Assembly (NCBI GenBank): GCA_017880805.1
Contig: JADGRP010000130.1
Location: 1 to 55,147, forward strand
Reading direction: 5' to 3'
Length of the DNA stretch: 55,147 nt
Origin: Burkholderiales bacterium
GTDB lineage: Bacteria; Pseudomonadota; Gammaproteobacteria; Burkholderiales; Casimicrobiaceae
Part shown: positions 1-55,147 of the stretch, one piece after another
How the letters are laid out: each line of letters opens with the position of its first letter
Position numbering within the stretch: the first letter of the stretch is position 1
The notes under the pieces: generated by a model
What the model was told of the DNA's origin: nothing
What the model saw: only the letters and a program-made list of their open reading frames with translations
The model's database searches: none
Made by a program: the position numbers and the translations under genes

Positions 1-25
1 GGTCCTATAATTCCGGCCTTGCTGT

Positions 26-101
<76 letters not shown>

Positions 102-125
102 ATCGCCCGTCGCAACAACCGCCTC

Positions 126-201
126 GTCCCCATCGTCTAGAGGCCTAGGACATCACCCTTTCACGGTGAGTACCGGGGTTCGAATCCCCGTGGGGACGCC
201 A
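126..201 (+). tRNA. tRNA-Glu (TTC anticodon), CCA encoded
   Basis: GTCCCCATCGTCTAGAGGCCTAGGAC...CACC-CTTTCAC-GGTG...GGGGTTCGAATCCCCGTGGGGACGCCA; anticodon TTC. Confidence 0.97.
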
Positions 202-425
202 GACTATTCCCGCCACGCATGAGCACGACCGCGTTGATCGTCATCCTCACCCGGTTCGCGTGGCGCGCGTCGCTCAATCTGCCGGAAAATTTGTGAGGAA
301 GAGGTCGAATTGCCTTCCACTTGTCCTACGAGCGAAACATCCTTTGGCTGATTGCACGAGCGCGAATATTCGACTAGGGGCGTTCGAATCTCCGGTCGCA
401 AACCCACGCAGGACCTCAGCTCGTC

Positions 426-869
426 ATGAGCAACGTTCCCAAAGCGCTGCAGGTGTATATCATCGAAGACTCGCCGATCTTACTTAGTCTATTCGTCGCG
501 GAAACGCAGGCGGCGGGGGCGGTGGTGATTGGGAGTAGCGATGATGCGCAACGCGCTATCGCCGAGCTCTCCCATCTGCAACCCGATTTGATCCTGACTG
601 ACATTGCGCTGACTTCGGGCACGGCTTTCGATGTCCTTAGGGCGCTCCAGGCAGGCGGGTTAGCCCGCACGGCGATCAAAGTGGTGATAACAAATTACGC
701 GACTACCGAGTATAGGGAGGAGAGTTTTCGATTGGGAGCCTCCCACTTCTTTGACAAGTCAACAGAAGGTTGGCTGGCTATCGATTTGATAAAACAGATG
801 GCGGCTGCCAGACGAAGTCCTGGGGCCAGCGCAGACCCAGAGTGGCGTGAACCGAACAACCACCACTAA
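426..869 (+). CDS. Orphan single-domain response regulator (receiver domain)
   Basis: Receiver motifs: IIEDSP, phospho-acceptor region LILTDIAL, conserved Lys in FFDKS. No output domain. Confidence 0.8.
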   Translation: MSNVPKALQVYIIEDSPILLSLFVAETQAAGAVVIGSSDDAQRAIAELSHLQPDLILTDIALTSGTAFDVLRALQAGGLARTAIKVVITNYATTEYREESFRLGASHFFDKSTEGWLAIDLIKQMAAARRSPGASADPEWREPNNHH

Positions 870-898
870 CTGCGGTCACCAAAGAAAGGAGTGCACAA

Positions 899-1120
899 AT
901 GGAGCCAAGTATTAACAAAGAGCTTTACAACGTCATGGACGCCCTGGTCGCCCTGAAGATCGACCTGAGTTGCGAGCCACATATTCCTGGCGAGACCTTG
1001 GTGCTATCGGCTGAAAAGTCCCGGAGCGCGTGCAACGCGTTGGACAGCGCGTTCGGGTCAATTAAAAAACTCGTTGCTGTACTGGATGGGAACGAGGCAG
1101 GCGGCGAACCCAGGCATTAG
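899..1120 (+). CDS. Small hypothetical protein (paralogue of the ORF at 5274-5537)
   Basis: 73-aa ORF with an upstream AAGAAAGGAG ribosome-binding site; resembles the second small ORF (see findings). Confidence 0.6.
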   Translation: MEPSINKELYNVMDALVALKIDLSCEPHIPGETLVLSAEKSRSACNALDSAFGSIKKLVAVLDGNEAGGEPRH

Positions 1121-1451
1121 CTCTCCCTGCCATGCGCTGAGGTTCGACTGTCCGGTAGATCATGAAAGGGGCCACGTTCGAATATTTTACTGCCGGTATG
1201 GTCATTAAGAATCCGCGCCGACGCCCAGCCGCAGCGCAACGCCTCAAACGGACGCTCCTCGTATCATGCTATCGAGCCTAGTCCGTCGCTGCAACCTCAT
1301 TACATGTGCTCTCAAGGCTGTGGCCCCGCGTCCAAATGGCGACGCGCGATCGTGGTTGAATCGATTTCGAACCTGACTCTTTTAATTCCATTCTCACTGC
1401 TTCCATCGAGTGATAAATCACAATAGGGGTTTGCTCGATCGACTGAAAGCA

Positions 1452-1577
1452 TTACCGTTTTCGAAGCCGGCGCCAGCGACGGCGCGCAACGCGGGCCATG
1501 TAGATGGCCAGCGTGACCAGCCCCGTAATGATCGCCCAGTCCACCGGGCCGTTGATGCGCGGCCTGCTGCGCGACAT
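1452..1577 (-). CDS. Putative 41-aa single-TM protein (not in ORF track)
   Basis: Translation MSRSRPRINGPVDWAIITGLVTLAIYMARVARRRWRRLRKR*: one hydrophobic helix then a basic tail. No strong SD seen. Confidence 0.35.
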   Translation of the reverse strand: MSRSRPRINGPVDWAIITGLVTLAIYMARVARRRWRRLRKR

Positions 1578-1890
1578 AGTCAAAATCGAAGAGCTTGTCT
1601 TAATGGACGCTCTTTACGAAGATTAGGATCGGCCGGATCGCGCGCTACTGACGCATTTCCGCGCACTCGGCGCCGCGCAGGCATGATCGGAACAAAACGA
1701 AGGCGGAGAGCCCGAACAGGGGTGCCGCGGGACAGAAGCGGGATGGCTATCCCGCCCGCAAAACCTTAGCTAGCGCGTCTCTTGGAACCGCGTGGGGACG
1801 CCAACGTACCATTGCGCCGCCACGGTAGGCGGCTTGCGCAGGGCTAAGTCGATCTTCCGAGACTGGCACCAGGTACGTTGGCAGAAGGAA

Positions 1891-2130
1891 CTACATAGCT
1901 CCGCCCTTCGGCGGGATAATGATGTTGCCACGCTGCATCATATCGTCGATCCCCTGCTTGCTAGAGGTCGAGTTGACGGTGGAGGTCGAGTCTCCATCGC
2001 GCGCAGGCAAACGGCTGCCGGTCACATAGGTCTTATCGTCCTGTGACACGGGTACTGGTGTCGGCGCCGTGGCACAGCCGGCAACGAAGGTGGTCGCGAG
2101 CGTGGCAAGAAGCAAGTCGTATCGATTCAT
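1891..2130 (-). CDS. Small lipoprotein
   Basis: N-terminus MNRYDLLLATLATTFVAGCATAP with lipobox FVAGC. Confidence 0.7.
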   Translation of the reverse strand: MNRYDLLLATLATTFVAGCATAPTPVPVSQDDKTYVTGSRLPARDGDSTSTVNSTSSKQGIDDMMQRGNIIIPPKGGAM

Positions 2131-2290
2131 TCCTTAGAGTCCATTTGCGCCGCGTGCGCGGCAAGCCTCGAATATACCAAAGCCAAATTCGCTGGACCAG
2201 TCCTATTGCTCTGAGCCTGCGACCAAAGACGTAACCGCATCGTTCGGACCGCGTTGCGACATGTTCGCCACGCGATTCGACAGCCTGACT

Positions 2291-2785
2291 TCACTGCTTG
2301 GTATTCTTTTGCGGATCGTCGGCGGCGTTGATGTAGGTGATGTCGAATGGGCCTTCACCGTTCACCTGGACAATCGACGCCCCCTTGGAAATCGCGAAGT
2401 GATGCTCCTTGGCCGGCAGATAGTGAAAGCCGCCAGCCATCAGGGGATGCGCCGCGGCGGTCTCCATCTTGTCGCCCATCCCGAGATAGAAAGTGCCGGA
2501 GATCACGGTCAGGGCCTCGGCTTGCGAGTGCCAGTGCGCGGGGATCTTGTAGCCCGCAGGTACCTTCAGGCGCATACAGAAAGGTCCGCTCTTCGAAGGA
2601 TCACCGTAAAGCACGGCGATCTTGGCACCCTTGGGCAGCGACGGCGGCGCGTCGCCCCACTTGATGCTGCCTGGGTTGATGAGCACCGATTCGGATGCGG
2701 CCGAAGCGGTCGTCGGCAGTGCAGTCAGACCCAGAAAAACGGCCGTCAATACGAACGACTGGGTGAGGTACTTCATTGTTTGCAT
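2291..2785 (-). CDS. Secreted cupin-domain protein
   Basis: Signal-peptide-like N-terminus, then cupin motifs (KIPAHWHSQAEALTVISGTFYLGMGD...HYLPAKEHHFAISKG). Confidence 0.85.
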   Translation of the reverse strand: MQTMKYLTQSFVLTAVFLGLTALPTTASAASESVLINPGSIKWGDAPPSLPKGAKIAVLYGDPSKSGPFCMRLKVPAGYKIPAHWHSQAEALTVISGTFYLGMGDKMETAAAHPLMAGGFHYLPAKEHHFAISKGASIVQVNGEGPFDITYINAADDPQKNTKQ

Positions 2786-3112
2786 GGTCAGCTCCTTTGA
2801 AAGTACGCGACTCGAACCGGATCACGCGCTCGCGCGTCGCAGCCGGATTTGATTCGGCAAAGGCACTTGCCGACGTAGCACATCTTCCGCAAGCCAGATC
2901 GCAGATCGCCGCGCGCGCGGCAACGATCGGCAGCGGCATCTGTTGATAGTCATCGTTGAATACCTCGAACTCCTCCGTGAACGAAAGCAGCCCGCTTGCT
3001 CCCTAAGACGAAGCGGCTAATTCTTGACGCGCGCGGCAGCCGGCGGCTTGCCGACGGTAGTTCGCTCGATGGAGAAATTTTCGAGGATTGCCGAAATCGC
3101 TCGATGGCGGCG

Positions 3113-3661
3113 TCAGGCATTCGGCTGCTCCGTGGTCGGCGCCGCATTATTCAACCCGACGCGGCGACGCCAGCGCAGCAGGCCAACCGCGTACAAGACG
3201 TAGTATCCGGCCAGCGTGCCGAAGATGAGCAGAGTGAGAGGGCTGCGCACAAAGTCCGCTGGCGGCGCAGCGGCCGGGACTGCCGACCAAAAAAACTGTA
3301 CCGAACGATAGGCGACGCGGCCGAGGAAAAGAAGCGACAAGGCGATGCCCAGGTGGGCGTTAGCGGTGTAAAACAAGCCCGACGGTGTTTGCTCGAACTT
3401 GGTGAGCCGAAGTCCGTAGATGCCCAGCCCGGCGCCCAACCCGACGCCGGCCACTAGCGCCAATGCACTACCCGGATGAGGAATCGAGCCCAGCAGTAGC
3501 AGCGCGATCAGTGCGGGGAACAGACTGACGGTGATCCATGGCCGCACGTTCGATAGCCTCTGTCGGCCGACCATGCGGCGAACGCGTGAGTAGACACGCC
3601 AGGCGATGAGCGCGGCGATGCCGAGTGAGACAAACAACGAAGTATTGCCTGGGAATGCCAC
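3113..3661 (-). CDS. Multi-pass membrane protein of unknown function
   Basis: 182-aa ORF with several hydrophobic segments. Confidence 0.65.
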   Translation of the reverse strand: MAFPGNTSLFVSLGIAALIAWRVYSRVRRMVGRQRLSNVRPWITVSLFPALIALLLLGSIPHPGSALALVAGVGLGAGLGIYGLRLTKFEQTPSGLFYTANAHLGIALSLLFLGRVAYRSVQFFWSAVPAAAPPADFVRSPLTLLIFGTLAGYYVLYAVGLLRWRRRVGLNNAAPTTEQPNA

Positions 3662-4043
3662 GAAGTAACTCCAGTGCCTAATATTTGGAATGAGAGGCAG
3701 ACGATGTTCTGCCGCGACCTGTCCGCTCGGTGGAAGGATAAGCTTTCCTTCAGAAGATGTCCGCGCTTCGCGGGCTTCACGGACTGGAACACACCTTTCC
3801 CGAGCAGGACGTCCGTTATGTAGCGCGCTATGAGAGCCGGAATGACGAGGCAGACATGAATGACGCCGGCGGCCAACCGCACGTGAAATGCGCTGAGCTC
3901 GCTCTCAATAGTCATGGAATCGACGATGCGAAAGCACGAAGGCTAACGATCCAAGTTAGCCGGCGGGCCGTCATCATGGCCCGCCAATAGAACGCACGTT
4001 TCTTCCGAGTCCGTGATGGACGACGGGTCGGAGCGCGATTTCC

Positions 4044-4565
4044 TCAAGTTTTTTGGCTCTCACGGCGCATCAGTACCTCGCCAGGCTCAACTTGGTGCGT
4101 CAATTGTTGCTCTGGCGCGGCAACCGAGAAGCCGAGGCGCTCAAGCAAGCGCATGGAGCGGAGATTCTCGCGCTTGAGGACGGCGTAGAGGCTGCGAACT
4201 TCATAATGCTCGACAAGCTCGCAGATCATGGCCTCCACAGCTTGGCGCCCAAGGTTGCGGCCCCAGTAAGCGCTGGATAAGACGTAAGCGATGGCCGCGC
4301 GACCCTCCCCGCGGACTGTAGCCTGGACATAACCGATGAGTTCGGAAGTTGGAACGCGGATGACCCAGTTGAGCCATTGTTCGTGGCCGTCTGCAGAGCG
4401 CCTGGTCTCGAGCTTCGCAAACCGTGCGCGCAACCATTCAAGAGAGGGTGGTGGTTCGTTCTCGTATTCGTAGATCGCTGGGTCGCTAAGGACGACGAAC
4501 ATCCCGTCCGCATGTGCCGCGATCTGTGGCTCGAGCGTGAGACTGCCAGCTTCGATGACGCGCAT
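4044..4565 (-). CDS. GNAT-family N-acetyltransferase
   Basis: Internal start MRVIEAGSLTLEP; motifs GYVQATVRGEGRAAIAYVLSSAYWGRNLGRQAVEAMI...YAVLKRENLRSMRLLERLGF. Confidence 0.85.
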   Translation of the reverse strand: MRVIEAGSLTLEPQIAAHADGMFVVLSDPAIYEYENEPPPSLEWLRARFAKLETRRSADGHEQWLNWVIRVPTSELIGYVQATVRGEGRAAIAYVLSSAYWGRNLGRQAVEAMICELVEHYEVRSLYAVLKRENLRSMRLLERLGFSVAAPEQQLTHQVEPGEVLMRRESQKT

Positions 4566-4587
4566 GCGCGCTCTAAGGAGCGACAGG

Positions 4588-5004
4588 CTAGGTGGCTTTG
4601 CCAACCACACGATGAAAACTCGGCAATAGCAACACAGCGATCGCCGCGATGCAGCCAGCGCCGAGCATCGCGGCAACACCGAAGATGGTGATGGAAAACA
4701 AAGGGAGAGGGTACAACTGGAATTGATGAAACGTTACTGCGCCCGCATACCTGAGCGGCACAAGCAGGGCGGCTGCAGAAAGCCATTGCACTGCGACCGA
4801 CGCCCGGCGCCAGCGCGCTGGCAAGACTGCCGGAATCCAAAGGGGTGAGGCGAATGCCACAGCCGGCAACAACCAGAACACCGCGCTGCCCCGCGCCCGC
4901 TCAGGCGACTCGGCGCTGAAGGTGAACGAGGTTCCCATTGAAAACACCACGACCACAAGTGCGATGGCCAGCGCGAGCAGGAAGGCGCGTCTGGGAGTAG
5001 ACAT
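4588..5004 (-). CDS. Hypothetical multi-TM membrane protein
   Basis: Hydrophobic ORF starting MSTPRRAFLLALAIALVVVV; four predicted TM segments by eye. Confidence 0.55.
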   Translation of the reverse strand: MSTPRRAFLLALAIALVVVVFSMGTSFTFSAESPERARGSAVFWLLPAVAFASPLWIPAVLPARWRRASVAVQWLSAAALLVPLRYAGAVTFHQFQLYPLPLFSITIFGVAAMLGAGCIAAIAVLLLPSFHRVVGKAT

Positions 5005-5273
5005 AGATGAAATTGTAGCCGATGGCTCCGGAAAAACCAGCGGATGGTTGACCCGCGCGCGCACGTATCGGCCCTCCTGAAGCAATACGGGTATGGCCAC
5101 GACGCCCGGTCCCGATTTCTGACGCCACCCTATGTTGGCTACCGAACAGAATCCTTTTCTTAACTGGTCTATATTTCAAATCACATGCACCGCGAGCACA
5201 CGAATTTGTTGCCATCCACCTGGAGCGCAACGGCCCGCGTGCAATAAAGACATTGCCCTATCGGGTGAAGCAT

Positions 5274-5537
5274 ATGGCAAGTCGAACGAATCGAGAGGTC
5301 GCAGTTTCGGCCAATTCAGCGCGGCTCGAAGCGCTACTCGACAAACTTGTCGCCGTCCAGATGGACCTCGACCCGATTTGCGGGACGGGCGGGGAACGCG
5401 TGCCGGTTCTTGCAGCCCGTGACGCCATTGCGGGGGCGTGCACCATTCTGCATTCGGCGATCGCGGACGTGCGCAACATCATCTATCAGGTCGATGGGCT
5501 GACCGATCCGGCTGATGCCGTTGCTGCACAGGATTGA
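5274..5537 (+). CDS. Small hypothetical protein (paralogue of the ORF at 899-1120)
   Basis: ORF MASRTNREVAVSANSARLEALLDKLVAVQMDLDPICG...; shares LxxxxDxLVAxxxDL and VLxAxxxxxACxxLxSA...DG spacing with 899-1120. Confidence 0.55.
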   Translation: MASRTNREVAVSANSARLEALLDKLVAVQMDLDPICGTGGERVPVLAARDAIAGACTILHSAIADVRNIIYQVDGLTDPADAVAAQD

Positions 5538-5713
5538 TGACCGCTGGTCGCATTGGCCATGGCCCGATCTATGACCCAATGGGGCGATTTGTGGCGGTCT
5601 GAAGCGCTCCTTGCCTTTGCGTATCACGCTGTCTCCTCTGCGGCAGCGGGGACGAATCCGATCCCATTTGCCCGCGCACCCGACCTTCGTTAAGCTGCGA
5701 GCGGAGGGTCCCA

Positions 5714-5872
5714 ATGGGCAATGACCTGCTGAAGATTGCGGTAGTCATCCTGTCGAGCATCAACGCCGTCATGTGGGAGTTCTATACCGAATCCACATTC
5801 ATGGCCTTGGTATGGGCGGCGATCGCGGTCACCTTCGTTGTGTGGACCGCCCGCGACATAAAATACCGCTGA
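5714..5872 (+). CDS. Putative 52-aa two-TM small membrane protein (not in ORF track)
   Basis: GCGGAGGG upstream of ATG; translation MGNDLLKIAVVILSSINAVMWEFYTESTFMALVWAAIAVTFVVWTARDIKYR*. Confidence 0.6.
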   Translation: MGNDLLKIAVVILSSINAVMWEFYTESTFMALVWAAIAVTFVVWTARDIKYR

Positions 5873-6184
5873 GGTCGCGTCCACTAGGTAACGCCCACAA
5901 GGTGACGAGGGGGAACGCAGATTCGCGTTGGGTCCCCGTTGGAACTCAGGGCTGGAACCGCGTGGCGTGGACCGGGTCCAAGACGCACGTGCCTTTACGC
6001 AGGTGGAGACGCGAGCTGCCGCGAGTGGTTGGCTTTAACGTTGGTAGACGCCGCTCGATGCGTAAGATTTGAGACTCCGGGAACGACTGATGGCCGCAAG
6101 AAGCATTTCGGTTGCGCTCGCCGGTCGGGCCGGTGACTTGATGGTAAGGCGGCGGCGCTGCGTTTATTATTGAAGGAGGTTGGC

Positions 6185-6859
6185 GTGTTTCGTACGCAAA
6201 GCAGGAAATCGGTTCTCGCTGCCGGCACCATCGGCCTCGTCGCATCATTTTTCTGGTGCGCGTCATTCGCGGCGCCGCTTCCGGACCCGGCTGCAGATGT
6301 ACCCAAGGCCGTGGCAAAGGGGCAGGCAACGGCGGTGTTCGCCGGCGGGTGCTTCTGGGGTGTTGACGCGGTTTTCAAGCACGTTAAGGGAGTGAGCAGC
6401 GCTACGTCCGGCTATGCCGGCGGCGCGTCCAAGACGGCGCACTACGAGCTCGTTGGCACCGGCGTCACCGGGCATGCCGAGTCGGTGCAGGTGGTCTACG
6501 ATCCTTCGCAGATCTCTTACGGTCAGTTGCTGCGGGTATTCTTCTCCGTCGCGCACGATCCGACGGAGCTCAACCGCCAGGGCCCCGACGTCGGAACGCA
6601 GTATCGCTCCGCGATTTTTTACGCCGATCCGGATCAGCAACGGGTGGCGAAGGCATATATCGCACAGTTGCAGGAAGCCAAGTCGTTCTCGCGGCCGATC
6701 GTTACCGAGGTCGCTCCGCTCAACGCGTTCTATGCGGCGGAGGATTACCACCAGGACTACCTGGCGCATCATCCCGAGAACATGTACATCGTCATCAACG
6801 ATCTGCCCAAGCTCGCCCAGCTGCGTAAGCAGTTCCCCGATCTGTACGTGAATCGCTAG
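6185..6859 (+). CDS. msrA: Peptide methionine sulfoxide reductase A with N-terminal signal sequence
   Basis: AVFAGGCFWGVDAVFKHVKGV...GYAGG...VQVVYDP...GTQYRSAIFY...EDYHQDYL. GTG start 5 nt after GAAGGAGG; hydrophobic leader. Confidence 0.95.
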   Translation: MFRTQSRKSVLAAGTIGLVASFFWCASFAAPLPDPAADVPKAVAKGQATAVFAGGCFWGVDAVFKHVKGVSSATSGYAGGASKTAHYELVGTGVTGHAESVQVVYDPSQISYGQLLRVFFSVAHDPTELNRQGPDVGTQYRSAIFYADPDQQRVAKAYIAQLQEAKSFSRPIVTEVAPLNAFYAAEDYHQDYLAHHPENMYIVINDLPKLAQLRKQFPDLYVNR

Positions 6860-7220
6860 ACGGGATCGGTGCGGGCGTTCGCGCCTTCACCGGGCTGCGG
6901 CAGGCGCAACAAGAGGCGCCGCGTCAAACGTCAGGTGTCAGTCGCGCGGCGATCGTGAAGAATTGCGGATTCGTGTCGCGCGACGCCCGGCCGTAGTCCC
7001 ACCAGGCTTGTTGTTGCGCGAACCTGGAACGAAACAATGCTTCGGTCAGCTCCTCCGGAGAAAAGGTCCGGATGTCTTGCCCGGGCCCGCTGAGCGCTCC
7101 AGCGGCTGGAACCAATCGCTGTCTGGTACAACGCTCCTTCGTTAGCGTCAGCGGGTCTCGAAGGCGGGACGGGGCCGCCGGCTGGCGAGGTTCTTCGCCG
7201 GTATCGGATCAGCGAGCCTG

Positions 7221-7931
7221 CTAGATCATGCCGCCGATGATGTTGATGCTCATGGCCAGGATGGCGATGTTGAATATGAACGAAAGGACGCCATGGATCA
7301 AGGTGATCCGGCGCATGTGGCGGGCGACGACGGCAACGTCCGAGACCTGAGAGGTCATGCCCACCACAAACGAGTAATAAACGAAGTCGAGGTAATCCGG
7401 CTCCGTTTCTCCCGGAAACCTCAAGCCACGAATGTGATCCTTGGACGGATGCTCACGCCAGTAGTAGCAGTGGGCATAGTGAAACGCGAACAGCGTTTGA
7501 ATCAGCAGCCAGGAGAGCAGCAGGGCCAAAATCGACAGCGAGAGGTGCGCCGCGCGTTCCGCGAATGGCAGCTGCTTGGCGTCACCGACGAGGAATCCGA
7601 TGGCGACGATACTGGCGGTCGATGCGACCACGACCAGCAGGAAGATGACGTAGCCGGTCTGATCGTAGAGTTGCGCGCGCACCCGCGTCATATGCGCATC
7701 CGCGCGTGCGACCGCGAGCCAGCCGAGCATCAGATACGTCAGCGTGCCGGCATTCCAGCCGATGAGCAGCCGCGTGTGCAGCATCAACCACGGCTGCGTG
7801 ACGGCGAACGAGATCACGCCGACGAGCAGCGTCAACGACAGTCTGTGCGGCGCGGTCAGGCCGACGACCCACGGCAGTTTGGGCTTCGGAGATGTGGGCG
7901 GGGCGATTCGCGACATAAGCGTGAAGGTCAA
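7221..7931 (-). CDS. DUF1345-like membrane protein
   Basis: Multi-TM ORF with FHYAHCYYW...GLRFPGETEPDYLDFVYYSFVVGMTSQVSDV, characteristic of DUF1345. Confidence 0.85.
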   Translation of the reverse strand: MTFTLMSRIAPPTSPKPKLPWVVGLTAPHRLSLTLLVGVISFAVTQPWLMLHTRLLIGWNAGTLTYLMLGWLAVARADAHMTRVRAQLYDQTGYVIFLLVVVASTASIVAIGFLVGDAKQLPFAERAAHLSLSILALLLSWLLIQTLFAFHYAHCYYWREHPSKDHIRGLRFPGETEPDYLDFVYYSFVVGMTSQVSDVAVVARHMRRITLIHGVLSFIFNIAILAMSINIIGGMI

Positions 7932-7975
7932 GTGTGTGGCGCCGGGCAGCTTAGCTGATTTCGTGGATGCGGGGG

Positions 7976-9373
7976 CTAGTGCATTGCTGGTAGCTCGTAC
8001 GGGAACGCGTGCACCCGGAGCCGCGGAAGCCGCTTGCAGAGTATGCGATAGATGTCGAGGTCGAAGGCGGCGCGCGTCGGTGTTTCGAGCAATTCGTGCA
8101 GCGAGCCTTCATCGCCCGCAGTGCCGAGCCAGCACCAGTCCCGAAAAAGATGCACGTCGGTGCGCTCGCCGGTCAGACTTGTTTCCTGAATCGAGATCAT
8201 CCCGTCATAGGGCCACTGTCGCAGCGCATAAGGCGCGAGCGCCTGGCGAAAGCGCTCGTGGTGAGCCTCGAGCGTCTCGGCGCCGACACAGGCGCCCGCG
8301 CACTTCTTGATCTGACGCGCGAAGCATGGACCCGCGCGGCGCTCGAGGCCGAGCAGCCGCCAGCACAATGCAGCCTCGGCGGCGATATTGCGCAGCGTCT
8401 CACGCGCGGCGCGACGAGAGCCGAACGGACCGTACAGGCCGTGCAGTTCCCGCGGTTCGATGACGTCGGCGTGCAAATAATCCGGCGGCGACGGCTCGGC
8501 CGTGACTCCAAGCGCGATCAGGTCGGCGCGCCGCCGCAAGCGCTGGTTGTAGACGGGGAACAGCGATTTGATGAGCTGCGACTCGCGCAACAAGGCGCCG
8601 AGCTCGCCTGCGGTTTCCTCGAATTCGATGCGAACGACCTCGGTTGAAAGGCGCAGATCGTTGGCGCTCCGGTAGTCCGACGAAAAGTGCGACGCGACAC
8701 GTTCGCGGAGATTGATGCTCTTGCCGACGTAAAGAGGCATCGGATTGAGCCCATAGAACCGGTAGATCCCAGGCGACTCCGGAATCGCGTCGAGCGCGCC
8801 CGCGGGGAGGTGCGGCGGGAGGCTTGGCGTGCGCAGAATTCTGGCAACTGCCGCGTCGACTTCGTCCGCCGGCCGATCGCGATAAAGCGCCTGCACGAAC
8901 GCCCACAGGATCCGTGCATCGCCGAGGGCACGATGGCGATCGTGCGAGGGCAGGCGATGGCGCTCGATGAGGCTATCGAGGTTGTGCCGGGCGCCGTCGG
9001 CGAACAAGCGCCGCGACAGCTTGACCGTGCACAGCACCTTGGCGGTGAACGCCTGGCCCAGCCGGCCGAATTCGCGCTTCAGAAAAGCGTAGTCGAAACG
9101 CGCGTTGTGGGCAACGAAAACGCAGCCCGCGATCCTCGTCGCAACCTCGCTGGCGATGTCGGCAAATCGCGGTGCGTTGGCGACCATCGCATTGGTGATT
9201 CCGGTGAGCGCCTGAATCGCGGGAGGGATGCTGCACTCCGGGTTGACCAGGCTGCTCCATTCGGTGGCGCGGTCCCCGTCGACTCGAACGATACCGACTT
9301 CGGTCACCCGGTCACCGGTCGCGGTCATGCCGGTGGTTTCCAGGTCTACGAAGGCGACAGGATTGGGAAACAT
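7976..9373 (-). CDS. DEDDh 3'-5' exonuclease fused to GIY-YIG (UvrC/Cho-like) nuclease
   Basis: N-terminal FVDLETTGMTATGDRVTEVGIV; C-terminal IPESPGIYRFYGLNPMPLYVGKSINLRERVASHF. Confidence 0.92.
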   Translation of the reverse strand: MFPNPVAFVDLETTGMTATGDRVTEVGIVRVDGDRATEWSSLVNPECSIPPAIQALTGITNAMVANAPRFADIASEVATRIAGCVFVAHNARFDYAFLKREFGRLGQAFTAKVLCTVKLSRRLFADGARHNLDSLIERHRLPSHDRHRALGDARILWAFVQALYRDRPADEVDAAVARILRTPSLPPHLPAGALDAIPESPGIYRFYGLNPMPLYVGKSINLRERVASHFSSDYRSANDLRLSTEVVRIEFEETAGELGALLRESQLIKSLFPVYNQRLRRRADLIALGVTAEPSPPDYLHADVIEPRELHGLYGPFGSRRAARETLRNIAAEAALCWRLLGLERRAGPCFARQIKKCAGACVGAETLEAHHERFRQALAPYALRQWPYDGMISIQETSLTGERTDVHLFRDWCWLGTAGDEGSLHELLETPTRAAFDLDIYRILCKRLPRLRVHAFPYELPAMH

Positions 9374-9413
9374 CGATGAAACGCTATCCAGCCATGCGCG
9401 GTATGGAGGCGAC

Positions 9414-9442
9414 TTGACGAACGATCGTTCGTTGGTTATTGT
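9414..9442 (+). promoter_or_regulatory. Predicted sigma70-type promoter of the lexA-like gene (TTGACG-N17-TATTGT)
   Basis: TTGACG at 9414-9419, 17-bp spacer, TATTGT at 9437-9442; predicted TSS about 9449-9450, at the ATG. Confidence 0.6.
9417..9432. promoter_or_regulatory. 16-bp perfect palindrome ACGAACGATCGTTCGT, candidate LexA-like operator O1
   Basis: Exact palindrome containing GAACGATCGTTC (GAAC-N4-GTTC), within the promoter spacer. Confidence 0.7.
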
Positions 9443-9449
9443 ACCCGAT

Positions 9450-10028
9450 ATGTCGAACGATCGTTCCTACTTGGCCGCATTGCAGGATTACTACGCCGCC
9501 CACCGCGCTCTGCCGTCATATTCGTCCATTGGTGCGCTGCTTGGCCTGCGTTCTAAATCCTCGGTCGCTGCCCTGGTGGCGCGGTTCAAGCTTGCGGGCT
9601 TCGTGGAATCGACGCCGGATCGACGCCTGGCGCCGACACGGCAATTTTTCCAGCGTCCACTGGCTGAAGCGCCGGTGCACGCGGGACTGCCCAGCCCGAT
9701 CGATGACGGCCCCGCAGACGCGCTGACCCTCGACGATTATCTCATCGAGCATCCTTCGCGAACGGTGCTGGTGCGGGTCAAGGGCGATTCCATGATCGAC
9801 GTCGGTGTGCTGGACGGCGATCTTGTCGTCGTCGAGAAGCGCGCGGGCGCACGGCGCGGCGAAATCGTGGTCGCGATCGTCGATAACCAGTTTACGCTCA
9901 AGCGTCTCGATCTCGAACGGGGGCGCTTCATCCTGCGTCCGGAGAACAAGGCTTTTCCGGTCATACGACCAGAGGGCGCGCTGGAAATTTTCGGCGTGAT
10001 GGTGGGGCTGGTGCGCAAGGTCGCCTGA
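9450..10028 (+). CDS. LexA-like S24 autoprotease/repressor
   Basis: HTH-like N-terminus PSYSSIGALLGLRSKSSVAALVARFKLAGFV; Ala-Gly candidate cleavage site VHAGLPSP; Ser in VKGDSMIDVGV; catalytic Lys region VAIVDNQFTLKRL. Confidence 0.92.
   Translation: MSNDRSYLAALQDYYAAHRALPSYSSIGALLGLRSKSSVAALVARFKLAGFVESTPDRRLAPTRQFFQRPLAEAPVHAGLPSPIDDGPADALTLDDYLIEHPSRTVLVRVKGDSMIDVGVLDGDLVVVEKRAGARRGEIVVAIVDNQFTLKRLDLERGRFILRPENKAFPVIRPEGALEIFGVMVGLVRKVA
9455..9466. promoter_or_regulatory. Second GAACGATCGTTC palindrome, candidate operator O2, in codons 2-6 of the lexA-like CDS
   Basis: Exact 12-bp repeat of O1, centre-to-centre 36 bp. Confidence 0.65.
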
Positions 10029-10399
10029 CAGGGTTGGCGCGAAGTCGATTGCCGGCAGCGCTCGGGGGTCGATAAGATAGCGTCGAGGCAGGCGATTCAC
10101 GCCGCCGACCGGATCGCCGACCCATGAGCGCGCGGCAAGCTGATACCTATTCCACCGATACCCTGGCGAGACTGCGCGAGTTTCTCGATGTGGATTCGGA
10201 CGCGTCTTCGCACATGGCCCGAGAGGAACGGGCCAAGGTAAGAGATCTTCGCGCGGACGTCCGTCGGCTCGCCGGCTCCCGCTGGTTTCCCGGCGCACCC
10301 GGCTTTGGACGCGCTTTCTCGGGGTTCGAGCGGATCTTCTCCCTTTGCCTGCCGCCTGTGCATCGCAGACGTGGCTTACCCGCGCTCGGCGGCACTGCC

Positions 10400-11461
10400 A
10401 TGAACGCCGCTCAACCGCGCGCATTCGTAGGGGATTACTCTATTTTCGACCGACTTTCCATCGTTTACGGCGGTTTGTTCCGCGGCTCGGTCGTCATCAA
10501 CTACCTGCTCGGCATTGTCGGGGTCGGGTTCACGGTCTGCTCGATCCTTCCGCAACCGCGATTCGTTTCCCCATCGGGTGTGCTTCTGTTTCCCGAATTT
10601 GCGTATTACGCCGCATGCATCGAGTTCGCTTGCATTCTGATGATCAGCGCGATTTTTGGTTATGGCCACACGCCGGAAAACTGGCTGAAGCAGCCTCGCT
10701 CAGGTCGACGGTGGACACTGCGCCGCTTCGCCCACCGGTGGCATGAGCGCTGGCTCGAGTACCGTGTGCTTGCGGAGCGGTTCCGCTACCTTGAGCTGCT
10801 CCTGTCCATTTCGCCCGCTGCTGCTCGCGAGCCGCCGTTTACGCCGGCGAAACCCGAGGCGAGGCGCTGGTACGATCGCTACTTTGTCTGGCGCACGCAG
10901 GAGGAAAACCCGGCGAAAATCAGCGTGCGTGAGTTTCGCGAGTGGGCCCTGGCCCTGATGCTCGAACAGGTCGGGCATCACGACGCAAACAGTTCGCGAC
11001 GCGGTGCCATTGGCAGACGGCTGCATAAATTCGCGGTGCTGTTGTTTTTCTTTTCACTTCTGCTCTGCCTCGTGGACCTGGCGATCGAGTCGGAGGCGCT
11101 GCGCTGCACGACGCGGTTCGAGGGATTCTTGTTGCCGTGTCATTGGACGGCGTATTTCAACGAAAATTTCAGGTCGCTTGTGCTGTTTGGCGCGGTAATG
11201 GCCCCCGTGGTGGGCGCCGCGATCCATGGCGTGCTCGCGACAACCGAATACACCAAGGTCGCGGAATCTTCCCGGGAAGCCGCGGATCGGATGGCGGCGT
11301 TGCTGGTGCCGATCGCGGCATTGCCGCTTAGCGAGGCGGACGCCGACCTGGGGACGCTGGAGCCAGTCCGCGATGCGGTCATCGCGTTCGCCGATGCGGC
11401 GATCAACGAGGCGAGCGGCTGGCATGCGATGTTGCGCGACAAGAATGTCCCGCTGGTATGA
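10400..11461 (+). CDS. Four-TM membrane protein, SLATT/DUF4231-like (tentative)
   Basis: TM segments VVINYLLGIVGVGFTVCSIL, FAYYAACIEFACILMISAIFGYG, FAVLLFFFSLLLCLVDLAI, SLVLFGAVMAPVVGAAIHGVL; motif RWLEYRVLAERFRYLELLLS. Confidence 0.7.
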   Translation: MNAAQPRAFVGDYSIFDRLSIVYGGLFRGSVVINYLLGIVGVGFTVCSILPQPRFVSPSGVLLFPEFAYYAACIEFACILMISAIFGYGHTPENWLKQPRSGRRWTLRRFAHRWHERWLEYRVLAERFRYLELLLSISPAAAREPPFTPAKPEARRWYDRYFVWRTQEENPAKISVREFREWALALMLEQVGHHDANSSRRGAIGRRLHKFAVLLFFFSLLLCLVDLAIESEALRCTTRFEGFLLPCHWTAYFNENFRSLVLFGAVMAPVVGAAIHGVLATTEYTKVAESSREAADRMAALLVPIAALPLSEADADLGTLEPVRDAVIAFADAAINEASGWHAMLRDKNVPLV

Positions 11462-11891
11462 CGTCGTGGATTCCCTCGACCTGAGCGAAGATCGAGCCGC
11501 CCGCCGTGCACGCAAGCGCGCGGTAGTGGTACAAGTGGAATTCGCCGGGGCGGATGGCACGCTGTCGACGCAGGAAGGCCCCGTGAATTATTCAGCCGGT
11601 GACGCACTCTTGACGGGTACCGAAGGCGAACGCTGGCCCGTCAGTCGCGACGCGTTTGAGGTCAACTACGCGCCGGTGGCGCCGGCCCGGCCGGGCAAGG
11701 CGGGGCCGTATCGCAAGCGCCCAAGAGCGGTGTGGGCGAAACTCATGACCGACCCGTTCGACGTGACGCTCGATCGTGACCGCGGAACCTTGCGCGGACA
11801 ACCCGGCGATTGGCTGGTGCAATACGCGCCGTCGGATTTCAGCGTCGTCAGCGCGCGCGTGTTTGCGCAGACCTACGAGTTGCTCGATTGA
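11445..11891 (+). CDS. Hypothetical protein resembling PGDYG-type proteins
   Basis: Two internal GD motifs: NYSAGDALLTGTEGERWPV and GQPGDWLVQYAPSDFSVVSARVF; overlaps the upstream gene by 17 nt. Confidence 0.65.
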   Translation: MSRWYDVVDSLDLSEDRAARRARKRAVVVQVEFAGADGTLSTQEGPVNYSAGDALLTGTEGERWPVSRDAFEVNYAPVAPARPGKAGPYRKRPRAVWAKLMTDPFDVTLDRDRGTLRGQPGDWLVQYAPSDFSVVSARVFAQTYELLD

Positions 11892-13042
11892 CGACTTCCA
11901 ACGCGGTTATGCCGGAAAGACCCAAGCTGGCGTTGATCCTTTCGGGTGGGGGCGCTCGAGCAGCGTATCAGGCTGGCGTGGCCCGTGCCATTGCCGAAAT
12001 GCTGCCCGACGGCAGTACCAGCCCGTTCCGGATCGTTTGCGGAACGTCGGCAGGTGCGATTAACGCCGCTGCGCTCGCTGCGGGCACGCGCCATTTCCGC
12101 AATGCATCAACCATGCTGTGCAAGACGTGGTCGACGCTCAGCGTTGGCGACATCTACCGTGCGGATGGCGGGCATTTTGCTCATACCGGATGGCGCTGGC
12201 TGCGCTCGCTGTTTCCCGGCGCCGACCGTCAGCGGTCGATTGCGCTGCTCGACTACACGCCGCTGGCGAGCCTCCTTGCGCGTACGATTCATTTTCCGTC
12301 GATCCAACACAGCATCGACGCCGGCGCACTCGATGCGCTGGCCATCACCGCGTCGAGCTACCGCACCGGGATGTCGGTGAGCTTCTGCATGGGCGGGCCT
12401 GCGATGGAGTTGTGGGAGCGATCGCAGCGCGTCGGCGTGCGGGCCGCAATAGGAGTCCCACACCTGCTCGCGTCGAGCGCAATTCCATTCGTGTTCCCGC
12501 CGACACGGATAGGCAACGAGTACTTCGGCGACGGTGCCATGTGCCAGATGGCACCGACCGCGCCGGCGCTTCATCTTGGCGCGGACCGCATCCTCGTCGT
12601 TGGCGCTGCTCGCAGCGGCACACACGATCCGCCCGACGAAAACGCGGGTCCACCGACGCTGGCGCAGATCGGAAGCCAGGTGCTTGCCAGCGTCTTTACC
12701 GACGCGCTGGGCACCGACCTGGAGAAGGTCCGGCTGGTGAATATCGCCGTGCGTCAGATACCGCAGGAACGGCTCAACACGAGTCCGATGCCTTTGCGCG
12801 AAATCATGATGCTGGTGCTCACGCCGAGCGTTCCTCTGGAAACGCTGGCCGGCGCGTTCAGGCACCGGCTTCCGCGCACCCTGCGCATGGCGATCGGCCG
12901 CATCGGGGGAACCCGTTCCGGCGGAGAAGGCTTGTTGTCCTACCTGCTTTTCGACGCCGGTTTTTGCTCGGAACTGATCGAGCTCGGTTATCGCGACGCG
13001 CAGAACAGGCGCGACGCGCTGGCAACTTTTCTTTCCGTCTAA
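11888..13042 (+). CDS. Patatin-like phospholipase (start at TTG 11888 or ATG 11909)
   Basis: Oxyanion motif SGGGARAAYQAG, GTSAG serine motif, Asp motif DGAM. Confidence 0.92.
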   Translation: MTTSNAVMPERPKLALILSGGGARAAYQAGVARAIAEMLPDGSTSPFRIVCGTSAGAINAAALAAGTRHFRNASTMLCKTWSTLSVGDIYRADGGHFAHTGWRWLRSLFPGADRQRSIALLDYTPLASLLARTIHFPSIQHSIDAGALDALAITASSYRTGMSVSFCMGGPAMELWERSQRVGVRAAIGVPHLLASSAIPFVFPPTRIGNEYFGDGAMCQMAPTAPALHLGADRILVVGAARSGTHDPPDENAGPPTLAQIGSQVLASVFTDALGTDLEKVRLVNIAVRQIPQERLNTSPMPLREIMMLVLTPSVPLETLAGAFRHRLPRTLRMAIGRIGGTRSGGEGLLSYLLFDAGFCSELIELGYRDAQNRRDALATFLSV

Positions 13043-15129
13043 GCCCGCTGGACTTCGACCAACACGTCGTAAAACGTCGCCGCGCGGCCCATATCGGTCA
13101 GCCCCTGGCCGGTCAGCATATTGGCGTTGGTGCCATCCGGCGAGAGCTTTCGCCACCAGATCGATAGCGCAACCACCACGCCGGGCCGCGCCTTGTCCGT
13201 CACCCGCGCGGCCGCAATCATTGCGCCACGATCGTTGAACACCCGCACCCGCTCGCCATCGCTGATCCCGCGCGACGCGGCGTCGGCGGGATGTATGTCG
13301 AGCGACGGTGTCTTTTCCGCATCGAGGAAGACGGGAAGATTGGCGAAGGTGGAGTTCAACGCGTTGCGCGCCGGCGGCGAGAGCATCGCGAGCGGATATT
13401 TTCGCGCCAGCGCCGGGTCGCTTGCCGCCGATTCTCGCGGAGGAATGAATGTCGGCAGCGGATCCAGTCCCTGATTCGCCAGGGTCTGCGAATAAAACTC
13501 GCACTTCCCCGAGGGCGTGGGGAAGTTTCCATGTGCGAACGGCGCGAAAGGGGAGGGCACGTTCAGGCGCTGCCAACCCTTCTCCTTGAGCGTGTCCCAT
13601 GAAAGACCCCGCGCACGGGGATGATCGGTCAGGAACGCGTTGCGTGCCATCTCCTCGTCGCTTTCGCGGAAGCACGGCTCCTCGAAGCCCATGCGCGCGG
13701 CGAGCAGACGGAAGACTTCGGTATTGGGCTTGGCCTCGCCCAGCGGCGCAATGGCGGCATTGTTGGCGAGCGCGTAGAGGTGCCCGTAGGACGAATGGAT
13801 ATCGACGTGCTCGAGCTGCGTCGTTGCCGGCAGCACGATGTCGGCGTAATCCGCGGTGTCGGTCAGGAAAACGTCGTGAACGACGCAGAAGAGATCCTCG
13901 CGCGCGAAGCCCGCGACGACCCTGGCCGATTCCGGCGCAACCGCGACCGGATTCGAGTTGTAGACAAACAACGCGCGTATCGGCGGATCGTCGGCGTCAA
14001 CTAGTGCGTTACCGATCGTCGACATGTTGATGGTGCGCGGAGCGTTCCAGATCAGGTCGGGGCGTTCCAGCGCAGCGCCGTTCACCGGATACGCGCCGCT
14101 CGACGACAGCAATGCGCCACCGGCCGGATCGCGCCACGCGCCGACCAGTGCCGGCAGGCACGCTACGGTCCGGATCGCCATGCCTCCGCCGGCGTGGCGT
14201 TGCATGCCGTAGTTGAGCCGTATCGCCGCTGGGCGGATGGTGCCGTAGTCGCGGGCGAGTTCAACGATCTGCTCCGCTGCGAGCCCGGTGATTTGCGCGA
14301 CGCGTTGCGGCGCATAGTCGCGCACCCGCACCTTGAGCTGCTCGAATCCCAGCGTGTACCGATCGATATAGTCACAATCGATCAAATTCTCGCCGATCAG
14401 GACATGCATCACGCCCAATGCCAGCGCGGCGTCGGTCCCTGGAAGCAACGCGAGATGGAGGTGACATTTCTCCGCAGTCTGGCTGCGGTAGGGATCGATC
14501 GCGATCAGCCTGGCGCCTCGGCGTTTGGCTTCCTGGATCCGGCTCCACAGATGCAGATTGGATACGATCGGGTTCGAGCCCCAAATAAGTATCAGCCGGG
14601 CGTTCTCGAACTCCTCCATATCGATGCCGATGGAGGCGCCGATGGTCGCGGCATAGCCCGCCTTGCCGGCGGTCGCGCATATCGTGCGATCGAGTAGCGA
14701 TGCGCCGAGCTTGTGAAAAAAACGCCGATCCATCGAGCCGTATTGCAATAGCCCCATGGTGCCTGCATAGCTGTAAGGGACGATCGCCTCGGGACCGTCC
14801 GTCGATGCGGCAATCGCGGTGAAGCGGGTCGCGATGGCGTCGAGCGCTGCGTCCCAGCTGATGCGTCGAAACTTACTTTCGCCCTTCTTGCCTATGCGTT
14901 GCAGAGGATGCAGCACTCGCGCTTCGGAATAGGTGCGCTCGAGGTAGCGTGCGACCTTGGTGCAAAGAACACCGTTGGTCGTCGGATGTCCGGGGTCGCC
15001 CTCGACCTTGACCGCGCGTCCATTTTCCACCGTAACGTGCAAAGCACAGGTATCGGGACAATCGTGCGGGCATGCGCCGCGCACCATGGTGCGGCCGGAA
15101 GCGGGGAACAGGGGCTGATCGAGTGGCAT
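13039..15129 (-). CDS. Molybdopterin-dependent oxidoreductase (BisC/NarB-like, Fe-S N-terminus)
   Basis: CPHDCPDTCALHV...VLCTKVARYLERTYSEARVLHPLQRIGKKG; IWGSNPIVSN; C-terminal molybdopterin-dinucleotide binding region. Confidence 0.92.
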   Translation of the reverse strand: MPLDQPLFPASGRTMVRGACPHDCPDTCALHVTVENGRAVKVEGDPGHPTTNGVLCTKVARYLERTYSEARVLHPLQRIGKKGESKFRRISWDAALDAIATRFTAIAASTDGPEAIVPYSYAGTMGLLQYGSMDRRFFHKLGASLLDRTICATAGKAGYAATIGASIGIDMEEFENARLILIWGSNPIVSNLHLWSRIQEAKRRGARLIAIDPYRSQTAEKCHLHLALLPGTDAALALGVMHVLIGENLIDCDYIDRYTLGFEQLKVRVRDYAPQRVAQITGLAAEQIVELARDYGTIRPAAIRLNYGMQRHAGGGMAIRTVACLPALVGAWRDPAGGALLSSSGAYPVNGAALERPDLIWNAPRTINMSTIGNALVDADDPPIRALFVYNSNPVAVAPESARVVAGFAREDLFCVVHDVFLTDTADYADIVLPATTQLEHVDIHSSYGHLYALANNAAIAPLGEAKPNTEVFRLLAARMGFEEPCFRESDEEMARNAFLTDHPRARGLSWDTLKEKGWQRLNVPSPFAPFAHGNFPTPSGKCEFYSQTLANQGLDPLPTFIPPRESAASDPALARKYPLAMLSPPARNALNSTFANLPVFLDAEKTPSLDIHPADAASRGISDGERVRVFNDRGAMIAAARVTDKARPGVVVALSIWWRKLSPDGTNANMLTGQGLTDMGRAATFYDVLVEVQRA

Positions 15130-15234
15130 GGGTGAGACGCCGTCGACCTATTGTAAACCGGGCGTGCATCGGCTACTGCGCGCCGAGCCGAGGATTGCGG
15201 TATCGTTGCCGCCGTCGAGGCGATTCCCAACAAC

Positions 15235-16080
15235 ATGTCACCTGCGTTGCCCACGATTTCTTTGCCGTCTGGAGGCACCATGCCGACGCTTGGCCTCGGC
15301 ACCTGGATGATGGGTGAGCGTCGCCGCGACAGGACCAAGGAAGTCGCTGCCATTGCGCTGGGGCTCGATCTCGGGATGACCCTGATCGACACTGCGGAGA
15401 TGTATGCCGACGGTGGCGCCGAGGAGGTCGTCGCCGAGGCGATTGCCGGGCGCCGTGAGCAGGCGTTTGTGGTCAGCAAGGTCTATCCGCAGAATGCGAG
15501 CCGGCGCGGAGCCATTGCCGCGTGCAAACGCAGCCTGAAGCGCCTTGGAACCGATTGCCTCGACCTTTACCTACTGCACTGGCGCGGCGACATCCCGCTC
15601 GCGGAAACCGTCGACGCGTTCGAATCCTTGCGTCGCGATGGCTACATCCGCGAGTGGGGCGTTTCCAACTGCGACCGCGCCGACATGGAGGAGCTGCTCG
15701 CGCTGCCAAGCGGAGCGCGATGCGCCGCGAATCAGGTGATGTATCACCTCGGTTGCCGCGGCGTCGAATGGGACCTGCTTCCGTTCTGCCGCAGGCACCA
15801 GATTGCGGTGATGGCCTATTCGCCTGTCGGGCGCGGCAGATTGTTGCGCGATCGCCGCTTGCATGCTTTTGCCGGCGAGCTAGGTGCAAGTCCCGCTCAA
15901 GTTGCGCTCGCCTGGTTGCTCGGAAAACCCGGAGTGTGCGCGATTCCCAAGGCGGCAAGCGAGGCGCATGTCCGCGACAACCGGGCCGCCGCCGACCTCC
16001 GTCTGCCGGCCTCAATACTGAAGCAGCTCGAGAGCACCTTCCCGCCGCCATCGGGACCGACTTCGCTCGCGATTTTGTAG
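15235..16080 (+). CDS. Aldo/keto reductase
   Basis: LGLGTWMMGE...LGMTLIDTAEMYADGGAEEVV...SKVYPQNASRRG...DLYLLHW...GVSNCD...IPKA. Confidence 0.93.
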   Translation: MSPALPTISLPSGGTMPTLGLGTWMMGERRRDRTKEVAAIALGLDLGMTLIDTAEMYADGGAEEVVAEAIAGRREQAFVVSKVYPQNASRRGAIAACKRSLKRLGTDCLDLYLLHWRGDIPLAETVDAFESLRRDGYIREWGVSNCDRADMEELLALPSGARCAANQVMYHLGCRGVEWDLLPFCRRHQIAVMAYSPVGRGRLLRDRRLHAFAGELGASPAQVALAWLLGKPGVCAIPKAASEAHVRDNRAAADLRLPASILKQLESTFPPPSGPTSLAIL

Positions 16081-16300
16081 GACTAAGGTGCCGAAATGCG
16101 GCACCACTATCTGCCTGCGCGGCACCTCTGGCACGACCTTGGGCGGTCGCTGCAGCACGCTGGCGGCACCACGCTTCGTCATTGGAAAATCAGCGAGTTA
16201 GGTGAGCTTTCGCGTCCTGCTAATACCAATGGCATGGATGTTGCGTTGACTGGTCTAAAGGCGAATTTCCCAGATAGCCAACGTAACCGAGGATCGTGCC

Positions 16301-16615
16301 ATGGACTATACCCACTACGATTTCCTGGACCTGCCCCCTGGCGCGTCCGCGGCAAGAATCGAGGCCGCCTATCAGACGATAAAACAACGTCTGAATGGCC
16401 ACTCCGACGAGCAGATGATCCGCATGATTCACGAGGCGTACACGGTACTTTCGGACGCCGAACGGCGGCAACTGTACGACGAGGAGTTGCAACGTATTGC
16501 CACGGAAGCCGATGCGGAGCTCAAGAATGTGCTCGACAACCAGGCGCGACCGGCAAGACGCGTCCAGGATGTCCCCATGCCGCTCCTCACCGCGGTGAGC
16601 GCGTGGGCCGCATAA
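16301..16615 (+). CDS. J-domain-like protein lacking a canonical HPD motif
   Basis: DYTHYDFLDLPPGASAARIEAAYQTIKQRL-NGHSDE-QMIRMIHEAYTVLSDAERRQLYDEEL. Confidence 0.75.
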   Translation: MDYTHYDFLDLPPGASAARIEAAYQTIKQRLNGHSDEQMIRMIHEAYTVLSDAERRQLYDEELQRIATEADAELKNVLDNQARPARRVQDVPMPLLTAVSAWAA

Positions 16616-16982
16616 ATTCTTTGCGCCACGGATTCGACGCCGCGCCGCAATTACGCCGTCGCGTCGAGCCGTCGCGTCGCGCTCCGTCGCGCGCCCGCCC
16701 GCGGCCCGGTGCCGCCATCCTGGTGCGAAACAGACGCAAGCTTCATCCCGGACGCGTGGCGCTCGATCGCCAGCGCCCGTTGCATGTGAACGTCTCGAAC
16801 GCGTCGCCGCCGCCGGTCTATATGTGACCGGCTGTAACGACGAGCTGGTCCGGTTCGACCGCGTGGCTTCGTCCGTCGGGATGAACATAGAACACTTTCG
16901 ACATGACACGATGAGACTCGGTTAACAGTTACCGATCGACGCGCTCCGTATCGATGGGGGTGCGCAAGCGCAATGCGAATTG

Positions 16983-17336
16983 AAAGCGGCTACACGGGGA
17001 GAAGGCAGCGTGGAAAAATGCGTGAATTGCCAGTTCTATGACCGGCGCAACGGCCGGCCTACTGACGGCCGGGCAGCGATGTGGGGACAATGCCGGCGGC
17101 ACTCGCCACACCTGAATCCTCTAAGCGCCAAGAGCTACCTTGTCGAAGGCGTGTGGCCCCTGGTGCGCGACGACGATTGGTGCGGCGAATGGAGAGCAGA
17201 AACGCGCACGTCCATGTCGCGCGCTCGATTCGCGCCGCGTACCGATGTGCTTTCGACGACCGCGGCCGCCGCAAACTCCGGCGCCACCGCGGAACACTCG
17301 GTCTTTCTGATCGCTGCAGTCGCCGGCGACGACTAG
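16983..17336 (+). CDS. Small four-Cys hypothetical protein (putative metal-binding)
   Basis: CVNCQFYDRRNG...WGQCRRHSPHLNP...WPLVRDDDWCGEW. Start may be internal. Confidence 0.6.
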   Translation, partial: KAATRGEGSVEKCVNCQFYDRRNGRPTDGRAAMWGQCRRHSPHLNPLSAKSYLVEGVWPLVRDDDWCGEWRAETRTSMSRARFAPRTDVLSTTAAAANSGATAEHSVFLIAAVAGDD

Positions 17337-17471
17337 CGCTGAGCGACCTGAGTCGCGGCGACCCCAATCATATTCAGTTTCGCTGCGACGGCGCACGCGG
17401 CAGCGAGGTCGAGACAAGCATCGAGCGCTCAACGTTCGGCAACGGGCTAGCGCTCGGATACCATTGAGGGC

Positions 17472-20147
17472 GTGAATCGCGAAATCCTTGCTTCGCTCGC
17501 TGACGGTGCCGTTGCGGTCACGCCCAATCGACGCCTTGCCCGCTCGCTGCTGCTTGCATTCGACGCCGAACAACTGGCGTCCGGCCTGACTGCCTGGCCG
17601 ACCCCTTCCATCCTTCCGTATCAGACGTGGCTCACAACGCTGTGGGAGCAATGCGTTGCAGCGGACGTAACTGAGGACGAATCCTTGCTCCTGACGCCGC
17701 CACAGGCGGCAGTGCTGTGGGAGCAAATTGTCGATGTGGACGGGCGCACGCTTCTCAATCCGCGCGGTGCGGCGGCCCTCGCCGCCGAAGCCTGGTCGCT
17801 GGTCCATGCCTGGGGCGCAGGCGGCGAAAGCTGGCGCGCGTGGCGTCGCGACGATCGCGAGGCGGACGACCCGTCGCTATTCGCTTCGTGGGCCGAGCAC
17901 TACGCCGCTGAATTGCGCCGTGCGAGCACGCGGGATCTTGCCCAGTTGCCCGACACGTTGGCCGGCCTCGCGCCGCGCGTCGCGTGGCCGAACCGCACCA
18001 CGGTTCTCGCTGGCTTTGTCGAGCTCACGCCACAGCAACAGCGGCTTTTCGCCGCATTGGCCAACGAAGGAGCGATACTCCTCCGTCTCGATACTCTGCC
18101 CCCTGTTGAGGCAAGGGTACGACGCACCACCGCAATCTCGCCTCGAGCGGAGCTCGTTGCCGCGCTGAGCTGGGCCCGCGGCAAGCTTGTCGAGGCGCCC
18201 GGCGCACGTGTAGGGATCGTGGTCGAGGATTTGGCGGTTCGCCGTGGCGAGGTCGTTGCATTGGCGGAGGACATCCTTTGCCCTGCGTCGATTCTGCCGC
18301 GCGCACCTTCGACCGCACGGCCGTTCGACGTTTCTCTGGGCGCATCGCTGGCATCGATTCCGTTGATCGTCGCCGCGCTCGACTTGATCGAGCTCGCCGA
18401 ATCGCGGCTGGCCGCGGGTGCGGCAGCAGCGTTGCTTCGTTCACCCTATATGCCCGGTGCCGATGCGGCGCGGTCGTCGTGCGCAGCGATTGAACGCGAC
18501 TGGCTGGAGGCGGGCTCCCGTGACGTAACGCTCGCCGAAACCGTCGCCGCGCTCGATCGGCGCGCGCCGGCGCTGGCGATGTGTTGGCGCGACGCCTCGG
18601 CCAAGTTCGCGCACGAACGCACCGCATCCCCGCGCAACTGGTCGGATAAGTGGCGCACCTGGCTCGCTGCCGCAGGATGGCCCGGGCCTCGCACGCTCGA
18701 CAGCGCCGAGTATCAGGCGTGCCAGGCGTGGGAGCGATTGCTGTTGGAGTTTTCGTCGCTCGGCGTGGTGGCGAACCGCATGAGCCGATCCGCTGCGGTC
18801 GACAAGCTGCGTGCGATGGCGCGCGAAACAGTGTTTCAACCTGAAGGAAGCGGTGCGCCCATTCAGATCCTGGGCGTGCTCGAAGCGAGCGGCATTGCCT
18901 TCGACGCGCTGTGGGTGCTCGGTCTGGCCGCGGATCGATGGCCGCCGGCGCCCAATCCCAACCCGATGTTGCCGATCGCCTGGCAACGCGAGCGTCTGAT
19001 TCCACGCGCGCATTCCTCCGTAGAGCTGGCCTTTGCCCGGGGCTTGACCGCCGGCTTCGCGGCCGCCGCATCCGAGGTCGTCTTTAGCTCGGCATCGACC
19101 ATCGACGATCGTCCGTCATCGCCGTCGGCATTGATCATGACCTATCCGGAGTGGCCGCTGCCCGCGTCGACATCAGGGTGGCCACGCATGATCGCTGCCA
19201 ATCAGCGTCTCGAATCCTTGGTCGACGATCGCGCTCCGCGACTCTCACCCGGCAGCATCGCGCCGGGCGGATCGCGCATCATTGCCGCCCAAAGCGACTG
19301 CCCGTTCCAGGCAGTTGCGCGCCATCGTCTCGACGCGCAGCCTTGGCCGGATCCGCTCGGTGGCCTCTCGCCACGCGAGCGCGGCTCACTCGTGCATCTG
19401 GCCATGGCCGCGTTCTGGACCGCCGCCCGCGATCATGCGACGCTGGTGGCGCTCGACAGCGCCGGAGTGAAGCGACTTGCCGAAAGCGCCGTTGAAACCG
19501 CGCTGGCGCAGTTTCCCGCAGTGCGCTGGCGCAACTTGCCGGTCCTTGTTCGCGCCGCGGAGGCAACGCGACTTGAGCGCCTCTTGCACGCGTGGCTCGA
19601 GATCGAACGAACGCGGCCGCCGTTCGCGGTCCAGGGCGTGGAAGCGAAAGCAACGCTGGACCTCGCGTCGCTGACATTCCGGATGAGAATTGATCGTGTC
19701 GACGCGCTCGCCGATGGCGGCATCGCGATCATCGACTTCAAGACCGGTCTCGCCGAGCGGCCGGGCAAATGGTTCGAGGCGCGGCCTCTCGCGACCCAGC
19801 TCGGGATGTACGTGCTCGCCCGGCGCGATGCACATCCCGACGTCAAGGTTCGCGCCGCTGCCTTTGCGCAGGTGCGCCCCGACGCCGTTGCCGCGGTCGG
19901 ACTCGCCGCGGATGCGAGCGCATGGCCCGCGCTGACGGACGTATCCGCATGCAAGCTCGACGATTGGGAGGCGCTCCAAGCCTGGTGGCGCTCGCAGCTT
20001 GGCGCCCTGGCGTTGGAAATCGTCTCGGGCAATGCCGTCGTCAGTCCGCGTCGGTCTCCTTTGGCGTGCCGCACATGCGGCCTGCAGCCGCTATGCCGAA
20101 TTCAATCGGTGCGCAACCTTGGTGAGCAGAGTCTCGACAATGAATGA
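17472..20147 (+). CDS. PD-(D/E)XK nuclease family protein, AddB-like DNA repair protein
   Basis: C-terminal RMRIDRVDALADGGIAIIDFKTG nuclease motif and Cys cluster CRTCGLQPLC; directly precedes an AddA-like helicase. Confidence 0.9.
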   Translation: MNREILASLADGAVAVTPNRRLARSLLLAFDAEQLASGLTAWPTPSILPYQTWLTTLWEQCVAADVTEDESLLLTPPQAAVLWEQIVDVDGRTLLNPRGAAALAAEAWSLVHAWGAGGESWRAWRRDDREADDPSLFASWAEHYAAELRRASTRDLAQLPDTLAGLAPRVAWPNRTTVLAGFVELTPQQQRLFAALANEGAILLRLDTLPPVEARVRRTTAISPRAELVAALSWARGKLVEAPGARVGIVVEDLAVRRGEVVALAEDILCPASILPRAPSTARPFDVSLGASLASIPLIVAALDLIELAESRLAAGAAAALLRSPYMPGADAARSSCAAIERDWLEAGSRDVTLAETVAALDRRAPALAMCWRDASAKFAHERTASPRNWSDKWRTWLAAAGWPGPRTLDSAEYQACQAWERLLLEFSSLGVVANRMSRSAAVDKLRAMARETVFQPEGSGAPIQILGVLEASGIAFDALWVLGLAADRWPPAPNPNPMLPIAWQRERLIPRAHSSVELAFARGLTAGFAAAASEVVFSSASTIDDRPSSPSALIMTYPEWPLPASTSGWPRMIAANQRLESLVDDRAPRLSPGSIAPGGSRIIAAQSDCPFQAVARHRLDAQPWPDPLGGLSPRERGSLVHLAMAAFWTAARDHATLVALDSAGVKRLAESAVETALAQFPAVRWRNLPVLVRAAEATRLERLLHAWLEIERTRPPFAVQGVEAKATLDLASLTFRMRIDRVDALADGGIAIIDFKTGLAERPGKWFEARPLATQLGMYVLARRDAHPDVKVRAAAFAQVRPDAVAAVGLAADASAWPALTDVSACKLDDWEALQAWWRSQLGALALEIVSGNAVVSPRRSPLACRTCGLQPLCRIQSVRNLGEQSLDNE

Positions 20148-23100
20148 GCGAAGCACGGTATCCGACGCCGCCGCGCGATTGGCGGCGCTTGACGTTGCGC
20201 GCTCATTCGTCGTTCAGGCGCCGGCGGGCTCGGGCAAGACCGAGCTTCTGATCCAGCGCTACCTTGCCTTGCTCACGCGCGTCGAGCGCCCTGAGGCGAT
20301 CGTCGCCATGACGTTCACGCGCAAGGCCGCCGGAGAGATCCGCGAACGCATTGTGGCCGCCTTGCGCACCGCCGAGTCGGACGCCGCGCCTGCGGAAGCG
20401 CATGCGGCGCTGACCTGGCGCCTGGCGCGCACCGTATTGCAACGCGACACAGCGCTGGAATGGAATCTGATCGCCCATCCCGCACGTCTGCAGGTGCAAA
20501 CGATCGACGCACTCTGCACCTCGCTGATGCGACGCGCGCCCCTCACCTTGAAAGTCGGCACGTTGCCACGCTTCGTCGATCGCGGCATGCCGCTCTATCT
20601 TGAAGCGGCGCGTTTGGAGCTCGACGCGGCAGGCGCCGAGGCTGTCGCGTGGCGACGCCTGCTCGACCACCTCGACAACGATGCGGATCGCCTGATCGAT
20701 CTGATTGCAGGAATGCTCGCCAAGCGCGACCAATGGCTGAATTTCGCCGTCGTGGATGACAAAGAGGCCTTGCGCGTCAATCTGGAAAAGGCGTTGATGG
20801 CCGAGATCGATCGCGAGCTGGGTGCGCTCGATGCCGCGTTTCCGCGTGAAGTCGTCACTCCGCTGCTGGAGCTTGCGCGTCACGCCGGCGACAACCTTCG
20901 ACTCGATGAACCCGATCATCCGCTGGCGTCCTGGTCGGAGTGCAACGGACTTCCGCCGTCAAGCGCCGACGGACTGCCACATTGGTCGTCTATCGCCGAA
21001 TGGCTGCTTACAAAAGAAGGCGCGTTTCGCACGAAGCTCACCAAGCGGCAAGGATTTCTCGCGCCAAGCTCCGCCGGCGCGTCCGGACGCGGCAGCCGTC
21101 GCGATCACAAGCAGGCGATGGAACAAATGCTCGGGGATCTGCAACAGGTTCCCGGGCTCGCCGCCGCGCTCCATTCGGTGCGAAAGCTCCCGCCCCCGCG
21201 CTATGACGAAGCTTCGTGGTCCTTCATCGCTGCGTTGCTCGACGTGTTGCGGCATGCAGTGGCCCGGCTGCAACTCGTGTTCGCGCAGGAAAACGCCATC
21301 GACTATCCGGAATCGACATTGATCGCGTTGCGCGCGTTGTCGTCGGAAGAGGGGCCATCCGAACTGCTGCTCGCACTCGACATGCAGATCGAGCATCTGC
21401 TGCTCGACGAGTTCCAGGATACGTCGCTCGCACAGCACCAACTGGTCGAGCGTCTTACGGAAGGGTGGACGCCTGGCGACGGACGCACCTTGTTTGTCGT
21501 CGGCGACCCGATGCAATCGATTTACCGTTTCCGCGAAGCCGACGTCGGCTTGTTTCTCGCCGCGCAGAAAAACCGGCGGATTGGCGGTGTCGCGCTCGAG
21601 CCGTTGGCGCTGACGCGGAACTTCCGCTCGCGGCAAGACCTGGTCGACTGGGTGAACGCAACGTTTTCCAGCGTATTTTCTTCGCGAGAAGATGCCGTGC
21701 GCGGAACTGTCGCGTTCACGCCGTCGGCCGCGACGCGCCAACCGCATGCCGATGCTGCGGTAACCGTTGATCTGTGCACAGACGCCGTGCAGGAAGCGGC
21801 TTCGGTCGTATCTCGGATTCGCGGTGCGCTCGCAATTAATGCTGAAACGATCGCGGTGCTGGTGCGCAAGCGATCCGACCTTGACGAGATATTGTCGGCG
21901 CTGCGCGCCAATGAAATCGCATTCAGCGCGGTCGAGCTCGATCACCTCTCGGAACGGCAGACCGTGCTCGATCTGTGTTCGCTGACGCACGCGCTGGTTC
22001 AACCCGACGATCGCCTTGCGTGGCTCGCGACGTTACGCGCGCCGTGGTGCGGACTCACGCTGTCGGATCTGTTCGCGGTCGCTCAAAGCTGCGGCAAGCG
22101 CGCGTTGAGCGAGGCTTTGTCGGGAGACCTTAGAGCCGGCGTTCTGAGTCACCTGTCCGATGACGGGAAGGCGAGATTCACCCATTTCGCGGACATTGCC
22201 ACGGCGATGCTGGAGGAACGCGGACGCCATCCGCTCGCCACCGCGGTGCGTGGTGTATGGCTGGCGCTGGGCGGGCCCGCGTGCATCACCGAGCCGATCG
22301 ATCTCGAGGCGGCCGATCGATTTTTTGCGCTGCTCGCGGAACATGAGGTAGGGGCAGATGTCCCCGATTGGTCGATGTTCGTTGAAGCGCTGGGTGCGCT
22401 GCGCGCGGAAGCACAAGCCGACCCGTCGACGCGGGTGCGGATCATGACGCTGCACCGGGCCAAGGGGCTCGAATTCGACGTTGTCATCATGCCCGGCCTC
22501 GCTCGCCACCCCAGGCCCGAAGACCGTCAGCTCCTGCTCTGGCGCCGGCGCGGCAACGCCTTGCTGCTCGCGCCGATGAAATCACGGTACGTCGCCCAAG
22601 GTGACGACGACGCGGTGTACTCGTATCTGCGAGGCCTCGCCGCCGCCGAAGAACAAGCGGAATTGGGCCGGCTGTTGTACGTCGGCTGCACGCGTGCGAG
22701 GGATCGGCTGCATCTGACATCGACGCTCGGTCTGGCAGAAGAAGACCAAACGCCCATGAGGTGGAAGGACCCATCGCAGCGGACGGCGTTGGGCGCGCTG
22801 TGGCCCGCCATTTCAGCGTCGGTACCCGACCCCGGCACCGACAGGAGCACGAGCGCAGGTCGCGAGGAAAACGGCGTCCTGCTGCAGCGCCTGCCTGCGC
22901 GTTGGCAAATCCTGGCGGCCCCAGCACCCATTTCGGGGCCAGGCGCCCCCGATTCAATGTCAGACCGCGAGTCCGTAGCGTTCGATTGGGCCCGAGAGAC
23001 CGCTCGCCGCATCGGAACCGTTGCCCATCGTCTCCTGCGGCAGATCGCCGAGGATGGGATCGAATGCTGGACCGCACAACGAATCGCGACCGAGCGCAAG

Positions 23101-23526
23101 CGAGTCACGCGGGAGCTTTCGGCGCTCGGTTTGACCGGCAGCGAAGTCGGCCCGGCCGTTGAGCAGGTGCTGGCGTCGATCGACGCGACTATCGCCGATT
23201 CGAGAGGACGCTGGTTGTTCGATCCTGGTCACGCCGAGGCACGCAGCGAATATGCGCTGACGGGGCTGCGTGACGACAAGTTTGTCCACCTCGTGCTCGA
23301 CCGGACCTTCGTCGATGGCGACGGTATCCGCTGGATTGTCGATTTCAAGCTATCGCGCCACGAGGGCGCCGACGCGGGAGCGTTTCTGGATCGCGAGCAG
23401 GAGCGGTATCGCACGCAACTCGAAGAATATGCACGAGTGATGCGCGACATCGATCGGCGTTCGATTCGCGTGGGACTCTACTTCCCGCTGGTTCCGGGTT
23501 GGCGCGAATGGAGCCCCATCCCGTAA
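20140..23526 (+). CDS. UvrD-family helicase/exonuclease, AddA-like
   Basis: Walker A QAPAGSGKTELLIQRYL; TFTRKAAGEIRERI; LLLDEFQDTS; GDPMQSIYRFREADV; C-terminal IVDFKL. Starts inside the end of the preceding ORF. Confidence 0.94.
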   Translation: MNERSTVSDAAARLAALDVARSFVVQAPAGSGKTELLIQRYLALLTRVERPEAIVAMTFTRKAAGEIRERIVAALRTAESDAAPAEAHAALTWRLARTVLQRDTALEWNLIAHPARLQVQTIDALCTSLMRRAPLTLKVGTLPRFVDRGMPLYLEAARLELDAAGAEAVAWRRLLDHLDNDADRLIDLIAGMLAKRDQWLNFAVVDDKEALRVNLEKALMAEIDRELGALDAAFPREVVTPLLELARHAGDNLRLDEPDHPLASWSECNGLPPSSADGLPHWSSIAEWLLTKEGAFRTKLTKRQGFLAPSSAGASGRGSRRDHKQAMEQMLGDLQQVPGLAAALHSVRKLPPPRYDEASWSFIAALLDVLRHAVARLQLVFAQENAIDYPESTLIALRALSSEEGPSELLLALDMQIEHLLLDEFQDTSLAQHQLVERLTEGWTPGDGRTLFVVGDPMQSIYRFREADVGLFLAAQKNRRIGGVALEPLALTRNFRSRQDLVDWVNATFSSVFSSREDAVRGTVAFTPSAATRQPHADAAVTVDLCTDAVQEAASVVSRIRGALAINAETIAVLVRKRSDLDEILSALRANEIAFSAVELDHLSERQTVLDLCSLTHALVQPDDRLAWLATLRAPWCGLTLSDLFAVAQSCGKRALSEALSGDLRAGVLSHLSDDGKARFTHFADIATAMLEERGRHPLATAVRGVWLALGGPACITEPIDLEAADRFFALLAEHEVGADVPDWSMFVEALGALRAEAQADPSTRVRIMTLHRAKGLEFDVVIMPGLARHPRPEDRQLLLWRRRGNALLLAPMKSRYVAQGDDDAVYSYLRGLAAAEEQAELGRLLYVGCTRARDRLHLTSTLGLAEEDQTPMRWKDPSQRTALGALWPAISASVPDPGTDRSTSAGREENGVLLQRLPARWQILAAPAPISGPGAPDSMSDRESVAFDWARETARRIGTVAHRLLRQIAEDGIECWTAQRIATERKRVTRELSALGLTGSEVGPAVEQVLASIDATIADSRGRWLFDPGHAEARSEYALTGLRDDKFVHLVLDRTFVDGDGIRWIVDFKLSRHEGADAGAFLDREQERYRTQLEEYARVMRDIDRRSIRVGLYFPLVPGWREWSPIP

Positions 23527-23644
23527 GGAACGCTGCTGCGTCCGGCAGCATAAGCGCTGGACCGCGACCCATGCCGCAGGGTAAAATTGAGGTTTATCAA
23601 AGCCTTCCGGTTATTCTCCCGAAGTCGCCCCCGGCAATTGAAGC

Positions 23645-24565
23645 GTGCAGGTAATTCGCGGATTTTCACAGCCAAACCACGACCGCATCGCGCTCACCAT
23701 CGGCAACTTCGACGGCGTGCATCGCGGCCATCAGGCCATGCTCTCGCGCTTGAGCGAGGCCGCGGAGGATCTCGACCTCTCGCCCTCGGTGCTGACCTTC
23801 GACCCTCATCCGCGCGAGTTCTTCGCACCTGAATCCGCGCCACCGCGACTGTCGACGCTGCGCGACAAGCTCGAACGTTTCGCCGCTCATGGCGTAGCGC
23901 GCGTCCATGTCGCGAGGTTCGAAGCGAAGCTCGCCAAGCTCTCGGCCGAGGAATTCATCGACGAGGTGCTGGTGCGCAGGCTCAGCGTGAGCTGGATTCT
24001 CGTCGGAGACGACTTCCGCTTCGGTCGCGATCGCGTCGGCGACATGGCGCTGCTACGGCACAGAGCAGCGACGTACTGCGTCGAAGCCATGCCGACCGTC
24101 ACGATCGACGGCGAGCGTGCGTCGAGCAGTGCCGTGCGATCCGCGCTTGCAACCGGAGACGTCGAACGCGCGACCAGGCTCCTCGGGAGAACTTACGTAA
24201 TGTCGGGTCGCGTTGCGCATGGCGACAAACTCGGCCGCAATCTGGGCTTTCCCACGGCCAACGTGGTGTTGCGGCACAAACCGGCGCTGTCAGGAATTTT
24301 CGCCGTCCGGGTCCATGGCCTCGGAGCCGAATCACGTGCAGGTGTCGCCAGCCTGGGCGTGCGTCCGACGGTCAAACAAGGCGCGAAGCCGTTGCTCGAG
24401 GTATTCGTGTTCGATTTCGACGAAGCGATTTATGGGCGCAGGATAGAGGTCGAATTTCTGCACAAGCTCCGCGACGAGGAGCGCTACGCCGATATCGATG
24501 CGCTGACCCGGCAGATTCGCGTCGACGTTGCACAAGCCCGCGACTATTTTGCGAAAATGAAGTAA
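23645..24565 (+). CDS. ribF: Bifunctional riboflavin kinase/FAD synthetase
   Basis: TIGNFDGVHRGHQAML; VGDDFRFGRDRVGD; GRVAHGDKLGRNLGFPTANV. Confidence 0.97.
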   Translation: MQVIRGFSQPNHDRIALTIGNFDGVHRGHQAMLSRLSEAAEDLDLSPSVLTFDPHPREFFAPESAPPRLSTLRDKLERFAAHGVARVHVARFEAKLAKLSAEEFIDEVLVRRLSVSWILVGDDFRFGRDRVGDMALLRHRAATYCVEAMPTVTIDGERASSSAVRSALATGDVERATRLLGRTYVMSGRVAHGDKLGRNLGFPTANVVLRHKPALSGIFAVRVHGLGAESRAGVASLGVRPTVKQGAKPLLEVFVFDFDEAIYGRRIEVEFLHKLRDEERYADIDALTRQIRVDVAQARDYFAKMK

Positions 24566-24577
24566 ACGAAAGCAACG

Positions 24578-27445
24578 ATGGCCGACGCTAGCAAGACCGA
24601 CTACAAATCGACGCTGAATCTCCCTGACACGCCTTTTCCGATGCGTGGCGACTTGGCCAAGCGTGAGCCCGGCTGGGTCAAGGATTGGCAGGAGCGCAAG
24701 GTATACGAAGCGATTCGTGCCGCGAGCAAGGGGCGCCCGCGCTTTGTGTTGCACGACGGGCCGCCGTATGCGAACGGCGATATCCACATCGGTCACGCCG
24801 TGAACAAAGTACTCAAGGACATCGTGGTGAAGAGCCGGCAGCTCGCTGGCTTCGACGCACCCTACGTCCCGGGCTGGGACTGTCACGGCATGCCCATCGA
24901 GGTCCAGATCGAAAAGACCCATGGCAAGAATTTGCCTACGGCCGAAACGCAGCGACTTTGCCGCGCGTATGCGAGCGAGCAGATCACGCGTCAGAAGGCC
25001 GAGTTCCAAAGGCTCGGCGTGCTCGGCGACTGGGAACATTCCTACACGACCATGTCCTATCGCAACGAAGCCGACGAGATTCGCGCGCTCGGTCAGATAC
25101 TCGAGAAAGGTTACCTGTATCGCGGCCTCAAGCCGGTGAACTGGTGCTTCGATTGTCAGAGCGCGCTGGCTGAGGCGGAAGTCGAGTACGAAGACCGTGA
25201 CGATGTCTCGGTCGATGTCGGATTTGCGCTCGACGACCGCGACCGCGAAAAACTGGCGGCAGCGTTTCATCTGCCGTCGCTGCCCGACGGTCCGGTGTAT
25301 GCAGTGATCTGGACCACCACGCCGTGGACGCTGCCGGCCAATCAGGCCTTGAACGTGCATCCGGAATTTCAATATTCGCTTGTGGAAACCGAGCGGGGGA
25401 CGCTGCTTCTCGCGTCGGATTTGAAGGAGGCATCGCTCAAGCGATTCGGGGTCCAGCGCAAGGAAACGAAGCGCGCGCCGGATCCGGCCACGTCGGGCCG
25501 GAATCTCGAGTCAATCCGCTTCCGTCATCCGTTCTACGACCGCGCCGCGCCGATCTACCTCGGCGAATACGTGACGATCGAGCAGGGCACCGGCATCGTG
25601 CACAGTTCTCCCGCGTACGGCATCGACGACTTCATCTCCTGTCGGCGTTACGGCATGGCCGATGACGACATGCTCAATCCGGTGCTCGGCGACGGCCGTT
25701 ACGTGGACAGCCTGCCGTTCTTCGGCGGTCGGAAGATCTGGGACGCGAATCCGAAGATCGTCGACAAGCTGCGGGAAACCGGAGCGCTTTTTCACGCCGA
25801 AAAGATCACCCACAGCTACATGCATTGCTGGCGGCACCGGACGCCGATCATCTATCGGGCGACGACGCAATGGTTTGCCGGCATGGACGAGGTTCCGGGT
25901 TTCAACGGCACCCGACCCGCCGAAACGCTGCGCACTACTGCGCTGCGAGGCATTGAAGCCACCGAGTTTTTTCCGTCTTGGGGGAAGTCCCGGCTGAATG
26001 GCATGATCGCCAATCGCCCCGATTGGACCTTGTCGGGCCAGCGCCAGTGGGGCGTGCCCTTGCCGTTCTTTGTCGACAAGGAAACGGAGGTTCTGCATCC
26101 GGACACCCCGGCGTTGCTGGAGCTGGCGGCGACCAAAGTCCAGGCTGGCGGCATCGAGGCGTGGTTCGAGGCGACGCACGAGGATTTCGGCGTCGATGCC
26201 ACGAAGTACCGCAAGCTGACCGATACGCTCGACGTCTGGTTCGACTCCGGTTCGACCCATCAGACGGTCATGGGCGGCCCGCAGGGACGTGCATTGCACC
26301 GCGGATCACATTCGGACGCGACCGCCTTCCCGGCGGATCTCTACCTCGAAGGATCGGATCAGCATCGCGGCTGGTTCCATTCGTCCCTGTTGACGTCGTG
26401 CATGCTCAATGGCGTGCCGCCCTACAACGCGCTTCTGACACATGGCTTCGCCGTCGACGGCCAGGGCAAGAAAATGTCGAAGTCCAAGGGCAACGTCGTG
26501 GCGCCGCAAAAGGTATGGAACGCGCTCGGCGCCGAGGTCCTGCGATTGTGGGTCGGCGCGACGGACTATTCCGGCGACCTTTCCATTTCCGACGAGATCC
26601 TCAAGCGGGTCGTCGAAGGCTATCGGCGCATTCGTAATACGCTGCGCTTCCTTCTCGCGAATACCGCCGACTTCGACGCGCAGCGGGATGCGGTGCCCGC
26701 GGCCGAATTGCTCGAGCTGGACCGCTACGAGCTTGGCGTCGCCAATCGTTATTTCGCGGATATGCGGACCAGCTACGGCAGGTACGAGTTCCACCTAGTC
26801 GTGCGCGAGCTGCAGCTCTATTGCTCCGAGGAGCTTGGCGGTTTTTATCTCGACGTATTGAAGGATCGCCTTTACACCGCCGCGACGCATTCTGTCGCCC
26901 GCCGTTCGGCGCAGACCGTGCTGGCGTACATTCGCGATGATTTGCTGAAGCTGATGGCCCCGATTCTCTCGTTTACCGCGGAAGAAGCATGGAAGGTCCT
27001 CTATCCGGATGACGCAACGATCTTTGTTCACGTATGGAAGGCCGGGCGCGGCCTCGGCGAGGCTCCGGACCTGGATGCGCTGACGCAGAAGTGGAGTCGC
27101 ATCGTCGAGGTTCGAAACATGGTCCTCAAGCGTCTCGAGGAAGCCCGCGAGAAAGACGAAATCGGTTCCTCGCTCGAAGCCGAAGTCACCATTTCAGCAC
27201 CGGGAGATGTTTATGAGGCGCTCGCCTCACTAGGCGACGACCTGCGGTTCGTGATGATCACCTCGTCCGCGACGGTGCTGCGCGGCGATGCGGTGGCGAT
27301 CGAGGTCGCGCCGAGTGCGCACGCGAAATGCGCGCGCTGCTGGCACTGGCGCGCCGATGTCGGCGTCGACCCGGCGCATCCGTCTTTGTGCGCGCGATGC
27401 GTTGCCAATCTGTTCGGCAACGGCGAGGTCCGGGTGTTCGCATGA
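24578..27445 (+). CDS. ileS: Isoleucyl-tRNA synthetase
   Basis: [44 protein letters not shown]-terminal [12 protein letters not shown]...CARC. Confidence 0.98.
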
Positions 27446-27984
27446 CTGGAGTCGGAATGCCATCCGCAGCATCGAACCGCTGGTGGTTGTGGCTCGTCTT
27501 GAGTGCCGCCATCGTTGCCGCCGATCAGCTCACCAAGGCGCTCGTGCTTTCGACGCTGCGGCCCGGGGAGGAGAGGTCGATGACCGATTTCTTCAGCCTC
27601 GTGCTCGCGTTCAACTCCGGTGCGGCATTTAGTTTTCTGGGCAACGCCGCAGGATGGCCGCGATATCTGTTCGCTGTCATCGCGATCGGCGCAGCGTGTT
27701 TGATTGTATGGCTGTTGCGCCGCGGCGGCGACCGGCTCTATTGCACAGGATTGAGCCTCGTCCTTGGTGGAGCACTCGGCAACCTCTGCGACCGGGTTGC
27801 GCTTGGGAAGGTCGTGGACTTTCTGTCGTTCCACCACTTCATGCCGTTCCACCATCCGCTCATCGCCTGGCTCGACCCCTTTCCTGCCTTCAACGTTGCC
27901 GATAGCGCAATCACCGTCGGCGCCGCATTGCTGATCCTTGACGGATTTTGGCGCAGACCGGGTCCGTCGGTCGCGGTAAAATAG
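27442..27984 (+). CDS. lspA: Signal peptidase II
   Basis: [40 protein letters not shown]. Confidence 0.96.
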
Positions 27985-27989
27985 GCCTC

Positions 27990-28934
27990 ATGCAAATCAT
28001 TCTTGCCAATCCCCGTGGTTTTTGCGCCGGCGTCGACCGCGCCATTGCGATCGTGGAGCGGGCGTTGGAGCAATTTGGCTCGCCGATCTATGTTCGCCAT
28101 GAAGTCGTCCACAACAAATTCGTCGTGGACGACTTGAGGGCGAAGGGTGCGATATTCGTCGATGAGCTTGCGGAAGTTCCCGCCGACAGCACGGTCGTGT
28201 TTAGCGCCCACGGTGTGTCGCGAGCCGTGCGTGCAGAAGCCGAGTTGCGCGGTCTCAGAGTGTTCGACGCAACGTGTCCGCTGGTGACCAAGGTCCATGT
28301 TGAAGTTGCAAAGATGCGCCAGCATGGCAGCGAGATCGTTATGATCGGTCACTCCGGCCATCCGGAAGTGGAAGGAACCATGGGCCAATCCGACGGCGGC
28401 ATCTATCTGGTCGAATCGATTGGCGATGTCGCCGCGCTCGAGGTGCGCGACCCCGCAAATCTCGCCTATGTGACGCAGACCACGCTTTCCGTCGACGACG
28501 CCGCGGCCATCGTCGACGCGCTTAAGGCGCGTTTTCCTGCGATCGTCGGACCGAAAAAGGACGACATCTGTTATGCGACGCAGAATCGGCAGGACGCGGT
28601 CAAATTCATGGCCCAACGTTGCGACCTGGTCATCGTCGTCGGCAGCCCGAACAGCTCGAATTCCAATCGCCTGCGCGAGGTTGCGGCGAACCTCGGGATC
28701 CAGTCCTATATGATTGACCGGGCGGACGAGTTGCAGCCGGCGTGGCTCGAGGGAAGGCGTTGTGTTGGCGTGACCGCAGGCGCGTCCGCGCCCGATGTCC
28801 TGGTGCGACAAGTGGTCGAGCGGCTCAAGGTTCTTGGCGCAAGCGATGTCGCAGAGCTGGACGGCGTTGTCGAGACAACGGTGTTCCCGATGCCTAAGGG
28901 TCTGGCCGGCAGAACGACGACAGCGCTACTCTGA
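27990..28934 (+). CDS. ispH: 4-hydroxy-3-methylbut-2-enyl diphosphate reductase
   Basis: [57 protein letters not shown]. Confidence 0.97.
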
Positions 28935-29303
28935 CGCGCCCGCGCGGCGCCATCGCAGGTTGGGTTTGGCCAGACGCACATAAGCGAGACCGGAAGCGAT
29001 CGTTGCGAGCGAAAGCGCCGCCGCAGTCGCGGCGCATAGTGCGTGTCGGCCACTTTCGCTGAAGCCGCGCACCAGGCCTTCCGCGAAATACCACGGCAGC
29101 AGCACCAGCACCCATTGCAACGCTCGCGTTCTGCTGCGTGCCACGCCGGGCCACAGGGCGACGAGCGGCAGCGCCTTGAGCGCCAGCCACGAGCCGCCAG
29201 GTTTCAGCGGCGCGAGCCACAGTTCCCAGCAGATTTCCATTAAAGCAAGCGTCGCGAGCAAAGCCACGGTCGCGCGCCGCCAGGGATCAAACCCCGGCAT
29301 CAA
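28926..29303 (-). CDS. DUF2069-like small membrane protein
   Basis: Hydrophobic ORF with [51 protein letters not shown]. Confidence 0.85.
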
Positions 29304-30835
29304 CTGACCGCGATGAATTCGAAGAGCTCGAAGCCCGGACCCTGGTCGACCAACTTGGTGAGCACCACCGTCCCGCCGGTTGCCCCGCGGCGCAGATTAA
29401 TGGCGTGTTCGAGTTGAAAAGCGCCCGCGGGCACCAGAACCATCGGCGGCGAGCCTTCCTGGCCATCGTCGGGCACAAGCACCACGGGCACAAAAGGAGC
29501 AGTGTCGGCATTTTCGCCGCGCGCCGCTGCGGCCTCCGGACTGTCGGTGAGGAGCTCGCAACCGAATTCCAGGCCGCTTCCGCGCAGGGTATTGCGGAAC
29601 CAGCGCAGCATTGCCACCTGCAAAGTGTTGCGGCCTTCGACCCGCAGTGCGATGAGATCGCCGATGCGCAATGGCGCGTTGGCGGCGTCGATCTGCCTCA
29701 GCGCGTAACCCGCCGGAGTATGGTTGATTACCTGACACGAGTGCATCGGCGGTAGGCCCGCCGGTGCGTTGGCGACATTCGCGTGGGTCCCGCGGCTGTA
29801 TTGCCACACGGCAGGCAAACCGGCGCACATGACCACTCGCGCCCGCGACGGAAGCCGGTTGAATTGCCGCGCGGGCGGAATCGCCCACTGCCGGAGCAGG
29901 CGCCGGAGAAGGGCCGTGTATTGCGCCACCGACGCCGGATCGGTCCCGATACCTGTCGGCACGCTGCCTCCCGCGTCCAGCGAGCGGAGTTGCTCCTGGA
30001 TCTGGAACGCAAGGTCGAACGTCAACAGAAATAATTTGCTGCCGTCGATGTTACCGCCCTTGTTGGCGGAGAAGGGGGGAAAGTCATGTCCGACAGGAAC
30101 GATCGCAACCGCCTTCGCCAAACGATGCACTGGCGCGATGTCGGTGATCTTGGTCCAGTGCGAATATTCCTGCAGGTAGTGAATGACCTGTCCGAGCTGC
30201 CCCGGAAGGAACCCGTATGGATTCGCCAATGCCAGCAGCAGGGCCTGCACGTACAGCCGCTCAGGGGTCGCATCCGGGCTGTCGGTTGCGACGGCAGCCT
30301 GATGCAGACCTCGCTCGCGAGCGAATTTATAGATCGCATGCGCATCGTGCCAAGTGCGCGCCGGTACCGGTGCGTACGACAGGTAACTATTGATAAGCAC
30401 CCGAGTCGTGCATTGCAGGCAACGATGGATCAGTGCCACGGTCAATCTGTTGCCGCCGAGCAGAATGCGCTTGTCCGCCTCACGCGCCAGCAGATGCTTG
30501 TAGGCGGTCGCGAGTTCCGCGGCGAGGATCAGCGACGCCTTGGCCGCTTCCAGCGCATCGCCAGTCAGCGGATGCGCGGCCCGCGAAAAATGCCGCTCGA
30601 GATCCAGCCAAAGCGACAGCGCAGTCGTGTAGTATTTTTCGGCAAGTTCGAGTCGCTTCGATTCTGAGAGCGCAACACGATTTGTCGCCGCCAGCGCATC
30701 GCCGATGGTGCCAGCAGCTTCGATCGGGTCGCGCTTGAGCATTTCGTCCAGCCACGGCTGGACGCGCGCAGGACGCGTCTCCGGCGGATGCGCGGGACGC
30801 GATTCAAGTGGTGGGAGGCTGAGCGCGAGGGCCAT
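29300..30835 (-). CDS. PilZ-domain-like protein with helical N-terminal region (putative c-di-GMP-binding)
   Basis: Start MALALSLPPLESRPAHP; C-terminal RIGDLIALRVEGRNTLQVAMLRWFRNTLRGSGLEFGCELL resembles PilZ-type beta-barrel sequence. ORF extension upstream of 30835 not supported. Confidence 0.6.
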   Translation of the reverse strand: MALALSLPPLESRPAHPPETRPARVQPWLDEMLKRDPIEAAGTIGDALAATNRVALSESKRLELAEKYYTTALSLWLDLERHFSRAAHPLTGDALEAAKASLILAAELATAYKHLLAREADKRILLGGNRLTVALIHRCLQCTTRVLINSYLSYAPVPARTWHDAHAIYKFARERGLHQAAVATDSPDATPERLYVQALLLALANPYGFLPGQLGQVIHYLQEYSHWTKITDIAPVHRLAKAVAIVPVGHDFPPFSANKGGNIDGSKLFLLTFDLAFQIQEQLRSLDAGGSVPTGIGTDPASVAQYTALLRRLLRQWAIPPARQFNRLPSRARVVMCAGLPAVWQYSRGTHANVANAPAGLPPMHSCQVINHTPAGYALRQIDAANAPLRIGDLIALRVEGRNTLQVAMLRWFRNTLRGSGLEFGCELLTDSPEAAAARGENADTAPFVPVVLVPDDGQEGSPPMVLVPAGAFQLEHAINLRRGATGGTVVLTKLVDQGPGFELFEFIAVS

Positions 30836-30915
30836 GACGTTGGTATTTTTTGTCCGCGTACCGATTGTAGTCGATGCCGGCGGCATTTCCCTAACCGCCG
30901 CCGCCGAAGCGTGTC

Positions 30916-31770
30916 TTAGGGCTGATCCAGGAACGCGATCACCGGGGCCATTTGGTTCTCGCTCAGCAGCATGGGGGCGTGGCCGACATCCGGGAATTCG
31001 ACCATCTGCGGCCGCGGCCCGCGCGTGCGCATTGCCGCCGCGGTTGCAGCGGAGAGCAGGTCCGACTCGGCGCCACGCAGCAGCAGCGTCGGGCAAGAGA
31101 TCGCGTCCCAAAGCGGCCATAAATCGCCGCCCTGGCCGGCTGTGGCGCGAAAAGGCACGGCGATGCCAGGGTCGAATTTGAGTCGCCAGCGGCCAGTGGC
31201 GTCCTGTCGCGCGGTGCTTCGCGCCAGCGCGTGCCATTGATCCTCGGAAAGCGCGCCGAAAGGCGTCGACACGTGACGGATGTGCGTTTCCAGTTGCTCA
31301 AACGAATCGAACGTTGGGTCGAGACCGACGTACAGTCCGATGCGCGCAAGCGCAGTCGGTTCGATGATAGTGCCGACATCGTTGACCACCAGTCGCGCAA
31401 CCGGGGTTTCTGGCTGCGCCGCCATCGCTATGCCGAGAAGTCCTCCCATCGAGGTGCCGACCCATGCGACGCGATCCGCGCGAGCGTGGGCAAGCAAGGC
31501 TGTCAGCGTGGTCAGATAGGTCGCGAATCCATAGTCGTTGGGATCGCGCAGCCATTCACTGTCGCCGCGTCCCGGCATATCCGGACAGATCACGCGATAA
31601 CGATCCGAGATTGCTGCGGCAAGCGTGTCGAAATCGCGTCCATTGCGCGTCAGACCGTGAACACAAACCACGACGCGCATATTTTCCGGGTCGCCCCACT
31701 GCCGGTAGGCGACGCGATGAAAACCGTGCGCGCTGAGGCTCTTGAAATCTTGTTCGCGGGGAGTCGGCAT
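30916..31770 (-). CDS. Alpha/beta hydrolase
   Basis: CVHGLTRNGRDFDTLA; CPDMPGRGDSEWL; nucleophile elbow GTSMGG; FPDVGHAP. Confidence 0.93.
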   Translation of the reverse strand: MPTPREQDFKSLSAHGFHRVAYRQWGDPENMRVVVCVHGLTRNGRDFDTLAAAISDRYRVICPDMPGRGDSEWLRDPNDYGFATYLTTLTALLAHARADRVAWVGTSMGGLLGIAMAAQPETPVARLVVNDVGTIIEPTALARIGLYVGLDPTFDSFEQLETHIRHVSTPFGALSEDQWHALARSTARQDATGRWRLKFDPGIAVPFRATAGQGGDLWPLWDAISCPTLLLRGAESDLLSAATAAAMRTRGPRPQMVEFPDVGHAPMLLSENQMAPVIAFLDQP

Positions 31771-31854
31771 GCGTGAATGCGCCGTCAGAAAAACGCTGCC
31801 GTCGCAGCAACGCATCGTCGGGGAAAACCGAGCCGGCGTCAATGAGGCATGTCC

Positions 31855-33048
31855 TTAGCTAAGCAGCTCGGCGGGAAAAAACGGCAGATACCCCGCGATG
31901 TCGCCGGCGAGAAACGCTCCGATCTCGTCTCGGCGCGCCAACGCATCCGAGTAGCCCAGCGCCAGCAGCTCTCGGCAATACTGGCGGTCGAACAGCAGAT
32001 ACGACAACAGATTGGCGCCGGTGCCTTCGGTCGCCCCCAGGCCGCGCAACAGGTATCGCACACCGGTCGGCAGCCGATCGGCATACTGTATCGCGAGTCG
32101 GCCCAGATCACGGCTGGGCCCCACGACCAGCGCGTCGACGTGAACAATTTCCGGATGCACGTTCTGGATTTTGTGCGGAACGAGATTGAGTACGGAATTG
32201 AGGCGCTGCAGGCGCTCCAGATCCGCGCCCAGGTTGTCCAGAAAGATGCTGGAAAGCGCGTGACCCGCGACTTGGGCAAACGAGGGATAGTGCGGCGGCT
32301 TTTGCGCTTGGCCGGGCGTCGGCTGTTGGCCGACGAACTGTCCGACCGCGATGACCAGCATTCTGCGCGTGTTCAAATGCAGCGCGGGCGACAGGGGCGC
32401 GATCTGCCGCACCGAGCCGTCGGCGTAGAAGTCGCCGCCGACACGCGCTGCCGGAAAGATGAACGGAATCGCGCTCGACGCGAGAAGATGATCGACGCTG
32501 ATCGTCGCGCGTTCCCCGCGGCGGCGAATTCTTTCCCACGGTGCTGTTGTCGACGCGCCCTGAAAAAACGTCACGGCGTGCCCGCTGGTATAGCTCGTCG
32601 CATTGATCGCAAGCGCATGCAAATGCCCGGCCGCAATTTGCGCCGCGACCTGGTCGAGATCGAGCTCGCGTCGGAGCAGCGCACGCAGGGGCGAGTTGTC
32701 GAACATGGACGCGGTACGCGAAGGACCGCGGCGGCCAACCAAAACCGAGGCGAGCCAGCGCATGCCATGGGTCGACACTGTTGCGAAGTCGGCCTGATAG
32801 ACATGCCGGACCTCGATGCTGCGCCAGAGACGCAGAAGCCGTGCAACGCCGCGTCGAAAACTGTCTGCGTTCGCTGCAAGCAGCGCCGCGTTAACGGCTC
32901 CGGCCGATGTGCCGCAGATCACCCGGAACGGCGTGGTCGAGGTCCGGCCCAGGATGCGCGCGATGGCGCGCAGCACACCGATCTGATAGGCGGCCCGCGC
33001 GCCACCGCCGGAAAGCACGATCCCCGTTTCGTAGGGTGCGCGGGTCAC
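31855..33048 (-). CDS. Patatin-like phospholipase (second paralogue); GTG start overlapping the NUDIX stop
   Basis: SGGGARAAYQIG, CGTSAGAVN, ADGSVRQ motifs; GTGA overlap at 33045-33048. Confidence 0.92.
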   Translation of the reverse strand: MTRAPYETGIVLSGGGARAAYQIGVLRAIARILGRTSTTPFRVICGTSAGAVNAALLAANADSFRRGVARLLRLWRSIEVRHVYQADFATVSTHGMRWLASVLVGRRGPSRTASMFDNSPLRALLRRELDLDQVAAQIAAGHLHALAINATSYTSGHAVTFFQGASTTAPWERIRRRGERATISVDHLLASSAIPFIFPAARVGGDFYADGSVRQIAPLSPALHLNTRRMLVIAVGQFVGQQPTPGQAQKPPHYPSFAQVAGHALSSIFLDNLGADLERLQRLNSVLNLVPHKIQNVHPEIVHVDALVVGPSRDLGRLAIQYADRLPTGVRYLLRGLGATEGTGANLLSYLLFDRQYCRELLALGYSDALARRDEIGAFLAGDIAGYLPFFPAELLS

Positions 33049-33686
33049 GTCGTAAGATCGTGTTCGGCGCGCAAGGTACGATCGAGAATCATCAGCATCG
33101 CCGCCGTCGCGCCCCAGATATAGCGATCCTGAAAGGGAATCGCGAAGTAGTCGCGACGGAGCTCTCCCAGCATCCGGAAATGCCGTTGCTGGTTGCTGGG
33201 CTCGAGCAGGAATGCGAGCGGGACTTCGAACACGTCGGCAACTTCGACTGGGTCGGGAACGACTGCAAACGGCGGCTCCACCCACCCGACGACGGGAGTC
33301 ACGCGATAGCCCGTCACCGTTTCATAGTCGGCGAGCTGTCCGAGGACTGTCACTCTATCGCGTGGAAGCCCGATCTCCTCTTCAGTTTCCCTGAGCGCCG
33401 CAGCGTCGGCGTCGAGGTCGTCGGCCTCGACGCGGCCTCCAGGGAAGCTGATCTGTCCGGCGTGGTCGGGGAGGTTGACGCTGCGCTCGGTGAACAAGAC
33501 CGCCAAGCCGTCGGGCCGATTGATGATCGGCACGAGTACCGCGGCCGAGCGTGGCTCACCTTCGCGGCCGGGCAGCCTGTATCCATCGGAAAGATGAAGC
33601 GCCGCGGGCGGCGGCGGGCGCGACAGCCGTTCGACAAGCCACTTCCGCTGGTCATGTGGGGGTAACTTGAACAACGGAAGGTTCAT
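33045..33686 (-). CDS. NUDIX hydrolase, CoA pyrophosphatase-like
   Basis: NUDIX box: GRVEADDLDADAAALRETEEEIGL. Confidence 0.93.
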   Translation of the reverse strand: MNLPLFKLPPHDQRKWLVERLSRPPPPAALHLSDGYRLPGREGEPRSAAVLVPIINRPDGLAVLFTERSVNLPDHAGQISFPGGRVEADDLDADAAALRETEEEIGLPRDRVTVLGQLADYETVTGYRVTPVVGWVEPPFAVVPDPVEVADVFEVPLAFLLEPSNQQRHFRMLGELRRDYFAIPFQDRYIWGATAAMLMILDRTLRAEHDLTT

Positions 33687-33794
33687 GAGCGGCGCAGGCG
33701 AGCGGTCGCCGAATTCTGGTGCAGCCCCTTCGATAATACCGCAAGCCGCGAACCGGTATTACGACAAACCGATGCGACGCCGCCTCAGAGGCAG

Positions 33795-34640
33795 TCAAGC
33801 GAGAAGCTTAACGCCCGCGACCGCCATGGTCGCGACCAGCATCATGCGAAGGGCGCGCACCGGTATGCGCCGCGATCCGAAGCTTCCCAGCACGATGCCT
33901 GGAACGCCACCGGCAAGCAGCGCAATCAGCAACTCGAAATCAATAGTGCCTAGCCAGAAGTGTCCTGCCGCAGCAACCGCGGTCAGGGGAACTGCGTGCG
34001 CAATATCGCTGCCTGCGATTTCGGCCGGCTCGAGCTCCGGGTAGAGCAGCGCGAGACAAGCCGCGCCGATAGCACCCGCGCCTAGCGACGTCAACGCGAC
34101 AGCGATACCGATCACGCAGCCGACGAACACGGTCAGGACGGGCCGGTGTCGGCGCGACGCGCGCAATCAACCGGAACGCGCGCCCCAACGTTTGAGCGGG
34201 CCTCGCAGCAGCAGCACCGCGATGCTCAACAATAGCGCGACACCCACACCTTCTTTGATCAGCCGGTTAAGCTCGTGCGGAGCAAGATGCGCCAGAGCGA
34301 CGATCGCAAGCGTTGCGATCGCCGCGGGCACGCTCCCGAGTGCAAGGAGCACAACAACGCGGGCCTTAATGTTGTGAGCTGCGCGATGGGCCAGTGTCCC
34401 GGCCGTCTTGGTCACGGCGGCGCACGCGAGATCGGTTCCTACCGCGATGGGCGCCGGAACACCGAAAACCGTGATGAGCAGAGGCGTCATGATCGAGCCG
34501 CCGCCAACGCCGGTGAGTCCGACGACCACGCCGACGCCAAAACCCGTCGCGGCAAGCAGCCCAAAGTCGGCCAAGCCCGTCACTTTCTCGTCCCGTCTAG
34601 CGACCGCTGCGCGCGCTTGCGTCAGCGCGCTCTTGTTCAC
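33795..34640 (-). pseudogene. TauE/SafE-type membrane permease interrupted by an in-frame TGA (two same-frame ORFs 34167..34640 and 33795..34166)
   Basis: N-half GVVVGLTGVGGGSIMTPLLI...GTDLACAAVTKTAGTLAHR; C-half GCVIGIAVALTSLGAGAIGAACLALLYP...IAGSDIAHAVPLTAVAAAGHFWLG. TGA at 34167-34169 followed directly in frame by TTG CGC GCG. Confidence 0.85.
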
Positions 34641-35364
34641 GCTGCGCGGCGCGGGCGCGGGCCCGAAACTGCGGGCCGATGAAAATCACCGCCGGGCCGT
34701 TCAAGATCTGCTGGGCAAATTGAGGAAGCGCTTCTAGCGTGCTGAAGATGGTGCGCGATTCTGGCAGCGATGCATTCTCGACCACCGCGACGGGTGTGGA
34801 CGGCGGTTTGCCTGCGGCGATCAATATCGCGGAGATTATCTCTGCCTGTCCGGCGCCCATATAGATTGCGCCGCTGTCTGCAGCCGCGACGCTTTGCGCC
34901 CACGTGCCCGTCGATTCTCCGTCGCCGACGCGCGGGGTAACGAAAGTCACGCTGCGCACCGAACCGCGTTGGGTCAGCGACGTCCCGAGCTGCGCGGCGG
35001 CGGCCAGCGCTGCGGTCACTCCTGGCACGACTTCGTAGCGGATGCCCGCAGCTTCCAGCGCGGCAATCTCTTCCTGCGCTCGGCCGAAGAGCATCGGGTC
35101 GCCGCCTTTGAGACGAACGACGACCTCGTGTAAGGCCGCGGCATCGACGAGTCGCTTGTTGATGAATTTCTGTGCCGTCGAGTGCTTGCCGCAGCGCTTG
35201 CCGACGGCGACCTTCGAGGCGCGCGTCGCGAGCGCGACGATCTCCGCATGAACCAGGGCATCGTGAAACACGATATCGGCGCGCTCCAGCAACCTCGCGG
35301 CGCGCAGTGTCAGGAGGTCCGGTGCGCCGGGGCCGGCGCCGACGAGATAGACGATACCGTTCAC
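34597..35364 (-). CDS. cobA: Uroporphyrinogen-III C-methyltransferase (SUMT)
   Basis: GTG start; VYLVGAGPGAPDLLTLRAARLL; RLKGGDPMLFGRAQEE; VVPGVTAA. Confidence 0.94.
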   Translation of the reverse strand: MNGIVYLVGAGPGAPDLLTLRAARLLERADIVFHDALVHAEIVALATRASKVAVGKRCGKHSTAQKFINKRLVDAAALHEVVVRLKGGDPMLFGRAQEEIAALEAAGIRYEVVPGVTAALAAAAQLGTSLTQRGSVRSVTFVTPRVGDGESTGTWAQSVAAADSGAIYMGAGQAEIISAILIAAGKPPSTPVAVVENASLPESRTIFSTLEALPQFAQQILNGPAVIFIGPQFRARARAAQREQERADASARSGR

Positions 35365-36623
35365 TGGATCAACCCTGCCGCAACGGTGTTGTTGGTCGCT
35401 TCGTCGATCAGGATGAAGCTGCCCGTGGCACGATTGTCCGCATAGCGGTCGGCGAATACGGGCTGAGCCAGCTTGAACCCGACGCGGCCGATGTCGTTCA
35501 TGCGTAGGGAGTCCGGCGCTGGCTCCCTCGCCTGCGTGGAGACGTTCCACAAGTGGTCGATGCCGGCGATGCGCGCGCGCACTTCCCGCGTGGTGTGACG
35601 CACCAGATAACTGCGGCGCGAGTCGAGCGGCGTCTCCGAGAGCCAGCACAGCGTCGCGTCGAGGTCGCGCCTGCTGCCCGGCGACGCGTTGCCATGAACA
35701 ATCATGTCGCCGCGCGAAATGTCGATCGCGTCATCGAGGACGATCGTGATCGCAGCGTGCAGCCCGGGGCGATGCCGCGCGCCATCGAATTCGCGGATCT
35801 CGCACACGCGGCTCGAAACACCGGACGGCAGCACCGTGACCGCATCGCCGACCGCGACCGAGCCCGATTCGATGCGCCCCATGTAGCCTCGAGGCAGACT
35901 GGCGGTCGGCCGCGCGATGCACTGGACCGGAAAACGAAACGGCGCCTCGGCAAGCGTCTGTTGCACGTCCACGGTTTCGAGGATCTGCAGCAGCGTCGGA
36001 CCGTCGTACCAATCGAGGTTCTCACCGCGGTCGACCACCATGTCGCCCATCAACGCAGACATCGGCACGAACCGAACGTTGTCGACGCCGGTACGCTCGG
36101 CAAACGCCGCAAAATCCGCAACGATTCCGGCGAACACGCTTTCGTCGTGGCCGACCAGGTCCATCTTGTTGACGGCGACGATGAGGTGCGGAATTCCCAG
36201 CAAGTGGGCCAGCGTTGCATGCCGTCGCGTCTGCGTCACCACACCGTACCTGGCGTCGACCAGCAGCACGGCAAGCTGCGCCGTGCTTGCCGCGGTCACC
36301 ATGTTGCGCGTGTACTGCTCGTGACCGGGCGCGTCGGCGATAATGAATTTGCGATACGCGGTCGCGAAATACCGGTACGCGACGTCGATGGTGATGCCTT
36401 GCTCGCGCTCGGCGACGAGGCCGTCGGTCAGGAGCGACAGGTCCAGCGCCGTGCCGCGTTGCTGCGACGTGCGCTCGATGGCAGCAAGCTGGTCGGCCAG
36501 GATCGCCTTGGTGTCGAAGAGCAGGCGGCCGATCAGCGTGCTCTTGCCGTCATCGACGCTGCCCGCGGTCAGGAACCGCAGCACGCCGTGCTCGAGGATG
36601 TCGTAGCGTTCGATGGCCGACAT
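35361..36623 (-). CDS. cysN: Sulfate adenylyltransferase subunit 1 (GTPase)
   Basis: LTAGSVDDGKSTLIGRLLFDTK; EQGITIDVAYRYF; DAPGHEQYTRNM; NKMDL. Confidence 0.96.
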   Translation of the reverse strand: MSAIERYDILEHGVLRFLTAGSVDDGKSTLIGRLLFDTKAILADQLAAIERTSQQRGTALDLSLLTDGLVAEREQGITIDVAYRYFATAYRKFIIADAPGHEQYTRNMVTAASTAQLAVLLVDARYGVVTQTRRHATLAHLLGIPHLIVAVNKMDLVGHDESVFAGIVADFAAFAERTGVDNVRFVPMSALMGDMVVDRGENLDWYDGPTLLQILETVDVQQTLAEAPFRFPVQCIARPTASLPRGYMGRIESGSVAVGDAVTVLPSGVSSRVCEIREFDGARHRPGLHAAITIVLDDAIDISRGDMIVHGNASPGSRRDLDATLCWLSETPLDSRRSYLVRHTTREVRARIAGIDHLWNVSTQAREPAPDSLRMNDIGRVGFKLAQPVFADRYADNRATGSFILIDEATNNTVAAGLIQ

Positions 36624-37582
36624 CAGAAATAGCCTTCCTTCTTGCGCAGCTCCATCGACGCGTCGCTCGTCTGGTCATCGAGCCGTGTTGCGCCGCGTTC
36701 GATTATCGTCGTTGCTGCGGTCTCGGCGATGATCGCCTCGAGGCTTGCCGCATCCGACGCGACCGGCGCGGTGCAGGTGATGTCACCGACGGTGCGGAAA
36801 CGCACCGAGATCTGTTCCACCAGGTCGCCGTCGTGCGCCGGCGTGAGCGGCGTCACGCAGACCAACGCGCTGCCGCGCCGCACGACCGGCCTGGTGTGCG
36901 CGAGGTAGATCGACGGGATTAGCAGCCGCTCACGGGCGATGTATTGCCAGACGTCGAGCTCGGTCCAGTTGCTGATCGGAAAAACGCGAACGTTTTCGCC
37001 AGGAGCGACGCGGGCATTGAAAAGGCTCCAAAGCTCGGGCCGCTGGTTCTTCGGGTCCCATTGGCCGAACGCGTCGCGAAACGAAAAGATGCGTTCCTTG
37101 GCGCGCGCCCTTTCTTCGTCGCGACGCGCTCCGCCGATGCAGGCGTCGAAACCGAATTCGGCGATCGCGTCGAGTAGCGTCACGGACTGGTGACGGTTAC
37201 GGCTCTCCGCAGCATCGCGCAGCACGACGCGTCCCTCGGCAATCGAATCTTCCACCGAGCGCACGATCAAGCGCTCGCCCAGCTCTGTGGCGCGCTGGTC
37301 GCGGAATGCGATGACTTCGGGAAAATTGTGCCCGGTATCGATGTGCAGCAGCGGGAAAGGAAACGCGCCCGGCCGGAAAGCCTTCTCGGCCAGGCGCAGC
37401 AGCACCAGCGAATCCTTGCCGCCCGAGAAGAGCAGGGCAGGGTTGCGGCATTGCCCCGCAACTTCGCGCAGGATGTGAATCGCCTCGGATTCGAGCCAGC
37501 CGAGATGATCGGCATCGGCCGGGCGCGGCGGCGCAGCTTCGTCAGCGACGAGCAAGCGCTCGAGGAAGGCGGCATCGGTCAT
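36623..37582 (-). CDS. cysD: Sulfate adenylyltransferase subunit 2
   Basis: LFSGGKDSLVLLRLAEKAF; HIDTGHNFPE; ACIGGARRDEERARAKER; C-terminal SMELRKKEGYF. Confidence 0.97.
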   Translation of the reverse strand: MTDAAFLERLLVADEAAPPRPADADHLGWLESEAIHILREVAGQCRNPALLFSGGKDSLVLLRLAEKAFRPGAFPFPLLHIDTGHNFPEVIAFRDQRATELGERLIVRSVEDSIAEGRVVLRDAAESRNRHQSVTLLDAIAEFGFDACIGGARRDEERARAKERIFSFRDAFGQWDPKNQRPELWSLFNARVAPGENVRVFPISNWTELDVWQYIARERLLIPSIYLAHTRPVVRRGSALVCVTPLTPAHDGDLVEQISVRFRTVGDITCTAPVASDAASLEAIIAETAATTIIERGATRLDDQTSDASMELRKKEGYF

Positions 37583-38322
37583 GCCGGAACTCCTTCGATG
37601 CGCACAGGGATCCGCAGCGGACGTCGATGCAGCCCGCATTCCTTGTGATCCGCGCTTTCCCACCACCAGCGCCCGGCGCGAATGTCCTCGCCCGGGTGGA
37701 TCGCGCGCGTGCACGGCGCACAACCGATACTAGGGAATCCCAGATCGTGCAGCGGGTTGTACGGAACTCTATGCGCGCGAACGTAGGTCCACACCTCGTC
37801 CTCGCTCCAATCGGCCAGCGGATTGAACTTGGGTAACGCGTGCACGGCATCGATCTCCTCGATGTCGACAGCGCTGCGCGTCGCCGACTGCGCGCGCCGC
37901 TGGCCGCTGATCCAGGCACTCCTTCCCGCAAGCGCCCGCGCCAGTGGCTCGGTCTTGCGAATCGCGCAGCAGCTTTGTCGAAGCTCGACACCGCGGTAGA
38001 ACGCATTGACGCCGTTGTCGCGCACGTAGCTCTCGATGGCTCGCGTATCGGGGCAGTACACCTCGACCGGCAACGCGTAGTGCGCGTGCACGCGATCGAT
38101 CAAGTCGTAGGTTTCGCCAGGCAGGCGGCCCGTATCGAGCGTGAAGATGGCGATGGGCAGCCCGTGCCGCGCGATCAGGTTCGTCAGAACCATGTCCTCG
38201 GCCCCGAAACTGCTCGCCAGCGTCGCGGACGCGTGCTGGCTCCCGATCCGGTGGAGGAGGGCGAGCGCTTCGGCGCCGCGACGATCGAGCGACTTGCCGG
38301 CCGATATCATTTCGAGGAGCAT
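37579..38322 (-). CDS. cysH: Phosphoadenylyl/adenylyl-sulfate reductase
   Basis: ASSFGAEDMVLTNL; FTLDTGRLPGETYDL; RQSCCAIRK; CAPCTR; GRWWWE...KECGLH. Cys pairs suggest the APS-reducing type. Confidence 0.95.
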   Translation of the reverse strand: MLLEMISAGKSLDRRGAEALALLHRIGSQHASATLASSFGAEDMVLTNLIARHGLPIAIFTLDTGRLPGETYDLIDRVHAHYALPVEVYCPDTRAIESYVRDNGVNAFYRGVELRQSCCAIRKTEPLARALAGRSAWISGQRRAQSATRSAVDIEEIDAVHALPKFNPLADWSEDEVWTYVRAHRVPYNPLHDLGFPSIGCAPCTRAIHPGEDIRAGRWWWESADHKECGLHRRPLRIPVRIEGVPA

Positions 38323-38837
38323 CAGGCGTCGCTCGCGCTTGCGCCATTGCGGCGGCGAAACAGCGGAACCGGCCGCGCGACCGTGCTTTGATAGTTGTCG
38401 GAGAAGTCGTCCAGGCCGGCGATCGCTTCGGCGATGTTGTGATCTGCCTGCACCGCGAACGCATCGAACCCGCATTGCCGCAGGTAGTAGAGCTGATCGT
38501 GAAGAACATCGCCGATCGCGCGTAATTCGCCGCCGAAGCGATATTTCTCGCGCAGCAGGCGCGCGCTGGAATAGCCACGGCCGTCGACGAATTTCGGAAA
38601 ATCGATGGCGATCAGCGGCAAATTCGCGACGTCGGCGGCAAGCGCCTCGGGATCGTCGCTCGGCTTCAACCAGACGCCGACGGCATTGCGGCCGGCAAGA
38701 ACGTCGTGCTCGACTTGCCACAGGGCTAGCGGAACAATCACCGGCCTGTTGATCGGGACGTCGGAAAGCGAAGCCGCGTCACGCAGCAGTGTCCATCGGT
38801 CCTCGACGATCGCGCGATCCTTAATGAGCAGAGGCAT
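38322..38837 (-). CDS. DUF934 protein (sulfur-assimilation-associated)
   Basis: DFPKFVDGRGYSSARLLREKYRFGGELRAIGDVLHDQLYYLRQCGFDAF. Confidence 0.92.
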   Translation of the reverse strand: MPLLIKDRAIVEDRWTLLRDAASLSDVPINRPVIVPLALWQVEHDVLAGRNAVGVWLKPSDDPEALAADVANLPLIAIDFPKFVDGRGYSSARLLREKYRFGGELRAIGDVLHDQLYYLRQCGFDAFAVQADHNIAEAIAGLDDFSDNYQSTVARPVPLFRRRNGASASDA

Positions 38838-40479
38838 AGACACGCTCCTTGAAGGGTTCGATGCCCAGACGGCGGACGGTATCGATGAACCGCTCGTCCT
38901 CGTGCCGTTTTTCCACATAAACGTCGATCAGGCGGGAGACGACGTTCGGCATTTCCTGCGCCGCGAACGACGGCCCTATCACCTTGCCCAAGGACGCGGC
39001 CGCACCCTGATCGCCGCCGATCGAGACCTGATACCACTCCTCGCCGTTCTTATCGACGCCAAGCACGCCGATGTTGCCGACGTGATGGTGGCCGCAGGCG
39101 TTCATGCAGCCGGAGATGTTGAGATTGAGCTCGCCGATGTCATAGAGATAGTCGAGGTCGTCGAAGCGGCGCTGAATTGCATCCGCGATCGGGATCGACT
39201 TGGCGTTGGCCAGCGAGCAGAAGTCGCCACCGGGACAGCAGATGATGTCGGTCAGGAGGCCGATGTTCGGCGTGGCGAATCCCAGTCCCTTGAGCTCGCT
39301 CCAGAGGGCCAGGAGCTCCTTCTGCCTGACGTCGCTGAAAATGAGGTTCTGCTCGTGTGAGACGCGCAGCTCGCCGAAGCTATAGGCATCGGCCAGGTCG
39401 GCAACCGCGTCCATCTGATCGGACGTCGCGTCGCCGGGTGGCACGCCTGTCTTTTTGAGCGAAAGCGTCACGACGGCGTAGCCGGGAACCTTGTGCCGGA
39501 AGACGTTGCGCTTGACCCAGTTGGCGAAGCCACGGTTGTCCGCGGCCGCAGAACGGAATCCGGCGTCGTCCCCGGAAAAGGTCTCGTATGGGGGGGGGAG
39601 GAAATGCGATGCTATCCGCTCTATTTCCTCATCGGGGACCGTCGCGGGACCGCCTTGCAACCGTTTCCATTCAGTCTCGACGTGCTGCGCAAACACCGGC
39701 AGCGTCATCTCCTTGACGAGAATCTTGATGCGCGCCTTGTACATGTTGTCGCGGCGGCCGAAGCGGTTGTAAATGCGCAGGATCGCGTCGAAGTAGTTGA
39801 GGATCTCTCGCCGGGGCAGGAACTCGCGAATCACGTGTCCGATGACCGGCGTGCGTCCCAAGCCGCCGCCAACCAGGACGCGGAACCCGACTTCGCCGGT
39901 CTCGTCGCGCACCGCATGTATGCCGATGTCGTGCACCAACGTGGCGGCACGATCGATCGTCGAACCGCTCACCGCGATTTTGAACTTGCGCGGAAGATAG
40001 GCAAATTCGGGATGGAACGTCGACCATTGACGGAACAACTCGGCGTAGACGCGGGGATCGACGATCTCATCCCCGGCGACACCCGCAAAATGGTCGGCCG
40101 TAATGTTGCGCACGCAATTCCCACTGGTCTGAATGGCGTGCATTTCGACGCTCGCCAACTCAGCGAGGATGTCCGGAGCATCCTCGAGTCGGGGCCAGTT
40201 GAACTGGATGTTCTGGCGTGTGGTGAAGTGGCCATAGCCTCTGTCATACTTGCGACCGATGAGCGCCAGCTTGCGCAATTGCGTCGTCGAAAGCAGTCCG
40301 TAGGGGATCGCGACGCGTAACATCGGCGCGTACCGTTGGATGTACAAGCCGTTTTGCAGACGCAGCGGCCGAAACTCATCCTCGGACAGCTCGCCGGCAA
40401 GGAACCGCCCCGTCTGGTCGCGAAACTGAGCGACCCGTTCGTCGACAAAGCGCTGATCGATGTGGTCGTACCGGTACAC
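38821..40479 (-). CDS. cysI: Sulfite/nitrite reductase haemoprotein beta-component-like
   Basis: RYAPMLRVAIPYG; GHFTTRQNIQFNW; TSGNCVRNIT; CCPGGDFCSLANAKS...LNISGCMNACGHHHVGNIG (4Fe-4S/siroheme motif). Confidence 0.95.
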   Translation of the reverse strand: MYRYDHIDQRFVDERVAQFRDQTGRFLAGELSEDEFRPLRLQNGLYIQRYAPMLRVAIPYGLLSTTQLRKLALIGRKYDRGYGHFTTRQNIQFNWPRLEDAPDILAELASVEMHAIQTSGNCVRNITADHFAGVAGDEIVDPRVYAELFRQWSTFHPEFAYLPRKFKIAVSGSTIDRAATLVHDIGIHAVRDETGEVGFRVLVGGGLGRTPVIGHVIREFLPRREILNYFDAILRIYNRFGRRDNMYKARIKILVKEMTLPVFAQHVETEWKRLQGGPATVPDEEIERIASHFLPPPYETFSGDDAGFRSAAADNRGFANWVKRNVFRHKVPGYAVVTLSLKKTGVPPGDATSDQMDAVADLADAYSFGELRVSHEQNLIFSDVRQKELLALWSELKGLGFATPNIGLLTDIICCPGGDFCSLANAKSIPIADAIQRRFDDLDYLYDIGELNLNISGCMNACGHHHVGNIGVLGVDKNGEEWYQVSIGGDQGAAASLGKVIGPSFAAQEMPNVVSRLIDVYVEKRHEDERFIDTVRRLGIEPFKERVYASAH

Positions 40480-40542
40480 GTCGCCCGCTCGCTAAAACCC
40501 TATGATTTGGAATACTATCCAGAGACGCTTAGGCCGCAAAGG

Positions 40543-40560
40543 AATAAATAGCGCTTTATT
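40543..40560. repeat. Inverted repeat AATAAA-N6-TTTATT between divergent cysI and cbiX
   Basis: Read directly in the intergenic region. Confidence 0.6.
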
Positions 40561-40625
40561 GAGAAGTATTTGGAATATAGACTCGTCCTCAAACTAGGTG
40601 ACTTTTCCGGAGCGGGGCTATCCCG

Positions 40626-41027
40626 ATGCGCCAGGGACTGATCTTGCTTGCGCACGGCGCCCGCGACCCGGGCTGGCGCGAGCCCTTCGAGGAGCTCGCA
40701 GAGCGCATCCGCGCGCAGCGGCCCGAGCTCGGTCTCAGGCTCGCATTTCTGGAACTGATGGCGCCCGATCTCCTGACGGCAGGCGAAGAGTTGGTAGCCG
40801 GCGGTTGCGACGCGCTGCGGGTCGTTCCGATCTTTCTCGGCCAGGGCGGCCATGTGCGCGACGACGTGCCGCTGCTCGTCGATGCGCTGCGAAAGCGCTA
40901 CTCAGGTGTCGCTGTCACTCAAAGTAGTGCTGCGGGGGAGGATGGTGGCGTACTCGATGCGCTAGCGTCCTTTTGCGTTCGCGCACTGGATGAGCATGGC
41001 AGCGATTCGTCAGTATCTTCGACTTGA
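40626..41027 (+). CDS. CbiX-type sirohydrochlorin ferrochelatase
   Basis: GLILLAHGARDPGWREPFEEL...LAFLELMAPDL...VVPIFLGQGGHVRDDVPLLV. Confidence 0.92.
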   Translation: MRQGLILLAHGARDPGWREPFEELAERIRAQRPELGLRLAFLELMAPDLLTAGEELVAGGCDALRVVPIFLGQGGHVRDDVPLLVDALRKRYSGVAVTQSSAAGEDGGVLDALASFCVRALDEHGSDSSVSST

Positions 41028-41210
41028 CATAATATAAATTATGCGCAATACGATAGGCGTCGAAGTTTACTGAGATTTTACGGTAATAAAGCCTCGTAAC
41101 AACCTGATCCATTGGCTCTTCGCGACCGAACTCTCCATGCTTCCTGAAATGCGGGCTGGCGTGGATCTCACGTTAGTACGTTGACGGAACCGGACAAGCG
41201 TCCGCCCCCA

Positions 41211-42746
41211 TCACTGCGAGAAATCGAACGCACCCGTGAGATCGCCCATTTGCGCGCGTGCGCCCAGCAAGGGCTCCAGCGCGAAGCGGCGCGTGATGAA
41301 TTTGAGGATCGACGTCGTATCGTATTGCGTATGGTCGACGTAATGCCGTCTGGCATACGGCGAAATGATGAGCGTCGGGATGCGCGGCCCCGGGCCCCAA
41401 CGATCGCCTGCGGGCGGCCTCACGTGGTCCCAGAATCCGCCATTCTCATCGTAGGTGACGATGATCGCCGTCGAGGACCAAAGCGGGCTCGCCTTGATCC
41501 TGGCGACCAGCTCTGCGATATGAATGTCTCCCGACAGCACGTCGGTGTAGCCCGGGTGCTCGTTGAGGATGCCCTGTGGCTTGTAGAGCGCGACCTGCGG
41601 TAGTTCGCCGCGGTCGATGCCTGCGACGAGATCGGTGTAATCCTTGATGTGGGCGATGCGGTCCGCGGTGCCGGGCGCGAAGCGTGCGAAATAGTTGAAT
41701 GGCTGGTGGTGCGCCACGAAATACGGCGCACCGTTCGCGTTGGTGTAGATAACCTTTCGCGGTGCCGCGGAATCCTGCATACCGTCCTGCAACGCCAGAT
41801 TCCATGCGCCGCCGTACCAAGCCCACGAAATGCCTTTGGCTGAAAGCGTGTCGCCAATGGTTTTCGCGGTTTGCGGCGGGAGCGGATGTTTCGAGACATC
41901 GGCGAGCCGCGGATCGCCTCCCTTTGCCGGCGGGATCCGCGAGGGCTGATACGGCGGCTGCGTGGTGTTGACCGACCACCCATCGGGCGTGACATCGCCA
42001 TCGAGCGCGAATACTGGTGCTCCATCGATGGCCGAGCCCGGCGATTCGGGCTTGCGCTTCAGAAATGGCCCATCGAGCTGTGCGCGCAGATTCGCCGCAG
42101 CATCGCGATCTACCGGCGTGCACGCGCAGATGAGCCAGAAGTGGTTCAGATACGAGCCACCGAACGCGCCAGTGAAAAAATTGTCGGCCAGGGTGTATTC
42201 CTGTGCCCACTTCCACAAGGGAAGCTGCGAGCCGTCGTAATATCCCATGGTGAGCCCGCCGGCGTCGGATGCGGCGACATAGCGATCGAGCCGGCCACCA
42301 TCGATCTGTTCCTGGTTCTGATAGAACTTGTGCACCAGGTCGCGCGTTGCCACCGACAGCGGGAGGTTAACTGGCGGAGCGTCGATCCGGAATGGCCGAT
42401 TCGGAAGGTCTCTCGGAAAGGCCGGATCCGGATCCTTTCCTTTCCACACCGGCGGCAAATGGGACAGCGGTTTGCCGTCGTTGTCGACCTGCGTGTACTG
42501 CACCGGCGTGGCATTGGCGAGCCCATTCGCGCCAGGAAACAGTCCGTACAGGTTGTCGAAGCTCCGATTCTCGGCGTAGATCACGACGATGTGCTGGATC
42601 TTTTCGATGTCCGATGAGAATGTTCGGGGTATTTGCTGCACGCAACTCGCAAGCCCGGCCGCGAGCACCCCAATGCAACCTATCTTTCCAGCACTGCCAA
42701 TCTTCACTCGGGGCGCCCCACGCGGCCGGGGAGCGGCGGTTGCCAC
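41211..42746 (-). CDS. Alkaline phosphatase-superfamily acid phosphatase/phospholipase C (AcpA-like)
   Basis: IEKIQHIVVIYAENRSFDNLYGLFPGANG; TYDENGGFWDHV; TLIISPYAR. N-terminal leader with Cys. Confidence 0.92.
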   Translation of the reverse strand: MATAAPRPRGAPRVKIGSAGKIGCIGVLAAGLASCVQQIPRTFSSDIEKIQHIVVIYAENRSFDNLYGLFPGANGLANATPVQYTQVDNDGKPLSHLPPVWKGKDPDPAFPRDLPNRPFRIDAPPVNLPLSVATRDLVHKFYQNQEQIDGGRLDRYVAASDAGGLTMGYYDGSQLPLWKWAQEYTLADNFFTGAFGGSYLNHFWLICACTPVDRDAAANLRAQLDGPFLKRKPESPGSAIDGAPVFALDGDVTPDGWSVNTTQPPYQPSRIPPAKGGDPRLADVSKHPLPPQTAKTIGDTLSAKGISWAWYGGAWNLALQDGMQDSAAPRKVIYTNANGAPYFVAHHQPFNYFARFAPGTADRIAHIKDYTDLVAGIDRGELPQVALYKPQGILNEHPGYTDVLSGDIHIAELVARIKASPLWSSTAIIVTYDENGGFWDHVRPPAGDRWGPGPRIPTLIISPYARRHYVDHTQYDTTSILKFITRRFALEPLLGARAQMGDLTGAFDFSQ

Positions 42747-43096
42747 AACTCGACCTTGTTGCCGTCGGGATCGAGAAACCAGCCAAAGCGGCCGTATTCA
42801 TGCTCCTCGATTTCGCCGACCACCTGCCCTCCTCCCAGATGCACCTGACCCAACGCTCCATCGAGATCGTCCACGATCAGATTGAACATGAACCGATGGT
42901 CCGACGGCGAAAAATAGTCGGTATTGGCAGGAAACGGGCTCCACACCGTAAAACTGTTTGCCGGCATGGACTGCGGCATGAACTCGATCGAGTTCTTGCC
43001 GTCGCCCACGCCCAGCCACTGCGAATACCACGCAAGCAATTTCACGGGGTCGCGCGATTTGAAAAACAGCCCTCCCAGACCGAGCACTTTTGCCAT
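42704..43096 (-). CDS. Glyoxalase/VOC-family protein
   Basis: GLGGLFFKSRDPVKLLAWYSQWLG...FNLIVDDLDGALGQV...YGRFGWFLDPDGNKVELWQPP. Confidence 0.92.
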   Translation of the reverse strand: MAKVLGLGGLFFKSRDPVKLLAWYSQWLGVGDGKNSIEFMPQSMPANSFTVWSPFPANTDYFSPSDHRFMFNLIVDDLDGALGQVHLGGGQVVGEIEEHEYGRFGWFLDPDGNKVELWQPPLPGRVGRPE

Positions 43097-43104
43097 CGCT
43101 GCCT

Positions 43105-44790
43105 CTATCCCAGTTTGACTTCGGTGCGGACCGTGCCCGCACGGTCATGCCGTGCCGTCAACGTGACACCATCTCCCGCACGGCCGCGCACTACCCATTC
43201 GATCTTCGCACGATCGTCGGTCACGTGGTAGTCCGGCCAGAACGAAATGCCGGTGTGTTTGTACGCCTTGCCTTCGAGCTGGCCGATATCTTCCCGCCGC
43301 TTGCCACTGATCAATTCGGCACCTGGCGGAAGCAAGATTTCCGCGATGACGCCACGAACGACCTTTCGCTCGAGTGCCCGCTTGCTGACGTAGCTCGGCA
43401 GCCATCCGGTATTCTGGACGACTAGCCTTACCAGCCAAGTGTCCGTACCTGCGGCTTCCACCTCCGCGGTGAGCAACTCGAGCTTCGGCGACAGCAGCGC
43501 CTGCCACACCAGCCACTTCGGAAACTTGGCGACTTCGCGCTCGAGAAATTGCAGGGGCGGATTGCCGAAAGCGTGGAAGCGATCCCATCCGCCGATCTCC
43601 ACTGCGCCCAGGTCCGGGTGGTCGAAGGCTTTCCAATCGACGTGCGCCGCACCGCCCAGCTTCGCTTCGTTCCAGCGAAAAATCTTCAGGTCGTCGTCGA
43701 TGGGATGATCGCGAAACCAGTCGATATAGAGGTATTTTTCGATGCCCGCCTCGCGCATCGGGCTCCAGATTTCCACCACCCAGCTGAACATGCCCAGATG
43801 ATCGTAAATCCAGTCGAAGGCGCCGCCGATGACCTGTTTCGGATGGTAGCGAAACTCGTGATAGACGGAGATGTTCGGATAACCGGTGATCTCGGTCCCT
43901 TTGGCGCCGACCTTCTGAAAATGCCAGAGGTCCTCGGCGTGCATTTCGGTATCGGGAAGATGATCGAACGGACGGAGCAGCACGCCGGCCCAGGTGTGAA
44001 ACGCGACGCCGCCTGAGATGTTCGGATGCTTGCTGATGAATTCGGCGACCGCGCGGACCTCGGGCTCGGAAGTAGGAAACGGCCCGGCACCCAACTGCTC
44101 ATGTTCCTGCCGCCAATTGCCCGGAAAATTTCTATTTAAGTCAAGTCCTTGAACGCTTTTTTTAATCTTTAAGGTGAAACCATCATAGCCCTCGAATCGC
44201 CCCTCCGGCAGGATCCGAAAGTACGTTCCGCCAACCTCTGCCGGGTCCCGCCGCACCATCAGGCGCGGCTCATCCGGGTGCGGTTTCCAAAGCCCGTTCG
44301 CGTCCGCGATTCGCATCTGCAGGATGCGGCCGTCGCCGTCGACGTCCTCGACTGTCAGGCCTTCGATGGGCTCCTCGTCGTGCGGGTAGGCGCGCGTGCT
44401 GGAGCGCACCCATTTTGGCCGATCGGCCAGCGCCCATTCCGCGCCGTCGGGATTGATGCGCGGACAGATGTAGAACACGCGTGTGTCCAGCGCCCGCGTG
44501 ATGTCGGCATCCCTGCCGTACTGGGTTACGAGTTGATTCAGAAAGTACAGGTTGGCGACCGACGCCGCGACCTCGGTCGAATGAATGTTGCCGTCGACCC
44601 AGAATGCAGGCTTGTCGATTGCATCGCCGGTCGCTCGATTGGTGACACTGACCAGCCAGATATCCCGGCCTTCATGGCTCTTGCCTATCGATTCGAGCGA
44701 TACCAGGTCTGGATGCTCGGCGGCGAACGCATGAACGATCTCGGTCAGTTCAGCGTAACGGGCAAAACGGTCAAAGCGAATGGCGGGCAT
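43105..44790 (-). CDS. M14-family zinc carboxypeptidase
   Basis: SLESIGKSHEGRDIWLVSVTN...WVDGNIHSTEVAASVANLYFLNQLV...ICPRINPDGAE...LDLNRNFPGNW. Confidence 0.93.
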   Translation of the reverse strand: MPAIRFDRFARYAELTEIVHAFAAEHPDLVSLESIGKSHEGRDIWLVSVTNRATGDAIDKPAFWVDGNIHSTEVAASVANLYFLNQLVTQYGRDADITRALDTRVFYICPRINPDGAEWALADRPKWVRSSTRAYPHDEEPIEGLTVEDVDGDGRILQMRIADANGLWKPHPDEPRLMVRRDPAEVGGTYFRILPEGRFEGYDGFTLKIKKSVQGLDLNRNFPGNWRQEHEQLGAGPFPTSEPEVRAVAEFISKHPNISGGVAFHTWAGVLLRPFDHLPDTEMHAEDLWHFQKVGAKGTEITGYPNISVYHEFRYHPKQVIGGAFDWIYDHLGMFSWVVEIWSPMREAGIEKYLYIDWFRDHPIDDDLKIFRWNEAKLGGAAHVDWKAFDHPDLGAVEIGGWDRFHAFGNPPLQFLEREVAKFPKWLVWQALLSPKLELLTAEVEAAGTDTWLVRLVVQNTGWLPSYVSKRALERKVVRGVIAEILLPPGAELISGKRREDIGQLEGKAYKHTGISFWPDYHVTDDRAKIEWVVRGRAGDGVTLTARHDRAGTVRTEVKLG

Positions 44791-44969
44791 CGGTTGGCGG
44801 GGTCGCAAATAAAGCGCGAAGTGTGGCGGGCTTGGCCGCCGCGAGTCAACCACCAAGCCCGGGCGAGTGCGGGCGCGCTCGTGCACGTCCCGCGGCGCTT
44901 GGAAACCAGGCGTCACGCCGCGGCTCCGGCGATGAAGCCGCGTCCCGTGGCGGCTGCTGAATCAGCCGG

Positions 44970-45746
44970 TCAAATGCCGGCGTACCACTCGTAACCCTGG
45001 TCCTCCCAGTAACCCCCTTTGCCCCCGGCGATCTTGTCGAAGCTGTCGACGAGCTCGATGCGCATCACGTACTTGGCATGCTTGTATCCGAGCTGGCGCT
45101 CGACTCTGAGGCGAATCGGCGCGCCATTGGGGATCGGCAGCGCTTTGTCGTTGAGCTCATAGGCAAGAATGGTTTGCAGATGATAAGCATCGTCCATGTC
45201 GATGCTCTCATAGTACGGACTGGTGCCGTCGCGCTCCATCGGATCGGCGCAATGAAACACGACGTAGCGTGCCGCCGCGGTCGGCAGCACCGTTTCCAGC
45301 AGCGCAGTCAGCGGCACTCCTTTCCATTTCCCGATCGCGCTCCAGCCTTCGACGCAATCGTGGCGCGTGATCTGAGTTCGGCTTGGCATTGCGCGCAATT
45401 GATCGAGTGAAAATGTGGCCGGCTTTTCGAGCAGGCCACCGACTTGCAGCCGGTACGCCGCGAAACCGCTTGCCGCGAGCGCCTTGTATTGCGGACTGTT
45501 GGGCATCCGGGTTCCGTTGCTGCGAAATTCAGGTGACCGCTCGGATTCCGGAAACTCCTGCGCCATGGATTTGCGCGGCAATACGGCGCGCTGTGCCTCG
45601 CGGGTAAGGATCTCGGTGTTGCTCAAAAGTTTCGGGAACCATTCCGTTCGCGACAACTTGTCGCAGCCCGCGACGAGAACCGCGCCGGCGCCGGCAAGCG
45701 CGCGAAAGAACAGCCGCCGGCGCGGATAGGACCTATCGGGATTCAT
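44970..45746 (-). CDS. Sulfite-oxidase-like molybdopterin protein with Tat-like signal and lipobox
   Basis: RRRLFFRALAGAGAVLVAGCDK; TRHDCVEGWSAIGKWKGVPL; HCADPME; IRLRVERQLGYKHAKYVMRIEL. Confidence 0.9.
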   Translation of the reverse strand: MNPDRSYPRRRLFFRALAGAGAVLVAGCDKLSRTEWFPKLLSNTEILTREAQRAVLPRKSMAQEFPESERSPEFRSNGTRMPNSPQYKALAASGFAAYRLQVGGLLEKPATFSLDQLRAMPSRTQITRHDCVEGWSAIGKWKGVPLTALLETVLPTAAARYVVFHCADPMERDGTSPYYESIDMDDAYHLQTILAYELNDKALPIPNGAPIRLRVERQLGYKHAKYVMRIELVDSFDKIAGGKGGYWEDQGYEWYAGI

Positions 45747-46587
45747 TGCTCACCTCCGCGTCGACCCTGTAGCGGCCGGTAATCATCGAGCGCAAATTGT
45801 TCCACAAGCCGGTAATGATCACTTCGAAGACGTGAATCAGCACGAACGCGACCAACAGCCACGCAACGATGAAATGAATCGTTCGCGCCGACTGGCGCCC
45901 GCCGAAAATATCGACCCAGCCCGGCCACAGCGTATCGAAGCCTGGAGACATCGCGAGGCCCATCAGAATCACCAAGGGCAGCAGCACGAAGATCACGATC
46001 AGGTAGGCCAGTTTCTGCAACACGTTGTAGCGCTTCGACGCCTCACCCGAAGGGTGTCGAAAATGCAGATGATCGACGATCGACTGACGGATCGAGCGCA
46101 GATCCACTCCGGTCGGCGCGAGATCGCGGGTAAGGTGCCGGCTGACGACCGAGTAGGCAATATAACAAAGGCCGTTGATCACGAAGATCCAGGCAAAAAA
46201 CAGGTGCCATTGCCGAGCCATCGCCAGCCAGCGGCCGCCCGGAATGGTCAGCCACGAAGGAAACGCACGGTCCATAAGCTCGCCATCCGAGCCCCTGGAT
46301 GCGCCCAACAAGCCGGTCGTGACGAACTGGCGACCGAAGATCCGGGTCACGCCGGTCACCTTGTCGTTGGCGTCAGTCGTGGATCCGATTTCGAGAATGG
46401 GCGCACGGCCAGTGTACGACGACTTGCCCCAGTACAAGGTCGGATGGGCACTGAAGATATTGAGCCCGCTCATCAAGAGAATCGTCAGCGCGATGACATT
46501 GATCCAATGCATGACGCGAACGGCCAGCGTGTGGCGATAGTAAAGGGTGTTGGCTGCCGCGCGCTCACTTTTACTGCTTTGCTCCAT
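45733..46587 (-). CDS. Cytochrome b561-type membrane haem protein
   Basis: YRHTLAVRVMHWINVIALTILLMSGLNIF; WHLFFAWIFVINGLCYIAYS; RTIHFIVAWLLVAFVLIHVFEVIITG. Confidence 0.92.
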   Translation of the reverse strand: MEQSSKSERAAANTLYYRHTLAVRVMHWINVIALTILLMSGLNIFSAHPTLYWGKSSYTGRAPILEIGSTTDANDKVTGVTRIFGRQFVTTGLLGASRGSDGELMDRAFPSWLTIPGGRWLAMARQWHLFFAWIFVINGLCYIAYSVVSRHLTRDLAPTGVDLRSIRQSIVDHLHFRHPSGEASKRYNVLQKLAYLIVIFVLLPLVILMGLAMSPGFDTLWPGWVDIFGGRQSARTIHFIVAWLLVAFVLIHVFEVIITGLWNNLRSMITGRYRVDAEVSNESR

Positions 46588-46706
46588 GAGCTTCTCCCTC
46601 CTTCGATCTGAAAAGCAACGCGTGGGGCGGTGCCACGACTAGTGTATCTCCCCAAGCTGCACCCATCCAGACGCCGGGCCGCGACCGCCCATCTGGCACT
46701 GGACCT

Positions 46707-47351
46707 TCAGGCGCGCAGCCGCCTGGGGCCGCTCACGAATGCATTGTCGCGTTCGAAGAAGCGTAGCTTACGGTCGACCTCGCGGGTGATCCCGATTCGC
46801 ACGCTTTCGCCGACTGCTCCCGGGCGCCGGCGCGATGCGCCAAGCCACAACGGGCCCGGAGCACAAAGGTCAGCGCCGTCGAAACGCCGATCGACGTCCA
46901 TCGCCATCGCGAGGCGGCCGGGGCCGCGGGCGAGGTCGAGCAGGCGATGCGTTCCGCGATGGCGTTGCATCGACTCCAGTCCCGCCACCGGCTCTAGCGC
47001 ACGCAGCAGGACTCCCGCTCCGACCCCAGGCGATTCGCCGCTGACGTTGATGGCGAACCAGCAGCCATAGACGAAATAGACGTAGGCGTGTCCACGCTCC
47101 AGAAACAGCGAGCTGTTGCGCGGCGTGCGGCCGCGGAACGCATGCGCCGCCGCGTCGCCGACAACGTAAGCCTCGGTCTCGACGATGCGGCCGGCGATGC
47201 GTTCGCGGCGATGATCGTGGACAAGTATCTTGCCGATAAGGTAGCGTGCCAGCGTGGCTGTATCTTGCGGCAACTCGGCCCGGCGCAACCGTCGAACGGG
47301 CCCGATGCAGGAGGCTGCGTGTTCGGTTTTCGCCGTCGAAGCGTTGCCCAC
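46707..47351 (-). CDS. DNA-3-methyladenine glycosylase (AAG/MPG type)
   Basis: LARYLIGKILVH; GRIVETEAYVVGDAAAHAFRGRTPRNSSLFLERGHAYVYFVYGCWFAINV; GPGRLAMAM. Confidence 0.94.
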   Translation of the reverse strand: MGNASTAKTEHAASCIGPVRRLRRAELPQDTATLARYLIGKILVHDHRRERIAGRIVETEAYVVGDAAAHAFRGRTPRNSSLFLERGHAYVYFVYGCWFAINVSGESPGVGAGVLLRALEPVAGLESMQRHRGTHRLLDLARGPGRLAMAMDVDRRFDGADLCAPGPLWLGASRRRPGAVGESVRIGITREVDRKLRFFERDNAFVSGPRRLRA

Positions 47352-47551
47352 TTTCCCTGCCGCTCACTCAGTATCGTTCGATCATCGCACCCGTCGACGA
47401 AACGCGCCGATCACGGTGCTGGACACGACGTCGCTGCTGCACGAATCCTATCTTCGCCTGGTGCACCTCAGAACCCTGAGCGTCCGCCGCGTCGATCGTC
47501 GGGCGGGGGCAGGCTGCGGACGGTGACGCGGTCGTTGTCTGCCAGCCGGCC

Positions 47552-48721
47552 TCAGCTGATTGCGCTGAGCGGCATGATCGCGCCGACGCGGGTCCCGCGA
47601 CCGTGCGTCCCGGGCGCGACCGAAAGCTGACCGCCGAATTGCAGCAGCCGTTCGCGCATGCCCAGAATGCCATGCGACGATGGATGTTGCAGCCGTTCCG
47701 GCGCAACACCCGTCCCATCGTCTTCGATGTGGAGGACTATCTCTTTGGCCGTCATGCCAAGAGAAACCCGGACGCTCGACGCGTGCGCATGCTTGGCGGC
47801 ATTCGTCAGCGATTCCTGCGTAATGCGAAATAACGTCAGCGCCGCCTCGGCGTGCAGCGGCGGCAGCGCCGAAGGGATGTCAAGCTCCACCGGTATGTTG
47901 CTATTCTTGCTCCAGTCCTCGACGTGATTCCTGAGCGCGACGGCGAGTCCGAAGCTGTCGAGAAGCACCGGCCGCAGGCTGGCGACGATGCGGCGTTGCG
48001 CGCCCACCGTCGCCTGAAGCAAATCGATGACCTCCTGCTGTTCGGCCACCAGCTCCGGCGCAACCACCTCCAATTGCTCCTTCAGGCGTCCGAGCCGCAT
48101 GGCGAGCACGGTAAGCAGCGAGCCCATGTCGTCATGCAGTTCGCCGGCAAGCTTGGTGCGCTCGGCTTCCGCGACCTGGAACAGATGATGCGATAGTTCG
48201 GTCAGCTCGACCGTGCGGGCGATGACGTTTTCGGCGAGCTGGTCGTGCGCTTCGCGTAGCGCTTCCTCCGCGTGTTTGCGCGCGCTGATATCGACGAGCA
48301 CGTTGACCGCGCCGAGCAGGTTTCCCTCGTCGTCGATGAACGGGTTGGCATGGGCGAGCGTCGTTGCCCGCACTCCGTCGGGGCGCTCGACGATGATCTC
48401 CTGCCCGTTGTATTCCTTGCGCTCGCGCAGCGCGAGCGCCATCCAGCATTGATCGTGGGCGATGCGTGTTCCGTCCTTGGCAAATAACTTGAACGAGCCG
48501 CAAAACCGATCGCTCGAATCGTTCAGCGCAGGCGTGCGTCCCCAAAGCGCGACCGCATGCTGGTTGAAGTAAGTGATAAGTCCATCGGCGTCGCATGTAT
48601 ATGCGCCTGCGGGGAGCACTTCGAGCAGACGGTGAAGTTCGGAACCGTCGCGGCTCACAGCTTTTGGTGTCGGTTGCCGCGCGCTTTCGTCTGTCGTTTG
48701 TGTCGCTGTCCTCGTTTGCAT
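47552..48721 (-). CDS. PAS-containing sensor histidine kinase (NarL-type HisKA_3)
   Basis: PAS region LLEVLPAGAYTCDADGLITYFNQHAVALWG; ELHDDMGSLLTVLAMRLG; HATPase LTNAAKHAHASSVRV...DDGTGV...GILGMRERL. Confidence 0.93.
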   Translation of the reverse strand: MQTRTATQTTDESARQPTPKAVSRDGSELHRLLEVLPAGAYTCDADGLITYFNQHAVALWGRTPALNDSSDRFCGSFKLFAKDGTRIAHDQCWMALALRERKEYNGQEIIVERPDGVRATTLAHANPFIDDEGNLLGAVNVLVDISARKHAEEALREAHDQLAENVIARTVELTELSHHLFQVAEAERTKLAGELHDDMGSLLTVLAMRLGRLKEQLEVVAPELVAEQQEVIDLLQATVGAQRRIVASLRPVLLDSFGLAVALRNHVEDWSKNSNIPVELDIPSALPPLHAEAALTLFRITQESLTNAAKHAHASSVRVSLGMTAKEIVLHIEDDGTGVAPERLQHPSSHGILGMRERLLQFGGQLSVAPGTHGRGTRVGAIMPLSAIS

Positions 48722-48906
48722 TCCATATCCCTTTCGACCCGCTGACTTCGATTCTACGACGTTTCTGCGGGGCAATTGCGAGGAGGCACCGCTTTCGGAA
48801 CAGCCGTCGGTCTTGCGGGCGAATGTTGTAAGTCTGTCTCCGATACGACCTCCCTGTCTCGCCTACAGCATCTGGGTCGAAACACCTGACAGACCTGCGT
48901 CGTGTA

Positions 48907-49815
48907 TCACTTATCAACGTTTTTGAGATGCATGCGTTTGCGATCCACAGTTTTGGCCCCTGCCCCTTCGAGCACCATGGTTTGAAAATGAGATGCGATT
49001 TCGCCGCCCAGGATCGTGATGAAAGCCGCGACCCACCCCCACACGAGCAGCACCACCGCAATCGCAATGCCGCCGTAGATCAGGTTGTAGTTCGCGAGAT
49101 TTTCAACGTAGCCGTAAAAGATCGGGCGCGCGGCGACCAACAATGCCGTCGCGACACTGGCTGCCACCGCGATACTCTTCCAATTCAGCCGCTTGCGCGG
49201 AACGAAGCGATAGATAAGAAAGAACGCTGTGAGCATCAACAGTATTCGAATCGATTGCGCGATAGCGGTAAACGTGGGACCGGTCTCCCCGGGAAGCAGG
49301 CGAACCGTATTCCACAAAAATAGGAGTAGGTAATGGGAAAACAGGGTGCATACAAACAGCATGCCGACCGCGACCATCATGCCGATCTCGATCATGATGC
49401 GCCCCGTCAGGCTGCCAGTTTGTTCTCCCTCATAGGCGATGTTGAGCGCCCGCGAAAGCGCGCCGAATGCGCGGCTGCCGAGAACGAGCAGGATCAGAAG
49501 CGAAACGACACCCGCGTAGGGATGTGCGTTATGAACCGCATCGTGAATGATTCGCTGAACCGCGGCGTCGCCCTCAGGCACAAATTCCCGCAACAGCAGG
49601 ATCGCCTTGCCGACTGCCCAATCCGGACTGACGAAATAGGCGGAGAGGGAAACCGCGGCAAGAAGCAGGGGGAAGAGCGAGAGAAAACTATAGTAGGCAA
49701 TGGCGGCCGCCCATTGCGTGGCATTGTCGGCAAACGAATCCCGGAGCACTTGCACGCAAGCGTTGCCGATGAGACGCGCGGTTCCCACGTTCAGACTCAT
49801 GGAATTTGTTTTCAA
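48907..49815 (-). CDS. YihY/BrkB-family inner-membrane protein
   Basis: QWAAAIAYYSFLSLFPLLLAAVSLSAYFV; VSLLILLVLGSRAFGALSRALNIAY; YRFVPRKRLNWKS; YGGIAIAVVLLVWGWVAAFITILGGEI. Confidence 0.93.
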   Translation of the reverse strand: MKTNSMSLNVGTARLIGNACVQVLRDSFADNATQWAAAIAYYSFLSLFPLLLAAVSLSAYFVSPDWAVGKAILLLREFVPEGDAAVQRIIHDAVHNAHPYAGVVSLLILLVLGSRAFGALSRALNIAYEGEQTGSLTGRIMIEIGMMVAVGMLFVCTLFSHYLLLFLWNTVRLLPGETGPTFTAIAQSIRILLMLTAFFLIYRFVPRKRLNWKSIAVAASVATALLVAARPIFYGYVENLANYNLIYGGIAIAVVLLVWGWVAAFITILGGEIASHFQTMVLEGAGAKTVDRKRMHLKNVDK

Positions 49816-49920
49816 GAGGCGTCAGACGCTGCTCGCCAAGAATCGCCTGCCCACCGAGGGACCACGTCTCCCGGAGGGCCATCGCCATCGCGCATATGCA
49901 TCTGGCCAGCGCAGGAGACA

Positions 49921-50481
49921 CTATGCGCTTCGAAGCGTCAAGCTCCGAAGCCATTTCACGTGCCGAACCGGCCGCATGTCAGCGACCACAATCAAGGCGA
50001 TGGGTCCTTCATCATCGGGGAGTGGCGCACCGTCGCGCTCATATACCACCAATACGCTATCGCCCATGGGCGAGACAAAGAGTTCCGCCCAGGAAAATAC
50101 AACCTCGTACCCGTCGCTGGCGGTCGCCACGACATAGCTCTTGCGCAGCTCCCGGGGCTTGCTTTCGACGGGTTTGGCGGCAGCCAGGACGTCACGCAGA
50201 AGACATCCCGTGTAGTGGCGTGCTGGTGCCGTACCCTTCTCTTCCACAGTATTTCGCGAGACGTAGTCGACTTGATGCGTGGGATACCGCTTGAGATCCA
50301 CCACCGACAGCGAGAGGCTTTGTGCAACGTTGCCGGCTACAGTTACCGATGTAGTTGGCTGCGGCGCGCCTTGTGCCGCGATGCCCAGACTTAAAAACGG
50401 CGCCACCAGCGCGATGGTGACTTGCCAACGGGTAACCCGAGTCATGAGGAGAAGCGCCCGCGCCCACCCATAGGGGCTCAT
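49921..50481 (-). CDS. Secreted molybdopterin-dependent oxidoreductase-domain protein (sulfite-oxidase-like)
   Basis: Signal peptide; VTVAGNVAQSLSLSVVDLKRYPTHQVDYVSRNTVEEKG...YTGCLLRDVLAAAKP...DGAPLPDDEGPIALIVVADMRPVRHVKWLRSLTL. ATGA overlap with the 50478 gene. Confidence 0.85.
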   Translation of the reverse strand: MSPYGWARALLLMTRVTRWQVTIALVAPFLSLGIAAQGAPQPTTSVTVAGNVAQSLSLSVVDLKRYPTHQVDYVSRNTVEEKGTAPARHYTGCLLRDVLAAAKPVESKPRELRKSYVVATASDGYEVVFSWAELFVSPMGDSVLVVYERDGAPLPDDEGPIALIVVADMRPVRHVKWLRSLTLRSA

Positions 50482-51314
50482 GCACCCGACTCGCCCGCGT
50501 TGGGGTAGAAGAGCTGCTCGCCATTGATCTTGTACTCGGCGATTGCTTTCTGGCCATCGGGCGAGATCACCCAATCGACGAACACCTGGCCGAGCTCTTT
50601 CTTGACGCTCGGATGCTTGTCCGGGTTCACCAGCATTACGCCGTATTGGTTGAACAAGCGCTTGTCGCCTTCGACGAGAATGGTCAGTTCGCCGCGATTC
50701 TTGAATGCGAGCCAGGTGCCGCGATCGGTCAGGATGTACGCATTCATCGATGACGCGGTGTTGAGCGCCGGTCCCATGCCCTGCCCCGTGTCGCGATACC
50801 ACGGCCCCTTCACCTTGTCGATATCGACGCCGGCCGACTTCCACAGATCGAGCTCGGCCATGTGCGTGCCGCTCTTGTCGCCACGAGAAACGAAAGGGGC
50901 TGTTGCGGCTTGAACTTTCCTGAGTGCCTCGAGAATGTCCTTGCTGCCACCGATCCTTGCGGGATCGCTCTTCGGGCCGACCAGGACGAAATCGTTGTAC
51001 ATCACGGGGAAACGCTTGACGCCGTGACCCTCGGCGAGGAACTTCTCCTCGGCCGAGCGGGCGTGAACGAACACGACGTCGGCATCGCCACGTCGCGCAA
51101 GATCGAGCGCCTGCCCGGTCCCCAAGGCCACAACGTGCACTTTGATTCCTGTCTTCTGCTCGAAGCGCGGAAGAAGGTGGGGAAAAAGTCCCGACTGCTC
51201 GGTCGACGTCGTCGAGGCAATAGTGATGAATTTTTCCTGCGCCTGGGCACTCATCATGCTGAACGCGATCCAGGCGACGAGGCCGATCGCAAAACTACGG
51301 CGATTGACTACCAT
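50478..51314 (-). CDS. tupA: Tungstate-type ABC transporter substrate-binding protein
   Basis: ITIASTTSTEQSGLFPHLLPRFEQKTGIKVHVVALGTGQALDLARRGDADVVFVHA; NDFVLVGPKSDPA; SRGDKSGTHMAEL. Confidence 0.92.
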   Translation of the reverse strand: MVVNRRSFAIGLVAWIAFSMMSAQAQEKFITIASTTSTEQSGLFPHLLPRFEQKTGIKVHVVALGTGQALDLARRGDADVVFVHARSAEEKFLAEGHGVKRFPVMYNDFVLVGPKSDPARIGGSKDILEALRKVQAATAPFVSRGDKSGTHMAELDLWKSAGVDIDKVKGPWYRDTGQGMGPALNTASSMNAYILTDRGTWLAFKNRGELTILVEGDKRLFNQYGVMLVNPDKHPSVKKELGQVFVDWVISPDGQKAIAEYKINGEQLFYPNAGESGA

Positions 51315-52039
51315 GGCAATTCCCCCTCAAGAAATTGTGCAGCCTCGCGCGACGCTGGATGCTTGAAAAAACGAGCCACCGGTGCGCGCTCGGCGATGCG
51401 CCCTTGATGCAGGAACAAGATTTCGTCGCCGAGGCGCCGTGCTTGTCCCAGGTTGTGTGTCACCAGCACGATCTTGGTTCCGCTCTCGCGCATCGCGGCT
51501 ATGCCCTTCTCGATTTCGTGGGTGGCCCCGGGATCGAGGCTCGCGGTCGGCTCATCGAGAAAGAGCACCTCTGGGGAAAGCGCCCAGGCGCGAGCGAGCG
51601 CGAGCCGCTGCTGCTCACCTCCGGAGAGCACCCGCGCAGAACGGTGGGCGAGGCGCTCAAGCCCGACTCTGCGCAGCGCGTCCAACGCCCGCGATATACG
51701 CTGTGCGCGCGGCACGCCGCCGATTGCCAGCGCATAGGCGACATTGGCCAGGGCCGTTCGGCGCAGCAGCACGGGACGCTGAAACACCATTGCCTGACGC
51801 CGCGGTCCGCCCGGCGGTTCCAGCGACGTCCAGCGGATCGTGCCCGAAGTCGGACGAAGCAGTCCGTGACACAGCCGCAAAAACACGCTCTTGCCCGCGC
51901 CGTTCGGACCGACAATGACCGTGCGCGGTCCGGCCTCGAGCCGCAGCGATACGCCGTCGATGATGCGTCGATCCCCGACCGCAAAGACAACCTGGTCCAA
52001 CTCGATCGGAAGTAAGGAAGTCGGCGCGCGCATGTCCAT
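51308..52039 (-). CDS. tupC: Tungstate-type ABC transporter ATP-binding protein
   Basis: VGPNGAGKSVFLR; LSGGEQQRLALARAWALSPEVLFLDEPTASLDP. Confidence 0.92.
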   Translation of the reverse strand: MDMRAPTSLLPIELDQVVFAVGDRRIIDGVSLRLEAGPRTVIVGPNGAGKSVFLRLCHGLLRPTSGTIRWTSLEPPGGPRRQAMVFQRPVLLRRTALANVAYALAIGGVPRAQRISRALDALRRVGLERLAHRSARVLSGGEQQRLALARAWALSPEVLFLDEPTASLDPGATHEIEKGIAAMRESGTKIVLVTHNLGQARRLGDEILFLHQGRIAERAPVARFFKHPASREAAQFLEGELPW

Positions 52040-52047
52040 GTCGGCGT

Positions 52048-52752
52048 TTATCCGTAGCGCTGCTGCGCCGTTTCCTTGACGATGTAGGCCGCCGCATTCA
52101 GTGCGAGCACGATCGTCAGCAGGACGATGCCCAGTCCCAGCGCGAGCGGCAGATCGCCCTTGCTCGTTTCCAGCGCGATTGCGGTGGTCATCACGCGCGT
52201 GACGCCATCGATGTTGCCGCCCACGATGATGACCGCACCGACCTCGGCCGCCGCGCGCCCGAAGCCGGCCAGCACGATGGTCACCAGCGAAAAGCGCACG
52301 TCCCACAACAGCGTGGCCGCGGCGCCAAATCGTGATTCGCCCAGCGAGCGCAGTTGCTCGCGGTACTCCTGCCATGCGTCCTCCACCACCTGGCGCGACA
52401 GCGCCGCGACGATGGGCACGATGAGTACGGCCTGCGCGATGATCATTGCCGACGGGGTGAACAGCAAGCCTGCCGAACCCAACGGTCCAGCGCGAGACAG
52501 CAGCAGGTAAACGACCAGCCCCACGACCACGGGCGGCAGGCCCATCAGTGCGTTGAGCACCACGATGAGCGAGCGACGGCCGGGAAAACGGCTCACCGCG
52601 ATCGCCGCACCAAACGGAAGTCCGATCAGGCAGGCAATGATGACTGCGGTCAAGCTGACGCGGAGGCTCAGCAGCACGATCTCGACCAGCTTGTGGTCGC
52701 CGCTGGCGACAAGCTGCGCGGCCTGAACGGCCGCGTCCGATAGGCTATTCAC
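52048..52752 (-). CDS. tupB: Tungstate-type ABC transporter permease
   Basis: Multi-TM permease with ALMGLPPVVVGLVVYLLLSRAGPLGSAGLLFTPSAMIIAQAVL and EVGAVIIVGGNIDGVTRVMTTAIALETSKGDLPLAL. Confidence 0.93.
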   Translation of the reverse strand: MNSLSDAAVQAAQLVASGDHKLVEIVLLSLRVSLTAVIIACLIGLPFGAAIAVSRFPGRRSLIVVLNALMGLPPVVVGLVVYLLLSRAGPLGSAGLLFTPSAMIIAQAVLIVPIVAALSRQVVEDAWQEYREQLRSLGESRFGAAATLLWDVRFSLVTIVLAGFGRAAAEVGAVIIVGGNIDGVTRVMTTAIALETSKGDLPLALGLGIVLLTIVLALNAAAYIVKETAQQRYG

Positions 52753-52790
52753 TGGCCAATTGTAGAGCGATAATATGCACAGATATGCAA

Positions 52791-52825
52791 CTATGATTAA
52801 ATCCGACCGGAGAGGTCAATCATAG
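52791..52825. repeat. Inverted repeat CTATGATT-N19-AATCATAG with inner GACC/GGTC stem
   Basis: Directly read between the divergent tupB and regulator genes; arms 52791-52798 and 52818-52825. Confidence 0.65.
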
Positions 52826-52859
52826 CGTGTTCATGGCAGCAAATGAAAGATGCACGGAG

Positions 52860-53933
52860 ATGCCTAATATGCGCCTACTGCCCGGACTCACATGGGAGCT
52901 TTCCGACGATCCGCCTGCGACGCTCGATCCGCGCCTCCTGCCACTGCTGAGAGCGGTCGCCGAAACGGGTTCGCTGGCGGCGGCGGTCGCTGACCGTAGG
53001 ATGTCCTATCGCGCGGCGTGGGGCCTTTTGCGTGCCTACCAACGCAAGCTCGGTGATCCGCTGGTGGCGCTCCAACGCGGCCGCGGCGCATCGCTCGCGC
53101 TTTTGGGAGAACGCCTGGTCGCCGCCGACGCGACCGCACGGAGTCGGCTGGCCCGGACATTCTCGCGACTCTCGCTGGAGTTGGAAGCGCCGGACGCGAA
53201 GCGCGCGCCGGTGTCACGTCTCACGATCGCAGCGAGTCACGACCTCGCATTAGCCGCTTTGCGCGACGCGCTGGAAGCGGCAAAAGGATTGAAACTCGAG
53301 CTTTCTTTCATGGGCAGCCTCGACGCACTCGAACAATATGCCGAGGGGCGGGTCGATATTGCTGGCTTCCATGTGCCATTGGCCTTCCACCGCCAAGAGC
53401 AACTCACGCCCTACCTTCGCTGGCTCCGGGCGCGGCCCGATCGCCTGATTCACTTTGTCGATCGCGAGCAGGGCCTGATCGTGCCGCGTGGCAACCCGGA
53501 GCGGCTAAAGACTTTTCGCGACATCGCCGGGAAGCAGCTTCGCTTCGTCAACAGGCAACGCGGCTCGGGTACGCGATTGTTGATCGATAGCTTGCTTGAA
53601 GAGAACGGAATCGGCGCAGCCAGCATCGTCGGCTACGCGAACGAGGAATTCACACACGCTGCAGTTGCGGCAACCGTCGCGTCAGGCGGTGCCAATGTCG
53701 GATTCGGTTTGCGCGCCGCGGCGGCCAAGTACGCGCTGGCTTTCGTCCCTCAGGTCCGCGAACGCTATTGGCTCGCTGTACGGTCCGTCGCTTTGCAGTC
53801 GGTCCCGATTACCCGGCTTATTCAGACATTGCAAAGTCCGATCTTTGCCCGGATCGTGAAACGCTTGCCCGGTTATCAGCCAATTGCAGCAGGCGCCATC
53901 GCCAATATTCGTGAGCTACGCTCGCCGCACTGA
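52860..53933 (+). CDS. ModE/LysR-type HTH fused to periplasmic-binding-protein-like sensor domain (start could be 52827, 52833 or 52860)
   Basis: HTH LLRAVAETGSLAAAVADRRMSYRAAWGLLRAYQRKLGDPLV; PBP-like domain LTIAASHDLALAALRDAL...RQRGSGTRLLIDSLLEENGI. Confidence 0.9.
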   Translation: MPNMRLLPGLTWELSDDPPATLDPRLLPLLRAVAETGSLAAAVADRRMSYRAAWGLLRAYQRKLGDPLVALQRGRGASLALLGERLVAADATARSRLARTFSRLSLELEAPDAKRAPVSRLTIAASHDLALAALRDALEAAKGLKLELSFMGSLDALEQYAEGRVDIAGFHVPLAFHRQEQLTPYLRWLRARPDRLIHFVDREQGLIVPRGNPERLKTFRDIAGKQLRFVNRQRGSGTRLLIDSLLEENGIGAASIVGYANEEFTHAAVAATVASGGANVGFGLRAAAAKYALAFVPQVRERYWLAVRSVALQSVPITRLIQTLQSPIFARIVKRLPGYQPIAAGAIANIRELRSPH

Positions 53934-53972
53934 TCGTCTCGTTAAACCGCGAGCGACGGATCTCTGGCGCCG

Positions 53973-55061
53973 CTAGGCATAACCGACGCTACGCTGATCG
54001 AAGGACACCGCTTTGACCAGCGCGTAGAGCTCTTGCCCGGTGTGAATTCCGAGTTGCTGGACTGAGCGTCGCGTAATGCGGGCGGTGAGTGTCGCGCTTC
54101 CGACAGTAAGTTGCACATCGACTATGGGCCCGGTTTCGACGTCGATCGATTTTACGTGGCCGGGCAGAATGTTGAGAATACTGATTTCCGTGGGGCGATG
54201 GACCGCGAGCGACACGTCGCGCGCTCTGATGCGCGCCCGCACCCGCTCGCCGACGGGCGCGTCGAGATACGGCACGACAAGCTCGCCGCCATCGAAAGCC
54301 AGCATCGTTAGTTGATGCTCGGCGTCATGTGCTGTCACTCGCGTGTCAAGCAGCGCCCCGGCCTCGTAGCGACCGGTCACGGGTTTGAGATCGAGCCGTC
54401 CCATCACCACGTCTACGTCTCCGACGGCCAGGCATTTTCCATCCGAAAGAACCACCACCGTGTCGGCAAGCCGGGTGATCTCCGGCACCGAGTGGCTCAC
54501 GTACACGATGGGTATGTGGAGCTCATCGCGCAGCCGCTCGATATAGTCCAGGATCTCGGTCTTGCGCGGCACGTCGAGCGCGGCCAGAGGCTCATCCATG
54601 AGAAGGATGCGCGGTTGGGCGAGCAAGGCGCGGCCGATGGCGACGCGTTGCTTTTCTCCTCCCGATAACGCTTGGGGCTTTCGGCGCAACAATGCGCCAA
54701 GGCCGAGGAGCTCGATCACCCGCGTCGGTTCAATGAAGCATTCCGCGGTGATGCGACGGCGCCGTCCATAGAGCAGATTCGATTCCACGTCCAGGTGCGG
54801 GAAAAGCAACGGGTCCTGAAATACGTAGCCTACCCGGCGCTTTTCGGGCGGCAGGTTGATGCCCCTTGCGGCATCGAACAACAGCAAATCGTTGACGCGG
54901 ATGATGCCCCGCAAAGGCTTCGTGATTCCCGCGATCGCATTGATTACCGAGGTTTTACCGGCACCCGAGCGGCCGAACAGGCCGACGATAGGCGCTTCTG
55001 CCTCGAACTTGACGGCAAGTTGAAAGGCGCCAAGCTGTTGCTCGATATCAACGTCGATCAT
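53973..55061 (-). CDS. modC: Molybdate ABC transporter ATP-binding protein
   Basis: LFGRSGAGKTSVINAIAG; YVFQDPLLFPHLDVESNLLYG; LSGGEKQRVAIGRALLAQPRILLMDEPLAALD; C-terminal TOBE-like region. Confidence 0.96.
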   Translation of the reverse strand: MIDVDIEQQLGAFQLAVKFEAEAPIVGLFGRSGAGKTSVINAIAGITKPLRGIIRVNDLLLFDAARGINLPPEKRRVGYVFQDPLLFPHLDVESNLLYGRRRRITAECFIEPTRVIELLGLGALLRRKPQALSGGEKQRVAIGRALLAQPRILLMDEPLAALDVPRKTEILDYIERLRDELHIPIVYVSHSVPEITRLADTVVVLSDGKCLAVGDVDVVMGRLDLKPVTGRYEAGALLDTRVTAHDAEHQLTMLAFDGGELVVPYLDAPVGERVRARIRARDVSLAVHRPTEISILNILPGHVKSIDVETGPIVDVQLTVGSATLTARITRRSVQQLGIHTGQELYALVKAVSFDQRSVGYA

Positions 55062-55147
55062 CGACTTGCCTGTGCGCGGAGCGCCGGGTGAGCCATTCGG
55101 AGGTTGCCAAAGCGGCGATCGACAGGACGACCGCGAGGATGCTCAAA
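55048..55147 (-). CDS. modB: Molybdate ABC transporter permease, C-terminal fragment (truncated by window edge)
   Basis: Reverse-strand translation LSILAVVLSIAALATSEWLTRRSAHRQVDDRR* overlaps the modC start. Confidence 0.7.
   Translation of the reverse strand, partial: LSILAVVLSIAALATSEWLTRRSAHRQVDDRR

Follow-up and report, generated by a model that had tools for sequence, protein, structure and literature searches.

A non-canonical betaproteobacterial LexA with a predicted second operator in its own first codons as the probable main SOS repressor of a Casimicrobiaceae-like bacterium

The window, i.e. the whole stretch of 55,147 nucleotides analysed here, carries a lexA gene (product P0001) and, divergently oriented on the opposite strand, a gene for an exonuclease fused to a Cho-like nuclease. 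The region between the two start codons holds the lexA promoter and a palindrome, and an exact copy of the core of this palindrome is embedded in the beginning of the lexA reading frame. The coordinates of these features are given in Table 1, together with the observations that support them.

Table 1. Features of the lexA locus, in positions of the window
Feature	Position	Strand	Basis
lexA -35 element TTGACG	9414..9419	+	promoter scan; TTGA immediately 5' of the box in 73 of 77 lexA loci
Operator 1 (O1), predicted: 16-bp palindrome, core GAACGATCGTTC at 9419-9430	9417..9432	.	overlaps -35 and fills spacer; GAAC-N4-GTTC here in 76 of 80 named orthologues and in the window
-10 element TATTGT at 9437-9442 (+); TATTGTA reads TACAAT on the - strand	9437..9443	.	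promoter scan
Operator 2 (O2), predicted: GAACGATCGTTC within lexA codons 2-6	9455..9466	.	codon conservation among orthologues
lexA (P0001), non-canonical betaproteobacterial type, 192 aa; winged helix-turn-helix ~2-62, S24 76-185	9450..10028	+	Pfam, TIGR00498, structure matches
Ala78-Gly79 self-cleavage site codons (predicted)	9681..9686	+	A78 and G79 invariant in 18 family members
Catalytic Ser114 codon (predicted)	9789..9791	+	invariant in 18-member alignment
Catalytic Lys151 codon (predicted)	9900..9902	+	invariant in 18-member alignment
Divergent gene: DEDDh (DnaQ-like) exonuclease fused to GIY-YIG/Cho-like nuclease	7976..9373	-	Pfam RNase_T 3.3e-32, GIY-YIG 3.3e-5; PRK07883/Cho models

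The two hexamers of the lexA promoter are separated by 17 nucleotides and represent the sole sigma-70-like match in a scan of positions 9300-9560, where 0.1 is expected. The initial annotation had proposed this promoter, and the scan bears out its coordinates. It had also placed a 16-bp palindrome in the spacer; ACGAACGATCGTTCGT is indeed a perfect palindrome, but the box starts inside the -35 hexamer, on its final base, and O1 hence overlaps the -35 element as well as the spacer. The exact second copy of GAACGATCGTTC lies where it had been annotated, 36 bp from the first (centre to centre). Two exact copies in the 55-kb window are far more than chance would give (0.01 expected), and shuffling reproduced the count in 0 of 100 cases. 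The GAAC-N4-GTTC form had been likened to the Bacillus-type box rather than to the CTG-N10-CAG box, in agreement with the lack of any CTG-N10-CAG or CTGT-N8-ACAG match within 9150-9550. The -10 stretch TATTGTA has TANNNTA symmetry and could act on both strands.

The survey of lexA promoters covered 80 named orthologues found in GTDB genomes. Conservation of the palindrome upstream of orthologues, the lack of which the initial annotation had named as one possible refutation of its proposal, is widespread: GAAC-N4-GTTC is present in 76 promoters, nearly always right after TTGA, with ~0.004 expected per 310 bp. The other four have GTACG-type arms in an unchanged layout, and three of them are named Methylophilaceae. 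In Methylophilaceae-type orthologues (L154, L155, L159, L162), GTACGTTCGTAC-like operators stand at the equivalent point of the promoter, with the arms changed from GAAC to GTAC within the class. In the short-promoter class (59 loci), the -10 element always ends 6-9 nt before the ATG, and no locus displays a Shine-Dalgarno-like ribosome-binding motif in front of it. On these grounds the lexA mRNA looks leaderless, which is the simplest reading of the arrangement.

The start codon of the divergent nuclease gene lies 46 bp from O1, and among 22 loci of the closest clade, 18 have the gene adjacent to and divergent from lexA. Since cho of E. coli belongs to the SOS genes, control of the nuclease gene from the common operators is likely, and TACAAT on the minus strand is a possible candidate for its -10 element. 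This minus-strand reading would put O2 near the -35 element of the nuclease gene and O1 at its start, so that O2 might serve mainly the nuclease promoter and not lexA. We consider such a role unlikely, as the promoter scan gave no minus-strand promoter, L091, L094-L096 and Sulfuricella-type loci have O2 but not the nuclease, and L103 and L104 have the nuclease but not O2. The idea that O2 exists for the nuclease was rejected because the presence and absence of the two do not co-vary.

The assignment of O2 to lexA itself draws on the codons that it spans. The bases of O2, codons 3-5 (AAC GAT CGT) among them, are identical in all 21 close orthologues, silent positions included, against a background in the same genes of 30% GAT among Asp codons and 12% CGT among Arg codons. 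Just outside the box, the next base can differ between these orthologues (TCC/TCT), and O1 and O2 are 30-33 bp apart in 24 of 25 loci, the window alone being an outlier with 36 bp. This pattern points to selection on O2 at the DNA level. The palindrome could otherwise be a by-product of the N-terminal peptide MSNDRS, which is conserved in the clade and might, without codon constraint, encode it by chance; the fixed silent positions, the variable flanking base and the constant spacing make this explanation quite improbable. Sister clades with other N-termini have lost the peptide and O2 together, and the two are therefore not fully separable. Because many other clades of orthologues are without O2, it is the trait of a clade and not a requirement.

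The protein encoded by lexA combines an S24 domain (Pfam S24, E 1.2e-23) containing a predicted Ser/Lys dyad with an Ala-Gly site between the domains; all of these residues had been recognised in the initial annotation. Its AlphaFold model (pLDDT 84) displays an H-H-H-E-E winged helix at residues 2-62, with a pLDDT of 83-94 in this block, and the match of the N-terminal domain to PF01726 is marginal (E 0.047). By HMM match the protein aligns over its full length with solved LexA chains, and its best Foldseek matches are LexA, with LexA-DNA and LexA-RecA structures coming first. Model, Foldseek and HMM thus agree on an N-terminal winged helix of the LexA type. Against the NCBIfam equivalog TIGR00498 the protein scores 91.5 bits, under the cut-off of 110.95, for which reason we call it a non-canonical LexA, as the initial annotation had anticipated. 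Judged by its sequence and predicted structure, it is a true LexA, albeit not the standard proteobacterial one.

The box is not confined to the lexA locus. Beyond the two copies in the window, the 3.9-Mb assembly holds one further exact copy of GAACGATCGTTC; this third copy (L001:1501-1512, G000:C50:2062) lies >100 bp before the start of an MFS transporter ORF, with nothing SOS-like next to it. The remaining near-matches in this genome are mostly inside genes. The genome-wide count of GAACG-N2-CGTTC (8 sites) does not exceed that of a reversed-pattern control (17) and was rejected as proof of a regulon, so that the case for one rests on position and conservation. A GAAC box stands directly before recA (L013) and another before a gene for a UvrD-like helicase (L007, L214). 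Among 30 genomes in which the sequence upstream of recA could be read, most catalogue genomes being metagenome-assembled (MAGs), the box precedes recA in 12 of the 15 that possess this LexA and in 2 of the 15 that do not (Fisher p 7e-4, with relatedness ignored). Both exceptions (G005, G016) are fragmented MAGs from the same genus or family, in which the contig with lexA may be missing. At the recA genes of three distant relatives that do have this LexA (G029, G038, G040), no exact box was found. The box is also located before uvrB in four relatives (G008, G009, G014, G015) and before ftsK in one (G010). As a universal target uvrB was rejected, since it has the box in these four genomes only and the uvrB of the present genome has none upstream. 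Genera of the same family with a single, standard LexA show no GAAC box at recA; CTG-N10-CAG is found near recA in two of them and at uvrB in three.

This genome encodes a second LexA, on contig C264 (G000:C264:27040-27639, - strand; L018 / L269:12026-12745), which passes the LexA cut-off with 229.6 bits. A search for a canonical LexA elsewhere, as had been suggested, thus does yield another LexA, but neither of the two uses the CTG box. In relatives, LexA of the C264 type heads a lexA2-imuA-imuB group, where imuA was named by reading the sequence and has no Pfam match, and a 20-bp palindrome, TACCGTA-N6-TACGGTA, follows the -10 element of lexA2. The same palindrome, perfect or near-perfect, stands directly before dnaE2 in six relatives (L251, L252, L255, L257, L258, L264; at about 1501 in L252, L255, L257 and L258), where dnaE2 is apart from the lexA2-imuA-imuB group. 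In the present genome the C264 gene sits beside surE with a degenerate TACCGTA-N6-TACGGTA operator, and neither imuB nor dnaE2 was found in the assembly, which is 94% complete with 6% contamination and leaves their absence uncertain. This LexA2 is an apparent orphan, kept without its imuA-imuB/dnaE2 partners and with a decayed operator.

The second LexA raises the question of which of the two governs the SOS response. The LexA of the window might be an accessory repressor that acts only on its own gene and the adjacent nuclease, with the response left to another LexA, given that the C264 protein clears the cut-off and that two lexA regulons cohabit in P. putida (PMC3901139). We regard this as highly improbable, because in this genome the GAAC box stands at both recA and the UvrD-like helicase gene, recA is without CTG-N10-CAG, and the C264 protein belongs to the imuA-imuB-linked type, whose own operator lies before lexA2 and dnaE2 in the relatives and has degenerated here. 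Of the second, autoregulated SOS-like circuit proposed in the initial annotation, the LexA-type repressor with a box kept at its own promoter therefore stands, whereas the notion of a side circuit does not.

In our assessment, the probability that the LexA of the window is the main SOS repressor, a non-canonical betaproteobacterial LexA working through O1 and O2 and RecA-triggered self-cleavage, is roughly 0.9. It is very probably autoregulated. A LexA dimer on O1 would cover the -35 element and spacer of its own promoter and block RNA polymerase. Repression would be strengthened by a further dimer bound to O2, which lies immediately beyond the putative leaderless start and, in most relatives, some three turns of the helix downstream of O1. 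Upon DNA damage, RecA filaments would promote self-cleavage of LexA at Ala78-Gly79 by means of Ser114 and Lys151, and lexA, recA and the UvrD-like helicase gene would be derepressed, as would uvrB and ftsK in some relatives. The divergent exonuclease/Cho-like gene would probably follow.

A non-canonical LexA class of Betaproteobacteria that binds GAACG-N2-CGTTC and regulates lexA and recA was reportedly described by Sanchez-Alberola et al. in 2015, and its operator is said to resemble the Bacillus box by convergence. The window's lexA is a new member of this published divergent-box class. It carries GAACG-N2-CGTTC upstream of its own gene, and its product falls in the tree among Sulfuricella, Gallionellaceae and Methylophilaceae orthologues, in a clade with Gallionellaceae/Nitrosomonadales LexA; the regulation of SOS genes such as recA is indicated by operator position. 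In a tree without a fixed root, whose rows include Gallionellaceae, Nitrotoga, Sulfuricella and Methylovorus but not S. lithotrophicus LexA itself, it is split from the CTG-box LexAs at 98% SH-aLRT. Both marks of the standard beta/gammaproteobacterial LexA, a TIGR00498 score above cut-off and a CTGT-N8-ACAG operator, are lacking. The Sideroxydans/Gallionella non-canonical LexA has the same operator and orthologues in the same tree; unlike it, the present protein comes from another lineage (Casimicrobiaceae-like kin), and its locus has a second operator in the first codons and a divergent exonuclease-GIY-YIG gene. The GAAC-N4-GTTC operator is shared with the Cheo box of Bacillus subtilis LexA (DinR), which belongs to a different branch. 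E. coli LexA has the same winged helix-turn-helix and S24 domain with Ala-Gly, Ser and Lys, but its operator is CTGT-N8-ACAG and the two proteins are ~26% identical in a structural alignment. Several operators also occur at the promoter of E. coli lexA, a feature that the present locus resembles.

To the published class, the sequences examined here add a predicted operator that lies within codons and is under selection at the DNA level, a probable leaderless arrangement, a nuclease gene paired with lexA and, in relatives, a division between two LexAs. The little-sampled class is thereby extended to an uncultured soil/groundwater betaproteobacterial lineage, with the core of a regulon visible from operator positions. 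With an operator within codons and a putative leaderless start, the locus lends itself to a clean test of self-tuning by a repressor gene.

The two-LexA arrangement of the relatives bears on the evolutionary change of LexA motifs. We consider it fairly probable that the SOS response of this family is split, the non-canonical LexA (GAACG-N2-CGTTC) controlling recombination and excision repair and LexA2 (TACCGTA-N6-TACGGTA) controlling only itself, imuA-imuB and dnaE2 mutagenesis. LexA2 of P. putida offers a parallel to lexA2 of the relatives (PMC3901139, PMC5261740): there, too, one of two LexAs is tied to imuA-imuB(-dnaE2) (LexA1/LexA2; Abella et al. 2004, 2007; PMC3901139). In contrast to P. 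putida, the partner here is of the non-canonical class, the lexA2 operator is TACCGTA-N6-TACGGTA, and dnaE2 of the relatives is separate from the lexA2-imuA-imuB group and has an operator copy to itself. In one model, duplicated LexAs diverge in motif until one takes over the regulon (PMC8565304). If the split is real, it would show in extant bacteria the stage of coexistence predicted by this duplication-divergence model, and the present genome, with its orphan LexA2 and mutagenesis genes not found, would represent the next step.

That the protein is instead a repressor of phage or mobile-element origin (CI/HdiR-like) can practically be discounted: phage S24 repressors have the C-terminal domain in common with LexA, and a related paralogue clade paired with TcmP/DUF5131 looks mobile, whereas the present protein has the LexA-type winged helix and matches LexA over its full length, lambda CI matches it by sequence in the C-terminal domain only, the neighbours read from the ORFs (msrA, the nuclease, a patatin-like gene and a molybdopterin oxidoreductase) are chromosomal, and the orthologues hold the same layout across the clade.

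The paralogous LexA clade (L106, L109, L121, L139, L143, L161, L194) mostly begins with MADDGQY or a similar N-terminus. Its members are divergent from TcmP (TIGR04474) across a common GAAC box, with a DUF5131 stretch in L194. Some genomes harbor two copies, as if a mobile SOS-controlled cassette carried its own LexA.
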